DNA from: Parapedobacter lycopersici | GTDB taxonomy: Bacteria; Bacteroidota; Bacteroidia; Sphingobacteriales; Sphingobacteriaceae | Direction: 5' to 3' | Assembly: GCF_024643285.1 (NCBI RefSeq) | Contig: NZ_JAMSLW010000002.1 | Span: 434,001-498,000, forward strand | DNA: 64,000 nucleotides | Shown: piece after piece, positions 1-64,000 of the stretch | Position numbering within the stretch: position 1 is the stretch's first letter | Layout of the letters: every line of letters starts with the position of its first letter | Notes under the pieces: generated by a model | Told to the model about the DNA's origin: nothing | Database searches by the model: none | Seen by the model: the letters and a program-made list of their open reading frames with translations, nothing else | Position numbers and translations under genes: made by a program

Positions 1-168
1 GATTTACTGCGTCTGGCATTGCAGATTGGGGGTGGCGTTGAATGGCAACTGGATCACAACCTGGTGATGATGACCGGGCTGACGTTCAACAACGGATTTA
101 CGCAGGCTATCAGAGCCGGCGAACCACGGAACTCGTATGCCGCATTCAACTTCGCTATTTTTTTCTAA
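1..168 (+). CDS. C-terminal end of an outer-membrane beta-barrel protein (partial)
   Basis: Frame 1 is open from the left edge and stops with TAA at 166-168, giving the last 55 residues of a protein whose start lies outside the window. The tail alternates polar and hydrophobic residues and ends in FAIFF, a C-terminal Phe with aromatic neighbours as expected for the last strand of an outer-membrane beta-barrel. Which porin-like family it belongs to cannot be told from this fragment. It lies 19 bp upstream of nadE on the same strand, but a functional link is not implied. Confidence 0.6.
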   Translation, partial: DLLRLALQIGGGVEWQLDHNLVMMTGLTFNNGFTQAIRAGEPRNSYAAFNFAIFF

Positions 169-187
169 CCAGGCTTAATAAACGTAC

Positions 188-1831
188 ATGATCATCGCGC
201 TGGCACAGCTCAACTACCACATTGGTAATTTTGAGCAAAATACTGCTAAAATAATCCGGGCCATTCATTCAGCCCGGGATCAGGGGGCCGACCTTATTGT
301 GTTTGCCGAACTGGCGATTGGCGGTTACCCGGCAAAGGATTTATTACGGTCCGACGCTTTTCTGGCGGCCTGCCAGCAGTCGCTGCTTCAGATCGCCGAA
401 CAAAGTCTTGGCATTGCCTGCATTATTGGCGTGCCTTTGTCCAACACGACAGGCAGGGGTAAAGCGCTGTTCAACTCGGCAGTCTTTTTAGCTGAAGGCA
501 AAGTACAGCAAATCGTCAACAAAGGATTGTTGCCCGATTATGACATATTTGATGAATACCGTTATTTCCAACCGGCCGATACGTATCAATGCATATCTTA
601 TCAGGGACACCGGATTGCACTGACTATCTGTGAGGACCTCTGGAATGCTGCGGAGCCTAAATTATACGCGGGGAGTCCGATGGACAAGCTACGTGAAGAA
701 CAGCCGGACATTATAATCAACATTGCCGCATCGCCATTTTCATACAGCCACCAGCAAGAGCGCATTGCTGTATTGCAGACAGAAGCGAAACGGTCGAAAC
801 TGCCGCTGCTGTACCTGAACCAGGTGGGGGCACATGCTGATATCATTTTTGATGGCCGGTCCATTATCCTTTCAGACGAAGGTGAGCTGGTGGATACGAT
901 GGCACCTTTCGAAGAGGATATTTGTTATTACCGGCTTGAAAACAACAAGATTGCACCGCTGCAAAAGCACAGCGATCTGCAGCAACCGGATGAAATTGTC
1001 CTGATTTATCAGGCATTGTTACTTGGCATTCGGGATTATTTCAAAAAATCGGGATTTACGCGAGCGGTAGTGGGATTATCAGGAGGAATCGATTCCGCGG
1101 TCGTTGCGGCACTTGCATGTGAGGCGTTGGGACCAGAGAATGTGATGGCCGTCCTTATGCCTTCCGTGTATTCAAGCGATCATTCTGTCAGCGATGCGCT
1201 TGATCTGGTACACTACACCGGATGCCTGCATGAAATCATTCCTATACAACCCATCGCCGAAGCGTTCAACCAACAGTTAACGACTGCTTTTAAAGGGCTA
1301 CCGCCGGATATCACCGAGGAAAATATCCAGGCCCGCGTTCGCGGCACCCTGTTGATGGCGGTGGCAAATAAACACGGTTACATTCTTCTGAACACATCCA
1401 ATAAAAGCGAAGCTGCCGTTGGCTACGGCACCCTGTACGGGGATATGGCAGGCGCATTGGGCGTAATCGGCGACGTGTACAAGACGCAGGTATATCAATT
1501 GGCGCACTACATTAACCGCGACCGGATACTCATACCCCACAACACGTTGATAAAGCCACCTTCCGCGGAATTACGGCCAGACCAGCAGGACAGCGATTCA
1601 CTGCCGGAATACGAGCTGTTGGATGCGGTACTCTTTCAATATATCGAACATGAAAAAAGCGCAGAGCAACTTGTTGGTCTGGGCTTCGACCCCGCATTGG
1701 TAAACCGCATCCTGAAACTGGTCAACCAGGCAGAATTCAAACGTTTCCAAAGTCCGCCTATACTACGAATAAGTAATAAGGCATTTGGTGGCGGACGGGT
1801 GATGCCGCTGGTAGCCAAATACCCCCTTTAA
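188..1831 (+). CDS. nadE: Glutamine-dependent NAD+ synthetase
   Basis: Catalyses the last step of NAD synthesis: nicotinate adenine dinucleotide is amidated with ATP, using ammonia released from glutamine. The 547-residue protein has both expected modules. Residues 1-260 are a nitrilase-fold glutaminase with the Glu41, Lys112, Cys148 triad (Cys in the motif TICEDLW). Residues 270-547 are the ATP-pyrophosphatase synthetase domain with SGGIDS at 298-303. The length is close to the usual two-domain bacterial enzyme and no part is missing. It follows the barrel gene closely, but no promoter was resolved in the 19-bp gap. Confidence 0.95.
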   Translation: MIIALAQLNYHIGNFEQNTAKIIRAIHSARDQGADLIVFAELAIGGYPAKDLLRSDAFLAACQQSLLQIAEQSLGIACIIGVPLSNTTGRGKALFNSAVFLAEGKVQQIVNKGLLPDYDIFDEYRYFQPADTYQCISYQGHRIALTICEDLWNAAEPKLYAGSPMDKLREEQPDIIINIAASPFSYSHQQERIAVLQTEAKRSKLPLLYLNQVGAHADIIFDGRSIILSDEGELVDTMAPFEEDICYYRLENNKIAPLQKHSDLQQPDEIVLIYQALLLGIRDYFKKSGFTRAVVGLSGGIDSAVVAALACEALGPENVMAVLMPSVYSSDHSVSDALDLVHYTGCLHEIIPIQPIAEAFNQQLTTAFKGLPPDITEENIQARVRGTLLMAVANKHGYILLNTSNKSEAAVGYGTLYGDMAGALGVIGDVYKTQVYQLAHYINRDRILIPHNTLIKPPSAELRPDQQDSDSLPEYELLDAVLFQYIEHEKSAEQLVGLGFDPALVNRILKLVNQAEFKRFQSPPILRISNKAFGGGRVMPLVAKYPL

Positions 1832-1931
1832 CCCTTCAGTCCAGCTGATTACTATTAAAATCCGTTAAACCTTTTTCGGGATTAATCGTCTAATGAATGA
1901 CTGATCACCACGTAGGCGATTGTCTATACCG

Positions 1932-1939
1932 AAAGGAGG
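1932..1939 (+). promoter_or_regulatory. Strong Shine-Dalgarno site
   Basis: AAAGGAGG lies 7 nt before the ATG at 1947. Such a full anti-16S match is uncommon in Bacteroidota, where most genes in this window lack one. It supports the chosen start of the DUF4136 lipoprotein. Confidence 0.6.
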
Positions 1940-1946
1940 CTGACAA

Positions 1947-2528
1947 ATGAAAAAGCTGATTATATATATGCTGCCACTGGTCATGGTGGCACTTTCCTGT
2001 TCTTCATACCGGTATCATACGACCAAAATGACCGGAAGAGACTTTTCGCAGTTCCATACCTATGGCTGGTTACCACCGGTAGATTCGCTTTCCAAGTCGT
2101 ATTTTGATAACGATATTGCACAAAACAATATTATGGAAACGGCGAACCGGGAATTGGAGGCCCGTGGACTGACCTATACCAAAGACAACCCCGATCTACT
2201 ATTCCGGTATATTGCCATTGTAAACAATAAAAGCAAGCCGTTATATGCTCCTGCTTATGGTTTTTATCCATGGGGAATGTGGGGGTACAACCCTTGGATG
2301 TGGGGGGGATGGCATATGGGCTGGAATCAACCGGCAGGGAAAACATTGTACCGTGCAGGACACATTATCATTGAAGCCCGGGAACGAAAGACGGACGCCG
2401 TGATCTGGCAGGCAAGGGGTACGGGTGAGGTACGGACCCCCGAAGACGCGATCAATAAGCTGCCCGAAGTAGTTGCCCAGGTGATGGCACAGTACCCTGT
2501 TCCGCCACAGACGGCCAGCGGCCGCTAA
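1947..2528 (+). CDS. DUF4136-type lipoprotein
   Basis: A 193-residue predicted lipoprotein. The N-terminus is a signal peptide with a lipobox ending in Cys18 (VALSC), so the mature protein should be membrane-anchored. The body (roughly 25-185) matches the general pattern of DUF4136 proteins: an early FxxYxW-type segment (FHTYGWLPP), a central variable stretch rich in Trp, Gly and Met (residues 95-130, WGMWGYNPWMWGGW), and a late ARGTGEV segment before a helix. The function of the family is unknown. It is flanked by nadE and bshA, with a strong ribosome-binding site and apparently its own transcript. Confidence 0.75.
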   Translation: MKKLIIYMLPLVMVALSCSSYRYHTTKMTGRDFSQFHTYGWLPPVDSLSKSYFDNDIAQNNIMETANRELEARGLTYTKDNPDLLFRYIAIVNNKSKPLYAPAYGFYPWGMWGYNPWMWGGWHMGWNQPAGKTLYRAGHIIIEARERKTDAVIWQARGTGEVRTPEDAINKLPEVVAQVMAQYPVPPQTASGR

Positions 2529-2693
2529 CCCAGCGACTATGTGTACAACAATAACAAGGCGCTCAATCCCGCAATCTTTTTACGTTCAGATGAGCTAACC
2601 ATCGAGAAAAATACCCGTATTTTGTGATAGGTAAAAGTACAGGCTCCCTATGTGGACGCCTGCGGCAGTTTATATTACAAATAACATATTCAA

Positions 2694-3830
2694 ATGAAAA
2701 TAGGCATTGTATGCTATCCTACCTTCGGCGGAAGTGGTGTAGTAGCAACGGAATTGGGGAAAGCGTTAGCTGCCCATGGGCACCAGATCCATTTCATCAC
2801 GTACAGCCAGCCGGCACGACTTGATTTTTTTTCTGAAAACCTGTTTTATCACGAAGTTACCATTTCCAAATATCCGCTTTTTGATTTCCCCCCTTATGAA
2901 TTAGCGCTTGCCAGTAAATTGGTCGATGTGGTCCGCTTTGAACAACTGGATATCCTACATGTTCATTACGCAATTCCCCACGCCTCTGCCGCTTTTATGG
3001 CCAAACAGATACTGGCAACTTATAACATCAAAATTCCGGTGGTAACTACGCTGCATGGCACAGACATTACGCTGGTTGGCAAAGACGCAAGTTATAGCCC
3101 GGTCGTTACCTTTTCCATTAACCAATCGGACGGGGTTACCGCCGTTTCGCAGAACCTGAAAGCAGAAACATTGAACCACTTTGATATTCATCGTGAAATC
3201 CGCGTCATACCCAATTTCATCGATCTCGCCCGGTTTAGCCTCAAACCGCGGCAGCATTTTAAGCAGGCCATTGCCCCTGGTGATGAACGGATATTGGTGC
3301 ATACGTCTAACTTCAGGAAAGTAAAGCGCACAACCGATGTAATCCGGATATTCAAAAAAGTAAAGGAAAGAATACCGAGTAAACTGCTGATGGTAGGTGA
3401 CGGACCGGAGCGCACGCATGCCGAACAATTGTCACGTGAACTCGGTGTCGCTGATGATGTCCGGTTTCTCGGCAAGCAGGATGCCATTGAAGAAATCCTG
3501 TCTGTATCTGATCTATTCCTGATTCCATCGGGTTCGGAAAGTTTTGGGCTTGCGGCATTGGAGGCTATGGCCTGTAAAGTACCCATTATTTCATCCAATA
3601 CCGGTGGACTACCGGAGCTAAATCACAATGGGGTTACCGGTTACCTCAGCGAGATAGGTGATGTCGATGATATGGCGGCCAATGCCATTCATATCCTGGA
3701 GGATAATGACCGGCTTGAGCAGTTTAAGGAAGCTGCCCTGAACCGGGCAAAAGATTTTCAGCTGGCCAATATTATGCCGCTTTATGAGCAGTATTATCAG
3801 GAAGTCATTGCAGAAGTTGCTTCAGCGTAG
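2694..3830 (+). CDS. bshA: N-acetyl-alpha-D-glucosaminyl L-malate synthase (bacillithiol synthesis)
   Basis: A 378-residue GT4 glycosyltransferase of the BshA family, which joins UDP-GlcNAc and L-malate in the first step of bacillithiol synthesis. The N-terminal segment with FGGSGVVATELG is the typical BshA acceptor-side signature, and the C-terminal Rossmann domain carries the GT4 motif SESFGLAALEAMACK near residues 280-300 with the nucleotide-sugar-binding glutamates. The start gives a family-typical beginning directly at the first beta-strand. The gene stands alone, but ytxJ, a partner in bacillithiol redox chemistry, lies about 7 kb downstream; bshB and bshC are not in the window. Confidence 0.92.
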   Translation: MKIGIVCYPTFGGSGVVATELGKALAAHGHQIHFITYSQPARLDFFSENLFYHEVTISKYPLFDFPPYELALASKLVDVVRFEQLDILHVHYAIPHASAAFMAKQILATYNIKIPVVTTLHGTDITLVGKDASYSPVVTFSINQSDGVTAVSQNLKAETLNHFDIHREIRVIPNFIDLARFSLKPRQHFKQAIAPGDERILVHTSNFRKVKRTTDVIRIFKKVKERIPSKLLMVGDGPERTHAEQLSRELGVADDVRFLGKQDAIEEILSVSDLFLIPSGSESFGLAALEAMACKVPIISSNTGGLPELNHNGVTGYLSEIGDVDDMAANAIHILEDNDRLEQFKEAALNRAKDFQLANIMPLYEQYYQEVIAEVASA

Positions 3831-3884
3831 CCCAGGTATAACCGATTTCTTGCGATTGACGGGCCGACGGTACAAAAAAACTTT

Positions 3885-3892
3885 TATCTTTG
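3885..3892 (+). promoter_or_regulatory. -7 box of the pyrH-frr promoter
   Basis: TATCTTTG matches the Bacteroidota -7 consensus TAnnTTTG, 33 bp before the pyrH start. The nearest TTG upstream (3856-3858) is 26 bp away, longer than the usual 19-21, so the -33 element is not clear. Confidence 0.6.
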
Positions 3893-3925
3893 GCGGTTGA
3901 AAAGTCTTTCCCAAGGCAATAATAT

Positions 3926-4633
3926 ATGAAATATAAACGCATCCTTCTGAAACTCAGCGGTGAAGCGCTGATGGGTGATCAGAGCTACGGCATCGACATT
4001 AACCGGGTCCTTCAATACGCCAAAGATATCAAAGAAATCCACGGTAAGGGAATGGAAATAGCCATCGTAATCGGTGGCGGTAACATCTACCGTGGGCTTA
4101 GTGCCGAACAGGCCGGAATGGATCGTGTGCAGGCAGATTACATGGGCATGCTGGCTACCGTTATCAACAGCATGGCACTGCAGGATGCTTTGGAAAAGCT
4201 ACAGATCAAAACCCGGCTGCTCACTGCAATTAAAATGGAGCAGATCTGTGAGCCGTTCATCAGACGGCGTGCCGTCCGGCACCTTGAAAAGGGAAGGGTT
4301 GTTATTTTTGGTGCAGGTACCGGAAACCCTTATTTTACTACCGACACAGCCGCTTCGTTACGTGCTATCGAAATCAATGCAGATGTCGTACTCAAAGGAA
4401 CCCGCGTAGATGGCATTTATACAGCAGATCCGCTGAAAGATCCGAAAGCCACACGGTTTGACGAGATCACTTTTCAAGACGTTTACAACCGCGGACTGAA
4501 TGTGATGGACATGACCGCTTTCACATTATGCCAGGAGAACAAATTACCCATTATTGTCTTCGACATGAACAAACCAGGGAATCTGGCACGGCTTGCCAAT
4601 GGCGAATCCATTGGGACGTTAGTGAAAGAATAG
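3926..4633 (+). CDS. pyrH: UMP kinase
   Basis: Phosphorylates UMP to UDP in pyrimidine nucleotide synthesis. The 235-residue protein is full length for the bacterial hexameric amino-acid-kinase-fold enzyme. It begins with the phosphate-binding KLSGEALMG segment, has the GGGNIYRG loop near residue 50 and [12 protein letters not shown] near residue 132, the latter contributing to nucleotide binding. It is followed after 26 bp by frr, a conserved pyrH-frr pair, and is read from a TAnnTTTG promoter 33 bp upstream. Confidence 0.96.
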
Positions 4634-4659
4634 TTGTTTTTATCAAATAAATAAATGAC

Positions 4660-5223
4660 ATGGACGAACTTATAGCGCTACAATTAGAAGACAGTGCCGC
4701 CGAAATGGGTAAGGCAGTGGCTCATACCGAATCTGAACTGACCAAAATCCGCGCCGGAAAGGCCATGCCTTCCATGCTTGACGGCATATATGTGGATTAT
4801 TACGGCACTGCCACACCCTTAGCGCAGATCAGCAATATCAATACCCCCGATGCTCGTACACTGATGATACAGCCTTGGGAAAAAAACATGCTATCGGCCA
4901 TTGAAAAAGCTATTCTGGATGCAAATATTGGTTTAACACCCCAAAATGACGGTAATGTCATCCGGCTGATTATCCCTCCCCTTACCGAAGAACGCAGACG
5001 GGATCTTGTAAAAAAGGTAAAAGAAGAAGCCGAAAAAGGCCGCGTAACCGTAAGGAACTTACGCAAAGATGCCAATGACGGGATCAAAAAGCTTAAAAAC
5101 GACGGTGTTTCCGAAGACGAGATCAAAGCTGGGGAAGCTGAAGTACAGAAGCTGACAGACAAGTATATTGTCGCAGTGGACCGGCTTGCCGAAGCCAAGG
5201 AAAAAGATATTATGACGGTATAA
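4660..5223 (+). CDS. frr: Ribosome recycling factor
   Basis: Splits post-termination ribosomes together with EF-G. The 187-residue length is normal for RRF, and the sequence has its signatures: the KIRAGKAMPSML helix near residue 30, IPPLTEERRRDLVKK near 107-121 and the long C-terminal helical arm. It lies 26 bp after pyrH in the same operon. It converges on the ald gene, with only 7 bp between the stop codons and no obvious terminator. Confidence 0.96.
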   Translation: MDELIALQLEDSAAEMGKAVAHTESELTKIRAGKAMPSMLDGIYVDYYGTATPLAQISNINTPDARTLMIQPWEKNMLSAIEKAILDANIGLTPQNDGNVIRLIIPPLTEERRRDLVKKVKEEAEKGRVTVRNLRKDANDGIKKLKNDGVSEDEIKAGEAEVQKLTDKYIVAVDRLAEAKEKDIMTV

Positions 5224-5230
5224 TACCGGT

Positions 5231-6451
5231 TTAATGGTTAGAGATAACCAGTAAATCCAGGTCTTTTGGTGTCATCCCAAACTTATTGGCCATATCTTTA
5301 TTTGTAAGGTGTCCCTGAAAAAGGTATATCGCATTGCGGATACCGGGCCTTGACCAAATCAGATTCATTACACTCCCCATTTCTCCGACATCCAGCAGGA
5401 TTGGCGTAAGGATATTGGTTAGTGCGTAGGTTGCAGTACGGGCGACCCGCGATGCGATATTGGGAACACAGTAATGGATAACGTCATATTTCCGGAACAC
5501 GGGCTCCGCATGATTCGTTATCTGAGAAGTTTCAAAACATCCACCCTGATCGATACTTACATCGATCAGTACCGAATTCGGCTTCATTTTAGCGACAGTT
5601 TCTTCGCTGATGACACAGGGGCTCCGGCCATTGGTCGCACGGATGGCGCCGATCACCACATCACAGGAAATCACCGCCTTGCGCAAAACGATTGGCTGAA
5701 TAACCGAAGTAAACACCCGGCTTCCCACATTATTCTGCAACCGCCTGAGTCGGTAAACAGAGGAATCAAATACCTTAACCTGTGCACCCAGTGAAATGGC
5801 TGTCCGTGCAGCAAACTCCCCTACCGTGCCCGCTCCAATGATAACCATTTCCGTCGGGGGAACACCGGTAATTCCACCAAGCATCAATCCTTTTCCATCA
5901 AAAACATTGCTGAGATATTCTGCCGCTATTAGCACTGAAGTAGCGCCGACAATTTCACTCATCGCCCGCACGACAGTAAGCGTGCCCCCCTCGTCGCGCA
6001 GGTATTCATACGATAAAGCCGTTATCTTCTTTTTCATCAACGCCTGCAGCAGCTCCAGACTCATCAGCGACGGCTGTTGAGAGGAAAGCAACATCTGTCC
6101 GCTCCGCATCAGCTCTACTTCTTCTAGTGTGGGCGGGGCAATCTTGATGACTATATTAGCTTTATAAACTTCTTCTTTGTTGTGTACAATACGTGCTCCC
6201 TGTTCGCTGTAATGATGGTCTAAAAAATTGGCGGCGTTTCCGGCACCACTTTCCAACACTACTTCATGGCCGTTTTCAATGAGCAGCGCCACGGAAAGAG
6301 GTGTTAAGGGAACACGGTTCTCCTGAAAGCTGATTTCTTTAGGTATTCCAATGAAGAGGCTGTCTTTCTTTTTCCGGTTTTCCAATACAGCTTCTTGGGG
6401 CTGTAGTAACGCCTGACGCGCCAATTTAGATAGCTCACTCATAGGGTTCAC
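5231..6451 (-). CDS. ald: Alanine dehydrogenase
   Basis: NAD-dependent reversible deamination of L-alanine to pyruvate and ammonia. The 406-residue protein starts with a helical extension of about 30 residues before the conserved GIPKEISFQENRVPLTP segment of the AlaDH/PNT family. The Rossmann NAD site is VIIGAGTVGEFAART near residue 205-220. Typical AlaDH is about 370 residues, so the extension accounts for the extra length. Start alternatives a few residues downstream (second Met at position 4) cannot be excluded. It is monocistronic and convergent with frr. Confidence 0.85.
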   Translation of the reverse strand: MNPMSELSKLARQALLQPQEAVLENRKKKDSLFIGIPKEISFQENRVPLTPLSVALLIENGHEVVLESGAGNAANFLDHHYSEQGARIVHNKEEVYKANIVIKIAPPTLEEVELMRSGQMLLSSQQPSLMSLELLQALMKKKITALSYEYLRDEGGTLTVVRAMSEIVGATSVLIAAEYLSNVFDGKGLMLGGITGVPPTEMVIIGAGTVGEFAARTAISLGAQVKVFDSSVYRLRRLQNNVGSRVFTSVIQPIVLRKAVISCDVVIGAIRATNGRSPCVISEETVAKMKPNSVLIDVSIDQGGCFETSQITNHAEPVFRKYDVIHYCVPNIASRVARTATYALTNILTPILLDVGEMGSVMNLIWSRPGIRNAIYLFQGHLTNKDMANKFGMTPKDLDLLVISNH

Positions 6452-6593
6452 ATTCGCAAAATTGTTAATACGCGAAAATAATCAAAGTTATTAACAATAA
6501 CGATAGACAACGGGCTTTGCCTGCATTAAAATTTCCGGTAAATGGCTAAAAAAGCAAATGAGCCGCTGAATCTTTTTTTCTATCGGAAAATAG

Positions 6594-6601
6594 TATATTT
6601 G
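6594..6601 (+). promoter_or_regulatory. -7 box of the CapD-like gene
   Basis: TATATTTG, a full TAnnTTTG match, lies 35 bp before the start at 6637. No TTG is seen at the usual distance upstream, so the -33 element is weak or absent. Confidence 0.5.
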
Positions 6602-6636
6602 AAAACTATCAATTGTCACCCTATACAATAAACTAA

Positions 6637-8562
6637 ATGTTTGATCGGTTTAGCATCGTACCCCGCTGGGTGATTTTTATGCTGGATTTGTGCTGCAGCG
6701 CTGTAGCATTGTTCTTTGCGTCATTATTATTAAATGGTTTCAATTATCAGGCAATCCATTCGACGACATTCAGCCGGAACCTGCTGATTCTCTTAGGTGT
6801 TAATATGATGGTATTTTACCGGCTGCAAATGTATGCCGGTATCGTGCGGTATACAAGTGCATTGGATTCCGTACGTATCCTATCATCCATATCACTAACG
6901 GTTGTCATCCTCTTTCTCTTGAACAATATACTGATCGCATTCAACCGTGCGCCGATATTAACCAACAGCCTGTTAATTGCTTATGGATTAATGAGCTTTC
7001 TGTTTCTCATTACCTATCGGTCTGCGGTTAAGCTTTTCTTTTTATACATTAAAAACATGAAGGTCAACCGGCGGCAGACAATTATATATGGTGCCGGCGA
7101 TGTAGGTATTGCCACTAAACGGACCCTGGATCACGATCATAACACCAACAACGTCGTTGTTGGTTTCATTGACGACAACGCACAGAAAATCGGTAAGGTC
7201 ATTGATGGTGTACGGATTTATGATACGGAATATTTCGAGCAGCTCATCCTATTGGGAAAAGTAGACGAGTTGATCATTTCCACGCATAATATCCCGGTTG
7301 AGAAGAAGACCAGAATCGTCGATTTGTGCCTGGAAAAAAACGTAAAGGTGCTTACCATGCCACCGGTTCACCGCCTCATCAACGGCGAAGTTAATGCAAG
7401 CCATATCCAGAAGATGCGGATTGAGGACCTGCTCGAACGCGAGGCCATTAAAATCAACAATCAATCCATCAGTCGGCAGCTGAAAGGCAAACGGATTTTA
7501 GTAACCGGTGCTGCCGGATCCATCGGCAGTGAAATTGCACGGCAGTTGGGACATTATGCACCCCAGATGGTCATCCTGAATGACCAAGCTGAAACACCCT
7601 TGCACGAATTGCACCTGGAATTGCTGGAAAGCCAAAAAGGTCAGGTATACCACGCTTATATTGGTGATATCCGTGATGAAGAGCGTATGGAGTCGTTGTT
7701 CCGCACATTCAAGCCACATTACGTATATCATGCCGCGGCATATAAACATGTGCCGATGATGGAAAACCATCCCGTGGAAGCCGTCCGGACGAATATCATG
7801 GGTACCCGTCTGCTTGCCCGTTTGGCCGTACAGTATGGTGTCGAAAAATTTGTTATGATCTCTACAGATAAAGCGGTAAATCCCACGAACGTAATGGGTG
7901 CATCCAAACGCATTGCGGAGATCTACGTACAAACTTATTTCAACCACCTATTGCAAAAAAACACATTGCTGGAGGGCAATAATGGCCAAGCGCACACACT
8001 TTTTATTACCACCCGATTCGGGAATGTACTAGGATCCAACGGCTCTGTAATACCTAGATTTCAGGCACAGATAGAAAAAGGCGGTCCACTAACGGTAACC
8101 CATCCTGAAATCACCCGTTTTTTCATGACCATTCCCGAAGCCTGCCAACTGGTACTGGAGGCAGGCTCCATGGGAAAAGGCGGAGAGATTTATGTATTTG
8201 ACATGGGTGAATCGGTAAAAATTGTGGAACTGGCAAACAAAATGATCAAATTATCCGGCCTTGTACCCAACAAAGATATTACGATTGAATATTCAGGGCT
8301 TCGCCCCGGCGAAAAATTATACGAAGAGTTGTTGAACGATTTAGAAAACACCTTACCTACACACCATCACAAGATCATGATCGCCAAAGTAAGAGATTAT
8401 GATTTTGAAGCCGTCAATAAACAAATTGACAACCTAGTTGCAAGCGCCAGACATCAAAATGAACGGGAGATCGTATTCAAAATGAAGGAAATGGTTCCCG
8501 AGTTCAAGAGTAATAATTCCATCTACGAAGAATTGGATAGACGGAAAAATATGGATGCATAG
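6637..8562 (+). CDS. CapD/WbpM-like membrane nucleotide-sugar 4,6-dehydratase
   Basis: A 641-residue inner-membrane enzyme of the polysaccharide biosynthesis CapD family, whose members make UDP-4-keto-6-deoxy sugars from UDP-GlcNAc for surface glycans. Four hydrophobic helices occupy residues about 10-135. A first Rossmann domain starts at GAGDVG (152-157), and the catalytic SDR domain starts at GAAGSIGSE (291-299) with the family motif TDKAVNPTNVMGASKR. The length matches two-domain WbpM/PglF proteins. It sits alone between ald and a TPR gene; other glycan genes (rfbB, galE, uxs) are about 40 kb away. The exact sugar product is not shown by the sequence. Confidence 0.88.
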   Translation: MFDRFSIVPRWVIFMLDLCCSAVALFFASLLLNGFNYQAIHSTTFSRNLLILLGVNMMVFYRLQMYAGIVRYTSALDSVRILSSISLTVVILFLLNNILIAFNRAPILTNSLLIAYGLMSFLFLITYRSAVKLFFLYIKNMKVNRRQTIIYGAGDVGIATKRTLDHDHNTNNVVVGFIDDNAQKIGKVIDGVRIYDTEYFEQLILLGKVDELIISTHNIPVEKKTRIVDLCLEKNVKVLTMPPVHRLINGEVNASHIQKMRIEDLLEREAIKINNQSISRQLKGKRILVTGAAGSIGSEIARQLGHYAPQMVILNDQAETPLHELHLELLESQKGQVYHAYIGDIRDEERMESLFRTFKPHYVYHAAAYKHVPMMENHPVEAVRTNIMGTRLLARLAVQYGVEKFVMISTDKAVNPTNVMGASKRIAEIYVQTYFNHLLQKNTLLEGNNGQAHTLFITTRFGNVLGSNGSVIPRFQAQIEKGGPLTVTHPEITRFFMTIPEACQLVLEAGSMGKGGEIYVFDMGESVKIVELANKMIKLSGLVPNKDITIEYSGLRPGEKLYEELLNDLENTLPTHHHKIMIAKVRDYDFEAVNKQIDNLVASARHQNEREIVFKMKEMVPEFKSNNSIYEELDRRKNMDA

Positions 8563-8579
8563 TATTTCGGAGACAAAAC

Positions 8580-8609
8580 TTGCATATCATTTGTAAAAGT
8601 GTATTTTTG
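8580..8609 (+). promoter_or_regulatory. Promoter of the TPR gene
   Basis: TTG at 8580-8582 and TATTTTTG at 8602-8609 are separated by 19 bp, a complete Bacteroidota -33/-7 promoter. The start codon at 8633 is 23 bp downstream. Confidence 0.65.
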
Positions 8610-8632
8610 CAGTCCGAATTTTAAACACAGAA

Positions 8633-9313
8633 ATGTCAAGTAATCAAAAACATAAAGCTACGGTGACTGCTCCGGTTAAAAAGGGAAGCGGTAGCTTCAT
8701 CCTTGAAAATCAAAAAAGTCTGGTCTTCATCCTTGGTGCAATCGTCGTATTGATTCTGTTATACATCGGTTATCAGCGGTTTTATTTGGCGCCACGGGCG
8801 GAGACAGCTGCGAACCAACTCTACAAAGCAGAGACATACGCGACTATCGACTCATTGCAGCAAAGAGCAATTGAGGGAGATGGATCCTATCCCGGATTTA
8901 AAGAAATTGCGGATGAATACGAAAATACAAAGTCTGCTAATATTGCGAACGCCTATTTGGGCGGTTTGTATTTACGCCAAGGCAAATACCAAGAGGCCAT
9001 AAATGCATTGGAAAAATATAGCAATACGGGTAGTACCATTCTTGATCCGCTGGTTATCGGGTTGCTTGGCGATGCACACAGTGAACTTAAAGACTATAAA
9101 AAAGCGGCTTCCTATTATAAAAAGGCTGCCGAAAAAAACCAGAATATGTTTACGTCTCCTCTTTTGCTGAAGAAATTAGGACTTGTGTATGAAGCACAGA
9201 ATGATTTTAAACAGGCAATAGCGGTTTACAAACAGATCCAGGCAGATTATCCGGAGAGCCATGAGGCCTCCACAGTAGAAAGCTACATAGCCCGTGCGGA
9301 AGCACAGTTGTAG
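8633..9313 (+). CDS. Membrane-anchored tetratricopeptide-repeat protein
   Basis: A 226-residue protein with one transmembrane helix (about residues 29-48, FILGAIVVLILLYIGYQRF) after a basic cytoplasmic tail. Three to four TPR-like helical pairs fill residues 100-220 (AYLGGLYLRQGKYQEAINAL, DAHSELKDYKKAASYYKKA, GLVYEAQNDFKQAIAVYKQI). The layout resembles YfgM-type proteins that sit near the Sec translocon, but the resemblance is architectural only. It lies 59 bp before ribH on the same strand and has its own promoter. Confidence 0.8.
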   Translation: MSSNQKHKATVTAPVKKGSGSFILENQKSLVFILGAIVVLILLYIGYQRFYLAPRAETAANQLYKAETYATIDSLQQRAIEGDGSYPGFKEIADEYENTKSANIANAYLGGLYLRQGKYQEAINALEKYSNTGSTILDPLVIGLLGDAHSELKDYKKAASYYKKAAEKNQNMFTSPLLLKKLGLVYEAQNDFKQAIAVYKQIQADYPESHEASTVESYIARAEAQL

Positions 9314-9372
9314 CCTACCTAATATATTAGCAACGGCGGCACTCACCTGCCCCACACATTTCTGTATTTGCT

Positions 9373-9885
9373 ATGGCCAGCAATCTCAAAAGTTTATCGG
9401 ACTTTTCCCATCTCCATGTGGCTTCAGCCGCACCTTACCGATTTGGCATTGTGGTTTCCCAGTGGAACGCTCAGGTAACCGAAAGCTTATTGAACGGTGC
9501 ATTACAGGCACTGAAAAAACATGGCGCACACGATGAAAACATTCAGCTTGCCGAGGTACCCGGCAGTTACGAATTAACTACCGGGGCTGATATTTTGCTT
9601 CGTGACCCGTCTTTGGATGCTGTCATCTGTTTAGGCTGTGTAATACAGGGGGAAACCCGCCATTTTGACTACATCTGCAGTGCCGTCGCGCATGGTGTTA
9701 CCCAGGTGGCAATAAAATACAATAAGCCGGTTATTTTTGGCGTTTTGACTACAGATAACCTGCAACAAGCGCTGGATCGGTCGGGAGGCATACATGGCAA
9801 TAAAGGGGAAGAGGCCGCTATTACAGCAATCCAGATGGCGGCATTAAGCAATCGGCATGTTCCTCCGGTTGCAGGCATGGATTAG
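9373..9885 (+). CDS. ribH: 6,7-dimethyl-8-ribityllumazine synthase
   Basis: Condenses 5-amino-6-ribitylaminouracil with 3,4-dihydroxy-2-butanone 4-phosphate, the penultimate step of riboflavin synthesis. The 170-residue length and the motifs fit: GIVVSQWN near the N-terminus, PGSYELTTGAD, GCVIQGETRHFDYIC around residues 84-98, and the late NKGEEAA. A second possible reading frame from 9294 is only a shadow; the chosen ATG gives a normal N-terminus. No other rib gene is adjacent. Confidence 0.95.
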   Translation: MASNLKSLSDFSHLHVASAAPYRFGIVVSQWNAQVTESLLNGALQALKKHGAHDENIQLAEVPGSYELTTGADILLRDPSLDAVICLGCVIQGETRHFDYICSAVAHGVTQVAIKYNKPVIFGVLTTDNLQQALDRSGGIHGNKGEEAAITAIQMAALSNRHVPPVAGMD

Positions 9886-9915
9886 TACGGGTTATACAAG
9901 TTTTAACAAAATAGT

Positions 9916-9923
9916 TATCTTTG
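9916..9923 (+). promoter_or_regulatory. -7 box before a 40-residue lipoprotein
   Basis: TATCTTTG matches TAnnTTTG and lies 18 bp before the ATG at 9942. No clear TTG lies 19-21 bp upstream. Its presence supports the small ORF being a real gene. Confidence 0.5.
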
Positions 9924-9941
9924 TAAACGAAATCCGCTGAC

Positions 9942-10064
9942 ATGAAAAAGACGATCACGATTGGTTTGATTTTTATATTGCTTGGATGCTTAGCATTGCA
10001 ATCCTGCTCAAGGAAAACGTGCGCGGCCTATAATACCTATCCGAAAACAAAACGCATTCGATAA
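9942..10064 (+). CDS. Small predicted lipoprotein (40 residues)
   Basis: A short frame with ATG at 9942 and TAA at 10062-10064. It encodes a classic lipoprotein signal: MKK, a hydrophobic core, then LALQSC with Cys22 as the probable lipidation site. The mature peptide would have only 19 residues, basic and with one further Cys (Cys27), ending KTKRIR. It has a TAnnTTTG box 18 bp upstream. No function can be assigned; tiny lipoproteins of this shape are common and poorly annotated in Bacteroidota. Confidence 0.55.
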   Translation: MKKTITIGLIFILLGCLALQSCSRKTCAAYNTYPKTKRIR

Positions 10065-10154
10065 TTGTTAACTTCACTTAGACAATGCAGTCGCCGCCTG
10101 GACACTTAAACGTTTGGGTTATCTGCGAACTGGTTATTGACAGAGACTTGAGGG

Positions 10155-10907
10155 ATGATGGATAATCACGTAAAAATCTATCTAAGCATATTATTATCCT
10201 TATTTAGTTATTGTGCTACTTCTTATGGCCAGACGGCAGATACCGCCCTGGAAGCCAAGATCTGGAAAGGTGTCGGCGGAAAAGAAAACTGGCAGAAAGC
10301 AAGGTATTTTATGTTTAGCTGTCTCGGCGGAAAGGGCCAGCATTTCGTGCAGGGCGAACGCCGGTATTTATGGGATAAACAGACGGGTGATTGCAGATTT
10401 GAAGGGATTACTGCCGATGAGGATACGTTGGTAGTATTATTCAATTTAAAGACGTCATCAGGTGCAGCATATGTGAATGAGGAACGGCAGGAAGACCAGC
10501 AGGCGACAACGCTCGTTGAGGAAGCACTTTCGGCATTCGAAATGGATGCTAATTTATTGTTTCTTCCAACGTCGCTGGAAGGAAAAGATGTTTCCTATAT
10601 TGTAGAGGAAGAAAAGCTAATAGGCGCTAAACGATTCAAAGTAATCAAGCTTCAAAATCATAAAACCAGTTTCGAAACTTCTGTGAAGGGCCTGTTATAT
10701 ATCAATGAGCAGACGGGCCACATCCAGCATTGGCTACCCAGTCAGACCGATCAGCCGGTTTATTACGCAATAAGCGGGTTTAAAGATATTGGGGGAGGAC
10801 TGGTATTACCTACCCGTTTCAGTGGAGATGACAGCACCACAACCATAACCTATCCGCTGGCTGCAGCGCTTGTCAATATAGAAGCACATAAATTTAACAG
10901 ACCTTAA
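10155..10907 (+). CDS. Secreted protein of unknown function
   Basis: A 250-residue protein with a signal peptide (hydrophobic stretch about 8-24, probable cleavage after SYGQ near 26) and so likely periplasmic. The mature part starts with an alternation KIWKGVGGKENWQKARYFMF that recalls periplasmic proteins with a LolA-like half-barrel in Flavobacteriia and Sphingobacteriia, but this is only a pattern impression. It contains several beta-rich segments and no catalytic motif I recognise. ytxJ follows after 4 bp, so the two are probably co-transcribed. The second Met at position 2 is an equally possible start. Confidence 0.6.
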   Translation: MMDNHVKIYLSILLSLFSYCATSYGQTADTALEAKIWKGVGGKENWQKARYFMFSCLGGKGQHFVQGERRYLWDKQTGDCRFEGITADEDTLVVLFNLKTSSGAAYVNEERQEDQQATTLVEEALSAFEMDANLLFLPTSLEGKDVSYIVEEEKLIGAKRFKVIKLQNHKTSFETSVKGLLYINEQTGHIQHWLPSQTDQPVYYAISGFKDIGGGLVLPTRFSGDDSTTTITYPLAAALVNIEAHKFNRP

Positions 10908-10911
10908 ACGA

Positions 10912-11244
10912 ATGAACTGGATAACATTGCGTTCAATAGATCAATTGGAGGCTATCAGGAACAATCCCGAACAAACTTATATTATTTTTAAACACAGTAC
11001 ACGCTGTCCCGTAAGCGGTATGGCAAAACGTAACATCGAATACACCAGCCCCCCTGTCCCGGATGATATTACGCTGTACTTCCTAGACCTTATTGCATTT
11101 CGCGAAATCTCCAATGCGATTGCGGAATGGTGGGGTATTAAGCATGAATCGCCCCAGTTATTATTAATTAAAGGAGATCAATGTATATATCACGCATCGC
11201 ATAGTGATATTGATATGGAAGTGCTTTTACAGCAATTAGCTTAA
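10912..11244 (+). CDS. ytxJ: Bacillithiol system redox-active protein YtxJ
   Basis: A 110-residue thioredoxin-fold protein of the YtxJ (DUF2847) family, which is associated with bacillithiol as a bacilliredoxin-like or monothiol component. The motif FKHSTRCPVSGMAK at about residues 26-39 has the single redox Cys32 and the typical CPVS sequence; cis-Pro lies in ESPQLLLI. The sequence is full length. It follows the secreted protein by 4 bp. The presence of bshA in the same window supports use of bacillithiol as the low-molecular-weight thiol. Confidence 0.85.
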   Translation: MNWITLRSIDQLEAIRNNPEQTYIIFKHSTRCPVSGMAKRNIEYTSPPVPDDITLYFLDLIAFREISNAIAEWWGIKHESPQLLLIKGDQCIYHASHSDIDMEVLLQQLA

Positions 11245-11245
11245 C

Positions 11246-11653
11246 TCATTCCTCCTTCTCCCACCAGTCACTTTGCAATTCATCGATCTCCCGGCGGTCT
11301 TTCTTTGTCGGACGGCCTGTACCCCGGTCTCTTTTAAGCGTGGAAGCGTGAATCAGTGATTTGTAACCCCATGTTTCCTCTACGGGGGTAAGGTCCTCGT
11401 AAAAATTCACTGCCGTTTTCGCGTCCACCCGCTTGTCCAATAAACCAGTGACACGCAACACTTTTTTTTCTACCCCCTTCTGCACATGATAGTTATCGTC
11501 GATTTTTACAATATGGGATGGTTTTACCGCTTGCTGTCCTCCCCACTTAACCCGCCCCGCTCTGCAAGCATCCGTGGCCAGGCTACGGGTTTTGAATAAG
11601 CGAATAGCCCATAAGTATTTATCGATCCGTAATTTCTCTGATGCACTTGCCAT
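11246..11653 (-). CDS. S4-domain RNA-binding protein (Hsp15-like)
   Basis: A 135-residue protein with an N-terminal S4 RNA-binding domain (KLRIDKYLWAIRLFKTRSLATDACRAG) followed by a basic C-terminal tail (KRDRGTGRPTKKDRREIDEL), the layout of heat-shock protein 15, which rescues stalled 50S subunits carrying nascent chains. I chose the ATG at 11653 over an upstream one at 11707 because MASASEKLRIDKY is a normal beginning for the family and a TAnnTTTG promoter at 11659-11666 lies between the two. The gene is convergent with ytxJ, with 1 bp between the stops. Confidence 0.85.
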   Translation of the reverse strand: MASASEKLRIDKYLWAIRLFKTRSLATDACRAGRVKWGGQQAVKPSHIVKIDDNYHVQKGVEKKVLRVTGLLDKRVDAKTAVNFYEDLTPVEETWGYKSLIHASTLKRDRGTGRPTKKDRREIDELQSDWWEKEE

Positions 11654-11658
11654 GATCA

Positions 11659-11666
11659 CAAAATTA
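11659..11666 (-). promoter_or_regulatory. -7 box 5 bp before the S4-protein start
   Basis: Read on the minus strand this is TAATTTTG (TAnnTTTG). Its last base is separated by 5 bp from the ATG at 11653, so transcription should begin at or next to the start codon, giving a leaderless or near-leaderless mRNA. It argues against the upstream start at 11707. Confidence 0.5.
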
Positions 11667-11765
11667 GCGATTAATCCCCAAATCTCATGATTTATCAATG
11701 TTGGCACGAAGATATCATCGGAATTTACTTACTTTGTTCTTCAGATTACAACATATTACCTTGCT

Positions 11766-12584
11766 ATGATTTTTGAATTAAAGAAACGGATTGAAGCTGC
11801 CTGGGACGACCGGCAATTGTTGGAATATAAAGAATACAACGAAGCTGTTGAAGCCATTATACAGCGGCTGGATCGCGGTGAATTGCGTGTGGCAGAACCC
11901 GTTGGCAGTCGCTGGCATGTAAACGATTGGATAAAAAAGGCCGTCATCCTTTATTTTCCAATCCGGAAAATGGAAGAGGAACAGGTGGGACCTTTTGTCT
12001 TCCATGACAAGATGAAATTGAAAACAAATTACAAAGAACTCGGTGTCCGTGTAGTGCCCCATGGCATCGCCCGCTATGGCGCATACCTGGCCAAAGGTGT
12101 AATTATGATGCCCTCCTATGTCAATATCGGAGCGTATGTTGATGAAGGTACCATGGTAGATACCTGGGCTACTGTAGGGTCATGCGCCCAAATCGGCAAA
12201 CACGTGCACTTGAGCGGCGGGGTAGGCATTGGCGGCGTACTGGAACCTATACAGGCATCGCCGGTCATTATTGAAGACAACGTATTTGTTGGGTCGCGAG
12301 CCATTGTCGTAGAAGGCGTACATGTAGAATCCGAGGCTGTGTTAGGGGCAAATGTTGTACTTACCGCATCGACTAAAATTATCGACGTAACCGGTCCGGA
12401 GCCCGTGGAATACAAGGGCGTAGTGCCTGCGCGGTCCGTGGTAATCCCCGGGTCTTATTCCAAGAAATTTCCGGCTGGCGAGTATCAGGTACCCTGTGCA
12501 CTGATCATCGGCAAACGGAAAGAGTCCACGGATAAAAAAACATCACTCAACGATGCGCTACGCGAACATCATGTTGCGGTGTAA
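11766..12584 (+). CDS. dapD: 2,3,4,5-tetrahydropyridine-2,6-dicarboxylate N-succinyltransferase
   Basis: Transfers succinyl from succinyl-CoA to tetrahydrodipicolinate in the succinylase branch of lysine and diaminopimelate synthesis. The 272-residue length and order of domains match DapD: an N-terminal helical domain (1-100) and a left-handed beta-helix of hexapeptide repeats (105-230, for example MMPSYVNIGAYVDEGTMVDT, IEDNVFVGSRAIVVEG). The rest of the dap pathway is not in the window. It is divergent from the S4 gene and read alone. Confidence 0.95.
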   Translation: MIFELKKRIEAAWDDRQLLEYKEYNEAVEAIIQRLDRGELRVAEPVGSRWHVNDWIKKAVILYFPIRKMEEEQVGPFVFHDKMKLKTNYKELGVRVVPHGIARYGAYLAKGVIMMPSYVNIGAYVDEGTMVDTWATVGSCAQIGKHVHLSGGVGIGGVLEPIQASPVIIEDNVFVGSRAIVVEGVHVESEAVLGANVVLTASTKIIDVTGPEPVEYKGVVPARSVVIPGSYSKKFPAGEYQVPCALIIGKRKESTDKKTSLNDALREHHVAV

Positions 12585-12672
12585 TCCGGTTATGCATCTG
12601 GTAGCGATCGATTATCGGAAATAAGGATATACTGGCGTCGGCTTCACCACCCTGCGCTATGGAAAAGATATC

Positions 12673-13251
12673 ATGATTAACACCGTACAGCCGTTGGATA
12701 TCCAACAAGCTCTGGATACGCTTCGTACAGGTGGGCTCCTGCTCTACCCTACTGATACCATTTGGGGGATCGGCTGCGATGCAACGGACCCGGCCGCTGT
12801 TGAAAAAGTGTATCAACTGAAGGGACGCCAGTCAGACAAAAGTTTTATCACACTGCTGCATCACGAAAACCAATTGGAAAGCTATGTCGCGGATGTTCCT
12901 GAAATCGCCTATCAGCTTATTGAATATACTGAGCGGCCGCTTACCATCGTATATTCTTCAGCAAAGAATCTCGCCTCAAATGTGCTGGCTACTGACGGCA
13001 GCATCGGGATCCGTATTGTTAAACATCCCTTTTGTGAGCGTCTGCTTCAGCGCTTCCGCAAACCGATCCTCTCCACTTCCGCCAATATCAGTGGTCAACC
13101 CGCACCTGGAAATTACGCGGATATTTCAGAAGAAATACGCCGCGGTGTAGACTATATTGCGGAATACGGCCGGGAAGATTCAGCGGTCGGCAAACCATCC
13201 GTGGTTATCAAGTTGGAAGCTGGGGGCAGGTTCACCTTTATCCGGAAATAA
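12673..13251 (+). CDS. tsaC: L-threonylcarbamoyladenylate synthase
   Basis: Makes threonylcarbamoyl-AMP from threonine, bicarbonate and ATP for the t6A37 modification of tRNA. The 192-residue single-domain YrdC/Sua5-type protein has the conserved YPTDTIWGIGCDA segment near residue 26, the KGRQSDKSF motif near 51 and STSANISGQPAP near 136. It lacks the extra C-terminal Sua5 domain, so it is the short form. folP starts one base after its stop codon, indicating one transcript. Confidence 0.9.
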   Translation: MINTVQPLDIQQALDTLRTGGLLLYPTDTIWGIGCDATDPAAVEKVYQLKGRQSDKSFITLLHHENQLESYVADVPEIAYQLIEYTERPLTIVYSSAKNLASNVLATDGSIGIRIVKHPFCERLLQRFRKPILSTSANISGQPAPGNYADISEEIRRGVDYIAEYGREDSAVGKPSVVIKLEAGGRFTFIRK

Positions 13252-13252
13252 T

Positions 13253-14110
13253 ATGCGATATAGCGCGACACGCTTAACCATTAATGCAGGTGGCCGCTTA
13301 TTGGACCTGTCTGCTCCCAAAATCATGGGTATCCTCAATGTTACCCCGGATTCGTTTTTTGATGGCGGACGTTATAACACAGTACAGACAGCACTGGCAC
13401 AGGCGGAAAAGTTAATTACCGAAGGTGCGGACCTGTTGGACATTGGTGCTTTTTCCACACGCCCAAATGCCGAACACATCTCAATAGAGGAAGAGATCAG
13501 CCGCCTAATCCCGGTTGTAATAGCACTTCGTACAGCATTTGGAGACACTGTACCCCTGTCGGTCGATACCTTCCGGTCTGAAGTAGCCCGGAGGGCGGTG
13601 GAAGCCGGGGCGCACATCATCAACGATATATCAGGCGGTACGTTTGACGAGGCGATGTTTGCCACCGTCGCCGAGCTTAATGTACCTTATATCCTCATGC
13701 ATGTCCGTGGAACACATAAAACCATGCATCAAAAGACCGATGACATTGATATTGTTCGGGAAGTGTCCTTGTATTTTGGCCGACGGGTCGCCAGTCTACA
13801 GGCTCTCGGTGTAAAGGATATTATCCTGGATCCCGGACCCGGTTTTGGAAAGACGATGCCCCAAAATTTTGAGCTATTGAACCGCATGGGTGAATTCCAT
13901 GTTTTTGGATGCCCGTTGCTTGGCGCAGTCTCCCGCAAATCACTTATCTACAAGACACTCGGAATTACTGCTGAAGAGGCATTGAACGGCACAACCGCAC
14001 TCCATGCGTTATTATTAAACAGCGGAGTTCAGCTTTTGCGCGTACACGACGTGAAGGCAGCCAAAGAGGTTATCACGCTGCTTCGCCAAACCATCAAACA
14101 AAAAAGTTAA
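13253..14110 (+). CDS. folP: Dihydropteroate synthase
   Basis: Joins p-aminobenzoate to hydroxymethyl-dihydropterin pyrophosphate in folate synthesis; the target of sulfonamides. The 285-residue TIM-barrel protein has [17 protein letters not shown] near residue 23, [13 protein letters not shown] near 63 and [18 protein letters not shown] near 103. I placed the start at 13253, one base after the tsaC stop, because the longer frame from 13157 would overlap tsaC by 95 bp and adds a non-conserved N-terminus. The stop codons of folP and metG overlap in the palindrome TTAA. Confidence 0.93.
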
Positions 14111-16182
14111 CGGATAATGCTTCCGGGCGCCGTGGCTGTTTGCGGTGCCACAAAATCCAACCGCCCATCAGCATCCTCAGCCATCAAGATCATCCCCTGC
14201 GATCGAATTCCCTTTATTTCGCGTGGTTCCAGGTTAGCCAGCAAAGACACCTGCTTACCGATAATAGCTTCAGGATCAAAAAATTCCGCAATACCGGATA
14301 CTACAATGCGTTGGTCAGCACCTGTATCCAGCGTAAGCTTAAGGAGTTTTTTGGTCTTCGCCACTTTTTCTGCCGCTGTAATGATTGCCGTACGGATATC
14401 CAATTTAATAAAGTCCTCAAATGCAACATTATCTTTAAGCGGCTGGATTGTCTTCGCTACAGTTTCCGCCGTTTGCCGGGCGCGGGCAAGCTTTTCGAGC
14501 TGATGATCTACCTGTTCGTCAGTAATTTTTTCAAAAAGAAGCTGTGCCTGTCCCAGTTGATGGCCGGCTGGCAGAAGTGTATCCCCGCCTGCGGTTTTCC
14601 AATCTCTGGCTTCCAGATTAAGCATGGTAAACAGCTTATCTGCTGTATGCGGCAGGAAAGGCTGCGCCAGTACGGCGAGGTTTGCGGCAATTTGCAAACT
14701 CACATTTAACACCGTCTTCACCCTCGACTCATCAGTTTTGATTAATTTCCATGGCTCAGCATCGGCCAGGTATTTATTTCCCAGTCGGGCCACATTCATT
14801 ACCTGGGCCAGCGCTTCGCGAAAGCGATATTGCGAAAGTGAGGCAGCAATATGCTGCGGGTATCGTTCCAATTCGGAGAAGATGAACCGATCGGTCTCGG
14901 TCAGTCCTTCCGCAGGCATTACCTTCCCGTCAAAGTACTTATGCGAAAGCACCAGCACGCGATTGACAAAATTACCCAAAATAGCAACCAGTTCGTTATT
15001 CACGCGGGCCTGGAAGTCTTTCCAGGTAAATTCACTATCCGATGTTTCCGGCAATATGGATGTCAGGACATATCGCAGTTCGTCCTGCTTATCCGGAAAC
15101 TCTTCCAGGTATTCATGTAGCCACACCGCATGGTTGCGGGATGTAGACAACTTCTCTCCCTCCAAGTTAAGGAATTCGTTAGCCGGAATATTTTCAGGCA
15201 ATACGTATTCACCATGTGCGTGAAGAATACTGGGAAAGGTAATACAGTGGAACACGATATTGTCCTTACCGATGAAATGGATCAGACAGGTATTGTCAGC
15301 CGGATCGGGCTGTTGCTTCCAATATTTCTCCCAGTCGTTTCCAGTATCCAGCGCCCACTGTTTTGTTGCCGAAATATAGCCAATTGGCGCATCGAGCCAT
15401 ACGTATAGTTTTTTGCCTGTCGCTTCTTCCAGTGGCACGTCCACACCCCAGTCGAGATCCCGCGTCATCGAACGCGGCTGCAATCCGGACTTAAGCCAGG
15501 AACGGCACTGTCCGTATACATTAGGTTTCAGTACATCTTTCTTTCCTTCGAGCAGCCATTTTTCCAGCCAGGGCTGGTATTTATCCAGCGGAAGATACCA
15601 ATGTTTAGTTTCACGGAGCACCGGCGGTTTGCCGCTGAGTGTGGAAATAGGATTGATTAGGTCCGTTGGATTGAGTGACGTGCCGCATTTTTCGCATTGA
15701 TCACCATACGCGCCCTCGCTTTTGCAATTGGGGCATGTACCGGTAATGTAACGGTCGGCCAAAAACTGATGATATTCCTCATCGTAATATTGTTCGGTTA
15801 CCTGTTCAATAAACTCCCCTTTTTCATACAAATTGAGAAAAAATTCCTGGGACAACTCGTGATGCAACTGTTCGGAAGTACGATGATAAATATCAAATGA
15901 AATTCCGAACTGCGCAAAGCTATCTTTAATTTGAGCATGGTATTTATCAATAATGGCCTGAGGTGTTGTGCCTTCTTTCTTGGCCTTGATGGTGATGGCG
16001 GCACCGTGTTCATCCGAACCGCACACATATACCACATCTTTACCGTGCAGCCGTAGAAAGCGAACATAGATATCCGCAGGGATATATGCCCCAGCCAGAT
16101 GCCCAATATGTAACGGACCATTCGCATATGGCAATGCGGATGTGATGGTATAGCGTTTAAATGGTAAAGCGATATTACTCAA
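14107..16182 (-). CDS. metG: Methionyl-tRNA synthetase
   Basis: Charges tRNA-Met. The 691-residue protein is the long form: a class I catalytic core with the HIGH-type motif [11 protein letters not shown] near residue 20, a zinc knuckle formed by CPNC and CEKC around residues 155-170, the KMSKS equivalent KLSTS near 350, an anticodon-binding helical domain, and a C-terminal EMAP/Trbp111-like OB domain (about 580-691) for dimerisation and tRNA binding. It is convergent with folP and has a TAnnTTTG box 73 bp upstream. Confidence 0.96.
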
Positions 16183-16246
16183 TGTCGTTCAGCTAATTAG
16201 TGGGTAATGAAATCAATTTTACAGAAAGATGAGTGCTGCAATTTGC

Positions 16247-16263
16247 ATCTTTGCGCAAAGATA
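16247..16263. promoter_or_regulatory. Divergent promoter palindrome between metG and a DoxX gene
   Basis: Positions 16247-16262 form the perfect 16-bp palindrome ATCTTTGCGCAAAGAT. On the minus strand it holds the full -7 box TATCTTTG (16256-16263) for metG; on the plus strand CATCTTTG, one base off consensus, faces the DoxX gene at 16315. Two opposed -7 boxes alone could produce the symmetry, so a protein-binding role is not required. Confidence 0.5.
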
Positions 16264-16314
16264 AGTCAATTTGCGTGGAATAAAATAACACAGTAGATAA
16301 AATCAACAATCAGT

Positions 16315-16722
16315 ATGGCAGCATTATCATCATGGGGCAGATTCAGGAACAGTGGATTATTGCTCATCCGCTTGGGACTGGGTATCATGTTTATCGTACA
16401 TGGTTACCCAAAACTTATAGGTGGCCCGGCATATTGGGAAGGTGTGGGCCAGGCAATGCGGCATATCGGTATTCATTTCCTTCCCGTCGTTTGGGGGTTA
16501 CTTGCGGCTATCGTAGAAACCGCAGGTGGAGTATGCCTGATCATTGGTTTTTTCTTCCGTCCTGCAGCAATTTTGCTGGCTTTTACCATGCTGATGGCTA
16601 CTTTGCATCATTTGAAGTCGGGTGATGGGTTAATGACCGCATCCCATGCCATCGAAATGGGTATTGTATTCCTGGGACTGGCTTTTGTAGGACCGGGCAA
16701 ATACAGTGTAGATAAACGTTAA
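16315..16722 (+). CDS. DoxX-family membrane protein
   Basis: A 135-residue integral membrane protein with four hydrophobic helices (about 15-34, 55-78, 80-98, 107-125). The sequence LLLIRLGLGIMFIVHGYPKL and the later GxxxxxGGVCLIIGFFFRPAA are DoxX-family features. Family members have been linked to redox and thiol stress, but no specific activity can be given. The methyltransferase gene follows after 10 bp and is probably in the same transcript. Confidence 0.85.
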   Translation: MAALSSWGRFRNSGLLLIRLGLGIMFIVHGYPKLIGGPAYWEGVGQAMRHIGIHFLPVVWGLLAAIVETAGGVCLIIGFFFRPAAILLAFTMLMATLHHLKSGDGLMTASHAIEMGIVFLGLAFVGPGKYSVDKR

Positions 16723-16732
16723 CACAGCTGCA

Positions 16733-17395
16733 ATGGACGAACCAATAGACTACAAAGCAGTAGCCACCCAGTTAGCCAAACCAACAGGAGATACCGGGAT
16801 CGGGGTAGCCGAGCGTATGAACAGCAGCAACGGCGATATGACCCGGCATGCTATTGACCTGCTGAATTGTGCCAACGGCGATCGTATATTGGAAATCGGA
16901 CCCGGAAACGGACGGTTTGCCGGATATGTATTATCCAAAGGCAGCAACATCCATTATACGGGAGTGGACATCTCCGAAACAATGGTCGAGGCGGCCCGGA
17001 AAATCAACGAACAGCACGTCGATGCGGGACAGGCGACCTTCGAGTGGACCGATGGCACGCATTTTCCTTTTTCTGATCATACATTCGACAGGATATTTAC
17101 AGTGAATACATTGTATTTCTGGCAAAATCCAGCAACGCAACTTGCTGAAATCAGAAGGATTCTGAAGCCAAATGGTGTTTTCTGCCTTGCGATTGCCAGC
17201 CGGGAATTCATGGAACAGCTCCCTTTTACAGCTTATGGCTTTATCCTTTACACGCCGGAAGAAGCGGCGGCATTATTACGCAATAGTGGTTTCTTGCTAA
17301 CGGATATCGTTACCCGGAACCACCCGACGGTCAGTGCCGCCAAGCAGGAAGTGATCCGCGAAGAAATATTTATCACCGCAACATCACTGTCATAA
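16733..17395 (+). CDS. Class I SAM-dependent methyltransferase
   Basis: A 220-residue protein with a Rossmann methyltransferase core: motif I is ILEIGPGNGRFAGYV near residue 44-58, followed by GVDISETMVEAARKI near 73 and the motif IV-like FDRIFTVNTLYFW near 115. The pattern is that of UbiE/COQ5-like small-molecule methyltransferases (Methyltransf_11), but the substrate cannot be read from the sequence. It follows the DoxX gene by 10 bp. Confidence 0.85.
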   Translation: MDEPIDYKAVATQLAKPTGDTGIGVAERMNSSNGDMTRHAIDLLNCANGDRILEIGPGNGRFAGYVLSKGSNIHYTGVDISETMVEAARKINEQHVDAGQATFEWTDGTHFPFSDHTFDRIFTVNTLYFWQNPATQLAEIRRILKPNGVFCLAIASREFMEQLPFTAYGFILYTPEEAAALLRNSGFLLTDIVTRNHPTVSAAKQEVIREEIFITATSLS

Positions 17396-17428
17396 CAGCT
17401 AACAGATAGAAAAAAATTATCGAAACCT

Positions 17429-17458
17429 TTGGAGGGAATGGAATTACTTCTATCTTTG
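17429..17458 (+). promoter_or_regulatory. tRNA-Glu promoter
   Basis: TTG at 17429-17431 and TATCTTTG at 17451-17458 are separated by 19 bp, an ideal Bacteroidota -33/-7 pair. Transcription should begin about 17463-17466, just before the tRNA. Confidence 0.75.
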
Positions 17459-17473
17459 CAGACCGAAAAACTC

Positions 17474-17545
17474 GGCCCGTTCGTCTAGGGGTTAGGACGC
17501 AAGATTTTCATTCTTGAAACAGGGGTTCGATTCCCCTACGGGCTA
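17474..17545 (+). tRNA. tRNA-Glu (anticodon TTC)
   Basis: A 72-nt cloverleaf. The acceptor arms GGCCCGT and ACGGGCT pair (first pair G-U), the D arm is GTCT/GGAC, the anticodon arm CAAGA/TCTTG encloses the loop TTTTCAT with anticodon TTC, and the T arm AGGGG/CCCCT encloses TTCGATT. The discriminator base is A17545 and CCA is not encoded. It has its own strong promoter and a terminator 16 bp downstream, so it is a single-gene transcription unit. Confidence 0.97.
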
Positions 17546-17561
17546 CATCTAGAAAACACAA

Positions 17562-17598
17562 AAAAAGCTTGCAGGTTTGCAGGCTTTTTATTTTTTTC
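17562..17598 (+). terminator. Intrinsic terminator after tRNA-Glu
   Basis: Arms 17562-17572 (AAAAAGCTTGC) and 17579-17589 pair over 11 bp with one G-U, around a 6-nt loop, and are followed by a T-rich run to 17597. Confidence 0.85.
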
Positions 17599-17811
17599 AG
17601 CATGCAAGACTTACGATGATTCCCGAGAAAAGTAAGTCATCAATTTTTCTTTTCCTTCCTTTTTTATTCGTAAGCACAAAGGCAGCGTAAGTACACGAAA
17701 CGATCAAAGGTTAGCGCCGTGCACGTGATCGTAAACAATGCGCTTGTCGGCCACGTGAGGCTTATTAACTGATATTATTTTTGCTTCGTAACTGGTTAAA
17801 ATGAGTTGTTC

Positions 17812-18258
17812 CTATTTTCGTTTCAGCTGGGCTATGATTCTCAGCAATGGCGCCCTATTCTTGGCTTCATGATAGAAGCGGGGGAGTTTTTCCAGCAAAG
17901 TGAAATGCGAACGGTCTTTGTGTTCCCTCAACCGGGCAGCAATGTACCGCTCTAGATATTCCAAATGAGCCAAGTTATAGGCCCAGAACACCTCATTTTT
18001 AAAGGGATATTGCAGCCAAAGCGTTCCATCAAAGTACGCGTGGGCTGGCATAATCCATTTTCCGTTTATGCCTAAAAACGATATTTCATCCGAACTTTCA
18101 CGATTATAGCTGCAGCTTAAGCACACCAATCTCGCCCGGTGTGATTCGTGGTCGACTTTTGCAACTGCCTTTAGGGCACACTGCGGACAGCATACCCAAA
18201 CTTCTTCGTAGAAATCGGAAAGACGCTTTTTTTGGTCCTGAAAACGATTGGCATCCAT
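17812..18258 (-). CDS. Zinc-ribbon protein of unknown function
   Basis: A 148-residue protein. Two Cys pairs, Cys24-x2-Cys27 and Cys46-x2-Cys49, with about 18 residues between them and a beta-rich core (RARLVCLSC) form a probable zinc ribbon at residues 20-52. The rest has many Trp, Tyr and Phe residues (WLQYPF, VFWAYNLAHLEYLERY) and a basic C-terminal helix ending AQLKRK. I do not recognise a named family; short proteins of this kind are known as conserved hypotheticals. It is flanked by tRNA-Glu and the ArsR operon, with no partner on its strand. Confidence 0.7.
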   Translation of the reverse strand: MDANRFQDQKKRLSDFYEEVWVCCPQCALKAVAKVDHESHRARLVCLSCSYNRESSDEISFLGINGKWIMPAHAYFDGTLWLQYPFKNEVFWAYNLAHLEYLERYIAARLREHKDRSHFTLLEKLPRFYHEAKNRAPLLRIIAQLKRK

Positions 18259-18316
18259 GCTAAATAAACGAATGTAAACTTGTAAATAGCTAAAATAAGG
18301 GGATACCGTAAGGAAA

Positions 18317-18340
18317 AAAATACCCGAAAGCGGGTATTTT
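18317..18340 (-). terminator. Intrinsic terminator reading leftwards
   Basis: A perfect 10-bp stem (AAAATACCCG / CGGGTATTTT) with loop AAAG. On the minus strand the stem runs into a 7-T tract, whereas on the plus strand only four Ts follow, so it most likely ends a minus-strand transcript. The only candidate source is the short open frame just upstream (18339-18512). Confidence 0.65.
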
Positions 18341-18512
18341 ACCGGTTGTATTCCCGTTCTGTTTTATCAGCCTGCGACTCCCTCCAATAACTTGCCGGGC
18401 TGTATGATTCCGGTTTGACCAGAATCGGGACCCGTTCGGATCGCAGCACAGAAGCAATATTCGTTAAAAAAGACTGATATCTCCGTACTGCAACTTGTCG
18501 ATTGTAAAAAAA
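18339..18512 (-). pseudogene. Short open frame without ATG, possible gene remnant
   Basis: The minus strand is open for 57 codons between an in-frame TAA (18513-18515) and the stop at 18339-18341. The translation looks protein-like (YQSFLTNIASVLRSERVPIL, then KPESYSPASYWRESQADK) and its stop codon touches an intrinsic terminator. There is no ATG; GTG at 18449 could start a 36-residue peptide. I do not recognise the sequence. It may be a decayed gene tail, a small gene with an unusual start, or chance. With the hairpin and the ArsR operator it explains most of the 315-bp gap 18259-18573. Confidence 0.3.
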
Positions 18513-18524
18513 TTACAAAAAAAC

Positions 18525-18570
18525 TTGCGCAGCTATTTGACTGCATATATATTTGCAGTCAAATAGCTGC
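18525..18570 (+). promoter_or_regulatory. ArsR-operon promoter embedded in a perfect 17-bp inverted repeat
   Basis: Arms 18529-18545 and 18554-18570 (GCAGCTATTTGACTGCA and its exact complement) are separated by 8 bp. A complete promoter overlaps them: TTG at 18525-18527, 20 bp, then TATATTTG at 18548-18555. The ATG at 18574 is 3 bp after the right arm. This is the geometry expected of an autoregulated dimeric repressor operator; that ArsR binds here is inference. Confidence 0.75.
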
Positions 18571-18573
18571 ATA

Positions 18574-18897
18574 ATGGAATTAAGAAGAGATGTATTTCAG
18601 GCCATAGCTGACCCTACCCGAAGGGCAATAATTACCTTGGTAGCGCTCCAGGCCATGACACCCAGTGCAATAGCAGAAAATTTCGGGTCATCGAGGCAAA
18701 CAATCTCAAAACATATACAAATCCTCACAGCCTGTGAAATCCTGGAGCAGGAGTACAATGGCAGGGAGATCTATTATCACCTCAATCCGAAAAAACTCAA
18801 AGATATAGCCGACTTTATCGAACCTTTCCGCAACATGTGGGATGACCGGTTCAACAAATTGGAAACCATCATGAAAGAATACCAATCCAAACACTGA
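18574..18897 (+). CDS. ArsR-family transcriptional regulator
   Basis: A 107-residue winged-helix repressor. [19 protein letters not shown] and the recognition helix region [21 protein letters not shown] are typical of the ArsR/SmtB subfamily that accompanies AHSA1-domain proteins. No metal-binding Cys cluster is present, so it is probably not a metal sensor. I chose ATG 18574 because a TTG-initiated longer frame from 18553 would begin inside the operator. It heads an operon with the AHSA1, DoxX-like and DUF4256 genes, and the palindromic promoter suggests autoregulation. Confidence 0.88.
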
Positions 18898-18899
18898 TC

Positions 18900-19367
18900 A
18901 TGGAAAGAAAAACAAGAGTACATGCCGAAGAAGGCAAACAGGAATTACACATTACAAGGGAGTTTGATCTGCCCGTTGAATTGCTTTTTAAAGCATATGT
19001 AGACCCAGAGATCGTTTCGCAATGGATGGGAACAAAAGTATTGAAACTGGAAAGCAGACAACACGGCGGCTGGCGATTTGAGACTAGTGATCCTCACGGT
19101 AATATCGTTTTTCAGTCCAACGGGGTCATCCATGAATTTATTCCAAACCAAAAAATTACCCGGACATTCGAAATGGAGAACACACCATTTGCCGTTCAGC
19201 TTGAATTCCTGGATTTTGAAAAACTCACGGACGACACCAGCAGGCTCCAGATGCATATTGTGTTTAAGTCGGTTGCATACCGGGACCAACTGTTGCAGCT
19301 GCCTTTTGTGCAGGGTATCAATATGGCACATAATCGATTGCAGGAAATTGTAATTCAACTAAAATAA
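18900..19367 (+). CDS. SRPBCC/AHSA1-domain protein
   Basis: A 155-residue protein of the AHSA1 (activator of Hsp90 ATPase homologue 1-like) branch of the SRPBCC ligand-binding fold. Typical features are ITREFDLPVELLFKAYVDPEIVSQWMG near residues 18-45 and a GG(W)RFE segment near 60. These small bacterial proteins bind hydrophobic ligands; the ligand is unknown. The start is 2 bp after the ArsR stop, a common ArsR-AHSA1 pairing, so the regulator probably controls it. Confidence 0.85.
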   Translation: MERKTRVHAEEGKQELHITREFDLPVELLFKAYVDPEIVSQWMGTKVLKLESRQHGGWRFETSDPHGNIVFQSNGVIHEFIPNQKITRTFEMENTPFAVQLEFLDFEKLTDDTSRLQMHIVFKSVAYRDQLLQLPFVQGINMAHNRLQEIVIQLK

Positions 19368-19386
19368 CCCTTTAAACAAAGACATT

Positions 19387-19764
19387 ATGACAAAGCGAAA
19401 CAAAATCATCTACTGGATTGCTACTTGCTGGTTGGCACTGGGAATGTTTTCAACCGGAATCGTGCAATTGATCAAAATGAAAGAGGAAACAGATGCAATG
19501 ACGCTTTTGGGTTATCCGGCTTATTTACTTAGCATACTGGGTACTTGGAAGCTACTAGGCGTTATTGCCATACTTATCCCTAAATTTGCTTTACTTAAAG
19601 AATGGGCTTATGCCGGTTTCTTTTTTGCAATGACCGGAGCAATCGTCTCACACTTGGTCATTGGAAACGGCGCAAAAGAACTTTTTGGACCGACATTGTT
19701 ACTTGTCCTTACCATCGTTTCCTGGCTTTTTAGGCCCGAAAGCAGAAAATTGCAGTTTAATTAA
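19387..19764 (+). CDS. DoxX-like membrane protein
   Basis: A 125-residue protein with four predicted transmembrane helices (about 8-27, 44-66, 72-92, 98-116). The order and the motif YPAYLLSILGTWKLLGVIAIL match DoxX-like proteins (DoxX_2). It sits 19 bp after the AHSA1 gene in the ArsR operon. The role of this subfamily is not established. Confidence 0.82.
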   Translation: MTKRNKIIYWIATCWLALGMFSTGIVQLIKMKEETDAMTLLGYPAYLLSILGTWKLLGVIAILIPKFALLKEWAYAGFFFAMTGAIVSHLVIGNGAKELFGPTLLLVLTIVSWLFRPESRKLQFN

Positions 19765-19777
19765 CAGTATAAAGACA

Positions 19778-20341
19778 ATGAAAAACACGAAAGAACTGGC
19801 ACCAACCGTTCGGGAAGACTTGTTGCATGTATTGAAACTCCGTTTCGAGAAAAATATGAACCGGCATAAAGGCATGAATTGGGAGAAGGTACAAACTAGG
19901 CTGGAGGCCAATACCGAAAAATTATGGTCGCTCCATAACATGGAGAACACTGGCGGCGAGCCCGATGTGGTTGAACACGACAGGGACACCGGTGAATATA
20001 TTTTTTACGATTGTTCAGCAGAAAGCCCAAAAGGCCGCAGAAGTCTCTGTTACGACCGTGAAGCACTTGATGCCAGAAAAGCACATAAACCCGAAAACAG
20101 CGCGAAAGACATGGCCGCCGAAATGGGCATCACCCTGTTGACCGAACAACAATACCAGCTCCTGCAGCAATTGGGGAAGTTCGACACAAAAACATCAAGC
20201 TGGGTAGAAACCCCGTCAAATGTCAGGGAACTTGGCGGCGCCATTTTCGGTGATTGGCGTTTTGGTCGCGTCTTCATTTATCACAATGGTGCCGACTCCT
20301 ATTATGGCGCCAGGGGATTCCGGGGGCTGTTACGGGTGTAA
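19778..20341 (+). CDS. DUF4256 family protein
   Basis: A 187-residue soluble protein of the DUF4256 family. It shows LKLRFEKNMNRHKGMNWEKV near the N-terminus, then GGEPDVVEHD, YDCSAESPKGRRSLCYDREA and a glycine-rich C-terminus (FGDWRFGRVFIYHNGADSYY). The function of the family is unknown, and it is often found with ArsR-AHSA1 genes. I took ATG 19778, 13 bp after the DoxX-like stop, rather than a longer frame from 19661 that overlaps the DoxX-like gene. It ends the operon. Confidence 0.85.
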   Translation: MKNTKELAPTVREDLLHVLKLRFEKNMNRHKGMNWEKVQTRLEANTEKLWSLHNMENTGGEPDVVEHDRDTGEYIFYDCSAESPKGRRSLCYDREALDARKAHKPENSAKDMAAEMGITLLTEQQYQLLQQLGKFDTKTSSWVETPSNVRELGGAIFGDWRFGRVFIYHNGADSYYGARGFRGLLRV

Positions 20342-20469
20342 TAGATTCTTTAGCATAGCACATCCGGCTATCCTACCCGTAAAAGAGATACGTAAGTAAC
20401 AATAAGAAACAGCAAGCCATCCCGTACCCCTTGCTACGGGGGGTTATGCTGCGTAATGTGTTTGTCTCG

Positions 20470-20796
20470 TTAAGCCTCTTCTATTCCGGCTTCCGGTGCA
20501 TTTTTTTTGACGGAGGAGATACCGTTGTCTCTTCCCGAAGCACTTTCGTACATTTCACTGTTTCCGATGACCTGATGGTTACCGGCCTTTAAGACAAAAT
20601 AGTGCTTACCGTTTGTCGACGTTTTCTTCTCATAACGTTCATCCTTGGATGCATTCTCCTTAACCGATTTAATGCCGTTCTTTAGCGACGCTTTGGAGTT
20701 ATACATTTCGCTGCTTAAAATGGTTTCACCATTTCCTGCTTTCAGGGCAAAATGAAATTGCCCATTCTTTGCGGTTTTTACAACAAATTTTCCCAT
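20470..20796 (-). CDS. yegP: YegP-family protein (two DUF1508 repeats)
   Basis: A 108-residue protein built of two tandem DUF1508 repeats, about residues 3-48 and 54-99. Each has the pattern GQFHFALKAGNGETILSSEMY / GKHYFVLKAGNHQVIGNSEM followed by NGI(K/S)SVK and an NA turn. YegP proteins form a compact alpha/beta dimer-like fold; their role is not settled. It is read alone from a strong promoter (20815-20844), downstream of and on the same strand as pgl. Confidence 0.9.
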   Translation of the reverse strand: MGKFVVKTAKNGQFHFALKAGNGETILSSEMYNSKASLKNGIKSVKENASKDERYEKKTSTNGKHYFVLKAGNHQVIGNSEMYESASGRDNGISSVKKNAPEAGIEEA

Positions 20797-20814
20797 AACG
20801 ATTTAGTTTTATGT

Positions 20815-20844
20815 CAAAAATAAAAAATTATTTGAGCGGGGCAA
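20815..20844 (-). promoter_or_regulatory. YegP promoter
   Basis: On the minus strand TTG (20842-20844), 19 bp, then TATTTTTG (20815-20822): a complete Bacteroidota promoter 18 bp before the ATG at 20796. Confidence 0.7.
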
Positions 20845-20883
20845 GGAACCGTGAGATTTTTATTGCGCCGTGTAAGGGAGACA

Positions 20884-21609
20884 TCAACGGGTTAGCCTGG
20901 ACGCGGCCGCCTGGTCAACAAACCAGGTGACATCATCGGAGTCAATAAGCTGGGCTGGATATACCTGTGGATTGGCTGTCCCTTCCAATACCTGATGCAG
21001 GGCTTCCGCTTTATTAGCGCCGTAGGCAACTACGGCAATTTGTTTCGCATGATTAACCAATGATACCGTCAATGTAATGCGATACATTTCCTGTGATTGT
21101 AAATAATAGGCGTCTACCCATTTTGCACGTTCATCCAGCACAGCCGTTCCCGGAAACCAGGATGCGGTGTGTCCATCTGCTCCCATGCCCAGCAGGATCA
21201 GGTCAAACACGCCGTCGTCTCCCAGGTACCGTTTCAGCAGTCGCTCATACTCAACTGCAAAATCAAGGGCATTCAACTCGTCTGACCACATCGGAAAAAC
21301 CTGCTCATCAGGTACCGGCACATGGTTAAGCAGTGTTTCAAATGACATTTTCGCATTGCTGCGACCATCAGTCAGCGGCACCCATCGCTCATCCCCCCAG
21401 AAAACATACACCTGTTCCCAGGCAATCTGTTCCCGGTAAGGAGATGTTGCCAGTAACTCATATAATCCGACCGGCGAGGAGCCACCTGTAAGCGCTACGG
21501 TAAAATGTCCCTTTTCGGCGATTGCCTGTGTCGCTGCCTGTACAAACAATGCAGCTAGATCGATATTCAACTCCGGTATCGTTGAAAATTGCTTAATCCG
21601 GTTTGCCAT
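20884..21609 (-). CDS. pgl: 6-phosphogluconolactonase
   Basis: Hydrolyses 6-phosphogluconolactone in the oxidative pentose phosphate pathway. The 241-residue protein is of the DevB type, with the phosphate-binding TVALTGGSSPVGLYELL near residue 37, VFWGDERWVPL near 70 and LLGMGADGHTASWFPG near 140. It is the last gene of rpiB-gnd-zwf-pgl, 11 bp after zwf. Confidence 0.93.
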   Translation of the reverse strand: MANRIKQFSTIPELNIDLAALFVQAATQAIAEKGHFTVALTGGSSPVGLYELLATSPYREQIAWEQVYVFWGDERWVPLTDGRSNAKMSFETLLNHVPVPDEQVFPMWSDELNALDFAVEYERLLKRYLGDDGVFDLILLGMGADGHTASWFPGTAVLDERAKWVDAYYLQSQEMYRITLTVSLVNHAKQIAVVAYGANKAEALHQVLEGTANPQVYPAQLIDSDDVTWFVDQAAASRLTR

Positions 21610-21620
21610 AACTTTCTGCT

Positions 21621-23132
21621 TTAGGTATGCATATTTAATGCCCAGACATGACCCTGCCGGGCAATTAACGCCTCTGCGCTTTCCGGACCCCAGGTGCCGG
21701 CAGCGTAATTAGGAAAATCAAGCGAGTCTCTGCTTTCCCAGGCTTCCAATATCGGCGTTATTACGTCCCAGGCCTCTTCTACCTGGTCAGAGCGCATAAA
21801 CAACGTGGCGTCGCCCCGCATGGCATCCAATAATAACGTTTCGTATGCTTCGGGAGTCTGCGTAGAACACTTGTCGTAGTCAAACACCATTTCCGCTGGA
21901 TTAAGACTCATTTCCAATCCGGTTTTCTTGGTTGTAAAACGCAAACGGATATCCATCTGCGGCTGTATATTAATGGTTAACCGGTTGGGCATGAGGTTGC
22001 CTGCCTGTGCCGGCGAAAAGGTAGAATGGGGTACCGGACGGAATTGAATCGTAATGGAAGAGGTCTTTTCCTGCATCCGCTTCCCTGTCCGTAAATAAAA
22101 CGGCACCCCCTGCCACCGCCAATTGTCAATGTATAATTGCATAGCGACAAAAGTTTCCGTATTGGAAGAAGGGTTCACGCCGCTTTCCTGCCTGTATGAC
22201 GGCACCTTTTTGCCGGCTAGCCAGCCACTATTGTATTGTCCTCTTATTGCATATTGATGTATTTCCTCCGGCTTAAACCGGCGGACTGCACGCAGCACGT
22301 CCACTTTGCGGTTACGTATTTCTTCGGCTGCTAATGAAATGGGTGCTTCCATGGCCACCATACATAACACCTGCAACAAGTGGTTCTGGATCATGTCACG
22401 AAGCGCGCCGGACTGTTCGTAATAGCCACCGCGGTCCTCCACACCCACCTGTTCGGCAACCGTAATCTGGATATAATCGATATAATTTCTGTTCCACAAC
22501 GGTTCAAACAGCGCATTGGCAAAACGGAAAGCCAGGATATTCTGTACGGTTTCCTTGCCCAGGTAATGGTCAATACGGTAAATCTGTTCTTCCTGAAAGG
22601 TATTTCCAAATAATTGATTTAAGGCTACGGCCGTCTGTTTATTGTATCCAAAAGGTTTTTCAATCACGATACGGTCCTGGGTAGCCTCGTTCGCCAATGC
22701 ATATTTACCGATGTTCGTTGCGGCCATATCGATAAACTGTGGTGCAATCGATAAATAAAACAGCCGGTTTGCACGCAGTTTCCATTCGCTGTCCAGTTTG
22801 GCAAGGTCCGATCCGAGTTGCTGATACGCTTCCGGATCGTTAATGTCTGATTTAAGGTAGGAAACCGACGCACTGAACTGTTTCCATTTTTCCTTGTCAG
22901 GTACGCCGCTTCTAGAAAACTGCAACAAGCCTTCATGCAGGTGTTCGTGATACGTCTTGTCCGTTAACGGCGTCCGCCCCAGTCCAATAATCGCAAATTT
23001 ATCAGGCATCCACCCTTCCAGGTAGAGATTGTAAAATGCGGGAATCAGCTTTCTTTTGGCAAGGTCTCCGGTACCGCCAAAAATGATAATGATGGTTGGG
23101 GTTATTTTTTTGCCTGCTTTCATGTTCATCAC
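21621..23132 (-). CDS. zwf: Glucose-6-phosphate 1-dehydrogenase
   Basis: Oxidises glucose 6-phosphate to the lactone with reduction of NADP (or NAD). The 503-residue protein has the nucleotide-binding [12 protein letters not shown] near residue 18 and the catalytic [13 protein letters not shown] near 195. The full length is normal. The N-terminus has Met at positions 1, 2 and 4, so the start is uncertain by three residues. It lies between gnd (26 bp) and pgl (11 bp) in the pentose phosphate operon. Confidence 0.95.
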
Positions 23133-23158
23133 TTTCCAAATAAAACGCTATCTATTAA

Positions 23159-24571
23159 TCATCCATTCCACTGGGTATGGAATACCCCTTCACGGTCAAT
23201 CCGCTCATACTGATGCGCACCAAAATAGTCCCGCTGCGCCTGGATCAGGTTAGTCGGCAACGTTTCGCTGCGGTAGGCGTCAAAGTAAGCAAGCGCAGAC
23301 ATGAAGGCCGGTACAGGGATCCCCCTGTTGACGGCTTCAGTGACGACGGTACGGAGATGTTGCTGCATATTGACGACCCGACGGCCGATTTCGTCATCCA
23401 GCAACAGGTTGGGGAGTGCCGGATCCCGTTGGTAAGCCGCCCTGAAGTCTTCCAGGCAAGCCGCACGGATGATGCATCCGCCACGCCAGATCCGGATGAT
23501 TTCATCCAGTTGCAGCCCATACTGGTAAGCCTCAGATGCAATCCGCAACTGAGTCATACCCTGTGCATAAATCGTTGTCATCGCAACGTAGTATGCATTT
23601 TTCACTTGCGCTATAAACTGATCTTCGAGCAATGATTCATGTACTACCGGCGACCAGCGTAACCGCTTTGCCGCTTCCGTACGTTCAGTCTTGAGCTTGG
23701 ATAGGTCACGCATAGTCACCGCGGCGTCGATGGTTGGTACAGGTGCCTGTAGGTCCATTGCATTTTGCGACGTCCATTTTCCCGTGCCTTTGGCTTTTGC
23801 CCAGTCGGAAATAACATTGACCAGCCGTTGCCCGGTTTCGGTATCAACCTCATTCAACACTTTGGCCGTTATCTCAATTAAAAAGGAATTAAGTTCCGTT
23901 TCATTCCAGGCTTCAAACGTCTGCTGCAGCCGGTCATCAGGTAAACCCAGCCCCCTCTTTAGCAGATCATATGTTTCCGCAATCAGCTGCATAATCGCAT
24001 ACTCAATACCGTTATGCACCATTTTTACATAGTTCCCCGCAGAACCGCTGCCCATGTAGGCCACACACGCATCTCCGTTTACCTTCGCGGCAACGGCTTC
24101 AAAAACGGGGCGCAGCCGTTCATACGCACGCCGGTCGCCGCCCGGCATCATGCTTGGCCCGAAACGGGCACCCTGTTCGCCGCCCGAGATACCCATCCCG
24201 AAAAAGTGAATCCCTTTAGCTGCAAGCTCCGTTACCCGGCGGTCTGTATCGGTAAAGTAGGTATTGCCACCATCCACAATGATGTCCCCGTTCTCCAGGT
24301 AAGGAAGCAGCGATGCTATGGCAGCATCGACAGGTCCTCCCGCCGGCACCAGCAGCATCAACGCTCTTGGGTGTTTAAGCGACCCGGCAAACTCCGCTAC
24401 CGAGGTGGTGCCCATCACCTGTTGGTCACGGGCGGCTTCTTTCTCCAGCGAAGTAACTTTTGCCGCATCCAGATCCAGCCCTGCTACGGCAAAACCGTGG
24501 TCGGCCATATTCAAGAGTAAATTTCTTCCCATCACACCCAGCCCCACAATACCAAAATCGTATTGACTCAT
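23159..24571 (-). CDS. gnd: 6-phosphogluconate dehydrogenase, decarboxylating
   Basis: Converts 6-phosphogluconate to ribulose 5-phosphate and CO2 with NADP reduction. The 470 residues match the long dimeric form. GIVGLGVMGRNLLLNMADHGF at the N-terminus is the Rossmann fingerprint, GISGGEQGARFGPSMMPGG near 129 binds substrate, and KMVHNGIEYA near 184 holds the catalytic Lys. It follows rpiB by 38 bp and precedes zwf by 26 bp, all on the minus strand. Confidence 0.95.
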   Translation of the reverse strand: MSQYDFGIVGLGVMGRNLLLNMADHGFAVAGLDLDAAKVTSLEKEAARDQQVMGTTSVAEFAGSLKHPRALMLLVPAGGPVDAAIASLLPYLENGDIIVDGGNTYFTDTDRRVTELAAKGIHFFGMGISGGEQGARFGPSMMPGGDRRAYERLRPVFEAVAAKVNGDACVAYMGSGSAGNYVKMVHNGIEYAIMQLIAETYDLLKRGLGLPDDRLQQTFEAWNETELNSFLIEITAKVLNEVDTETGQRLVNVISDWAKAKGTGKWTSQNAMDLQAPVPTIDAAVTMRDLSKLKTERTEAAKRLRWSPVVHESLLEDQFIAQVKNAYYVAMTTIYAQGMTQLRIASEAYQYGLQLDEIIRIWRGGCIIRAACLEDFRAAYQRDPALPNLLLDDEIGRRVVNMQQHLRTVVTEAVNRGIPVPAFMSALAYFDAYRSETLPTNLIQAQRDYFGAHQYERIDREGVFHTQWNG

Positions 24572-24609
24572 ATTATCCTTCTTTAATTGTTTCCATTATG
24601 TGAATGTGA

Positions 24610-25056
24610 TCATCGCCGATGTTCCAATGCAATGACTTTCTGCAGCCTACGCTCAAATCGGCCCGTGCCGATATACCGGGCCCGCAGGAAGGTATCGACC
24701 AGCTCCCGGATAAGCATCGGGCCGGTAACCCGACCGCCTATACATAAGAGGTTCATGTCATCATGTTCCACGCCCTGACGGGCAGAATACGTGTCTGTAA
24801 TGAGGGCAGCACGTACGCCGGACATCTTATTGGCGGCAATGGATACACCCACCCCGCTTCCACAGATAGCAATACCCCGCTCAACCGCTTTGCTGGCAAT
24901 CGCCTCTGCCAACGGCACCACAATATCAGGGTAATCGTCGTCAGGGTCGAATGTCTTTGCACCGAAATCAACCACTTCGTATTGCTTGCTTAACTCAGCT
25001 ATCACAGCCTGTTTCTGTTCAAAACCGGCATGGTCAGCCGCTATGCCTATTTTCAT
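24610..25056 (-). CDS. rpiB: Ribose 5-phosphate isomerase B
   Basis: Interconverts ribulose and ribose 5-phosphate. The 148-residue RpiB/LacAB-fold protein has the N-terminal IGIAADHAGFEQKQ, the catalytic-Cys loop GIAICGSGVGVSIAANKM near residue 62 and NLLCIGGRV near 103. It is the first gene of the oxidative pentose phosphate operon, with a TAnnTTTG box about 140 bp upstream. Confidence 0.93.
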   Translation of the reverse strand: MKIGIAADHAGFEQKQAVIAELSKQYEVVDFGAKTFDPDDDYPDIVVPLAEAIASKAVERGIAICGSGVGVSIAANKMSGVRAALITDTYSARQGVEHDDMNLLCIGGRVTGPMLIRELVDTFLRARYIGTGRFERRLQKVIALEHRR

Positions 25057-25197
25057 GTTGCTAACAGTGGAGATTATCGATTCCTCTTATTTGTTTTCCC
25101 GACAAATAATACTTGAAGATAAGCAAAAAAGTTTTGCCTTGCTTCCATCCCGGATGCCGCCTTTCCCGTCATTCGGTTAATTGACATTATCCGGACG

Positions 25198-25205
25198 CAA
25201 ATATA
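25198..25205 (-). promoter_or_regulatory. -7 box upstream of the pentose phosphate operon
   Basis: TATATTTG on the minus strand, 141 bp before rpiB. No TTG is seen at the normal distance. If used, the leader is about 130 nt; I saw no riboswitch-like structure in it. Confidence 0.4.
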
Positions 25206-25282
25206 GCGACGTTAAATGACTGTGTCGCGGCTTCAGCTAAACGATTTATGGATATCCACGTTGTCAGTCCCCAAACGGGAGA

Positions 25283-27466
25283 TCATTTAAGTGCAAATGC
25301 AATGTAATTTCCCCCCAGCTTCGCGCCCCTTGCCCCACCGGCGGCAATAACCACGTATTGCCGGCCATCCACTTCATAGGTAATTGGCGTAGCAAATCCG
25401 CCCGCCGGCAGCTGGTATTCCCACAAAACCTTCCCTGTTTTTTTATCAAATGCGCGGATCCGCTCATCCCGTGTACCGGCAATAAAAATCAGTCCGCTGG
25501 CCGTAACCACCGGTCCGCCGTAGTTTTCCGTACCTGTAATGGGAACACCCTTTGCCGTCAGTTCCGGATACTCGCCCAGCGGAACACGCCACACGTATTC
25601 ACCGGTATTCAGGTCAATGGCATTCAGTGTTCCCCAGGGAGGTTTTACCCCGGGGTAACCGTCCTGGTCTGTCAGCCGTTCCCACACTTTTTTAACATAA
25701 AGCGGCTTAAAGCCGAATGGCTGCCGCTCCTCCGTCGCCGGCTCACCGCTTTCCACGCGCCTTCCGCCACCTGTACGCGGGCGGGCAGCATCGGGATTTA
25801 GCAGGTAATCCACAATCCGTTCACGGTCACCTTCGGGAAGGTGGCCGAACGAGGGCATTCGTCCCGTTCCCGCGGTAATAAGCGCCTTCAGTTGAGCCGT
25901 TGAAAGTTTACTGCCAATGCCCCGGAGCGAAGGAAATTCCAATCCGTTGCCCTGGCGGTCAGCCCCGTGGCATGAAGCGCAGTTTACCGCATAAAGCGCA
26001 TGTCCTTCCGATAATTTAGCGGTCTGTGCGCTAAGCGTTGCTGTATCCACCATCTGGAGCAGCCAAGGATCATTATTCGAGTTGACATACAATATGCCCT
26101 CCGGGTCCGTGGCATTGCCACCCCATTCCGCTCCACCGCTGTAACCAAACAGAATCGTCCCCTCTACGCTGGGTGGGGTATACTTGTGGTCGGTCCGGTA
26201 TTTCAGGTACCGCTCCCGGATATAGGCGTGCGATTCGGGGGAAATGTCGGTAATGTCATCCTCGGTAAATACCTGATGGGCAAAAGGGGCCGGCTTGAGC
26301 GGGAATTTCTGTGTGGGATAGGCCTGTTCGCCCGGCAGGCCGACGGTGGGCACCGGTCGTTCCTCAACCGGAAAAAGCGGCTCGCCGCTATCCCGGTCGA
26401 GCACATAAACCAGCCCGTCCTTGGTTGCCTGCGCCACCGCATCCACCAATTTTCCGTTATGTCTTACCGTTACCAGGTTCGGCTGACTCGGGATATCCCG
26501 GTCCCAAAGGTCGTGGCGGATGGTCTGGTAATACCATTTGAGCTTCCCCGTTTCCGCATCCAGCGCAACGATACTGTTGGAAAAGAGGTTGGCGCCGGGG
26601 CGGTCGCCGCCATAAAAATCCGAAGCGGGGGAGCCTGTACCAAAATACACCGTACCCCGCAACTCGTCCACCACCATTCCCGGCCAGCTGTTTACGCCGC
26701 CGATCCGCTGGTAAGCATCGGCGGGCCAGGTATCGTACCCTACCTCGCCGGGATGCGGCACGGTATGGAATACCCATAGCAGTTTGCCTGTTACCACATC
26801 GAAACCCCGCACATAACCCGGTGCCGCATTACCGTCCTCCGATACTGATGAGCCCATCACCAGCACGTCCTTATAGATCACACCGGGGCTTGTCGCATTG
26901 ATGTTCAGTCCTGAAACCTCGCGGTCGAGTCCGTCATCCAGTCCCTGGTAAAGGCTTACCGCGCCACCCGTGCCGAAACCTTCAACCAGTACGCCACGGT
27001 CGGCGTCAACCGCATACAGATTAGGGCCAACAGTATACAAAATACGCCGGTCGTCTCCGCGCTCCCAGTACACCACACCGCGGTTTACATGTATCCTTTT
27101 TTCCGGCGGGTCGAATTTCCAGCGCAGTTCTCCTGTGGCGGCATCTACCGCAAACAGTTTCAGCCCCGGTGTCGTGCCGTACAGCACGCCCCGCACCACA
27201 ATCGGCTGGGTCTGGATCTGCAGGGCACGGGGTTCCTTGCCGGGTTCCGGTGTTTCAGCTGCATCAAACATCCATGCAACCTCCAGCTGGCCTACGTTGT
27301 CCGGGGTAATCTGCGTTAACGGTGAATACCGGTTCCCGGCCTTGTTGCCACCGTAAACCGGCCAGTCTGTCCCGGTCTTATATTCATAGGCTGTGCCGCT
27401 TCCAGTACAGTTTATGTATAGCATACCTGTTGCCAGCAGGCATGCCATAAGTCCATTCCGCATCAT
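25283..27466 (-). CDS. PQQ-dependent dehydrogenase with inserted cytochrome c domain, lipoprotein
   Basis: A 727-residue predicted lipoprotein (lipobox Cys20, YINC) that should face the periplasm. Most of it is a quinoprotein beta-propeller of the glucose/alcohol dehydrogenase superfamily: WPVYGGNKAGNRYSPLTQI near residue 34 and repeated AxDxxTGxxxW propeller signatures (AVDAATGELRWKF, ALDAETGKLKWYY, AFDKKTGKVLWEY). A cytochrome c domain is inserted late in the propeller, with CASCH at 496-500 and the Met ligand in GRMPSFGHL. It likely oxidises a sugar or alcohol and passes electrons to the haem. It follows the dehydratase gene by 36 bp. The substrate is not fixed by sequence, and no pqq synthesis genes are in the window. 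Confidence 0.88.
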   Translation of the reverse strand: MMRNGLMACLLATGMLYINCTGSGTAYEYKTGTDWPVYGGNKAGNRYSPLTQITPDNVGQLEVAWMFDAAETPEPGKEPRALQIQTQPIVVRGVLYGTTPGLKLFAVDAATGELRWKFDPPEKRIHVNRGVVYWERGDDRRILYTVGPNLYAVDADRGVLVEGFGTGGAVSLYQGLDDGLDREVSGLNINATSPGVIYKDVLVMGSSVSEDGNAAPGYVRGFDVVTGKLLWVFHTVPHPGEVGYDTWPADAYQRIGGVNSWPGMVVDELRGTVYFGTGSPASDFYGGDRPGANLFSNSIVALDAETGKLKWYYQTIRHDLWDRDIPSQPNLVTVRHNGKLVDAVAQATKDGLVYVLDRDSGEPLFPVEERPVPTVGLPGEQAYPTQKFPLKPAPFAHQVFTEDDITDISPESHAYIRERYLKYRTDHKYTPPSVEGTILFGYSGGAEWGGNATDPEGILYVNSNNDPWLLQMVDTATLSAQTAKLSEGHALYAVNCASCHGADRQGNGLEFPSLRGIGSKLSTAQLKALITAGTGRMPSFGHLPEGDRERIVDYLLNPDAARPRTGGGRRVESGEPATEERQPFGFKPLYVKKVWERLTDQDGYPGVKPPWGTLNAIDLNTGEYVWRVPLGEYPELTAKGVPITGTENYGGPVVTASGLIFIAGTRDERIRAFDKKTGKVLWEYQLPAGGFATPITYEVDGRQYVVIAAGGARGAKLGGNYIAFALK

Positions 27467-27502
27467 GATGCTAATATTGGTTATTAATGACTGTCAAGTC
27501 CT

Positions 27503-28867
27503 TTAAGGCCGGATGATCGTACCGTCTCCCTTGCGGATTGTCCACCGCGAGCGGGTGCCGATCGGGTATTTCGCCGCTTCCTTCTCATTGATGTCCACAC
27601 CCAGTCCCGGTTTGTCACTCAGCTGGAAGTACCCATTCTCAATGACCGGTGTACCGGGCAGTACCTCATGAACCCGCTCGTTGAAAAACTGGGACTCCTG
27701 GATGCCGAAATTCCAAACTGCGGCGTTGATCGCGTTGTTTGCCGCATGTCCAACCGGAGAAGTATCGCCCGGTCCGTGCCATGCCGTTTTCACATTGAAC
27801 CATTCGCCCAGGCGGGCAACCTTCATTGCCGGTGTAATGCCACCGATCTGCGAAATGTGAATCCGTATATAGTCAAACAGCTGGTCCTTCATGTAGTCCC
27901 GGAACTCATTGATGTTATTGAACAGTTCGCCCATCGCCAACGGAACCGTCGTCGATGCACGGAGCTGTCGGAACCAGCCCATGTTTTCGGGCGAGAACGG
28001 ATCCTCAATGAAAAATGGCCGGTACTCTTCCAGGCGCTTGATCATATTGATCGCGTCCATCGGCTCCACGCGCTCGTGGACGTCGTGGCACAGCTCCAAT
28101 TTCTCCCCAAACCGCTTCCGTACAGCCTCGAACATCTTGGGAACCGTTTCCAGATAAGACCGTTGGTCCATGTACTCGTCGCCCTCCTTACCGTAGCCCG
28201 CCGCCCGGAAATCAGGAACATAGTCCTTGTCGAGCCCCACACCACCGTATGCGCCCAGCTGGATCCGCACATGCCGGAAACCGCGCTCCACATAGCCCGC
28301 AACATTATCGCAGACTTCTTCGATATCACGTCCGCTTGCGTGTGCGTAAGTATCAATCGCAAACCGTGTTTTACCACCCAGAAGCTGGTAAACCGGCACC
28401 CCAAGACGCTTGCCTTTAATGTCCCAGAGTGCCTGGTCCAGACCCGAAAGCGCATTGTTCAGCACCGGACCGTTCCGCCAGTACGAACTTACATATGCCG
28501 CCTGCCACATGTCTTCGATGTTATCCACATCACGTCCCTGGCAGAATTCGTTTAAATAAATATCAATCGCGGGTACCACTACCGCGGCTCGCTGGGTAAA
28601 TGTAGCACAGCCAAGTCCGTAAAGACCCGGCTCGCTGGTTTCAACCTTTACAATCACCAGATTCGCACCACCCGGGGCCGTCGTAATTGCCCGCACACGC
28701 GTGATCGTAACCGGTGCCGCACCGCGCGCATATTGTGGCGTCAACCGGTCCATACCACGTGCCTCACCCATACCCATGAGTCCAAATGCACCCGCAGCCG
28801 AGCCCAAGCCCAGCAGCTTTAACATCTCCCGCCGATTCGATAATGTCTGTTTCGCTTTAGATTCCAT
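27503..28867 (-). CDS. Enolase-superfamily sugar-acid dehydratase (mannonate/galactonate dehydratase-like) with Tat signal
   Basis: A 454-residue protein of the mandelate racemase/muconate lactonising group, closest in pattern to the RspA/ManD family. YAHASG, DVHERVEP, IEDPF, the metal-site segment MGELFNNINEF and the late WHGPGDTSPVGHAAN are all seen. The N-terminus has a twin-arginine pair (Arg12-Arg13, NRREMLKLL) and a hydrophobic stretch to about residue 33, so export in folded form is likely. Family members dehydrate D-mannonate or D-gluconate to 2-keto-3-deoxygluconate, or act on related acids. It is the first gene of a pair with the PQQ dehydrogenase. The exact substrate is unknown. 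Confidence 0.85.
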   Translation of the reverse strand: MESKAKQTLSNRREMLKLLGLGSAAGAFGLMGMGEARGMDRLTPQYARGAAPVTITRVRAITTAPGGANLVIVKVETSEPGLYGLGCATFTQRAAVVVPAIDIYLNEFCQGRDVDNIEDMWQAAYVSSYWRNGPVLNNALSGLDQALWDIKGKRLGVPVYQLLGGKTRFAIDTYAHASGRDIEEVCDNVAGYVERGFRHVRIQLGAYGGVGLDKDYVPDFRAAGYGKEGDEYMDQRSYLETVPKMFEAVRKRFGEKLELCHDVHERVEPMDAINMIKRLEEYRPFFIEDPFSPENMGWFRQLRASTTVPLAMGELFNNINEFRDYMKDQLFDYIRIHISQIGGITPAMKVARLGEWFNVKTAWHGPGDTSPVGHAANNAINAAVWNFGIQESQFFNERVHEVLPGTPVIENGYFQLSDKPGLGVDINEKEAAKYPIGTRSRWTIRKGDGTIIRP

Positions 28868-29269
28868 AATTGTTATTTTAAGTGTTCATATTCAAAGTCG
28901 TATTTGCGGCAACAGCTGACAAACTTGATAACCGCCAGTTGCGAACCCCCTGCAACTGATGATACCTACTGGTCCTTAAAAACTCCTGCGATAAAAAGTG
29001 GTTCGGCGAATCAGCGATCCGCCTAATTTGGCAGTTTCCTGTGAAACCCTCACCAATATTACGGATTAATTGCTAATAAAAGCACGGTTTATCCAAAAAA
29101 TGACCCGTATGGTCCTCCGGGTAATACCAGCTGGTACTGGCACATCCGGAGGATCGTGTAATGAAAAAGCCCGCCCATCTCATCCGTTGCATCTGAATAA
29201 AAATATTGCCTTTTTAAACAATTTATGCTAACATTGCGCATTATTTAAAAAAAGTCTAAATAACATTAA
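28868..29269. other. 402-bp divergent intergenic region
   Basis: Lies between the divergent dehydratase and TonB-receptor genes. It holds a dyad at 29111-29155 (separate entry) and an 11-codon frame starting ATGAAAAAG at 29161 that I do not count as a gene. The last 60 bp are AT-rich and probably carry the receptor promoter, but no full TAnnTTTG match was found. Confidence 0.5.
29111..29155. promoter_or_regulatory. Stem-loop / dyad upstream of the TonB receptor
   Basis: Arms 29111-29120 (GGTCCTCCGG) and 29146-29155 (CCGGAGGATC) pair over 10 bp with one G-U; the 25-nt loop contains a smaller palindrome ACCAGCTGGT. There is no T-tract, so it is not a simple terminator. It is 115 bp from the receptor start and may be an operator or leader structure. 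Confidence 0.45.
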
Positions 29270-31723
29270 ATGAAACTTCATTATCTATACTTATCAATCC
29301 TCCTATCGGTTGCTTTCGCAATACCGGCTCAAAGCCAGGATCTTGCCATATCAGGCAGCATCCGATCCGCGGAAAATCAACAGCCCGTCCCGGGGGTCAC
29401 TGTACGGGTTTCGGGCGTGAGCAACAGCCGGGTTTCCGATGAAGACGGAAAGTTCGCCTTTGAAAACCTCGCAGCCGGATCGTACACCGTTTCGTTCTCT
29501 TACCTCGGATACGAGCCGCAACGCATTACCCTGGCACTACCGGCCGCAGGAAGCCGTAATTTATCGATTCTGCTCACCCCGACATCCAGCCGCCTCCAAG
29601 CCGTGGAGATCATCGGCAGAAAGGAACAGTCTTATAAAAACACCGCTTCGTTTTCCGGCACCAAAACCGAAACACCCATTAAGTATGTTCCACAGGCGAT
29701 CAGTTATGTTACGAAAGAAGTCATCAATGACCAGCAGGCATTCAAGACCAGTGACGTACTGAAGAATATCAGCGGCGTAAACGTGTATTCATTCTACAAC
29801 AACGACTTCACCCTCCGCGGCTTTCGCGCAGGCAATGCCTTGATCAATGGCCTCCGTAACCCAACCAGCAGTTGGTCGCAATCACTGCTGCCAAATGTGG
29901 AACGTATTGAAGTGATCAAGGGTCCTGCTTCCGCGCTTTTTGCAAACACTGACCCGGGAGGCACAGTAAATACGGTGACCAAAAAACCCCTTGATGTAGA
30001 CCGCAAGTCTGTTAGTTTTGCCACCGGAAGTTATAATATCTACCGGATTACGAGCGACTTCACCGGTCCGATGAATAAGGAAAAAACACTGCTGTACCGA
30101 CTGAACCTGGCCTATCAAAATGCGGAGTCATTCCGTGTCCTGCAGGGTGGCGAAGATATGGTAATCGCACCCTCGATTTCATTCATTCCCACGGACCGCA
30201 CCCAGGTCAATGTCGATTTCGTCTACGCAAAGACGAAATCGAGGCTTGACCGCGGACAGCCAATTTTCGGCGCTTCTGCAGGAACAGACCTGAATTCCAC
30301 ACCGATCTCTTTCGCCATCGGCAAAGAAAATGACTATGCCAATGAGCTGAATCTCTATACCACAGCTTCACTGCAGCATAAATTCACGGACCGTATTTCG
30401 TTCAATGCATCCTACATGAAATTTTTGTATGACGAGGATTTGTTAGAACACCGCACTTCCAACCGGTATGCAATAAATGCCGACGGGGAAGAAATTCCCA
30501 CCATGATGGAAATGCAGACCATCCGCAGAAAACGGAAAAATTACAACGACAACATTACCCTGTATTTTGTCAGCGATTTCAACACCGGTCCGTTGACCCA
30601 TAAATTATTAGTTGGATATGATTATATCCAGAACGTATCTCCCGTCGGTGGCTCCAACTATAACGCGCAGGGATACCGCAACGCGGCTAATAACGGGGCT
30701 ATTGGCAGCTATAATCCCGCAAACCGCGATGATTACCTTATCCGCGATAACATCCCGGTTCCGAACGTCCCTCACTTTGACCTAACCAACCCCGATTATT
30801 CCATTTCGGAGATCTCGGGCTATTTCAACGTATCCAGCCCGCAGGCGGTCACCCGGTATTACGTAAACGGTGTGTATCTACAGGACCAGATAAGCTGGGG
30901 TCCGTTGCAGGCGCTCCTCGCATTCAGGCAGGAGTACTATGTTGACATCCTGAATTATAAAAAAGCCAATGCGGAAGAAGTCCAGCAGCAGGCATTCATT
31001 CCCCGTTTTGGGCTGGTATATACGCCGGTTGAGCCCATCAGCCTATATGTTACCTATGCGCAGGGATATCAGCCACAGGGAGCCGGCACGATTGGCGACC
31101 CCAGCCGTTTCGGCGGACCGTTTGATCCGTTAACCAGCACCATGTATGAAGGTGGTGCCAAAATGGAATTTTTAAATAAAATGCTGAGCATTAATGCGGC
31201 CATTTATCATATCGAACAGAATAACATCCTCATCAATGCCAACGACCCGGGCAACCCTGATTTATTGCGGCAGATCGGGCAACAACGTTCCCGTGGGGCG
31301 GAATTGGATGTTTATGGACAATTGCTGCCCAACCTCAGCGTTACGGCTAACTTTGCGGTCAATGAAGCCATTATTACCAAAAGTGAAGATGCGGACGAAG
31401 AAGGCAATGTGTTGCCCAATGCGCCGAAACATCAGGGCGGTGTATGGGCCAAATACACCTTCACCATTCCGGCACTGCAGGGTATCGGCATCGGTGCCGG
31501 CGCAAATTACGTGAGCTCACGGGCAACGCTCAGTGACATCCTCACGTTACCCTCATACGTAGTAGCCGATGCCGCACTGTACTACACGGTAGATCGATTC
31601 AAACTGTCGGCCAACCTGAACAATGTATTCAATAAGACACACTGGGTGGGGGGATACGATTTTAACAGGCTGTTTCCGGGCACACCCCGCAACTTCCTGG
31701 TTAGTGTAGGATACGAATTTTAA
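29270..31723 (+). CDS. TonB-dependent receptor with carboxypeptidase-like N-terminal domain
   Basis: An 817-residue outer-membrane receptor. It has a signal peptide (1-23), a carboxypeptidase-regulatory-like domain (about 25-108, ISGSIRSAENQQPVPGVTV), a plug (about 120-240, with VKGPASALF-type IKGPASALFANTDPGG), and a 22-strand-size barrel ending in Phe (VGYEF). The plug and barrel resemble siderophore receptors of the FhuE/FoxA type. The next gene, a PepSY membrane protein 6 bp downstream, is a common partner in siderophore or haem iron uptake. The divergent neighbour is a PQQ enzyme, so another cargo is possible. Confidence 0.88.
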   Translation: MKLHYLYLSILLSVAFAIPAQSQDLAISGSIRSAENQQPVPGVTVRVSGVSNSRVSDEDGKFAFENLAAGSYTVSFSYLGYEPQRITLALPAAGSRNLSILLTPTSSRLQAVEIIGRKEQSYKNTASFSGTKTETPIKYVPQAISYVTKEVINDQQAFKTSDVLKNISGVNVYSFYNNDFTLRGFRAGNALINGLRNPTSSWSQSLLPNVERIEVIKGPASALFANTDPGGTVNTVTKKPLDVDRKSVSFATGSYNIYRITSDFTGPMNKEKTLLYRLNLAYQNAESFRVLQGGEDMVIAPSISFIPTDRTQVNVDFVYAKTKSRLDRGQPIFGASAGTDLNSTPISFAIGKENDYANELNLYTTASLQHKFTDRISFNASYMKFLYDEDLLEHRTSNRYAINADGEEIPTMMEMQTIRRKRKNYNDNITLYFVSDFNTGPLTHKLLVGYDYIQNVSPVGGSNYNAQGYRNAANNGAIGSYNPANRDDYLIRDNIPVPNVPHFDLTNPDYSISEISGYFNVSSPQAVTRYYVNGVYLQDQISWGPLQALLAFRQEYYVDILNYKKANAEEVQQQAFIPRFGLVYTPVEPISLYVTYAQGYQPQGAGTIGDPSRFGGPFDPLTSTMYEGGAKMEFLNKMLSINAAIYHIEQNNILINANDPGNPDLLRQIGQQRSRGAELDVYGQLLPNLSVTANFAVNEAIITKSEDADEEGNVLPNAPKHQGGVWAKYTFTIPALQGIGIGAGANYVSSRATLSDILTLPSYVVADAALYYTVDRFKLSANLNNVFNKTHWVGGYDFNRLFPGTPRNFLVSVGYEF

Positions 31724-31729
31724 CGGTCT

Positions 31730-33070
31730 ATGTCAAAGCACGCCGCTAAAGCCGATAAAAGCAAAAACCTGTTTTGGCTTTTGCATCACTGGGTAGGGCT
31801 GTATACCGGTATACTTATCGGCATACTCAGCCTGACCGGCGCACTGGCGGTATTCATTCCTGAAATTGATTCCTGGATTGTAAAGCACCATTACGAAGCC
31901 ACATCAACCGCGGTAAATGGAACGCCTAGATTCGGGCGTTCCGTCCATACACTCACACAGCGCTTTCCGGACTACCGCTCCCTGACGATCAGTCTGCCCG
32001 AGGCAAAGGAGCAAGTGGCAAAAGTGGATCTGGTTGTCGGCCTGCCGGGCAACCGTCCGGCGCGGTACGATTTTTTTATCGATGCCGGCAATGACCGCCT
32101 GGTTGGTCAGCGCGATCATCAAAATTCGTTGGCAAATTACCTGCGCCAAATGCATGTCCGGTTGTATGAAGGATATTGGGGCCGGCAGCTTGTCGGGATT
32201 GGCGGACTGGCACTCGCCATCGTGGCTATCACCGGTCTTATCATCTATGGCAACTTCATGAAGAAGCAATCCTGGCCCAATATCCGGCAGCGGGTTAACC
32301 TTCGGATCGCCATGGCCGACTGGCATAAAATACTGGGCATAAGTGCACTGGCTTTCAATTTAGTTATCGCCTTGACTGGCGCATGGCTTGGGTTGCAGCC
32401 CCAGCTTATGCGGTGGTTCAATATCACGACCCCGAACTCCTATGAAGCACCTGTCGTGATGGAACCCACGGCGGACAGGCAAATGGCAATCGACTGGGAA
32501 AAAGCGCTGGCCGCTGCCAATACGGAATTCCCGGACCTACAGCCCCGCCACTTGCTGCCTTCAACCGATGGTTCGGGAACGATTCTGATCAGGGGAAATA
32601 TCAGCGGACTTATCTACGAGCGGGACATCAACAGTCTGGTCCTTTCAAAAGCGACATACGCCCCTGTATTTAAGTATGATGTCAGGACGCAGTCATTTGC
32701 CGATCAGTTTTATTTCATCCAGGAGGCCCTTCATTTTGGCGATTTCGGCGGACTGATGCTGAAGTTAATCTATGCATTGCTCGGTCTGACCAGCGGATTC
32801 CTGTCCATCAGTGGTTTCGTTATTTATATTTATCGACGGAAAAAGAAAAAACAGGCTACGGCCGCCACTACGATGAAAATAATAGTCGCCTATACCATGC
32901 TCGTTATCCTGTTCTTAACGGTAATAGCACTGATCAGCTTATTTGTCGGATATGCACAGGCATCATTCCTTGCGGGCATACTCATTAATACATTGTTAGT
33001 CGCACTACTTTTATATGCACTGATAAAATACGGTATGAAAACCGGAATAAAACGCCTGGGGAGAAGATGA
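31730..33070 (+). CDS. PepSY-associated transmembrane protein
   Basis: A 446-residue inner-membrane protein of the PepSY_TM/PiuB family. The first helix (LLHHWVGLYTGILIGILSLTGALAVF) carries conserved His residues, and further helices lie near 147-168, 204-225, 345-368 and two at the C-terminus (about 383-440). The periplasmic loops contain PepSY-like segments. Relatives are thought to reduce ferric siderophores or haem-like cargo after uptake. It follows the TonB receptor by 6 bp and overlaps the next small gene by 4 bp, forming a three-gene operon. Confidence 0.85.
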   Translation: MSKHAAKADKSKNLFWLLHHWVGLYTGILIGILSLTGALAVFIPEIDSWIVKHHYEATSTAVNGTPRFGRSVHTLTQRFPDYRSLTISLPEAKEQVAKVDLVVGLPGNRPARYDFFIDAGNDRLVGQRDHQNSLANYLRQMHVRLYEGYWGRQLVGIGGLALAIVAITGLIIYGNFMKKQSWPNIRQRVNLRIAMADWHKILGISALAFNLVIALTGAWLGLQPQLMRWFNITTPNSYEAPVVMEPTADRQMAIDWEKALAAANTEFPDLQPRHLLPSTDGSGTILIRGNISGLIYERDINSLVLSKATYAPVFKYDVRTQSFADQFYFIQEALHFGDFGGLMLKLIYALLGLTSGFLSISGFVIYIYRRKKKKQATAATTMKIIVAYTMLVILFLTVIALISLFVGYAQASFLAGILINTLLVALLLYALIKYGMKTGIKRLGRR

Positions 33071-33312
33071 AAAACAAGCAGCAGCATATTGTAATTGAAC
33101 ATTACCTCGTCCCGGCCGGACTTTTCCTGCTGAATATCTGCCTGATACACCTGGTTTATGTTTTTGCTACGGATGGCTGGCAGCGGGAGTGGTACACTGC
33201 CGCATTGACCGTTTCATTTTTGATGCTCAGCACATCGCTACTGGCCAAAAGAAAAGGCTATCTTTTTTTATCGATAGCCTTTTATCTTGTTTTACTGCTG
33301 GTGTTGGTCTGA
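33067..33312 (+). CDS. Small membrane protein of unknown function
   Basis: An 81-residue protein that begins with ATGA overlapping the PepSY gene stop, which suggests translational coupling. It has three hydrophobic segments (about 13-32, 42-58 and 65-81) and few other features. I do not recognise a family; similar small proteins follow PepSY genes in related bacteria, and a stabilising or accessory role would be a guess. The distal part of the coding sequence contains a terminator-like hairpin (33252-33283). Confidence 0.65.
   Translation: MKNKQQHIVIEHYLVPAGLFLLNICLIHLVYVFATDGWQREWYTAALTVSFLMLSTSLLAKRKGYLFLSIAFYLVLLLVLV
33252..33290 (+). terminator. Terminator-like hairpin inside the 3' end of a gene
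   Basis: A perfect 11-bp stem (AAAAGGCTATC / GATAGCCTTTT) with a 10-nt loop, followed by a T-rich stretch. It lies 22-60 bp before the stop codon of the small membrane protein, so transcripts could end within or just after the gene. Confidence 0.4.
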
Positions 33313-33317
33313 TCCGG

Positions 33318-33956
33318 CTATTTCACCCAGCCCATTAATTGTCCGGCGCGTTCCGCCAGCCAGTCGTAACCCGCGGCACCCGCTGGTTGGGCGAATAATT
33401 TGGATCCCATGCCCACAGCACTGACGCCCGCTTCAAACCATTCGGAAATATTCTGTTGGTCGGGGCTCACGCCGCCGGTCGGCATAAAACGCATCGTGGG
33501 GAAAAGCGGCTTAATCGCTTTTAAAAACTTCGTGCCCAACGTATCACCAGGAAACAGTTTTACCAATGGTGCGCCCAGGTCTTCCGCCAGGCTGATCTCC
33601 GTCGGTGTCATGCAGCCCGGTATCCACAATACGTTTTGCTGTAGGGTTACCTCCGCAATTTCTCTTTTAACCACCGGGCTGACAATAAAATCAGCCCCGG
33701 CCTTCAGGTATTGCCTTGCTGTAGCGGCATCCTTAATCGTGCCGATCCCCAGCTTCAGTTCCGGAAGATTCGCATTCCGGAATTCAAGCAAATGCCCAAA
33801 ATTATCCAATGCATTTGCACCCCGGTTTACAAATTCAAAAACCCGGATTCCCCCTTTATAGCATGCGTTAACCACATCGATACATGTTTGCGGGTTATCG
33901 TGGTAATAAACCGGCAATACCGGATAGGCAAGAATATGATCAAGTATTTTTTCCAT
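33318..33956 (-). CDS. eda: 2-dehydro-3-deoxyphosphogluconate (KDPG) aldolase
   Basis: Splits KDPG into pyruvate and glyceraldehyde 3-phosphate, and often also acts on 4-hydroxy-2-oxoglutarate. The 212-residue TIM-barrel protein has the family pattern: FEFVNRG near residue 36, GTIKDAATARQYLKAGADFIVSP near 81-103, the Schiff-base Lys in LVKLFPGD near 134, and RFMPTGGVSP near 155. I chose the ATG at 33956, because MEKILDHILAYPVLPVYYH is the typical start; an upstream Met at 33989 adds 11 atypical residues. It lies 76 bp after the kinase gene on the same strand. Confidence 0.9.
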   Translation of the reverse strand: MEKILDHILAYPVLPVYYHDNPQTCIDVVNACYKGGIRVFEFVNRGANALDNFGHLLEFRNANLPELKLGIGTIKDAATARQYLKAGADFIVSPVVKREIAEVTLQQNVLWIPGCMTPTEISLAEDLGAPLVKLFPGDTLGTKFLKAIKPLFPTMRFMPTGGVSPDQQNISEWFEAGVSAVGMGSKLFAQPAGAAGYDWLAERAGQLMGWVK

Positions 33957-34032
33957 TATGTTTTGCTTTATGCTATACACGCCGGGCACAAGCGGTTTAC
34001 CGCTTACGCCTATCGCGTACGGCCACTGTTAA

Positions 34033-35028
34033 TTATATTTCCCCGTCCCCGAAATCTCCCTTTACAAATAACTTCTTAAATCCGGCGGAAGTTGCCGTAT
34101 CCACGATTTCCTGGCCCGGTTTCCCCGCGATAAGCGCATAAATAAGTCCCGCCATAAATGCGTCGCCACTGCCAATACGGTCTACGACTTCATTCGTCTC
34201 ATGGATTGTCGAAATAAAATTGCTTTCCCGGTCATGGTATGTACCGTACAGCAGGTTATGGGTTGGCGAATCCATAAAACGGAAGGTATAAGCAACATGC
34301 TTACACCGTGGGATAAGGTCAAATATTTCGCGCGCCGACTGTGCTGCATGTTCAAAATAAACATCAGCCGGGGTATCCCTTCCCAACGTTTCCAGCACCG
34401 CAGTGCCCAGCATTTTATTTGCCGCCCAGATATTGCCCATAACCACATCGCAGTATTGCAGCAGGTCGGGCATAACCTCAATGGGCTGCTTACCGTAGTT
34501 CCAAAGCTTATTGCGGTAATTAAGGTCGACCGACACGGTCAGCCCTTTCCGTTGGGCAGCCACCAATGCCTCTTTGCAGACTTCCGCCAACGCGGTATTC
34601 AACGCAGGGGTAAGCGCACTCCAGTGAAACCAGGTATACCCTTCGAGCACACTGTCCCAGTCAATCATACCGGGTTCCAGTTGGCTAAGCGCAGAATACT
34701 TGCGGTCATATACCACTTCTCCTTTTGATAGCCCGTTGGCGGAAAGCAGGAAGTACAGTCCCAGGCGGTCGCCTTCAAGCAGACAGGGCGTGGTATCCAC
34801 ACCCAGTTTATGGAGTACCTGTATTACCTGTTTTGATAATTCGTTATCCGGGATTCGACTCATGTAACTGCATCGTAGTCCCCATTGGCCAAGCGAGGCC
34901 GCCACATTGGCTTCGGACCCTCCCGGGAAAACCGTCACCCCATTACCCTCACCTAAAAAAGTCTCGCCGGCCGAGCTCAGTCGAAGCAGCAGCTCGCCAA
35001 ACGACAGTATGTTATGTTGTTCATTCAT
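34033..35028 (-). CDS. kdgK: PfkB-family sugar kinase, probable 2-dehydro-3-deoxygluconokinase
   Basis: A 331-residue ribokinase-fold kinase. The N-terminal FGELLLRLS, the GGSEANVAASLG substrate-side motif near residue 32 and the C-terminal catalytic DRIGSGDAFMAGL near 284 are all present. The adjacent eda gene makes KDG kinase the best call: KDG is phosphorylated to KDPG, which Eda cleaves. A different PfkB substrate (for example another keto-deoxy acid) cannot be excluded from sequence alone. Confidence 0.82.
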   Translation of the reverse strand: MNEQHNILSFGELLLRLSSAGETFLGEGNGVTVFPGGSEANVAASLGQWGLRCSYMSRIPDNELSKQVIQVLHKLGVDTTPCLLEGDRLGLYFLLSANGLSKGEVVYDRKYSALSQLEPGMIDWDSVLEGYTWFHWSALTPALNTALAEVCKEALVAAQRKGLTVSVDLNYRNKLWNYGKQPIEVMPDLLQYCDVVMGNIWAANKMLGTAVLETLGRDTPADVYFEHAAQSAREIFDLIPRCKHVAYTFRFMDSPTHNLLYGTYHDRESNFISTIHETNEVVDRIGSGDAFMAGLIYALIAGKPGQEIVDTATSAGFKKLFVKGDFGDGEI

Positions 35029-35115
35029 GATCGGAAAATTGGGTGGCTAATATACGAAAATAGCCATATTCCGGGGAATTCAGCTTAATAAATATCGGGA
35101 TAAAGCGATCTGTCA

Positions 35116-36306
35116 CTAATCGTTTACATATTGGAAAGCCTGTGCAAAATCCGCAATCAGGTCATCGATATGTTCAATGCCCACGGAAATCCGCAATAAG
35201 CCTTCATTAATGCCTGCCCGTTCCTTCTCCTGCTTGGAGTGGTGTTTCCCCCACATGCTGGCCGGGTGCACAATCAGCGACTCCACACCGCCCAGGCTGG
35301 CCGCATTCGCAAAGATCTTCAATTGACGGAGTATGGTCTGTGCACGGTGGAACTGCTGTGGCTCATCCTTTCCATCCACCTCAATGCAAAGCATTCCGGT
35401 AAACCCCTTCATCTGGGCCTTAGCCAATTCATGCTGCGGGTGCGAGGGAAGTCCGCTATAAATGACGCGCCGGACCAGCGGTTGTTGTTCAAGCCATTGC
35501 GCCAGTTGGAGTGCATTTTCATTAATCTGGCGTACACGCATGGCGAGCGTGCGCAGTCCGCGGAGCAATAACCACGTATCAAACGGCGCCAGCGCACCGC
35601 CGAATGAGAGCAGTTTTTTCCAGGCAATATTAATCGCTTCCGTTGTGCCGCAGATCACGCCCGCTGTAAGGTCGCTGTGCCCGCCAAGGTATTTTGTCGC
35701 GCTGTGGACCACGATGTCAATCCCGAAATCACCCGGCCGCTGGTTGATGGGACTCGCAAAGGTATTGTCACAGATCGTCGTAATGCCCTTCTCCCTGGCC
35801 AGCGTACCCACGAAAGCCAGATCGGTTATGGCCAGATTCGGGTTGGATGGTGTTTCCAGATAAATCAGGGTGGTATTCTCGCGGATCGCTTCCCGGAAAG
35901 AATTATTGTCGCGCTGATCGGTGTATGATACCGATATGCCAAATTGCGGCAGTACTTCCTTAAGAAATATGCCGGCGGCCGAATAATGGGACTGCTGGGC
36001 AATCACGTGGTCACCCGCTTTGACTACCGACAGGATCGCCGTACTGATGGCCGCCATGCCGGTGGCCGTCAACAGCGCGGCATCCTTACCTTCCAGCCTG
36101 GCTAACAGCTCGGCTGTCTGGCTGCTGACCGGATTGCCATGTCGCTGATAGAAATGCGGGTACCTCGGCGCAGTAGCTGCCTCAATGAATTCTTCCACCC
36201 CCGGTGGGGCATAATAGGTTGCGGTTTGGTAAATTGGAGGTACTACAGAACGGGATGTATTAAATGCATTACCCGAATGGATTAAATCCGTTTCAATATG
36301 GTTCAT
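35116..36306 (-). CDS. PLP-dependent trans-sulfuration enzyme (cystathionine gamma-synthase/lyase family)
   Basis: A 396-residue type I PLP enzyme of the Cys/Met metabolism family. SATKYLGGHSDLTAGVIC near residue 205 holds the PLP Lys, YLETPSNPNLAITDL near 149 the phosphate-side contact and Asp, and SLGGVESLIVHPASM near 334 the C-terminal substrate loop. The group includes MetB, cystathionine gamma-lyase and methionine gamma-lyase, which cannot be told apart safely here. It has a TAnnTTTG box (36355-36362) about 50 bp upstream and no pathway neighbours. Confidence 0.82.
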   Translation of the reverse strand: MNHIETDLIHSGNAFNTSRSVVPPIYQTATYYAPPGVEEFIEAATAPRYPHFYQRHGNPVSSQTAELLARLEGKDAALLTATGMAAISTAILSVVKAGDHVIAQQSHYSAAGIFLKEVLPQFGISVSYTDQRDNNSFREAIRENTTLIYLETPSNPNLAITDLAFVGTLAREKGITTICDNTFASPINQRPGDFGIDIVVHSATKYLGGHSDLTAGVICGTTEAINIAWKKLLSFGGALAPFDTWLLLRGLRTLAMRVRQINENALQLAQWLEQQPLVRRVIYSGLPSHPQHELAKAQMKGFTGMLCIEVDGKDEPQQFHRAQTILRQLKIFANAASLGGVESLIVHPASMWGKHHSKQEKERAGINEGLLRISVGIEHIDDLIADFAQAFQYVND

Positions 36307-36354
36307 GCTGTTTGAAATTTGATAAGGCTAAGGTAAGGAGATCTTCGGCGAAAA

Positions 36355-36362
36355 CAAATATA
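36355..36362 (-). promoter_or_regulatory. -7 box of the trans-sulfuration gene
   Basis: TATATTTG on the minus strand, 48 bp before the start codon; no TTG at the usual distance. Confidence 0.45.
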
Positions 36363-36436
36363 CCAGCAATGAAACAGGTCCGATGGACGTTCCTTTCCGC
36401 TGTCCGAAACCACCGGCAGCTCCGGGACGGAACGCA

Positions 36437-36466
36437 CTGCGGCTATCCCTGATGGAATAGCCGCAG
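36437..36466. repeat. Perfect 10-bp stem-loop between DoxX and trans-sulfuration genes
   Basis: Arms CTGCGGCTAT (36437-36446) and ATAGCCGCAG (36457-36466) with a 10-nt loop. It lies 60 bp after the DoxX stop on the minus strand and is not followed by a T-tract on either strand, so it is either a factor-assisted transcript end or an RNA stability element. Confidence 0.45.
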
Positions 36467-36525
36467 CAATGATATCCGCCCCCCGGGATGGAACACTTTT
36501 TAATGTGTTCGGTGTATTGTTTCTG

Positions 36526-36906
36526 CTATTTGCTGATCATTGGCAGGTACTTCCGGCGATTCTCGATAATGACCCAGATATTGATGGCCATAATAAAGAG
36601 CGCAACCGGTAATCCGGACGGTGCTACGGTTGAATGTACGCACAGCACCCCGACCGTAATGGGCAGGATGACAATGGCCCCAAGTGCCCGGGACCTTGCC
36701 GGGATAAAAAGCACGCCGCCGATAATTTCGATGGCGGCCACCAACGGCATCAGCCAGCTGACTTCCATCAGTGCCATGCTGTCCTTGATCAGCTCTTCCG
36801 GCAGGTCAGGGGGTACCGGCATGTAATTAAAAATTTTGTTCAATCCCGAGTTGATGTAACCCAATCCGAATAAGAGACTCAGTACAAATAAAATTTTCGC
36901 TTTCAT
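36526..36906 (-). CDS. DoxX-family membrane protein
   Basis: A 126-residue protein with four hydrophobic helices (about 5-22, 45-66, 70-88, 96-115); SLLFGLGYINSGLNKIF and the later IEIIGGVLFIPARSRALGAI are DoxX-like. It is divergent from the Rrf2 regulator across a 298-bp region, which suggests shared control with the respiratory cluster, although no exact copy of the Rrf2-cluster 17-mer was found on its side. The physiological role of the family is not clear. Confidence 0.78.
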   Translation of the reverse strand: MKAKILFVLSLLFGLGYINSGLNKIFNYMPVPPDLPEELIKDSMALMEVSWLMPLVAAIEIIGGVLFIPARSRALGAIVILPITVGVLCVHSTVAPSGLPVALFIMAINIWVIIENRRKYLPMISK

Positions 36907-37153
36907 CGTGTTAATTTTTAACGTTTATAATTGTTCAATAATAAAATATATTCCTCAATCATCTTTTCCTTCTCATCATCTTTCTGCCCTGGTTAAAGCA
37001 AAATTCCTGATAAAATCCGACAATAGGGTGGTGTGAAAGTGTCATCTTTGAGGGGTTATCACGACAAAATACTGCCATTGATGCAATATCCTCCCGAATA
37101 AGTAATAAACACTTGTTTTCAGTCCGGAAGGGTTGCCAAAAAAATAAAAGAGT

Positions 37154-37186
37154 TTTTTGTCTTTTATTAAAATAACATTACTTTTG
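37154..37186 (+). promoter_or_regulatory. Rrf2 gene promoter with overlapping 17-bp candidate operator
   Basis: TTG (37157-37159), 19 bp, then TACTTTTG (37179-37186) form a complete promoter. The 17-mer TTTTTGTCTTTTATTAA (37154-37170) overlaps the -33 element and recurs inverted at 37651-37667, upstream of the oxidase gene. Such placement fits autorepression. Binding by the Rrf2 protein is inference. Confidence 0.65.
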
Positions 37187-37204
37187 TACCATAAACAAAC
37201 GTGA

Positions 37205-37639
37205 ATGTTCTCTAAAACCTGCGAGTATGCAATAAGGGCTGTGATCTTCATCGCACGCGAGTCGAAAGACGGACGGCGTGTCGGTGTCCGGGAAATTGCC
37301 CAAGGCATCGGTTCACCGGTGTATTTCATCGCCAAAATTCTGCAGGAGCTCAGTAAAAAGGGGATTATCCAGTCGCTGAAAGGCCCCACCGGCGGATTCT
37401 ATATGGACGGACAATCACTCGATTATACGTTAGCCGATATCGTGGTGGCCATTGACGGCGATAAACTGCTCACCGGCTGCGCGCTCGGGCTAAATGAATG
37501 TTCGGAGAAACGGCCCTGCCCCCTGCACTTTGAATTCAGACATATCCGAAAGGAACTGCACGCGCTGCTGGCGCGGACGAAACTGAATGAATTACAGGAT
37601 AAATTTGATGCCTCCATCTTCTATCTGGGCAGCAAATAA
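37205..37639 (+). CDS. Rrf2-family Fe-S transcriptional regulator
   Basis: A 144-residue winged-helix regulator. The DNA-binding part is MFSKTCEYAIRAVIFIA to about residue 65, including VREIAQGIGSPVYFIAKILQ. The sensing region has three Cys, Cys92-x6-Cys99-x5-Cys105, similar in spacing to the cluster-binding Cys of NsrR and IscR, so it probably binds an iron-sulfur cluster and may sense NO or redox state. It heads the oxidase/haemoglobin/RIC cluster, is divergent from DoxX and has a strong promoter with a candidate operator. NsrR-like function is inferred from context, not shown. Confidence 0.85.
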   Translation: MFSKTCEYAIRAVIFIARESKDGRRVGVREIAQGIGSPVYFIAKILQELSKKGIIQSLKGPTGGFYMDGQSLDYTLADIVVAIDGDKLLTGCALGLNECSEKRPCPLHFEFRHIRKELHALLARTKLNELQDKFDASIFYLGSK

Positions 37640-37650
37640 AATTTTTTGAA

Positions 37651-37667
37651 TTAATAAAAGACAAAAA
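37651..37667 (-). promoter_or_regulatory. Inverted second copy of the 17-bp candidate operator
   Basis: The complement of TTTTTGTCTTTTATTAA, identical in 17 of 17 bases to 37154-37170, ends 18 bp before the oxidase ATG at 37686. It lies in a wider AT-rich dyad (ATTAATA / TATTAAT). No TAnnTTTG box was found in this 46-bp gap, so the site could act as a roadblock or with a nonstandard promoter. Confidence 0.55.
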
Positions 37668-37685
37668 GGTATTAATATCGTTTTT

Positions 37686-39809
37686 ATGACACTTTACGAC
37701 AAAGCAAACCTATCCCTGGTTGGCGTTACATTGCAGGCACCCAATATTTATTCATTGCAGCTCGGCTGGTCCGAGTTGGCAATGGGTGCACTCGTCGTTA
37801 TGCTCCTGGTACTGCTTGGGGTACTGTTATCGTTATACCGGCGGGTTGCTGCCATCCGTAACAGCATCCAAGGTGGGTTTGATAACCGGATCAGACGTCA
37901 GCTCAGCCAGCTCAACGGTCGCCAGTTGGACACTGTGCTGCAACACAAAAAACAGGGTGGTCAAAAACGGGGTACCCTCGCAGCATCGGGAAAAGCGGTG
38001 CTACTGATGATGGCGCTACTGGCTGGCCTCCCTGCGTGGGCGCAGCCCGACGGTGCTGTTTCGGGAATTGCCTGGGGCAGTGCCGGCATTGTCATCACCC
38101 TCGTACTTATACTTATCCCTGTACTCTGTGGCCTCGTTTTAATGGTCGTAAAGATCCGGCGGACACTAACCCGCTACCAACGCCGGCAGCACAGTGCGCT
38201 GGCCGATGAATTCGCCCAGTACCTGGATGGACTGACAAAGAAAGAAGAACTGGATCAGTTGACCAGCCGGAAATCGGCGCTGGATTACCAGCTGACAAAC
38301 ACCGAACTTGCCGGCGACGGCGACGTGCACGACAGGCGGGGTCTGGTAGCATCCGCGAGCAGCGACTTGAATCTGCCCATTGCCGCGCCAAAAAAACGGG
38401 CGGTACGCCGGCCCAATATAGACAGTAACCTGGCCAAACTGGTGCTGTGGTACATCGGCACCTCAGCATTCTGGCTGCTATTCGGCACAACGGTTGGTCA
38501 ATACCTCGGCATCAAATTTCTGGCGCCGGACGCCGACCAGCTAAGCTGGCTGAGTTTTGGCCGGCTCCGTCCCGTACACACCAATGCGGTATTCTGGGGA
38601 TGGGCATCACTGGGAATGCTGGGGCTGGGCTACTACATTGTACCCCGGGTAAGTAATACATCCATCGCAAACCTGCGGCACGGCTGGCTTTCGCTGATCC
38701 TGATTAACGCTACAGTCGTGCTGGGTACAGTTAGCCTGATGGCAGGTATCAACAATGGCGGCGGCGAATACCGCGAATACATCTGGCCGGTCATGCTCCC
38801 GTTTGCAGTGGCATTGGTGCTCACCCTGACCAATTTCCTAAAAACCATTGCCCGCCGGAAAACTACGGAAATCTACATCTCCAACTGGTATATGATTTCG
38901 GCCATTATTTTCACGATTGTCATTGCACTGGTGGCCTATCTTCCTTTTTGGCAGAATGGTCTCGGTGAAATTATTGTACAGGGTTACTACATGCACCAGG
39001 GTGTGGGCATGTGGTTTATGCTTTTTACATTGGGTATTGTATACTACTTCCTGCCGCAGCAGCTTAATAAACCGATCTACTCCTACAGCCTCGGCATACT
39101 GGCCTTTTGGACGCAGATTTTATTTTACACGCTGATTGGCACCCACCACTTCATCTTCAGCGCCATTCCCTGGTGGCTGCAGACCGTGGCCATCGTGGGC
39201 AGTGCGGGCATGGCCATTCCGGTAGTGGCCGGCACCACCAATTTCCTGATGACATTCAAAGGCGCCTGGTATAAAGTGAAAGACAGTTACACGCTTCCTT
39301 TCTTCCTGGCCGGTATCATCTTTTATTTTACCGGTTCCATGCAGGGTACCGCCGAGGCGTTCCGGTATACCAACCTCATCTGGCATTTCACCGACTTTAC
39401 GGTGGCCCACTCGCACCTCACCATGTACGGCATCATCTCCTTCCTCCTTTGGGGAAGCATCTATGCCGTAGTGCCGCGCCTCACGGGACAGGAACCTCCC
39501 CAACTCACTGTTGGGGCTCATTTCTGGTTCTCGCTCATCGGCCTTATGTTCTATACCGTACCGCTCATGTATGGCAGTTCCTTACGGGGCCTGATGTGGA
39601 TGGACGGAAAGCCGTTTATTGACAGTGTGGTACTGATGGCCCCCTACTGGCTATGGCGGGCCATCGGAGGCACCCTGATGTGGCTCTCGCACCTGCTGTT
39701 CGCCTATAACCTTTACAAAATGTACAGCACAGACAAACAATCGAACATCGTCGAAGAAGCACTCGAAAAACTGACCGGAAACGACGCACAGGTCACGCAA
39801 ACAAAGTAA
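37686..39809 (+). CDS. ccoN: C-family (cbb3-like) haem-copper oxidase subunit I with long N-terminal extension
   Basis: A 707-residue membrane protein. Residues from about 245 on align with CcoN: GRLRPVHTN with haem His298, YYMHQG with CuB-ligand His437, Tyr481 at the place of the cross-linked Tyr, His487-His488 and the haem pair His575/His577. Spacings from His437 to His577 are identical to those I recall for Pseudomonas stutzeri CcoN (His207 to His347). The conserved Glu323 of that enzyme is Gln553 here. An extension of about 240 residues with three hydrophobic segments (about 30-50, 101-119, 128-157) precedes the core. The retained Tyr favours an oxygen-reducing enzyme; the cluster context favours NO stress. 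Function is therefore open. Confidence 0.85.
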   Translation: MTLYDKANLSLVGVTLQAPNIYSLQLGWSELAMGALVVMLLVLLGVLLSLYRRVAAIRNSIQGGFDNRIRRQLSQLNGRQLDTVLQHKKQGGQKRGTLAASGKAVLLMMALLAGLPAWAQPDGAVSGIAWGSAGIVITLVLILIPVLCGLVLMVVKIRRTLTRYQRRQHSALADEFAQYLDGLTKKEELDQLTSRKSALDYQLTNTELAGDGDVHDRRGLVASASSDLNLPIAAPKKRAVRRPNIDSNLAKLVLWYIGTSAFWLLFGTTVGQYLGIKFLAPDADQLSWLSFGRLRPVHTNAVFWGWASLGMLGLGYYIVPRVSNTSIANLRHGWLSLILINATVVLGTVSLMAGINNGGGEYREYIWPVMLPFAVALVLTLTNFLKTIARRKTTEIYISNWYMISAIIFTIVIALVAYLPFWQNGLGEIIVQGYYMHQGVGMWFMLFTLGIVYYFLPQQLNKPIYSYSLGILAFWTQILFYTLIGTHHFIFSAIPWWLQTVAIVGSAGMAIPVVAGTTNFLMTFKGAWYKVKDSYTLPFFLAGIIFYFTGSMQGTAEAFRYTNLIWHFTDFTVAHSHLTMYGIISFLLWGSIYAVVPRLTGQEPPQLTVGAHFWFSLIGLMFYTVPLMYGSSLRGLMWMDGKPFIDSVVLMAPYWLWRAIGGTLMWLSHLLFAYNLYKMYSTDKQSNIVEEALEKLTGNDAQVTQTK

Positions 39810-39821
39810 TGATAAGCACCC

Positions 39822-40823
39822 ATGGAATTTTTCAACAACCATACTAAACTCTTCACCACCGCCTTTCTCTTCTTCGCGATACTTACGCTGTTCGTGGTAA
39901 TTATCCCCGCCATCAGCAACCAGCAGCGTAATGCCGAACTGCCGAATGCGGTACCGCTCAGCGAAGATGCCCGGAAGGGCAAGGAACTGTTCATCGCCAA
40001 CGGCTGTGTCGCCTGCCATACGCAGCAGGTGCGTAACGTGGATATGGACAGCCGCTGGGGAAGCCGACCCGGCATCGCCGCCGACTATGCGGGCATGAAG
40101 CGGATGGATATCTGGCGCAATACGGCAACACTCGCCGGCACTGAGCGTACCGGTCCGGATCTCACCGATGTAGGCAACAGGCAACCGAGTCTCGACTGGA
40201 ACCTGGTTCACCTCTATAATCCGCGGATTGTGGTTAAAGAATCCATTATGCCGGCTTACCCCTGGTTATTTGAATACAAAACCGTGCTTTCAAAAGGAGA
40301 CGTGACTGTAACCGTACCCGAAGCCTTCCTCAATGGCAAAGGAGGAAAAGTAGTAGCAAAAAAAGAGGCCCTGCAGCTCGTCGCTTACCTGCAATCATTG
40401 AAACAGGTGGAATTACCGGGAGAAAGCCGGACGCCCCAGTTCCTTTATAAAAGAGAAGCGGACGCAGCAGACAGCTCCGGCGAGACCACCGCGGGAGCCG
40501 ATGGTGCCCTGCTCTACGCCAATAACTGCCAGGCATGCCACCAAGCCGATGGAAAAGGGCTGCCCGGCGCGTTTCCCCCGCTGGCCGGCAGCCCGGTAGT
40601 AACCGGCGATGACCTATCGTTGTATGTAGACATTATCATGAACGGTTATGACGCACGCCCGGAATACGGCGCCATGCCCGGTGTGGGTACGATGATGGGT
40701 TTTTCCGCCGGGGAAGTTGCAGCCATTATTAATCATGAACGGACCAGCTGGGGCAACGGCGGCAAACAGGTGACGACCGAAGAAGTACAGGAAATTTTAA
40801 CCCTATTGGAAACAGCGAACTAA
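39822..40823 (+). CDS. ccoO: CcoO-like cytochrome c with a second cytochrome c domain
   Basis: A 333-residue membrane-anchored dihaem cytochrome. An N-terminal helix (about 9-30) is followed by a CcoO domain with the haem site CVACH near residue 62-66, TGPDLTDVGNR and the Met-ligand region KESIMPAYPWL near 147. A second, CcoP-like cytochrome c domain begins near residue 225 with CQACH at about 237-241 and a Met-rich end (GAMPGVGTMMGF). It starts 12 bp after the subunit I gene. No separate CcoP, CcoQ or assembly genes (CcoG, CcoI, CcoS) follow, so this fusion may replace CcoP. Confidence 0.88.
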   Translation: MEFFNNHTKLFTTAFLFFAILTLFVVIIPAISNQQRNAELPNAVPLSEDARKGKELFIANGCVACHTQQVRNVDMDSRWGSRPGIAADYAGMKRMDIWRNTATLAGTERTGPDLTDVGNRQPSLDWNLVHLYNPRIVVKESIMPAYPWLFEYKTVLSKGDVTVTVPEAFLNGKGGKVVAKKEALQLVAYLQSLKQVELPGESRTPQFLYKREADAADSSGETTAGADGALLYANNCQACHQADGKGLPGAFPPLAGSPVVTGDDLSLYVDIIMNGYDARPEYGAMPGVGTMMGFSAGEVAAIINHERTSWGNGGKQVTTEEVQEILTLLETAN

Positions 40824-40943
40824 GATGCGACCGTCATGTACGGCAACAAAAACTCACATACAGATGAAACCTGCATAAATTGCCCGATACACAAAAGAAC
40901 AGGAGTAATTCACGCAAGATTCATTGCCTTAAAAGTAAATCAA

Positions 40944-41222
40944 ATGAAAAAAAGAATATATACCCTCCTGGGTCTGATGCTCCCCGCCCTTACCGGGTTG
41001 GCGTGCCCGGTGTGCGAAAGGCAGCAGCCGAAACTGCTTCAGGGAATAACGCACGGTTCGGGGCCAGCCAGCGACTGGGACTACGTGATTATCGCCGTAA
41101 TGGTGGCAATCGTTGTCTTTACCGGCTATTTCTCCATTAAGATGCTGGTAAGGCCGGGAGAAAACACGCCGAATCATATTAAACATACCATATTAACTTT
41201 GGAAGATGGCAGCGAAAAGTAA
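40944..41222 (+). CDS. Small exported membrane protein with CPVC motif
   Basis: A 92-residue protein. Residues 1-20 look like a signal peptide, followed at once by Cys21-Pro-Val-Cys24, a CxxC that could be redox active or bind copper on the periplasmic side; a single helix (about 46-67) anchors it. The start at 40944 was preferred to 40836 because MKKRIYTLLGLML is a clean signal sequence. It overlaps the next gene by 17 bp. I do not recognise a named family; its place in the oxidase cluster suggests an assembly or accessory role. Confidence 0.65.
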   Translation: MKKRIYTLLGLMLPALTGLACPVCERQQPKLLQGITHGSGPASDWDYVIIAVMVAIVVFTGYFSIKMLVRPGENTPNHIKHTILTLEDGSEK

Positions 41223-41613
41223 AGTCATAATCTACATCGATGACGAGCCCAACCCCATCGCGGCTTTCGATACCCCGGTTAATTTCGAACTGGATACCCG
41301 GAAGCTGGTTGATGGCCAGCATGAGCTCACCATCATCAGTAAGGATCCGACGGGCAAGGAAGGGATCCGCAAGGTCCCCTTTGAAGTGCGGAATGGGCCT
41401 GCCATCAGCATCGAGGGTATCCGGGAAAACGCCGTGGTGGACGGCATCGTGCCGCTCATGATCAATGCATACGGGAAAGGCGATCAGAAAGACTTTCTGA
41501 TCTCAGGGAGTGAAACTCCCCAAAGCATACCTGCCTGGGTATGGATTTTGATTATTGGTTTTGCAGGGTGGGCATTATTCTATCTATTTAGGTATTTTGC
41601 AATGCCGCTATAA
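41206..41613 (+). CDS. Membrane-tethered beta-domain protein of the oxidase cluster
   Basis: A 135-residue protein. The first 95 residues are beta-rich with an immunoglobulin-like pattern (KVIIYIDDEPNPIAAFDTPV, LVDGQHELTIISKDPTGKEG) and no signal peptide; a single helix follows at about 109-131 (IPAWVWILIIGFAGWALFYLF). The topology is that of a C-tail anchor. No haem or metal motif is visible. Its start lies inside the 3' end of the CPVC gene, which points to coupled translation. Function unknown. Confidence 0.65.
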   Translation: MAAKSKVIIYIDDEPNPIAAFDTPVNFELDTRKLVDGQHELTIISKDPTGKEGIRKVPFEVRNGPAISIEGIRENAVVDGIVPLMINAYGKGDQKDFLISGSETPQSIPAWVWILIIGFAGWALFYLFRYFAMPL

Positions 41614-41621
41614 GGCGTCAA

Positions 41622-42029
41622 ATGGGAACGATCATGGAAAAGAAAAACGACATCACAACAATTGCCGATATCCAGCAGCTGGTAGACACATTTTACGGCA
41701 AGGTAAGGGAAAATCCATTAATAGGACCAATCTTCAATGGCGTAATCGGCGACCGCTGGCCGGAGCATCTCGCAAAAATGTACCGGTTCTGGCAAACGGT
41801 GCTGTTCGGCGAACACACGTATTTTGGCAGTCCATTCCCCCCACATGCCCAGCTTCCGGTGGATCGGCGGCACTTCGACACCTGGTTGGGGCTGTGGCAC
41901 GGCACCATTGACCAGTTTTTTGAAGGAGAGAAGGCAACCGAGGCAAAATGGCGGGGTGATAAGATGGCCGAAATGTTTCTCTCCAAAATCGATTACTTCA
42001 GAAATAATCAATCATCCCCGCTGTTATGA
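41622..42029 (+). CDS. Group III truncated haemoglobin
   Basis: A 135-residue 2-on-2 globin. The proximal His is in RRHFDTWLGLW (about residue 88), and the motif YRFWQTVLFGEHTYFGSPFPPHAQL is typical of the group III (trHbP) family. Such globins bind O2 and NO and often accompany nitrosative-stress genes. An alternative Met at position 5 (MEKKND) is a likely start too. The last 4 bp overlap the following membrane-protein gene (ATGA). Confidence 0.88.
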   Translation: MGTIMEKKNDITTIADIQQLVDTFYGKVRENPLIGPIFNGVIGDRWPEHLAKMYRFWQTVLFGEHTYFGSPFPPHAQLPVDRRHFDTWLGLWHGTIDQFFEGEKATEAKWRGDKMAEMFLSKIDYFRNNQSSPLL

Positions 42030-42469
42030 GTACCCTCGTTAAACAACCTACTGCGGTTGCCTGTCTTTTTATCTGGATCGGCATTGTCTGCGGCATCAGT
42101 TTCCTGGAAGCCTGGCTTAAATTCCGCGCACCCGGTGTCACGATGCCGATCGGCCTGGGCATCGGCCGCCTCGTTTTCAATGCCCTCAACAAAGTAGAAT
42201 GGGTACTTGCCGCCATCGTTGTGGTCACCGCGGTGATGCACACCAATACGCTGTTTTCAGCCAGAAATGCATTTCTGCTCCTGGCAGTTATCATCCTCAT
42301 CCTGCAAACGGCGTGGCTGTTGCCCACATTGGATGCCCGGGCTCAACTGGTTATCGAAAACAAGCCGCTTCCACCCTCCAATCTTCATTACCTGTTCATT
42401 GGGGCGGAAGTGCTGAAAATTGCAGGCCTCTTTGCCGCGGCAATCGGCCACTTTGAAAAAATTACTTAA
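42026..42469 (+). CDS. Four-helix membrane protein of unknown function
   Basis: A 147-residue integral membrane protein with helices at about 9-29, 57-76, 82-102 and 122-142. It is coupled to the globin gene by an ATGA overlap and is followed after 10 bp by the RIC gene, so it belongs to the stress cluster. Few polar residues lie within the helices; no haem-binding His pair stands out. I do not recognise a named family. An accessory membrane role next to RIC and the globin is inference. Confidence 0.7.
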   Translation: MSTLVKQPTAVACLFIWIGIVCGISFLEAWLKFRAPGVTMPIGLGIGRLVFNALNKVEWVLAAIVVVTAVMHTNTLFSARNAFLLLAVIILILQTAWLLPTLDARAQLVIENKPLPPSNLHYLFIGAEVLKIAGLFAAAIGHFEKIT

Positions 42470-42479
42470 AAATACTGCC

Positions 42480-43208
42480 ATGGAAATTACAACCCAACAT
42501 ACTGTCGGCCAGGTGGTCGCCAGAGACTACCGCTCGGCCGCCGTATTCAGCAAGGCCGGAATCGATTTCTGCTGTGGAGGCAACCGGACCATTGACGAAG
42601 CCTGCCAGCAGGCAGGTGTCGCCCCTGCTCCCCTGATTGACGCCCTAAAGACCGCCCTTACGACGGATCAGGGTACCGGGGAAAACGACTACGATGCGTG
42701 GCCGCTTGACATGCTCGCCGACCATATTGAAGAAACACATCACCGCTATGTCGAATCCAGGATCTCGGAAATTACGCCGCTGCTTCAGAAAATAAAAACA
42801 GTGCATGGCGACTGCCATCCGGAACTTGCCCGGATAATGGACTTGTTTACGGAAGCCGGCGGGGAACTCACTTTGCACATGAAGAAAGAAGAGCTGATGC
42901 TCTTCCCGTTTATCCGGCGGATGGCACAGGCACAGCGCCAAGGGGAACCGCTGCTGCCCTCCCGCTTCGGGACGGTAGCCAACCCGATCGCCATGATGGA
43001 GCACGACCACGATGGCGAAGGTGAGCGTTTCCGCCAGATTGCCGCGCTGTCCGGAAATTACACTCCCCCATCGGATGCCTGCAACACCTACCGGGTAACC
43101 CTGGCCCTGCTGCAGGAATTTGAAGCCGACCTCCACCTGCATATTCACCTGGAAAATAACATCCTATTTCCGAAAGCCGTCCAAATGGAAAGCGAGCTGT
43201 CGTCCTGA
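42480..43208 (+). CDS. ric: Iron-sulfur cluster repair di-iron protein RIC (YtfE/ScdA)
   Basis: A 242-residue protein of the RIC family that repairs Fe-S clusters damaged by NO or peroxide. The N-terminal ScdA_N domain has TVGQVVARDYRSAAVFSKAG then FCCGG with the paired Cys near residues 33-34. The C-terminal hemerythrin-like domain has the di-iron ligands spread over HIEETHHRYV, CHPELARIM, TLHMKKEE, EHDHDGEG and HIHLEN. The chosen ATG at 42480 avoids an overlap with the preceding gene and gives the family-typical start. Gene context (globin, Rrf2) fits its known role. Confidence 0.93.
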   Translation: MEITTQHTVGQVVARDYRSAAVFSKAGIDFCCGGNRTIDEACQQAGVAPAPLIDALKTALTTDQGTGENDYDAWPLDMLADHIEETHHRYVESRISEITPLLQKIKTVHGDCHPELARIMDLFTEAGGELTLHMKKEELMLFPFIRRMAQAQRQGEPLLPSRFGTVANPIAMMEHDHDGEGERFRQIAALSGNYTPPSDACNTYRVTLALLQEFEADLHLHIHLENNILFPKAVQMESELSS

Positions 43209-43235
43209 CAGCGGGCCAACCCAACAACCGCGATC

Positions 43236-43700
43236 ATGGATAACAAGCCACTGAAAAGAAGCACCTATTTAAAGTCCATCAGCCGCGATCACCACCATGG
43301 ATTGCTGTTCTGCTGGAAAATCCGGGAAGGGTTCAAACGGGGTGTCGCCGCGGATCGCATTAAACAGTATGCCGACTGGTTCTGGCGAGCGCACCTCATC
43401 GATCATTTCGAAGTGGAAGAGCGGTACATCTTTCCTGTTCTTGGCAACGGTCACGAACTGGTGAAACGGGCGCTTGCCGAGCATAGGCGACTGAAACGGC
43501 TGTTCGAACAGGAAACGGAAGTGTGGCGCTCCCTAAGTTTGATCGAAGAGGAGCTGGACGAACACATCCGTTTTGAGGAGCGGGTGCTGTTCAGCGAGTT
43601 ACAGCGCCTGGCCACTACCCCGCAGCTGGCGGAAATAGCCGAACACCACGGCGACGCGGCGCATGTTCAGGAGTGGGGCGACGAATTCTGGAAAGACTAG
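43236..43700 (+). CDS. Hemerythrin-domain protein
   Basis: A 154-residue soluble four-helix protein. Candidate iron ligands are in SRDHHHGLLF, HLIDHFEVEERYIFP, AEHRRLKRL and LDEHIRFEERVLF, the order seen in HHE hemerythrin proteins. It differs from RIC by lacking the CCGG domain. The role could be O2 or NO binding or iron handling. It is the last gene of the cluster, 27 bp after ric, and its stop overlaps the convergent mfd stop by 4 bp. Confidence 0.85.
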   Translation: MDNKPLKRSTYLKSISRDHHHGLLFCWKIREGFKRGVAADRIKQYADWFWRAHLIDHFEVEERYIFPVLGNGHELVKRALAEHRRLKRLFEQETEVWRSLSLIEEELDEHIRFEERVLFSELQRLATTPQLAEIAEHHGDAAHVQEWGDEFWKD

Positions 43701-46700
43701 GTGGTCATATCCCGTAGTATGCGGATTGCCTGTTCAATATCGGGAACCTGTTCAAAGGCAATACGCAGGGAGCCCTTTACCTCCTTCAGGTTGCAGATCG
43801 TCGGGTTCTGCTGTACAAACTGCAATACCCTGCCAAACTGGTCACTTTCGAAATAACCCGGATTAGTGGAAAAATAACCCCGGAGCACCTGCTTCTTGAA
43901 CGAAATTTTCTCAAAGCCGATTTCCCTCCCCAGCCATTGCAGGCGCAGCGTGTTGAGCAGCTCCTCTACCTGACGGGGTGTCGGACCGAAACGGTCGCGC
44001 AGCGATTGCCTAAAAGCTTCCAGCTGCTCTTCATTTTCGAGTTTGGCAATTTCATTATAGAGATTATACCGCTCGCCCACATGGGTAACGTACTCATCGG
44101 GAATAAGCACCTCCAGGTCGGTATCAATCTGCGTAAATGACACAAAATCACGCGGCTTAACATCCTTGAACAGGTCTGCAAATTCATCGTCCTTCAGTTC
44201 CTGTATAGCCTCGTCAAGGATTTTGTGGTACATCTCGAAGCCGATTTCGGCGATAAAGCCGCTCTGCTCAGCACCCAGGAGATTGCCACTGCCGCGGATA
44301 TCAAGGTCGCGCATGGCCACGTTAAAGCCACTGCCGAGCTCCGAGAATTCCTCGATGGCGCTAAGCCGCTTATAAGCTTCGGTGGTGAGGGTAGACAGTG
44401 GCGGACTCAATAGGTAACAGAAGGCCTTTTTGTTGGACCTGCCCACCCGTCCGCGCATCTGGTGGAGATCGCTCAACCCAAACATATGGGCGTGGTTGAT
44501 GATGATCGTATTGGCATTGGGAATATCAAGCCCTGCCTCAATGATGGTTGTGGCCACCAGCACATCGTATTCGTGGTTGATAAACTTGAGCATCACATCC
44601 TCAAGCGCATCACCCTCCAATTGTCCGTGAGCCACACCAACGCGGGCCTGGGGCACCAGCTTCTTAATCATGTTGCCCAGCTGAGGCAGATCCGCCACAC
44701 GGTTGTGGATAAAAAATACCTGCCCCCCACGGTCGATTTCATACGAAACAGCCTCCTGGATCAACGTTTCATTGAAAACGTGCAGCTCGGTCTGCACGGG
44801 CTGGCGGTTGGGCGGCGGGGTATTGATGATGCTGAGGTCACGCGCGCCCATCAATGAAAAATGCAACGTGCGCGGAATCGGTGTAGCCGTCAGCGTAAGC
44901 GCATCCACGTTGGCACGTAGCTGCTTGAGTTTTTCCTTCACCCCCACGCCGAATTTCTGCTCCTCATCTACGATCATCAGGCCGAGGTCCTTAAACTTCA
45001 CATCCTTGCTCACCAGCCGGTGGGTGCCGATTATTATATCCAGCTTACCTTCGGCAAGCCTTGCCAGGGTTGCCTTGATTTCTTTCGATGTCTTAAAACG
45101 GTTGATGTAATCGACCGAGCAGGGAAATCCTTCAAACCGTTCGGAGAACGTGCGGTAATGCTGCATGGCCAGAATGGTGGTCGGTACCAATACGGCCACC
45201 TGCTTGCTGTCGGCCACTGCCTTGAATGCCGCACGGATGGCTACTTCCGTTTTACCGAACCCTACGTCGCCGCATACCAGGCGGTCCATCGGATGGGGCG
45301 ATTCCATATCGCGCTTGACATCCAGCGTAGCCTTCTCCTGATCGGGGGTGTCTTCATAGATAAATGAAGCCTCCAGCTCCGTTTGCAGGTAGGTATCGGG
45401 ATTAAAGGCATTGCCGGTCTGTGCTTTGCGCTTGGCGTAAAGCCGGATCAAGTCGCGCGCAATGTCCTTAACTTTTTTTTTAGTGGTCTTCTTCAGCTTA
45501 TCCCACGCATCGGTACCCAGTTTGTTCATTTTGGGTACCGCACCCTCCTTCCCGCTGTACTTGGAAATGCGGTTGAGGGAATTGATATTGACATACAGCA
45601 GGTCATTATCTGCATATACCAACCGGATCATCTCCTGCGCCTTCCCGTTCACCTCCACCTTTTCCAGTCCGGCATATTTGCCGATACCGTGGTCAATATG
45701 CGTAATAAAATCCCCTGGTTTCAGCTCGCGCAGCTCCTTGAGCGTAATTGCCTGGGAGCGCTCGTAGCCCTTTTTGCGTTTATATTTATAATAACGGTCG
45801 AATATCTGGTGGTCAGTATAACAGGCGATGCCCCGGTCCAGATCGGCGAACCCTTCCCGCAGCGACAGGTGGATGGGTGTAAACGTAATGGATTTATCCA
45901 GGTCATCCAGGATAGCGATCAGTCGTTCGATCTGCTTCGGTGAATCGCTGAAAATGCAGTTCTGTATTTTCGCCTGTTCATTTTCCCTGAAATTATGAAT
46001 CAGCAGGCTAAAGTCCTTATTGAACGAAGGCTGCGGGCGCTGTGCAAACGTAATGGTGTGCGTGGCATCGTAAAAAAACTGCTTGCCGAACTCCACGACG
46101 GCAAAGTCGCGCAACATGGCCGACAGGTTTTTTTCGTCGACAAAATTAAACAGCGGGTTTACCCATTCGGGATTCTGCTGCCTATCGGCTTCCGGCAGTG
46201 CTTTCCAGAGTTCCTGGGCTTTCTTATACCCCTTACCTACCACATCCAGCGTAAACTGGACGTCCTTGAACCAGATGGCCGAATCCGCTGCAACGTATTC
46301 CAACAGGGCGATATTGCCTTCCGTGAGGAATTTCGCCTGCACATTCGGCACAATCGTCACCGTCCGTATTTTGCTGACGGAAAGCTGGCTTTCCACATCA
46401 AACGTACGGATGCTATCAATGTCGTTCCCGAAAAACTCAATGCGGTAAGGCAAGTCGTTCGAAAAAGAGAAAATATCCACTATCCCGCCACGGATCGCGT
46501 ACTGGCCCGGTTCGTATACGAAGTCGACCCGCTCAAACGCATACTCCTGGAGGAATTCATTGATGAAATCGATATCCAATGATGCATCCTGGCTGATTTC
46601 CAAGGTGTTTTTTTCCAGATCAGTCCGGTTAATCACCTTTTCCGCCAGTGCTTCGGGGTAGGTGACCACCAGCCTGGGCAGTTCCGACACATGGTTCAGC

Positions 46701-47029
46701 GTGTTCAGTGTTTCTGCACGCTGCAGCACATGGGCGCTATCGGTCTGGGTAAAATCAAATGCTTTGCGGTACGAGGCGGGGAAGAACAGTACCTGTTTGT
46801 CGAAGAGGCTCTCCAGGTCACTCAGGAAATACGACGCTTCCTCATGGGTAGGCAGCACAAATACCATCGGTTTTTCCTGAAGCTGATAGCAAGCCACAGC
46901 CACCATCGCATCAGCCGACCCGATCAGTCCCTTAAGCTGGACTTTCGGGTTTTTTCCGTGCAATGCCTTCGTCAAGGCTGTTACGTGTTCGCTTTGACGA
47001 TAATTCGCTAATATATCATCGATGCCCAC
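43697..47029 (-). CDS. mfd: Transcription-repair coupling factor
   Basis: Displaces RNA polymerase stalled at DNA lesions and recruits UvrA. The protein is about 1110 residues with the Mfd order: a UvrB-like N-terminus, the RNA-polymerase-interaction region near 440-500 (TLKELRELKPGDFITHIDHGIGKYAGLE), a RecG-like translocase with Walker A GDVGFGKTE near residue 593 and DEEQKFGV, and a C-terminal TRCF domain. I prefer a GTG start at 47029 (VGIDDILANYRQS) to the ATG at 47068, because a TAnnTTTG box lies between them and the extra 13 residues look non-conserved. Either start leaves the domains unchanged. Confidence 0.93.
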   Translation of the reverse strand: MGIDDILANYRQSEHVTALTKALHGKNPKVQLKGLIGSADAMVAVACYQLQEKPMVFVLPTHEEASYFLSDLESLFDKQVLFFPASYRKAFDFTQTDSAHVLQRAETLNTLNHVSELPRLVVTYPEALAEKVINRTDLEKNTLEISQDASLDIDFINEFLQEYAFERVDFVYEPGQYAIRGGIVDIFSFSNDLPYRIEFFGNDIDSIRTFDVESQLSVSKIRTVTIVPNVQAKFLTEGNIALLEYVAADSAIWFKDVQFTLDVVGKGYKKAQELWKALPEADRQQNPEWVNPLFNFVDEKNLSAMLRDFAVVEFGKQFFYDATHTITFAQRPQPSFNKDFSLLIHNFRENEQAKIQNCIFSDSPKQIERLIAILDDLDKSITFTPIHLSLREGFADLDRGIACYTDHQIFDRYYKYKRKKGYERSQAITLKELRELKPGDFITHIDHGIGKYAGLEKVEVNGKAQEMIRLVYADNDLLYVNINSLNRISKYSGKEGAVPKMNKLGTDAWDKLKKTTKKKVKDIARDLIRLYAKRKAQTGNAFNPDTYLQTELEASFIYEDTPDQEKATLDVKRDMESPHPMDRLVCGDVGFGKTEVAIRAAFKAVADSKQVAVLVPTTILAMQHYRTFSERFEGFPCSVDYINRFKTSKEIKATLARLAEGKLDIIIGTHRLVSKDVKFKDLGLMIVDEEQKFGVGVKEKLKQLRANVDALTLTATPIPRTLHFSLMGARDLSIINTPPPNRQPVQTELHVFNETLIQEAVSYEIDRGGQVFFIHNRVADLPQLGNMIKKLVPQARVGVAHGQLEGDALEDVMLKFINHEYDVLVATTIIEAGLDIPNANTIIINHAHMFGLSDLHQMRGRVGRSNKKAFCYLLSPPLSTLTTEAYKRLSAIEEFSELGSGFNVAMRDLDIRGSGNLLGAEQSGFIAEIGFEMYHKILDEAIQELKDDEFADLFKDVKPRDFVSFTQIDTDLEVLIPDEYVTHVGERYNLYNEIAKLENEEQLEAFRQSLRDRFGPTPRQVEELLNTLRLQWLGREIGFEKISFKKQVLRGYFSTNPGYFESDQFGRVLQFVQQNPTICNLKEVKGSLRIAFEQVPDIEQAIRILRDMTT

Positions 47030-47045
47030 TGCGGTAAAACGGGGG

Positions 47046-47053
47046 CAAAGGTA
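47046..47053 (-). promoter_or_regulatory. -7 box of mfd
   Basis: TACCTTTG on the minus strand, 16 bp before the GTG at 47029 but downstream of the ATG at 47068. It decides in favour of the GTG start if it is the active promoter. Confidence 0.45.
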
Positions 47054-47182
47054 ACGAAAAAACAACATTTCTGTACACGAAATAAACCTAAATAGCGACT
47101 TAGGAGGTGGCCACCGCGCAGCATGTCATTAAATTTCCTGGATTTTAACCTGATTTGGCGTTAATGTTGCTATATTGTTTTC

Positions 47183-47803
47183 ATGCTGAAAAAATGCACA
47201 TTACTCATCGGGGTAATCGCCCTCCTGATGGCCTGCGGTTTGGACAAACAAGCAAAAGAACTGCGCGCACTGGAAAACTGCCGCTATGAATTCGTATCGG
47301 CCGACAGTATCTTTCTGGCCGGCACGGATGTGGGCCGGCTGATCGCCGGCGGCCGGCTTGATGTGGGGAGCCTTCCCGGCGTTGCGTTGGGGTTCTTAAA
47401 CCGGGATATCCCATTGTCCGGCTTATTGCAGGTCCGGGTCACCAACCCGACTAAAAGCCGGGCCGGTATACAGCAATTCGCTTATAAAATCCTGATTGAG
47501 GACCGCGAGGTAATGGACGGAACGTCCGATCTCCCGGTCATTATTCCAGCGGGGGAAACCGTCACTGTTCCCGTAAAATTGCAGGCAAATGTATATTCTT
47601 TTCTTTCCGACAGGCAGACCCAGGGCAAACTGCTGGCGTTCCTGAAAAAGGTGCAAAACGGTCAGTCGGACGAAAAAATCAAAGTAAGTCTGAAGATCAA
47701 ACCGACGCTTGCACTGGGCAATAAACAACTGAACTACCCCGGCTATATTACGGTTGACAAAGCGGTTGATGGCCGTATGCTCACCGGTAAACAGGTGCTT
47801 TAA
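47183..47803 (+). CDS. LEA14-like lipoprotein
   Basis: A 206-residue predicted lipoprotein (lipobox Cys18, LLMAC). The mature part has the beta-sandwich pattern of LEA type 2 / Why-domain proteins: LSGLLQVRVTNPTKSRAGIQQFAYKILIEDREV followed by PVIIPAGETVTVPVKLQ. LEA14-like domains are non-enzymatic; desiccation or envelope-stress functions have been proposed for the family. It is divergent from mfd and read alone. Confidence 0.72.
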   Translation: MLKKCTLLIGVIALLMACGLDKQAKELRALENCRYEFVSADSIFLAGTDVGRLIAGGRLDVGSLPGVALGFLNRDIPLSGLLQVRVTNPTKSRAGIQQFAYKILIEDREVMDGTSDLPVIIPAGETVTVPVKLQANVYSFLSDRQTQGKLLAFLKKVQNGQSDEKIKVSLKIKPTLALGNKQLNYPGYITVDKAVDGRMLTGKQVL

Positions 47804-47854
47804 TGCATAACCGGCGCGACATATCCTGAAGCCCTAAAAATACATCGCCGGTCT

Positions 47855-48427
47855 TTACGGGAGCTCTTCCCGGATATGGCGTTCCAGAAACTTAACCCGC
47901 TCCACAACGGGCACCAGGGGTACGTCAATCAACTGATAGCCATGTTTGCTATAAGTCTTTTTCATCATTTCATAGGTAAACACCGCCTCTTCCCACGTCT
48001 GTTTCCGTTCGGCATCGGTATGATAAATTTCCGGCCAGGGAGGTAGAATAAACACGCGACGATGATAACGGTACCTGCTGGCCAGTTCCGGCTCGCCGGG
48101 AATTTCCAGGCCGATCATGGCGGCATAACACAAGGTATCCGGTATTCCCCGGTCAAAAAACACCACGCTGCCGGGAGTGTATTCATTCATCGTTTGCAGG
48201 TAGTCCTCCACGGACGCCGTCAGCATCAGCTGCGTATAAGCCGCTTTATTTTGCCACGGCAGCGCATCACCGCCACAGGCAACCTGTTCCCGGATAATTT
48301 CACGGGCAACCTCGGGAATGCAGGGAAATTGTTTTGCCCGCAAGGCATCCAGCAGGGTTGTTTTGCCTGTTCCCGGTCCACCCGTAATCACAAAAAACCG
48401 GTTTGGAGAAAAGCATTGTTCACCCAT
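47855..48427 (-). CDS. AAA-family P-loop ATPase
   Basis: A 190-residue P-loop protein. The Walker A motif is GGPGTGKTTLL near residue 16-26 and an FFDRGIPDTL segment follows near 90, a layout typical of small AAA_28-type ATP-binding proteins and of nucleoside-kinase-like NTPases. The substrate is unknown. The ATG at 48427 is preferred because the P-loop then lies close to the N-terminus; an ATG at 48454 adds nine residues. The TFIIB-type zinc protein gene precedes it on the same strand. Confidence 0.75.
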   Translation of the reverse strand: MGEQCFSPNRFFVITGGPGTGKTTLLDALRAKQFPCIPEVAREIIREQVACGGDALPWQNKAAYTQLMLTASVEDYLQTMNEYTPGSVVFFDRGIPDTLCYAAMIGLEIPGEPELASRYRYHRRVFILPPWPEIYHTDAERKQTWEEAVFTYEMMKKTYSKHGYQLIDVPLVPVVERVKFLERHIREELP

Positions 48428-48471
48428 ACTGCACAAAATCCGCCTTTCGGCCACTAACTAATCAACGGGGT

Positions 48472-48744
48472 TTAGTCAAAGTCAAAAAAGTCGCCTAAAA
48501 AGGACTTTTTCTTACGGGGATGACCCTGGTGGTGCCTATCGTCGTACTTCGGACGGTCGCGATCGCGTTCCCAGTCTCCTGACGGGTTGCGGGAGGCATT
48601 TGTTTCTTCCCTTTCAGCGTAGCTGATAATTTTGTCGAGCTCGCCCCGGTCCAACCATATTCCCCTGCACGACGGACAATAATCAATCTCTACCTGATTC
48701 CTTACGGACATCAATAACGTTTCATTGCAATTCGGACATTTCAT
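48472..48744 (-). CDS. TFIIB-type zinc-finger protein
   Basis: A 90-residue protein with the zf-TFIIB (DUF1922-like) ribbon: CPNC at residues 3-6 and CPSC near 23-26, then GIWLDRGELDKII, the family signature. The C-terminal half is polar and charged (ERDRDRPKYDD, HPRKKKSFLGD) and probably disordered. The start at 48744 gives MKCPNC, as in relatives; the longer frame from 48780 adds atypical residues. It is 44 bp upstream of the AAA ATPase gene. Role unknown, probably a nucleic-acid or protein contact module. Confidence 0.8.
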   Translation of the reverse strand: MKCPNCNETLLMSVRNQVEIDYCPSCRGIWLDRGELDKIISYAEREETNASRNPSGDWERDRDRPKYDDRHHQGHPRKKKSFLGDFFDFD

Positions 48745-48868
48745 CGTTACGTTAGTTATGTTTACAAACAAACATACCATTTTAATCCGGGTCGTACCCG
48801 GGCATCATGGTAATAATATGGATACGGTGATTCTGTTTTAAAATGCTGCGGGTCAGGCCAGCCGGGCG

Positions 48869-49918
48869 CTATCCGCCGTACTGTTCCGCGTAATATTGCT
48901 GATAATGGCCGGAAGTTACATCCTGCAGCCATGCTTCATTTGCGAGGTACCAGTCCACCGTTTTTTCCAGCCCTTCCTCAAACTGCAGGCTGGGTTCCCA
49001 ACCCAGGTCCTGTTTCAGCCGGGTGGCATCAATAGCATACCGCAAATCGTGTCCTGCACGGTCTTTTACAAACGTGATGAGCCTGGCGGATTCCCCGTCT
49101 GCCCGCCCCAGTTTTTTATCCATGATCCCGCAGAGCAGCTGGATCAGGTCAATATTCTTCCATTCATTGTGTCCGCCGATATTGTAGGTCTCGCCCGAGG
49201 CCGCCCCATGGAAAATTACGTCAATGGCACGTGCGTGGTCTTCCACCCAAAGCCAGTCGCGTATGTTCTCACCTTTCCCATAAACGGGCACCGGCCGTTT
49301 ATTTTTGATGTTGTTAATGGCCAATGGGATCAGTTTTTCCGGAAAATGGAAGGATCCGTAATTATTGGAGCAGTTGGAAATCACCGTATCCAGCCCATAT
49401 GTGTCATGATAGGCCCTTACAAAATGGTCAGAGGAAGCCTTGGATGCTGAATAAGGTGAATGGGGATCATACCTTGTTTCTTCGGTAAACATCCCGGTAT
49501 CGCCCAGTGCCCCGTAGACCTCGTCGGTAGACACATGGTAAAACCGGTGTGTGTCGTATTCGCCTTCCCAGTGCTTTTTCGCTGCGTTCAGCAGGTTTAC
49601 GGTACCGACCACATTGGTCAGCACAAACTCCAGCGGGCTGCTGATGGATCGGTCGACATGCGATTCCGCCGCCAGGTGAATCACGGCAGCAGGCCGTTCA
49701 GCCGCGAACAGTTCATCCAGAAAAACCGTGTCGGTGATATCGCCCTTCACAAAACGGTAGTTGGGCCGGTCTTCGATATCGCGGAGATTCGCCAGGTTAC
49801 CTGCATAAGTCAGCTTATCCAGGTTGATTACTTCGTAATCGGGATAACGGGTCACAAACCGCCGGACCACGTGCGATCCGATAAAGCCGGCTCCGCCGGT
49901 GATGATGATTTTCTTCAT
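48869..49918 (-). CDS. rfbB: dTDP-glucose 4,6-dehydratase
   Basis: Forms dTDP-4-keto-6-deoxyglucose for rhamnose and other deoxysugars. The 349-residue extended SDR has GGAGFIGSHVVRRF at the N-terminus, HLAAESHVDRSI near residue 82, the active-site HVSTDEVYGALGD near 130 and YSASKASSDHFV near 158 with the catalytic Tyr and Lys. It is the last of three minus-strand SDR genes for nucleotide sugars (uxs, galE, rfbB). The other rfb genes (A, C, D) are not in the window. Confidence 0.92.
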   Translation of the reverse strand: MKKIIITGGAGFIGSHVVRRFVTRYPDYEVINLDKLTYAGNLANLRDIEDRPNYRFVKGDITDTVFLDELFAAERPAAVIHLAAESHVDRSISSPLEFVLTNVVGTVNLLNAAKKHWEGEYDTHRFYHVSTDEVYGALGDTGMFTEETRYDPHSPYSASKASSDHFVRAYHDTYGLDTVISNCSNNYGSFHFPEKLIPLAINNIKNKRPVPVYGKGENIRDWLWVEDHARAIDVIFHGAASGETYNIGGHNEWKNIDLIQLLCGIMDKKLGRADGESARLITFVKDRAGHDLRYAIDATRLKQDLGWEPSLQFEEGLEKTVDWYLANEAWLQDVTSGHYQQYYAEQYGG

Positions 49919-49937
49919 AATACAATATACCCAATAA

Positions 49938-50966
49938 CTAGCTCAGCGGATTCGCCTTCAAATACTGTTCCCATTTCCATGCCGACTGCATCATCTCCTC
50001 AATTCCCAGTGCAGCCTTCCAGCCCAGCTCTTCGGTGGATTTCGTTACATCCCCCCACACCTGTTCCACATCTCCGGCACGGCGGGGTCCGATCTGGTAG
50101 TCAAGTTTCACGCCCGTGGACGCCTCGAATGCCCGGATAACTTCCAGCACCGAATTGCCGGTACCCGTCCCTACATTGAACACATCGTAGTTTCCATTCG
50201 GGTTCCCCTGTTCCAGCAGGTCAATGGCCGCCACGTGTGCGCTGGCCAGATCCACCACATGGATATAATCGCGTATTGCCGAGCCGTCGGGCGTACGGTA
50301 ATCGTCGCCGAAAACCGTAATTGGTCCGCGCTTGCCAATTGCGCTCTGGGTAATAAATGGGATGAGATTCTGCGGTACGCCAAGGGGCAGTTCACCGATG
50401 AGCGCGCTTTCGTGGGCACCCACCGGATTAAAGTACCGAAGCGATATGACCTGGTAATTATCAAATGCCGCTGCTGTTTCGGATAGGATTTCCTCGGCAA
50501 TCTGCTTCGTATTGCCATAGGGTGATTCAGCCTGCTTTACCTGTGCCGTTTCGGTTACAGGTAACTGATCGGGTTGGCCGTATACCGTACAGCTGGATGA
50601 AAACACAAAATTTACCGGTTTACCTGCATAGGCATTAAGCAAGTTAATCAACGAAAATAAATTGTTGTGATAGTATTTAAGCGGTTGCTGAACAGATTCA
50701 CCCACGGCCTTATAAGCCGCAAAATGAATGATTCCGCTGATATCCGGATTAGCCGCTACGAATGCCCGCACCCGCTGTTCGTCACAAAGATCAAACTCGT
50801 GGAATTCCGGCTTTTCACCGGTGATTTTTTCAATCTGGTCCAGTACACGCACATTGGAATTGGAAAGGTTATCCACAATTACCGGGGTATGTCCCGCCTG
50901 CTGCAATGCAACCACCGTATGCGAACCGATGTAGCCGGTACCGCCCGTCACTAAGATTCTGCTCAT
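49938..50966 (-). CDS. galE: UDP-glucose 4-epimerase
   Basis: Interconverts UDP-glucose and UDP-galactose (or the N-acetyl forms). The 342-residue extended SDR has GGTGYIGSHTVVAL at the N-terminus, HFAAYKAVGES near residue 80, VFSSSCTVYGQ and YGNTKQIAEE with the catalytic Tyr-Lys, and the late YQIGPRRAGDVEQV typical of GalE. Its ATG directly abuts the uxs stop codon, and rfbB follows after 19 bp, so the three genes form one transcript. Confidence 0.92.
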   Translation of the reverse strand: MSRILVTGGTGYIGSHTVVALQQAGHTPVIVDNLSNSNVRVLDQIEKITGEKPEFHEFDLCDEQRVRAFVAANPDISGIIHFAAYKAVGESVQQPLKYYHNNLFSLINLLNAYAGKPVNFVFSSSCTVYGQPDQLPVTETAQVKQAESPYGNTKQIAEEILSETAAAFDNYQVISLRYFNPVGAHESALIGELPLGVPQNLIPFITQSAIGKRGPITVFGDDYRTPDGSAIRDYIHVVDLASAHVAAIDLLEQGNPNGNYDVFNVGTGTGNSVLEVIRAFEASTGVKLDYQIGPRRAGDVEQVWGDVTKSTEELGWKAALGIEEMMQSAWKWEQYLKANPLS

Positions 50967-51950
50967 TTATCGTTGATTATAATACGTAAAGTCCTTATGT
51001 GCTATTTCCTGGTCGGGCAACGATTTAAAGTAATCATACGTAATCCGGAGTCCTTCTTCCCGTCCTACTTTGGGTTCCCATCCCAGGATTTCCCGCGCTT
51101 TGGTAATGTCGGGTCGCCGCTGCTTGGGATCGTCCACCGGCAGGTCCCGGAATACCAGCTGCCTGTCCGTACCGGTAAGCTTGATAATCTCCTCACCAAA
51201 CTGCCGGATGGTAATCTCATCGGGGTTACCGATGTTTACGGGATGCGGATGATCACTCAGGAGCAGCCGGTAGATGCCCTCCACCTGATCGTCCACATAG
51301 CAGAAAGACCGGGTCTGGGAGCCGTCGCCGAAAACCGTCAGGTCCTCGCCGCGCAATGCCTGCCCGATAAATGCCGGTAGTACCCGGCCGTCATTGAGCC
51401 GCATCCGGGGGCCATAAGTATTAAAAATGCGCACAATACGCGTCTCAAGGCCATGGAACGTGTGATAGGCCATGGTAATGGCTTCCTGAAAACGCTTCGC
51501 CTCATCGTATACACCCCGCGGACCCACCGGGTTCACATTGCCCCAGTACGTCTCCGGCTGGGGGCTCAGCGTAGGATCGCCGTACACTTCCGACGTGGAG
51601 GCTACCAGAATCCGGGCACCTTTCGCCCGGGCCAGACCCAGCAGGTGGTGGGTACCCAGCGAGCCCACTTTCAGGGTCTGGATGGGGATCTTCAGGTAAT
51701 CGATCGGGCTTGCGGGCGAGGCAAAGTGAAGGATATAGTCCAATTTGCCAGGCACATGCACAAAGGTAGACACATCGTGCCGGTAAAATTCGAAATTAGG
51801 CAGCTTGAACAAATGTTCAATATTACGGAGATCACCCGTAATCAGGTTGTCCATCCCGATGACATGGTAATCTTCATGGATAAAACGATCGCAGAGGTGG
51901 GACCCCAAAAAGCCCGCTGCACCAGTGATAAGTATCCGTGGGTTTGACAT
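50967..51950 (-). CDS. UDP-glucuronate decarboxylase (UDP-xylose synthase)
   Basis: Converts UDP-glucuronate to UDP-xylose (or its 4-keto intermediate). The 327-residue SDR shows [34 protein letters not shown] near residue 75, [14 protein letters not shown] near 118, [10 protein letters not shown] with Tyr-Lys near 147, and [14 protein letters not shown] near 180, all typical of UXS. It lacks the membrane anchor of plant forms. It heads the uxs-galE-rfbB operon. Confidence 0.9.
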
Positions 51951-52034
51951 AAGCTAATTTGCATATCATTTACCTCCTGAGCCCAATTGCTTAAGTAGGT
52001 AACTTTATTTAAGTTTGAGGCGAATATAAGGATT

Positions 52035-53315
52035 ATGCAGGCAATTTACCTGGTCAGTATCAAAATTTACGGTTTATTTTTATGGCTGTTATCACCCTTT
52101 CATGCCAAGGCCCGGAAGTGGGTCAGCGGCCGCCGGAATCTCCTGCACCGCATTGCACGGGAGGTCGATCCGGACCGCGGATGCATCTGGTTTCACTTTG
52201 CTTCACTGGGCGAATTCGAGCAGGGGCGCCCCGTGTTGGAGGCGCTGCGCGCCCGACGAACCGACAAGCCTTTTCTGGTCACTTTTTACTCGCCTTCGGG
52301 TTATGAAATCCGGAAAAACACCCCCCTGGCCGATCACGTCTATTACCTGCCCGCCGACACCCCCCGCAATGCCCGCCGCTTTGTTGAACTGGTTAATCCC
52401 GAATTTGCGGTTTTCACCAAATACGAATACTGGCCGTGTTATTTTCAGGCGCTGCACCGCAGGAACATTCCCCTGTATCTGATCTCCGCTATTTTCCGGC
52501 CCGGACAGGTATTTTTTCGCTGGTATGGGGGTCTGTTCCGCAAAGCGCTCCGGTGCGTGACCTTCTTTTTCACCCAGAATGAAGAAAGCCTGCGGTTGCT
52601 GGCACCGCTGGGTCATACCAATGCCGTGCTTGCCGGCGATACACGGTTCGACCGCGTGGTTACGCTGCCCCGGACGAGCAAAGAACTCCCGGGGATCGCG
52701 GATTTCGTAGCCGGTCATCCGGTGCTGGTCGCGGGCAGCACCTGGCCTGCAGACGAAGTCCTGCTTGCCGGCCTGCGCAGGCGGTACCCCGACTGGAAAT
52801 TCATCCTTGCACCCCATGAAATCCACGAAGAACACATCCATTCCATCGAAAAGTTGTTTCCGGACAGCCAACGGTATTCCAATATGAATGAAGGCACCGA
52901 TCGGCTTTCAGCTACCGGAAATCAGGTCACCGGCCACGCATCACCAGTCGTAGATCACCAACTACCAACCACCCTCATCATCGATAACATTGGCATGCTT
53001 TCCGCGCTGTATGGTTATGGCCACGTAGCCTATATCGGCGGCGGCTTTGGCAAAGGCATTCACAATACGCTGGAGGCGGCCACTTATGGCATTCCCGTTA
53101 TATTCGGCCCAAATTACCGGAAATTCCAGGAGGCAAAGGACCTGATTGCCGAAGGTGGCGGTTTCACGGTTGCGGACGCCGACGGACTGGCTACGGTTTT
53201 TAACGAGCTGCAAACGGAAGAACGGCGACTCATGGCCGGACAGCGGAGCGGGACTTATGTGGCCTGCAAGGCGGGGGCCACAGCCATCATCATGGCAAAA
53301 ATTGCGCCCGTATAG
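52035..53315 (+). CDS. waaA: 3-deoxy-D-manno-octulosonate (Kdo) transferase
   Basis: Adds Kdo to lipid A precursor at the inner membrane. The 426-residue protein has a short N-terminal anchor (1-20), the glycos_transf_N domain with IWFHFASLGEFEQGRPVLEAL near residue 50-70, and a C-terminal GT-B half with GSTWPADEVLL near 231 and VAYIGGGFGKGIHNTLEAATYG near 335. It is divergent from the nucleotide-sugar genes. Neighbouring genes are not obviously in the same pathway, but waaA and hemW converge. Confidence 0.93.
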   Translation: MQAIYLVSIKIYGLFLWLLSPFHAKARKWVSGRRNLLHRIAREVDPDRGCIWFHFASLGEFEQGRPVLEALRARRTDKPFLVTFYSPSGYEIRKNTPLADHVYYLPADTPRNARRFVELVNPEFAVFTKYEYWPCYFQALHRRNIPLYLISAIFRPGQVFFRWYGGLFRKALRCVTFFFTQNEESLRLLAPLGHTNAVLAGDTRFDRVVTLPRTSKELPGIADFVAGHPVLVAGSTWPADEVLLAGLRRRYPDWKFILAPHEIHEEHIHSIEKLFPDSQRYSNMNEGTDRLSATGNQVTGHASPVVDHQLPTTLIIDNIGMLSALYGYGHVAYIGGGFGKGIHNTLEAATYGIPVIFGPNYRKFQEAKDLIAEGGGFTVADADGLATVFNELQTEERRLMAGQRSGTYVACKAGATAIIMAKIAPV

Positions 53316-53332
53316 GAAAAAGGCCCCGGGAA

Positions 53333-54463
53333 TTAATCCGTAAAAAACAGTTCCGAAGCGAGGTGGTCAGCCAGCAGTTTTCCGCTCCTGGTCAGTGTAG
53401 CCACCTCCTCCCTTACCTGGACATCCCCAGATAGCAGGAACGCCTGTAATGCTTCCGCGAGGGCCAGCCGGCGCTCCCGGCCGAATTCAGCTTCGACAAT
53501 CCGCAGATCAAGTCCCCACACCGTCCGCAATGAGGTCATAATATACTCATTCAATCGATCCCGGGCCGTCAGGAATTCACGTTCCCCGGGCAGTTTATCG
53601 TCCTGCAATGCCCGGAGGTATTTCACATTATTGCTTACGTTCCATTGCCGCGTACCACCATCAAAGGAATGGGCGGAGGGGCCGATACCGAGGTAGGAAA
53701 CACCCTTCCAATAGTTGCTGTTGTGCCTTGCGTAGCACCCTTCCCGGGCGAAATTTGATATCTCGTACTGGATATACCCGGCCTGGCCCAGCGTATCCAT
53801 CAGGTATTCAAATTGCACCGCACTTTGCTGCTCATCCATCGGCCGTTGCTTCCCCTTCCGGATCAGGGCTGCCAGGGCAGTCTGCGGTTCCACGGTCATG
53901 CTATAGGCAGAAATGTGCGGCACATTAAACGCAAGCATTTTCGCCACATTCCGCTGCCACTTTTCGTTGGTGAGCAGTGGATAACCATAAATCAGGTCGG
54001 CCGTGATATTGTCAAAACCGGCATCCTGAAGCCGCTTGATTGCAGTTTCGGCATCCGCAGCCCCGTGTGCCCGGTTCATCCAGCGCAGGTCCTCCTCAAA
54101 AAATGACTGGATGCCCACGCTCAGGCGATTCACCGGTGTATCACGAAGCCCGGCAATGAAACCGGCATGCAAATCATCCGGATTGGCCTCCAGTGTGATT
54201 TCGGCACCCGCATACACCGGGAACAGATCCGTCACGGTTCCAAGCAGTCGCCGTATTTCATCGGGCGCGAGCAGTGAAGGGGTACCCCCGCCGAAATAAA
54301 TGGTTTCGACGGGCTCGTTGCCCAGGTATGCCTTCCGCAGGTTCAGTTCGCGCTGCATGGCATCGATCATTTCATCGCGGTATTTCAGCGAAGTGCTAAA
54401 ATGAAAATCGCAGTAATGACACGCCTGCTTACAAAAAGGAATATGAAAATAGATACCCGCCAT
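53333..54463 (-). CDS. hemW: Radical SAM haem chaperone HemW
   Basis: A 376-residue coproporphyrinogen-oxidase-like radical SAM protein. The cluster motif CKQACHYCDFHFS (Cys10, Cys14, Cys17 with CDF following) is that of HemW rather than HemN, and GGGTPSLL near residue 57 and GIQSFFEEDLRWMNRAH near 137 agree. HemW inserts haem into respiratory proteins. It has a TAnnTTTG box 10 bp upstream of the ATG. The haem-rich oxidase cluster lies about 10 kb away, without direct linkage. Confidence 0.9.
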   Translation of the reverse strand: MAGIYFHIPFCKQACHYCDFHFSTSLKYRDEMIDAMQRELNLRKAYLGNEPVETIYFGGGTPSLLAPDEIRRLLGTVTDLFPVYAGAEITLEANPDDLHAGFIAGLRDTPVNRLSVGIQSFFEEDLRWMNRAHGAADAETAIKRLQDAGFDNITADLIYGYPLLTNEKWQRNVAKMLAFNVPHISAYSMTVEPQTALAALIRKGKQRPMDEQQSAVQFEYLMDTLGQAGYIQYEISNFAREGCYARHNSNYWKGVSYLGIGPSAHSFDGGTRQWNVSNNVKYLRALQDDKLPGEREFLTARDRLNEYIMTSLRTVWGLDLRIVEAEFGRERRLALAEALQAFLLSGDVQVREEVATLTRSGKLLADHLASELFFTD

Positions 54464-54473
54464 TATTCAGCGC

Positions 54474-54481
54474 CAAAGTTA
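54474..54481 (-). promoter_or_regulatory. -7 box of hemW
   Basis: TAACTTTG on the minus strand, 10 bp before the ATG at 54463; the transcript should start within about 5 nt of the gene. Confidence 0.45.
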
Positions 54482-54529
54482 GCTTAAAGATCAGAATTAA
54501 TTTGTTCCGCAGGAAGCTTTCGTTTTTTT

Positions 54530-54552
54530 ATGTTTCTTTGCGCAAGAAACAT
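54530..54552. repeat. Inverted repeat around TTTGCGCAA
   Basis: ATGTTTCTT (54530-54538) and AAGAAACAT (54544-54552) flank TGCGC. The centre shares CTTTGCGCAA with the metG/DoxX palindrome at 16247. It lies between hemW and the lipoprotein at 54588. Confidence 0.5.
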
Positions 54553-54587
54553 AGCCGGATGATCGCTCCTGCTAAACTGATTCCAAT

Positions 54588-55640
54588 ATGGCACACAGCA
54601 ACAAGGCCTCCGTTTTTCTTTACCTGGGTTTACTATTCAGCGCCTGTCAATTGACAGAAAATGCGAAGCAGGGGCATACCGGGGGATCAATTCCGCCCAC
54701 CGCCGACGCAGCGGAACAGCCGGCAACGCCGGCAGCAGCGCCTTCTTCCGACGGCAGGGCCGATTCCGCCGTCTACTGGGCGGGGTTGCATGCACTGGCT
54801 CATGGGGATACTACCGGAAGGTGGCCCGTAGCGGACCAGCCGATCCCGCTTGAAGGGGCCGTATTGCCCGGCAAACGGATCATCGCCTACTATGGGAACC
54901 TGTATTCCCGCCAGATGGGTATCCTTGGCGAACTGCCCCCTGCGCAAATGCTGGATAAACTGGATGTCGAAGTAGCCGCCTGGAATGCAGCGGATACGGG
55001 TATTACGGCAGTTCCCGCGCTCCATTATATTGCCGTCACCGCACAGGGCAGTCCCGGACGGGACGGCAAACACCGGCTGCGCATGCCATTCAGCCAGATC
55101 GACTCCGTGCTTCGCATTGCCAAAAAAAGAGATGCGCTGGTCTTTCTGGACATCCAGGTCGGCTTCAGCACACTGGAAGATGAGATCCCACGCCTCGACA
55201 CCTTCCTGCGTATGCCGCACGTGCACCTGGGCATTGACCCCGAGTTTTCCATGAAAGAAGAACTGCCCCCAGGCAAACGGATCGGCTCATTTACCGCTAA
55301 GGATATCAATTTTGCTGCCGCCCATCTTGCCGAACTGGTTCGCGCCAATAACCTTCCTCCCAAGGTCCTGGTGGTGCATCGCTTTACCCAGGGCATGATT
55401 AAGGATTATCAGCAGATTAAGCTGTATCCCGAGGTGCAGCAGGTCATCAACATGGACGGATGGGGCGCGCCGGCGTTGAAGAAAAACACCTATCGGAGCT
55501 ACATATTTCCCGAACCCATTCAGTTTACCGGATTTAAGTTCTTTTATAAGAACGACCTGATCCCGGCACCGCACCGGATGATGACACTGGAAGAAGTGCT
55601 GGCATTGACACCGGCACCCATTTATATCCAGTATCAGTAG
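54588..55640 (+). CDS. Lipoprotein of unknown function
   Basis: A 350-residue predicted lipoprotein (lipobox Cys20, LFSAC) with a low-complexity Ala/Pro/Thr linker (about 35-58) and a globular domain from about 85. The globular part has alternating beta/alpha segments suggestive of a TIM barrel: RIIAYYGNLYSRQMGILGEL, ALVFLDIQVGFSTLED, VHLGIDPEFSM, PPKVLVVHRFTQGMI, GFKFFYKNDL. Acidic residues at strand ends (D in LDIQ, D/E in IDPEF) would suit a hydrolase, but no known family is recognised. The protein stands alone, with palindromic and repeat DNA on both sides. Confidence 0.7.
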   Translation: MAHSNKASVFLYLGLLFSACQLTENAKQGHTGGSIPPTADAAEQPATPAAAPSSDGRADSAVYWAGLHALAHGDTTGRWPVADQPIPLEGAVLPGKRIIAYYGNLYSRQMGILGELPPAQMLDKLDVEVAAWNAADTGITAVPALHYIAVTAQGSPGRDGKHRLRMPFSQIDSVLRIAKKRDALVFLDIQVGFSTLEDEIPRLDTFLRMPHVHLGIDPEFSMKEELPPGKRIGSFTAKDINFAAAHLAELVRANNLPPKVLVVHRFTQGMIKDYQQIKLYPEVQQVINMDGWGAPALKKNTYRSYIFPEPIQFTGFKFFYKNDLIPAPHRMMTLEEVLALTPAPIYIQYQ

Positions 55641-55680
55641 CCTGCTTTTTCGCCGGGACACCGATGTCTTTTCTTCGAGG

Positions 55681-55724
55681 TGAGTCCACGGTGACTCCAC
55701 CATGAGTCCACGGTGAATCCACGT
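55681..55724. repeat. Two imperfect 22-bp tandem repeats
   Basis: Units at 55681-55702 and 55703-55724 both begin TGAGTCCACGGTGA and match at 19 of 22 positions. Each contains short dyads around TCCAC. They lie after the lipoprotein gene and 190 bp before the TlpA-like gene. Too few copies for a CRISPR or VNTR call. Confidence 0.55.
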
Positions 55725-55915
55725 TTCTTCGGTTAGTGGGTGGACTTGCTGTGGAAGCATTCCGGGAGTACCGTACACACAGGGCATATCTGTATCCTAC
55801 CGTTTCCGGGCAATCCCTGACCGGCTTCCTTTGATCCAATGCATTTCATAAATTGCGGAAAATCCGTTAACTTTAGCTCGACCAATACAATTTCAACATT
55901 GTAAACCAATGAATT

Positions 55916-57058
55916 ATGAAAAGATTTTCCATTGTTTTAGCCGTACTGGCTATGTTGCTGTTGACGGATTGCTCGAAAAAGCAGCATTACACCATACAGG
56001 GATCATTGGGTAACCTGAATGCCCCTGCTACTGTTTACCTGCTGGAGGTTCAGGATCAGGCGTACGTTGTCCGCGATTCGGCTGTGCTGGAAAATGGTAA
56101 ATTCACATTTGAGGGTGATATTGATACTGTTGCCGAGGTTCAAATCGTATTAAACAGGGAAGGAACAGGCTACGAGAGAGCCAGTGAGGGTAACCGACTT
56201 TTCCTTGAGGATGGTGCCATTACCATAACGGACAGTACCGGAAGCCTGCGCCAAGCCACCATCAGTGGCACACCAAATAATGATGCGAAGGCGCTATATG
56301 AAAAAGAAGTAAGCTTGCCCCTTCGTGAAATGCTTAATGAACTGGAAAGAAAACAACAGGAAGCGACTCCTGAACTATTGGAGAAAGAAACGTTTACCGC
56401 GGAATTAACCGAAATGGAGCAGCATTTTAACGCACAGGTTATTAAACGTGTCAGCGATTTTGTCCAAGCCCACCCCAATGTTTTCGTCAGCCTCCAGCAG
56501 CTTGCCATGAACTTAGTTGGGATAGCAGACAATGCGCACGTGGAATCCCTATACAACGGCCTATCTGCCGAGCTCAGGCAGTCGCCGATTGGCCAGGATG
56601 TAGCCGCTAAATTGGCTCGGTTAAAATTATTTGAAGTAGGCAAGGTGATGCCCGAATTAACCCTACCTGATACCAGTGGTAGTCTGGTCAGCTCGTTGGA
56701 TTTCAAGGGACAATATCTGCTGGTCGATCTTTGGGCGGGCTGGTGTGGCCCTTGCCGGGTGGAAAACCCCAACCTGGTTGCCATGTATAACAAATACCGA
56801 AACAAGGATTTCAATATCCTCGGCGTTTCATTGGATGATTCCCGGGAGCAATGGACCTCGGCTATCCAAAAAGACGGCTTAGTGTGGCCCCAGGTGTCTG
56901 ATTTAAAGCGCTGGTCAAGCAAGATTATTGCACATTTTGGCATCAACAGCATCCCGACAAACTACCTGCTTGATCCGTCGGGAAAAATCATCGCAAAGGA
57001 CCTACGCGGACAGGCACTGCGGAATAAACTGGAAGAACTGCTGGAAAAAGGGACATAA
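55916..57058 (+). CDS. DUF4369-TlpA-like thiol-disulfide protein
   Basis: A 380-residue predicted lipoprotein (lipobox Cys19). Residues about 22-120 form a DUF4369 beta-domain (YTIQGSLGNLNAPATVYLLE), a helical linker follows, and residues about 240-380 are a thioredoxin fold with the redox motif WCGPC in DLWAGWCGPCRVENP and a cis-Pro in GINSIPTNYLL. Such proteins are abundant in Bacteroidota and act in periplasmic disulfide reduction. The yjbQ start codon overlaps its stop codon by one base. Confidence 0.88.
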   Translation: MKRFSIVLAVLAMLLLTDCSKKQHYTIQGSLGNLNAPATVYLLEVQDQAYVVRDSAVLENGKFTFEGDIDTVAEVQIVLNREGTGYERASEGNRLFLEDGAITITDSTGSLRQATISGTPNNDAKALYEKEVSLPLREMLNELERKQQEATPELLEKETFTAELTEMEQHFNAQVIKRVSDFVQAHPNVFVSLQQLAMNLVGIADNAHVESLYNGLSAELRQSPIGQDVAAKLARLKLFEVGKVMPELTLPDTSGSLVSSLDFKGQYLLVDLWAGWCGPCRVENPNLVAMYNKYRNKDFNILGVSLDDSREQWTSAIQKDGLVWPQVSDLKRWSSKIIAHFGINSIPTNYLLDPSGKIIAKDLRGQALRNKLEELLEKGT

Positions 57059-57480
57059 TGCAAATACACCAGCAGCAGCTTACGCTCCGTGCATACCCGC
57101 GGGGGTTCCATTTAATCACGGACGAAATTAACGCATGTTTAGGTCCGGTGCGGGAGTGGAAATCGGGCATCTGTAACCTATTTATCCAGCACACTTCGGC
57201 TTCGCTGACGATCAACGAGAATGCCGACCCGACGGTGCGCCGTGACTTCGAAACGTATTTCAATAAAGCCGTTCCGGAAAATGATCCGGATTACCTGCAT
57301 AACGATGAAGGTTCCGATGACATGCCCGCGCACCTCAAGGCTTCATTGATGGGGGCATCGCTGAATGTTCCGATCCGGAACGGGAAACTGGCGCTGGGAA
57401 CCTGGCAGGGCGTCTATTTATGCGAACACCGGAATTATGGCGGGCAGCGGAAGCTGCTGATTACGGCCTGGGGCAACTAA
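57058..57480 (+). CDS. yjbQ: YjbQ family protein (UPF0047)
   Basis: A 140-residue protein of the UPF0047 family. HTSASLTINENADPTVRRDF near residue 42, NDEGSDDMPAHLKASLMG near 81 and LGTWQGVYLCEHRNYGG near the C-terminus are family signatures; relatives show secondary thiamine phosphate synthase activity and the physiological role is unsettled. Its ATG shares one base with the TlpA-like stop (TAATG), which points to translational coupling. Confidence 0.92.
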   Translation: MQIHQQQLTLRAYPRGFHLITDEINACLGPVREWKSGICNLFIQHTSASLTINENADPTVRRDFETYFNKAVPENDPDYLHNDEGSDDMPAHLKASLMGASLNVPIRNGKLALGTWQGVYLCEHRNYGGQRKLLITAWGN

Positions 57481-57485
57481 ACAGG

Positions 57486-57528
57486 CAAAGGCCGGAGCAA
57501 CCCGCTATTCAGGTTATTCCGGCCTTTG
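57486..57528. terminator. Hairpin between convergent yjbQ and OmpA-like genes
   Basis: Perfect 11-bp arms CAAAGGCCGGA (57486-57496) and TCCGGCCTTTG (57518-57528) with a 21-nt loop. No T-tract follows on either strand, so it is a possible shared transcript end, less certain than an intrinsic terminator. Confidence 0.5.
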
Positions 57529-57588
57529 GATATATCCCTTGGCTGCACCGCTGCCGCAGCTAAGCCGCTACCACAGTGGCAGACCCGG

Positions 57589-58281
57589 TTACGATTGGTT
57601 TGCCTGCTTCTGGGCTTCCTCAATCATTTTATCGTTCGCAACAATCACAATCTCCACGCGGCGGTTCTGTGCCCTGCCGGCCTCCGTACCGTTATCTTCG
57701 AGGGGTTCATGAAAACTCCGGCCCTCGGTTTTAATCCGGCGTGCCGCCAATCCCTGTGATACGGCATAGTCACGTACCGCTTTGGCCCGGCGCTCGGAAA
57801 GCCCCTGGTTGTACTGATCCGTACCCTTATTATCCGTGTGTCCGATAACCAGAATATCTGTGTCCGGGTTATTGTTCAGCGAAGCCACCAGATTCGCGAT
57901 GTTTTCGCGGGCAGCGGTCTTGACCTCGGTCTTATCAAAATCGAAAAGAATACCCGAATCAAACTTGACAACAATACCTTCTTCCGCTTTAATTACTTCC
58001 GCTCCCGCTACCGTACGCTCAATCTCAGCCGCCTGTTTATCCATTTTTTTACCGATAAGTCCGCCTGCGACGCCGCCAATGGCCGCACCCGCTAATGCGC
58101 CGATCGCCGTATTGCCGGCCTTGCCCCCGATAAGGGCACCCAATGCACCACCGGCAGCTACGCCTACGGCCGCTCCTTTCTGTGTATTGGACATGGACTG
58201 TATGGTGCTGCAACCACTGAACAGCATCATCGATGTTGCTACAGACAGCCCAAATAAGGTAAGTTTTCTATTCCCAGTCAT
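57589..58281 (-). CDS. OmpA-family lipoprotein with glycine-zipper
   Basis: A 230-residue lipoprotein (lipobox Cys24, LFSGC). A glycine-zipper segment (about 35-80, GVAAGGALGALIGGKAG, GAAIGGVAGGLIG) is followed by an OmpA/MotB peptidoglycan-binding domain (about 100-220) with GHTDNKGTDQYNQGLSERRA and NRRVEIVI. The layout is that of YiaD-like proteins, which link the envelope to peptidoglycan. It is read from its own promoter region and converges on yjbQ. Confidence 0.9.
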   Translation of the reverse strand: MTGNRKLTLFGLSVATSMMLFSGCSTIQSMSNTQKGAAVGVAAGGALGALIGGKAGNTAIGALAGAAIGGVAGGLIGKKMDKQAAEIERTVAGAEVIKAEEGIVVKFDSGILFDFDKTEVKTAARENIANLVASLNNNPDTDILVIGHTDNKGTDQYNQGLSERRAKAVRDYAVSQGLAARRIKTEGRSFHEPLEDNGTEAGRAQNRRVEIVIVANDKMIEEAQKQANQS

Positions 58282-58366
58282 AATGTTTAAGTTTTGTTAT
58301 GTATTAACAGATGCAAACCCAGTGCCAAAACAACCCGTCTCCGTCAGTATCAGCAAAACGCAACCG

Positions 58367-59122
58367 CTAATCTTCGGGCGGGTCGGCCTTTAATTCAGGC
58401 AGTTTCGGCGGCGCCGGACGGCCATCCCGTTCAAACTGTTTGAACGACTGCATAATGTACGCCGTCATATCATATTCCTGCCAGTGCTGTATTTTTTCGT
58501 AGGAAGGACGGAACCAGACGATAAAGTTATTGAGGTCTTCCCCCTCAAGGCCGGTCAGGTCCTGGATCAGTGCCTTATTGAATTTCCGGTCGACTTCCGT
58601 TGCTGCAAGTTCCTGGCTCATGTAATTCTGGAAGCGCCGCGCATTCCGCGGTGTGCGGCCGAATAACTCATAAAGCGAAGTGACGGGATTAAAAATATAC
58701 GCCAATGCCGGGGGTTTGCCATTATAGTAGACGCCCTGCTTCCGGTAGCCCTGCATGGCATCGCGAAGCTCCGCCTCCTTACTCATCCGGTCCACTGTTG
58801 CAGTTTCCAGCTGAATCGTCCCCATCTTCATATCCAGCAGGATATCACTGAGGGTGGTAATTTCCGTAGCGACAGGCACATACCCCACACTGCTGGCGGT
58901 CAGGCTGTCGCCCACTGTCACATAAATTTCAAAGGTGCCGAGGTTATTGGATATGGCGGTACGCTGCGTGTTTTTGTTCGTAACGGTTACGCCACTTAAT
59001 CGTTTGCTGCTGCCTGCCTCGACGATAATACCCCGTATTACGCCCGACTCCTGGGCACATAACCACACCGGCAATAAGACATTGCAGAGGAAGAGGAACG
59101 TTATTTTGGTAAGGCAATTCAT
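58367..59122 (-). CDS. Exported protein with carboxypeptidase-like regulatory domain
   Basis: A 251-residue protein with a signal peptide (to about residue 24, VWLCAQ) and an N-terminal carboxypeptidase-regulatory-like beta-domain (ESGVIRGIIVEAGSSKRLSGVTV, near 26-110). The remainder (about 115-251) is helical and charged, with no catalytic motif; it ends with a proline-rich acidic tail. Such proteins are common in Bacteroidota and unassigned. It lies 85 bp upstream of the OmpA-like gene on the same strand. Confidence 0.78.
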   Translation of the reverse strand: MNCLTKITFLFLCNVLLPVWLCAQESGVIRGIIVEAGSSKRLSGVTVTNKNTQRTAISNNLGTFEIYVTVGDSLTASSVGYVPVATEITTLSDILLDMKMGTIQLETATVDRMSKEAELRDAMQGYRKQGVYYNGKPPALAYIFNPVTSLYELFGRTPRNARRFQNYMSQELAATEVDRKFNKALIQDLTGLEGEDLNNFIVWFRPSYEKIQHWQEYDMTAYIMQSFKQFERDGRPAPPKLPELKADPPED

Positions 59123-59217
59123 TTACATGTCTGCAGCGGCGGGTACGGTTGCCGTCATCCGCCATAAGGGGTTTGACCGTTTATGCGCCCCAACGTTTAA
59201 CCTGCTGGTTGATTTTC

Positions 59218-59616
59218 TTATTTTTGGTACGGATAATACACAAAATTAGCGCCTTCGGGAACGATGACGAAGACACACATAAAATCCTCCGGCTTTTTAT
59301 ATTTTTTAATAAAATGGGCCTTCCGCTCCTCTTTAATGATCCCGCGTTCAATAAATTCTTCCAGGGAGGAGGCATGCACCGACCATTCGGTGCCCAGTTC
59401 GTTTTTATCCAGAATCAGCTCCCCCAGATTGATTTCGTGCTGGTGTGCCACAAAAATGGGGTATGCCGAAAACCCTTCTGCCATAATTTCCACCGCGGTC
59501 TCCTTAATGGATTCACCGTAAAAATCCAGGTCTACTTTTAAGCTTTTAAGCGGGCTCTCTTTTTTCGGCTGGCCATCGTCGCCGGCCTGTGCGCCCAATA
59601 AATCCGCCAATTCCAT
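59218..59616 (-). CDS. Conserved hypothetical protein (132 residues)
   Basis: A soluble 132-residue protein, without a signal peptide or membrane helix. It has a mixed alpha/beta appearance: KSLKVDLDFYGESIKETAVE, FSAYPIFVAHQHEINLGELI and FMCVFVIVPEGANFVYYPY. I do not recognise a named family. It directly follows rlmD on the minus strand, with 7 bp between, so the two are probably co-transcribed; a translation-linked role would be a guess. Confidence 0.65.
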   Translation of the reverse strand: MELADLLGAQAGDDGQPKKESPLKSLKVDLDFYGESIKETAVEIMAEGFSAYPIFVAHQHEINLGELILDKNELGTEWSVHASSLEEFIERGIIKEERKAHFIKKYKKPEDFMCVFVIVPEGANFVYYPYQK

Positions 59617-59623
59617 AAGCTGG

Positions 59624-61036
59624 TTATCCTTTTAGCGTCAATAAAACCACATTTTCAACGTGTTGTGTCTGCGGAAACATATCCACCGGACGGATCCGCA
59701 TCACTTCATATTTTTCCTGCAGCAGGGCCAGGTCCCGGGCCTGTGTTGCCGCGTTACAGCTCACGTATACGATCTTCCCGGCTTCCATCTCCAATAACCG
59801 GGCCACGACATCGGCATGCATACCGGCACGCGGCGGGTCCGTGATCACGACATCCGGCTTGCCGTGCTCGGCAATAAAATCCGGGGTTAATACGTCTTTC
59901 ATGTCGCCCGCGAAAAACTTCGTGTTGGCAATGCCGTTAATGGCCGAATTGATTTTGGCATCTTCAATGGCCGTTGGCACGTACTCCACCCCGATTACTT
60001 CCTGCACATGTCCGGCAATAAAATTGGCAATGGTGCCTGCACCGGTATACAGGTCATATACCCGTTCGTTGCCTTCAAAGGCCGCAAAATCACGCGTAAT
60101 CTGATAAAGCGCATAGGCCTGCTGAGAGTTGGTCTGGTAAAAAGACTTGGCACCGATTTTAAACCGCAAGCCTTCCATTTCTTCAAAAATATGGTCGCGA
60201 CCGGCAAAAAGGTGGATATCCTGATCAAAAATAGTGTCGTTTTTTTTCTGGTTGAGGATATAGAGCAGCGACGTAACCTGTGGAAATTCTTCCTGGAGAA
60301 AGGCCATGGTCTTCTGCACGGTTTCCGCATCGGCATAGGCAAACACGACAATCACCATCAGCTCCCCTGTTGATGCCGTGCGGATAATGAGATTCCGTAA
60401 TGCACCTTCGTGTTGCCGGAGGTCATAAAACGAAATCTGCTCCGCCAGTGCAAATGCCCGCAACTGGTTACGGATGGCATTTGACGGATCCTGCTGCAGG
60501 TAACAATGGTCGACGTCCAGAATTTTATCAAACCGGCCGGGGACGTGAAAGCCCAGCGCGTTCATCTCAGTAGCTGCCTGTTCGTCGTCCACCTGTGTCA
60601 GCCACCGTTTATTGGAAAATGTATATTCAAGTTTATTGCGGTAGTAGGCCGTCTCCGGGGCCGGCAGTATCGCCTCCATATGGGACGTATTAACCTTACC
60701 CAAGCGTGAAAGGGCATTGGCTACGCTGTTCTGTTTATAGGTAAGCTGTGCGGGGTATTCCATGTGCTGCCATTTGCAGCCGCCGCATACCCCGAAATGA
60801 TCACAGAATGGTTTAATCCGGTGCGGGGAATCTGTCTTGAGCTGAACGATCCTTGCCTCGGCGAAGTTCTTTTTCTTGCGGGTTAACTCCACATCTACCA
60901 CATCGCCGGGAATGGCTTTATCCACAAAAAGAACCAGGTCCTCTGCCTTGCCAACCCCTTTTCCCTCTTCGGCGATATCCGTAATGATGATATCCTGTAT
61001 CAGCCGCTTTTCGGGCGGAATCCTTCGTCTGCTCAT
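59624..61036 (-). CDS. rlmD: 23S rRNA (uracil-1939-C5) methyltransferase
   Basis: A 470-residue RumA/RlmD-type enzyme. An N-terminal TRAM domain (about 10-65), the Fe-S-binding Cys cluster in CDHFGVCGGC near residue 80-88, and a C-terminal methyltransferase domain with DPPRAGMH near 404 and the nucleophilic Cys in VSCNAATQARDL are present. Related RlmCD may modify other sites. I took ATG 61036 because a TAnnTTTG box (61043-61050) leaves little room for the TTG at 61045. It is followed by a 132-residue gene 7 bp later. Confidence 0.9.
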   Translation of the reverse strand: MSRRRIPPEKRLIQDIIITDIAEEGKGVGKAEDLVLFVDKAIPGDVVDVELTRKKKNFAEARIVQLKTDSPHRIKPFCDHFGVCGGCKWQHMEYPAQLTYKQNSVANALSRLGKVNTSHMEAILPAPETAYYRNKLEYTFSNKRWLTQVDDEQAATEMNALGFHVPGRFDKILDVDHCYLQQDPSNAIRNQLRAFALAEQISFYDLRQHEGALRNLIIRTASTGELMVIVVFAYADAETVQKTMAFLQEEFPQVTSLLYILNQKKNDTIFDQDIHLFAGRDHIFEEMEGLRFKIGAKSFYQTNSQQAYALYQITRDFAAFEGNERVYDLYTGAGTIANFIAGHVQEVIGVEYVPTAIEDAKINSAINGIANTKFFAGDMKDVLTPDFIAEHGKPDVVITDPPRAGMHADVVARLLEMEAGKIVYVSCNAATQARDLALLQEKYEVMRIRPVDMFPQTQHVENVVLLTLKG

Positions 61037-61042
61037 AGGGTG

Positions 61043-61050
61043 CAAAGGTA
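61043..61050 (-). promoter_or_regulatory. -7 box of rlmD
   Basis: TACCTTTG on the minus strand, only 6 bp before the ATG at 61036. Transcription should start at or next to the start codon, implying a leaderless or nearly leaderless mRNA. Confidence 0.5.
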
Positions 61051-61075
61051 CGGGTTTTGCCGGTTATCTTTCAAA

Positions 61076-61657
61076 TTAGTCACCATCCACCGTTGCCTTC
61101 ACTAGATACGGAAGGATTTCCTTTTGGAAGGAAACAAAATTCTTACGCACGTCCGCTTCACTTACCGACGTAAAGGCAAAGGAGAATACGATATTTTTAC
61201 TGGCTTTGATCAGAAAAGTCAGCTTTTCGGGCGCTACGGCACGCCCGATTTCCGTGCTGTTGATAAACGAACTGACCAGCAGGAACTCCAGGTCGTCCGA
61301 CAGTGTTTTGAGGTATTCCTGCGTGTTGGCCGACTCCCGGATAAAGTCCCAGCCCAAAAATTCGTTACAGATGGTATAGGTCAGGCGGCTGACCCGCAGA
61401 ATGGTATTGCCCAGGTAGGTCTCCAGATCGGACTGGTTGTTGTATTTGCCCAACAGGTCGTCCACACTTTCGCGGATGTAATCCATCAGGATGGCATGCA
61501 GTACAAGCTCTTTGCTGTCAAAATACTTGTAAATCGTCGCCTTGGCAATCTTCGCTTTCCGGGCAATTTCGTTGACACTGGTTTTTTTATAACCATAGCG
61601 GCGGAATAGTTCCCGGGCTGACCGCTTTATTGATTCTTTAACTTTATCGGCTTCCAT
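61076..61657 (-). CDS. TetR/AcrR-family transcriptional regulator
   Basis: A 193-residue regulator. The HTH is at the N-terminus (SIKRSARELFRRYGYKKTSVNEIARKAKIAKATIYKYF, residues about 8-45), followed by a helical ligand-binding domain without recognisable identity. The start at 61657 was chosen because its ATG overlaps the stop codon of the upstream lipoprotein gene (TAATG), suggesting coupled translation; a longer frame from 61717 would run inside that gene. The ligand is unknown. The lipoprotein is therefore a candidate co-regulated or sensing partner. Confidence 0.85.
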   Translation of the reverse strand: MEADKVKESIKRSARELFRRYGYKKTSVNEIARKAKIAKATIYKYFDSKELVLHAILMDYIRESVDDLLGKYNNQSDLETYLGNTILRVSRLTYTICNEFLGWDFIRESANTQEYLKTLSDDLEFLLVSSFINSTEIGRAVAPEKLTFLIKASKNIVFSFAFTSVSEADVRKNFVSFQKEILPYLVKATVDGD

Positions 61658-62067
61658 TAATTTGATACGATTATGGTTTCGCCATTTCGAGACGCATGGT
61701 ATGGTTTCAGCGGACACTCTGCCAATTCAGCCGGCGATCCGTTGACCAGCAGGTACCGCGCACCTGAACAGGGATCCCTGGCTACCACACCATTTTCTTC
61801 CACAACAACTGCACAACGCTTTTCCGGATTTACCGTACTGCACCGGTCAAAAGCCACATAACCATTTCCGGTATTCACCACAATTAATCCGGCCACCCCT
61901 CCGCGGTCCGTCACCGCTACCCCATTGGGCACATAGAGCTGGGAATACTGGACCATGGACACCTGTTCCGTTACCGGCATGTTTTCAATGACGTTACATC
62001 CTCCTTTTTTGCAGGCCATGGGCAGGACCAGCAAAACAAAAGAAGCGATGTACAGTATGTTGGACAT
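61657..62067 (-). CDS. Rieske-like lipoprotein lacking cluster ligands
   Basis: A 136-residue predicted lipoprotein (lipobox Cys19, LPMAC). The mature beta-rich domain has the order of Rieske folds: NGYVAFDRCSTVNPEKRC at the first cluster-loop position and DPCSGARYLLVNGSPAELAECPLKPY at the second, with the GxPxxGPAxxPL-like turn. The expected CxH pairs are missing (DRCST, DPCSG), so it probably holds no Rieske cluster. Function is unknown. It is coupled by TAATG to the TetR gene and follows pheS directly, with the stop and start side by side. Confidence 0.6.
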   Translation of the reverse strand: MSNILYIASFVLLVLPMACKKGGCNVIENMPVTEQVSMVQYSQLYVPNGVAVTDRGGVAGLIVVNTGNGYVAFDRCSTVNPEKRCAVVVEENGVVARDPCSGARYLLVNGSPAELAECPLKPYHASRNGETIIVSN

Positions 62068-63105
62068 TTAAATTAATTCCGTGTCAAACTGGCTAAGGAA
62101 ACGGACGTCATTTTCGGAAAACAACCTCAGATCCTTGATTTCATATTTCAGGTTGGTAATGCGTTCGATACCCATTCCGAAAGCAAAACCACTGTATTTC
62201 GTGCTGTCAATCCCACAGTTGTTGAGCACATTGGGATCTACCATTCCGCAGCCCAATATCTCCACCCAGCCGGTTTGCTTACACAGCTGGCAGCCTTTCC
62301 CCTTGCAGATGGTACAGCTGATATCCATTTCGGCCGAGGGTTCTGTAAACGGGAAATAAGACGGGCGGAAACGCACCTTGGTATCGGCACCAAACAGCTC
62401 CTGTACAAAGTAATACAGTGTCTGTTTCAGGTCGGCGAAGGACACCCCTTCGTCGATGTAGAGCCCCTCTACCTGGTGGAAAAAACAGTGTGCGCGTGCC
62501 GAAATGGCTTCGTTTCGATAAACCCGGCCCGGCATAATGGAACGGAAGGGCGGCGTGCCGTTTTCCATCATCCGCACCTGCACAGACGACGTATGGGTGC
62601 GCAGTGCAATATCGTTTCCTTCCTGCTTTTTAATGAAAAAGGTATCCTGCATGTCACGGGCGGGATGTTCGGGAGGGAAATTAAGTGCCGTGAAATTGTG
62701 CCAGTCGTCCTCGATTTCGGGGCCTTCCGCAACCGTAAAACCCAGTTTTTTAAAAATCTCCACGATTTCCTTCCGCACCAGAGACAACGGATGCCGTGAT
62801 CCCACGGCAAAGCCCTCCCCGGGGAGCGTAAGGTCGTACTGTGCTTGTTTGGATGCTGATGAGGCCGAAGAAAATTGCTCCTGAAATGTGGCATAGCGGC
62901 TCTCGGCAAGCTGCTTGAATTCATTCAGCACCTTGCCCAGCACACGCTTCTCTTCCACGGGCACTGTTTTGAATGCTTCGAACAAATTCCGCACAATGCC
63001 TTTGGTTACTAAAAACTTAAGCCGGAATGCTTCGGCATCGTCAGCGGATTTCGGGTTAAACGCTTCTATTTCTTTGGTATACTGCTGTATTTTCTCTTGC
63101 AACAT
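62068..63105 (-). CDS. pheS: Phenylalanyl-tRNA synthetase alpha subunit
   Basis: Catalytic subunit of PheRS. The 345-residue class II synthetase has an N-terminal coiled-coil (about 1-85), motif 2 region (MPGRVYRNEAISARAHCFFHQVEG near residue 190-210) and motif 3 (GMGIERITNLKYEI near 315). A zinc-like Cys run (CTICKGKGCQLC) near 260 is typical. pheT is not adjacent, so the beta subunit is elsewhere. A TAnnTTTG box lies 5 bp before the ATG. It precedes the Rieske-like gene with no gap. Confidence 0.95.
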   Translation of the reverse strand: MLQEKIQQYTKEIEAFNPKSADDAEAFRLKFLVTKGIVRNLFEAFKTVPVEEKRVLGKVLNEFKQLAESRYATFQEQFSSASSASKQAQYDLTLPGEGFAVGSRHPLSLVRKEIVEIFKKLGFTVAEGPEIEDDWHNFTALNFPPEHPARDMQDTFFIKKQEGNDIALRTHTSSVQVRMMENGTPPFRSIMPGRVYRNEAISARAHCFFHQVEGLYIDEGVSFADLKQTLYYFVQELFGADTKVRFRPSYFPFTEPSAEMDISCTICKGKGCQLCKQTGWVEILGCGMVDPNVLNNCGIDSTKYSGFAFGMGIERITNLKYEIKDLRLFSENDVRFLSQFDTELI

Positions 63106-63110
63106 GACGC

Positions 63111-63118
63111 CAAAGATA
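63111..63118 (-). promoter_or_regulatory. -7 box of pheS
   Basis: TATCTTTG on the minus strand, 5 bp before the ATG at 63105. As with rlmD and the S4 gene, this predicts a leaderless or near-leaderless transcript. Confidence 0.55.
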
Positions 63119-63299
63119 CAGCAAAAAAATAAATTAGCGAGCAGCTATTAGCAATGGGTTCGCGACAAGATCCGTTATTGCCCGTGGAGCGTGTGCTTAG
63201 GTGTTGACATGATGCAGGCAAAGCCGCCAAATGCGAAACGCGCTTCAGCTTCGCTAGAATCGGCCCGACACCAACCGGGTATGTGAAGTAAGGGGTACG

Positions 63300-63749
63300 T
63301 TAAAAAAGTGCATCATCTTCGTCATCATTTTCCTTGAAGTCTACCTCGGCATCGCCATCCGTCTTCTTTGCCGCCTGTTCCCCTCCCGACACGCCGGTAC
63401 TGCCCGTTGGTTCAAAATCACTCCGGCGCCCCAGCAGTGTAAAGTTCTCGGCAACAATTTCAGTGGTATAACGCCGGATCCCTTCCTTATCCTCATACGT
63501 GCGTGTCCGGAGCTTGCCCTCAATGTATACTAACTTCCCCTTGAACAGGTACTTTGCTGCTACTTCAGCCAGTCCGCGCCACATCACAATATTATGCCAC
63601 TCCGTCTGTTCCATCTTCCGGCCGTCTTTATTGTAAGTTTCCGACGTAGCCAGCGGAAAACTGGCAACGGTAACATTACCTTCTAAATGACGAATTTCCG
63701 GATCCTTCCCCAGGTGCCCCACTAAAATGACTTTGTTGATGCCCGACAT
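63300..63749 (-). CDS. ssb: Single-stranded DNA-binding protein
   Basis: A 149-residue SSB. The OB fold spans residues about 1-108 (NKVILVGHLGKDPEIRHL, TEWHNIVMWRGLAEVAAKYL, GKLVYIEGKLRTRTY), followed by a disordered acidic tail ending in EDDALF, a slightly atypical form of the DxxxF C-terminal tip that recruits repair proteins. It follows mutY by 13 bp on the minus strand, and the two are probably co-transcribed. Confidence 0.94.
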   Translation of the reverse strand: MSGINKVILVGHLGKDPEIRHLEGNVTVASFPLATSETYNKDGRKMEQTEWHNIVMWRGLAEVAAKYLFKGKLVYIEGKLRTRTYEDKEGIRRYTTEIVAENFTLLGRRSDFEPTGSTGVSGGEQAAKKTDGDAEVDFKENDDEDDALF

Positions 63750-63762
63750 AATAATTTAGGTA

Positions 63763-64000
63763 TTACAGTTTAACCATAAAATTTTCCAAAAAGGAAAAAA
63801 TCAGCTTAGGTTTAGCTAATGTATTCAAATCTTTTAAAAATACATAATTCCCGCTGATCTTTTTTTCTATGGCTATTGAGGTATCCCTGCGGCTTACGAG
63901 GATAAACCGGGCAAAGAGGTTTTGATGGCTCAATACGTGTTTAACAGTTCCTGATATGGCTTGCAGCACCGCTTGTTCTCCGAAGAGGCCGGCTACCTCC
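63763..64000 (-). CDS. mutY: C-terminal end of MutY, A/G-specific adenine glycosylase (partial)
   Basis: The frame is open from the right edge to the stop at 63763-63765, giving about 78 residues. VKHVLSHQNLFARFILV matches the C-terminal 8-oxoguanine-recognition (Nudix-like) domain of MutY, in which KH-x-(L/F)-(T/S)-H is characteristic. No start codon lies in the window: the GTG at 63969 is internal, since the upstream codons are also open and protein-like (VAGLFGEQA). The position next to ssb supports the call, a known mutY-ssb arrangement in Bacteroidota. Confidence 0.7.
   Translation of the reverse strand, partial: EVAGLFGEQAVLQAISGTVKHVLSHQNLFARFILVSRRDTSIAIEKKISGNYVFLKDLNTLAKPKLIFSFLENFMVKL

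What the first reader, a model, noticed from the sequence alone, without database searches (positions are those of the whole stretch)
37686..39809. Haem-copper oxidase subunit with Glu323-to-Gln change
From the CuB His437 to the haem His577 the spacing of catalytic residues equals that of Pseudomonas stutzeri CcoN as I remember it (207, 251, 257/258, 345/347). Tyr481, His487/488 and His575/577 are kept, but Glu323, described as strictly conserved and in contact with the proximal His of the active-site haem, is Gln553. The enzyme sits with NO-stress genes. This may be an oxygen-reducing enzyme with altered haem chemistry, or an unrecognised NO-reducing relative.
Basis: partly seen in the sequence, partly recalled or inferred. 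Interest (0 to 1): 0.7.

Follow-up and report, generated by a model that had tools for sequence, protein, structure and literature searches.

The report
Nitric-oxide-stress relative of cbb3 oxidase
A respiratory enzyme related to bacterial oxygen-using oxidases sits in a conserved nitric-oxide-stress gene set of Bacteroidota and carries an unusual residue beside its active-site haem, but that residue marks several old branches of the enzyme family and is not itself a sign of nitric oxide use.

Summary
The residue reading is right. Window 37686-39809 encodes a C-family (cbb3-class) haem-copper catalytic subunit. CuB His437/487/488, Tyr481 and His575/577 keep exact P. stutzeri spacing; Gln553 replaces Glu323. 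But Glu is not general in the family. In 167 C-family rows read (159 distinct loci), Glu goes with Leu/Met four residues on (26 of 26) and Gln with Glu/Gln/His there (141 of 141; window Glu557). On the tree each site changes once, Glu being confined to the canonical cbb3 branch. Gln also occurs in an ordinary cco operon, so it does not itself indicate NO chemistry. What is distinctive is the window's clade (98 distinct loci read): S240 lost, a CcoO-cytochrome c fusion, and a recurring operon with an Rrf2 regulator, truncated haemoglobin, RIC and hemerythrin, preceded in 64 of 105 loci by the palindrome ATAAAAGA-N8-TCTTTTAT, which also stands before some RIC genes. Ordinary CcoNO loci of the same genomes mostly lack these genes. 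I infer an NO-stress-induced haem-copper reductase, probably reducing NO, possibly an NO-tolerant oxidase. It is not a cNOR/qNOR: the cross-link Tyr is kept and the FeB Glu residues are absent. No activity is shown. Denitrification-gene co-occurrence did not discriminate.

The parts
37144..37167 (+). Operator ATAAAAGA-N8-TCTTTTAT, perfect inverted repeat
   Evidence: Exact in window; 68 sites (at most 2 mismatches) before Rrf2 or the CcoN gene in 64 of 105 clade loci (97 distinct genomes), 8 sites before RIC (7 distinct), 3 before hemerythrin (in 2 loci); 0 hits in mononucleotide shuffles of 40 loci
37156..37186 (+). Possible Bacteroidota-type promoter TTTG-N19-TACTTTTG, its first element inside the operator (consensus recalled)
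   Evidence: TAnnTTTG lies within 75 bp of the start of 54 of 68 operators, most often 37-39 bp from it, but the full TTTG-N18-20-TAnnTTTG only in 5 of 68
37205..37639 (+). Rrf2-family regulator with Cys-X6-Cys-X5-Cys-X2-His
   Evidence: PF02082 and TIGR00738 over cut-off; motif in 65 of 69 immediately upstream Rrf2
37686..39809 (+). CcoN-like catalytic subunit, Gln553/Glu557 type, with N-terminal extension (about residues 1-238)
   Evidence: PF00115 274 bits, TIGR00780 250.7 of 583.15 bits; residues
39822..40823 (+). CcoO (FixO) fused to a second cytochrome c domain, two CXXCH
   Evidence: PF02433 92 bits, PF00034 59.7 bits; a hit to it near 79 of 80 named and 25 of 26 clade genes
40944..41222 (+). 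Small conserved membrane protein with CPVC motif (ORF from 40836; conserved part from Met at 40944)
   Evidence: No family; 70 of 80 named clade loci; motif
41206..41613 (+). Small conserved protein with hydrophobic C-terminal stretch
   Evidence: No family; 72 of 80 named clade loci
41622..42029 (+). Truncated haemoglobin (bacterial globin)
   Evidence: PF01152 29.3 bits; 51 of 80 named clade loci, 0 of 19 control loci
42026..42469 (+). Hydrophobic protein of unknown function
   Evidence: No family; 14 of 80 named clade loci
42480..43208 (+). RIC/YtfE/ScdA iron-sulfur repair di-iron protein
   Evidence: TIGR03652 234.6 bits, over its cut-off of 204.7
43236..43700 (+). Hemerythrin-domain protein
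   Evidence: PF01814 37.1 bits

Best explanation
It is the catalytic subunit of a haem-copper reductase of the C family, probably working with the CcoO-cytochrome c fusion encoded next to it. It is made under the control of an iron-sulfur-type Rrf2 regulator as part of an NO-stress regulon of Bacteroidota. Electrons from the cytochrome c domains would reach haem b and then haem b3-CuB, where the enzyme most likely reduces NO to N2O to remove NO, with O2 reduction retained as a second activity. Shown by sequence: family, ligands, Gln553/Glu557 pair, operon, operator. Inferred: NO as inducer, repression, subunit make-up, NO as substrate. The Gln is not the cause; it is the usual state outside the canonical cbb3 branch. 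My estimates: C-family membership 0.97, NO-responsive regulon 0.8, NO a main physiological substrate 0.45.
For: C-family ligands and cross-link Tyr intact in 106 of 106 clade rows (98 distinct loci). Fold match of the (weak) model is best to cbb3 CcoN (TM 0.83), then NOR (0.75). Within 6 kb of the clade gene in 80 named loci: Rrf2 62, truncated Hb 51, RIC 29, hemerythrin 25; in 26 whole genomes 16, 11, 11, 6 (8 genomes in both sets); control CcoNO loci (19, from 19 of the 26 genomes) 2, 0, 1, 0; other Gln groups 0 of 12. Operator before Rrf2/CcoN in 64 of 105 loci, and before RIC (8 sites, 7 distinct) and hemerythrin (3 sites in 2 loci). S240 is Gly in 106 of 106 clade rows (elsewhere only L047) and T215 is Met in 99 of 106 (not so in any other group); I recall S240 as part of the cbb3 proton channel, and NORs as lacking pumping channels. 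cbb3 enzymes are known to reduce NO (PMC8780969, passages read). Eight of 18 nirK-bearing carriers show no qNOR or P0003-type NorB-like gene in my searches (eNOR was not searched).
Against: Tyr481 and CuB-type ligands are kept and the FeB Glu residues of cNOR/qNOR are absent, as in O2 reductases. The review read says NO reduction by oxidases is lower than by NORs and likely limited unless NORs are absent. nirK without a qNOR-type hit is just as common without the clade gene: 35 of 63 nirK-bearing genomes in the phylum sample had no hit, only 3 of the 63 being carriers, 2 of them among the 35. The window's own genome has no nirK over cut-off, no nosZ, no cNOR/qNOR (nirS not searched). qNOR-like genes occur in 16 of 49 named carriers (3 of these at only 36-37% identity; 2 further genomes have 29% matches) and 7 of 30 non-carriers. 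Canonical Glu-type ccoN can also lie beside truncated Hb and Rrf2, or hmpA. 41 of 105 loci lack the operator before Rrf2/CcoN at 2 mismatches.
Confidence: 0.5

Rival explanations
1. An NO-tolerant, high-affinity O2 reductase, induced by NO so that respiration continues while the globin and di-iron proteins deal with NO.
For: Complete O2-reductase active site incl. Tyr481; canonical ccoN is found beside truncated Hb and Rrf2 or hmpA in Ruegeria and Sphingobium plasmids; the Gln-type f52 enzyme sits in an ordinary cco operon.
Against: S240 and, in 99 of 106, T215 are lost in this clade (S240 also in L047); no CcoP, CcoG or Cu ATPase among the ten genes examined.
Confidence: 0.35
2. An ordinary cbb3-like oxidase whose neighbours are only fortuitously NO genes.
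For: No experimental data; neighbours vary among loci.
Against: The order Rrf2-CcoN-CcoO-p128-p135-globin-RIC-HHE, in whole or part, recurs across genomes of several families, and the operator is shared with some RIC and hemerythrin genes; controls largely lack both.
Confidence: 0.08
3. The Glu-to-Gln change itself turns the site into an NO reductase by changing the proximal hydrogen bond of haem b3.
For: Position 323 is recalled to hydrogen-bond the proximal His; a Rhodobacter E383Q mutant is recalled to change the haem b3 spectra (paper not held).
Against: Gln occurs in an ordinary cco operon and in several groups without NO genes near; Gln is coupled to a polar residue at 327 in 141 of 141 rows; the six NOR or NOR-like rows aligned have W, F or L at the column.
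Confidence: 0.05

Closest known systems
cbb3-type cytochrome c oxidase (C-family HCO; CcoN, 3mk7/9g6b)
   Same: Fold, low-spin and high-spin haem ligands, three CuB His, Tyr, CcoO-type cytochrome gene alongside
   Different: About 30% identity; Gln553/Glu557 instead of Glu/Met; W203, S240, H243 not kept; no CcoP among the ten genes examined; NO-stress operon
cNOR/qNOR nitric oxide reductases
   Same: Superfamily and overall fold (TM 0.75); putative NO link
   Different: Keeps Tyr and CuB-type site; Gly and Met where three cNOR/qNOR rows have the two FeB-side Glu (211, 215); Gln where they have W or F
Other Gln-type C-family enzymes (f52 cco operon; L236 Paraburkholderia pBN2; L237 S. meliloti pSymA)
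   Same: Gln at 323 with polar 327, Tyr and CuB His kept
   Different: 31-36% identity to the window; of the 20 rows, W203 is kept in all but the L019/L237 pair and S240 in all but L047; none of the NO genes within 6 kb of 12 loci examined
NO-responsive regulons with RIC/YtfE and globins (NsrR type, recalled)
   Same: Rrf2-family regulator with three Cys; RIC and globin genes in the set
   Different: Regulator fits Rrf2 but not NsrR (PRK11014 30 of 182 bits); operator differs from the NsrR site I recall; includes a haem-copper reductase

Membership tests
C-family (cbb3-class) haem-copper reductase | Three CuB His, haem His, cross-link Tyr in C-family spacing | tested here: met
Canonical CcoN (TIGR00780) | Score over curated cut-off 583.15 | tested here: not met
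   250.7 bits
Canonical CcoN (TIGR00780) | Glu at position 323 | tested here: not met
   Gln; the 14 Glu rows in the tree form the canonical branch, and all 26 Glu rows read have the canonical EGP/EGS motif with Leu/Met at 327
Canonical cbb3 complex | CcoO mono-haem subunit | tested here: met
   PF02433 over cut-off, but fused to a second cytochrome c; NCBIfam CcoO models are below their cut-offs
Canonical cbb3 complex | Diheme CcoP subunit in the operon | tested here: not met
   The ten genes examined, 36526-43700, include no CcoP over its cut-off; only the c domain of the fusion matches, 37.6 of 179.95 bits
cNOR/qNOR | Cross-link Tyr absent (stated distinctive in PMC3084760, passages read) | tested here: not met
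   Tyr481 present; Tyr in 106 of 106 clade rows
cNOR/qNOR | Glu residues near FeB at 211 and 215 (role recalled) | tested here: not met
   Gly and Met in the window; Glu/Glu in both qNOR, one qNOR-like and the Phaeobacter cNOR row
cNOR/qNOR | Tree position with NORs | tested here: inconclusive
   The clade branches nearest the three NOR rows, but these are very long branches and the root is unsure
NO-reducing enzyme (any) | NO to N2O activity | not testable with these tools
   Needs biochemistry
Rrf2-superfamily regulator | TIGR00738 over cut-off | tested here: met
   87.6 bits, cut-off 73.3
NsrR (PRK11014) | Score over cut-off 182 | tested here: not met
   30 bits

The most novel reading that the evidence does not exclude
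A separate origin of physiological NO reduction inside the C family, by an enzyme that keeps CuB and the Tyr cross-link, has altered the canonical proton channel, and is switched on by an Rrf2 NO sensor; and, as a second part, that Gln323/polar 327 is the older state of the C family, with Glu323 a later feature of canonical cbb3.
Probability: 0.35. Interest if true: 0.8.

Novelty: new variant of a known kind. Interest (0 to 1): 0.6.

Why it matters
One search reports 371 genome stretches encoding a relative of this protein; the 80 read, from many Bacteroidota, are all of the clade. By current models it would pass as 'cbb3 subunit I' and be counted as an oxygen-respiration gene. If it reduces NO, N2O budgets and denitrification surveys miss it. 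The paired 323/327 switch offers a natural experiment on what the proximal Glu of cbb3 does for haem b3, a question so far approached by point mutants (recalled).

Tried and rejected
Gln as a sign of NO chemistry: rejected, because Gln is found in groups and an operon without NO genes.

Gln as a sporadic change or sequencing error: rejected; 106 of 106 clade rows have it.

Missing-NOR argument: tested and weak. 8 of 18 nirK-bearing carriers had no qNOR or P0003-type hit, but 35 of 63 nirK-bearing genomes of the phylum sample also had no hit to the qNOR query, and these were not searched for other NOR types. eNOR was searched in neither set. P0003-type proteins, counted here as NOR-like, lack expected ligands. 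nosZ was in 18 of 26 carriers and 12 of 35 same-family non-carriers; the carriers include other families and classes, so kinship is not controlled.

Structure model: 60 clade rows gave mean pLDDT 68 with active-site stretches below 50. I did not use it for side-chain distances; only the overall fold match is quoted. Two scans of viral contigs for more diverse rows returned no locus.

Papers: in the listings of searches I saw no title or abstract start on this clade or on a Gln at this column. Passages were read of PMC10066037, PMC6431628, PMC8780969, PMC3084760 and PMC7876108. The Rhodobacter E383Q paper, the 2024 NOR-diversity paper and PMC4233682 were not held; what I say of E383Q, channels and the NOR families is recall.

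Errors mended: one search read minus-strand loci in the wrong orientation (repaired). One search took the wrong frame for 3 of 20 rows (L275, L278, L279; repaired); the wrong rows were in the tree, so I rely on the trees and use only the 17 good residue rows plus the 3.

Full report
WHAT IS THERE. Window 37686-39809 (+) is an open frame of 707 aa. Pfam COX1 matches residues 251-664 (274 bits). NCBIfam's CcoN model gives 250.7 bits against a cut-off of 583.15, so it is CcoN-like but outside the canonical group. Against PDB sequences the best hits are five CcoN sequences. The residue claims hold exactly: relative to His437 the spacing to Tyr481, His487/488, Gln553, His575 and His577 is 44, 50/51, 116, 138 and 140, as for 207, 251, 257/258, 323, 345 and 347. 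The same genome has four COX1 proteins: two that look A-type (not formally classed), an ordinary CcoN-CcoO fusion (L003) with Glu, and this one.

IS IT MORE THAN CHANCE. All clade rows read have Gln: 26 from whole genomes and 80 named loci; 8 genomes occur in both sets, so 98 are distinct. Every clade row also keeps H60, H207, Y251, H257, H258, Y317, H337, H345 and H347, and has Gly at W203 and S240.

GLN IS WIDESPREAD IN THE C FAMILY. Further relatives at 31-36% identity also have Gln: L047-L059 and L061 (several groups), L019, the f52 genomes, and plasmid proteins of Paraburkholderia aromaticivorans and Sinorhizobium meliloti. Glu was found in the fused Bacteroidota CcoNO proteins, P. stutzeri, Ruegeria, two Sphingobium and Methylophaga. 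Six NOR or NOR-like rows have W, F or L there.

A TWO-SITE SWITCH. The column four residues on varies together with it. Glu323 goes with Leu or Met at 327 in 26 of 26 rows (21, 3, 2). Gln323 goes with Glu, Gln or His at 327 in 141 of 141 (126, 14, 1; 133 distinct). In the window clade position 327 is Glu in 103 of 106 and Gln in 3; the window has Glu557. On the tree without NORs each site changes once. About one helical turn separates them, so an acid may sit near the haem ligands from another place; this is inference, because the model was poor there. Rows are related, so the counts are not independent; the tree says one event.

TREE. With three NOR rows as outgroup (49 rows) or without (46 rows), Glu rows form one clade (100/100), f52 Gln enzymes join it next (100/100), and the window clade is supported at 98/93 and 100/100. 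The NOR branches are very long, and treekit warns of long branches in both trees, so the root, and therefore whether Gln is the older state, is not settled. The one f52 operon annotated (L100) is ccoN (533.6 bits, cut-off 583.15), ccoO, a ccoP-like cytochrome, a CcoG-like protein and a heavy-metal (copper-type) ATPase, an ordinary cbb3 set.

THE NO-STRESS SETTING BELONGS TO THE CLADE, NOT TO GLN. The operon in the window is Rrf2, CcoN, CcoO-cytochrome c, two small proteins, truncated haemoglobin, a hydrophobic protein, RIC and hemerythrin. Within 6 kb of the clade gene: in 80 named loci Rrf2 62, globin 51, RIC 29, hemerythrin 25; in 26 genomes 16, 11, 11 and 6. Around 19 ordinary CcoNO genes from 19 of these 26 genomes the counts are 2, 0, 1 and 0. 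Around 12 other Gln-type loci all are 0 (15 fetched, 3 without a recognised core; one Rrf2 lies about 7 kb off in L092). Some stretches end at contig ends, so counts are lower bounds.

THE OPERATOR. Upstream of Rrf2 in the window lies a perfect palindrome, ATAAAAGA-GTTTTTTG-TCTTTTAT, 37144-37167. It was noticed by counting inverted repeats upstream of 69 Rrf2-led operons. Scanning 105 clade loci (97 distinct genomes; window apart) with up to 2 mismatches gave 92 sites: 51 before Rrf2, 17 directly before CcoN, 8 before RIC (7 distinct), 3 before hemerythrin (2 loci), 13 others; 64 of 105 loci have one before Rrf2 or CcoN. Mononucleotide shuffles of 40 loci gave 0. Control DNA (46 loci, 452.9 kb) gave 2, one of them in a locus that is itself a clade member (L208), the other near an A-type oxidase (L199). 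The 15 g2-g4/f52 loci gave none. Because the motif was found in this set, the fair support is the sites at RIC and hemerythrin genes. In the window the repeat covers the first element of a possible promoter TTTG-N19-TACTTTTG, which would suit repression; but although TAnnTTTG follows 54 of 68 operators, the full two-element spacing was found in only 5 of 68. 65 of 69 adjacent Rrf2 proteins keep C-X-LGL-X2-C-X5-C-X2-H, an iron-sulfur-type sensor by analogy with IscR/NsrR (recalled).

WHAT IT PROBABLY DOES. Active-site metals, Tyr and haem ligands are those of an O2 reductase; the two Glu that cNOR and qNOR rows have at 211 and 215 are Gly and Met. cbb3 enzymes are known to reduce NO, and nitrite, to N2O, though the review says oxidase rates are lower than those of NORs (PMC8780969, passages). 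The clade has lost S240 and, in 99 of 106 rows, T215; W203 is also lost in L019/L237 and H243 in all Gln groups. I recall S240 and H243 as channel residues of cbb3. I judge NO reduction for detoxification a little more likely than NO-tolerant oxygen respiration; both fit the operon.

TESTS THAT DID NOT HELP. nirK over cut-off occurs in 18 of 75 carriers (8 of 26; 10 of 49) and 3 of 35 same-family non-carriers. Eight of the 18 had no qNOR or P0003-type hit (G024, G045, G038, G450, G504, G506, G507, G500); the 3 non-carriers all had qNOR. But in the phylum sample nirK is in 63 of 395 genomes, 35 of these had no qNOR-query hit, and only 3 of the 63 are carriers, so nirK without NOR is not special to carriers. 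The window's genome has neither nirK over cut-off nor nosZ, so any NO it meets is probably from outside (nirS not searched).

VERDICT. Observation confirmed; interpretation partly supported. This is a new variant of a known kind: a clade of C-family haem-copper enzymes in an Rrf2-headed NO-stress gene set. The Gln is a trait shared with other, ordinary-looking members of the family.

Noticed in passing
L220:1030-2472 (-), L221:1070-2461 (-): A NorB-like protein next to a small CXXCH protein; aligned with NORs it has Tyr for the first metal His and Met for the proximal haem His (VAHTMG). Relatives at 41-74% identity in 11 of the other 55 genomes searched, one beside nirK (G493).
   Followed up: partly
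L220:2875-5178 (+) and L220:2824-2847: Divergent from that gene in G469 is a qNOR-like protein with HN in place of the His pair; a 2-mismatch copy of the Rrf2 operator lies about 28 bp before it. Of five qNOR loci scanned (L216-L220), two others had only 3-mismatch sites and two none.
   Followed up: partly
L089 (G099 contig 22): A Gln-type CcoN with a 661-aa CcoO-like protein lies near a 1014-aa protein with eight CXXCH motifs.
   Followed up: no
L237 (S. meliloti R14 pSymA): A Gln-type 'cbb3 subunit I' beside a 1665-base subunit II gene, near groEL, hemA, a TauE/SafE protein and a heavy-metal ATPase.
   Followed up: partly
L199:3224-3247: A perfect copy of the Rrf2 operator upstream of the COX1 (A-type by look) gene in G008.
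   Followed up: no
L238 (Ruegeria pomeroyi megaplasmid), L239 (Sphingobium plasmid): Glu-type ccoN operons near group III truncated haemoglobin and Rrf2, or near hmpA.
   Followed up: no
L222:1025-2749 (-): A 575-aa haem-copper protein resembling eNOR by eye (GHMSQQIN, AHHLLVDPG) in a genome with two nirK and nosZ on the same contig; the name is recalled, not tested.
   Followed up: no
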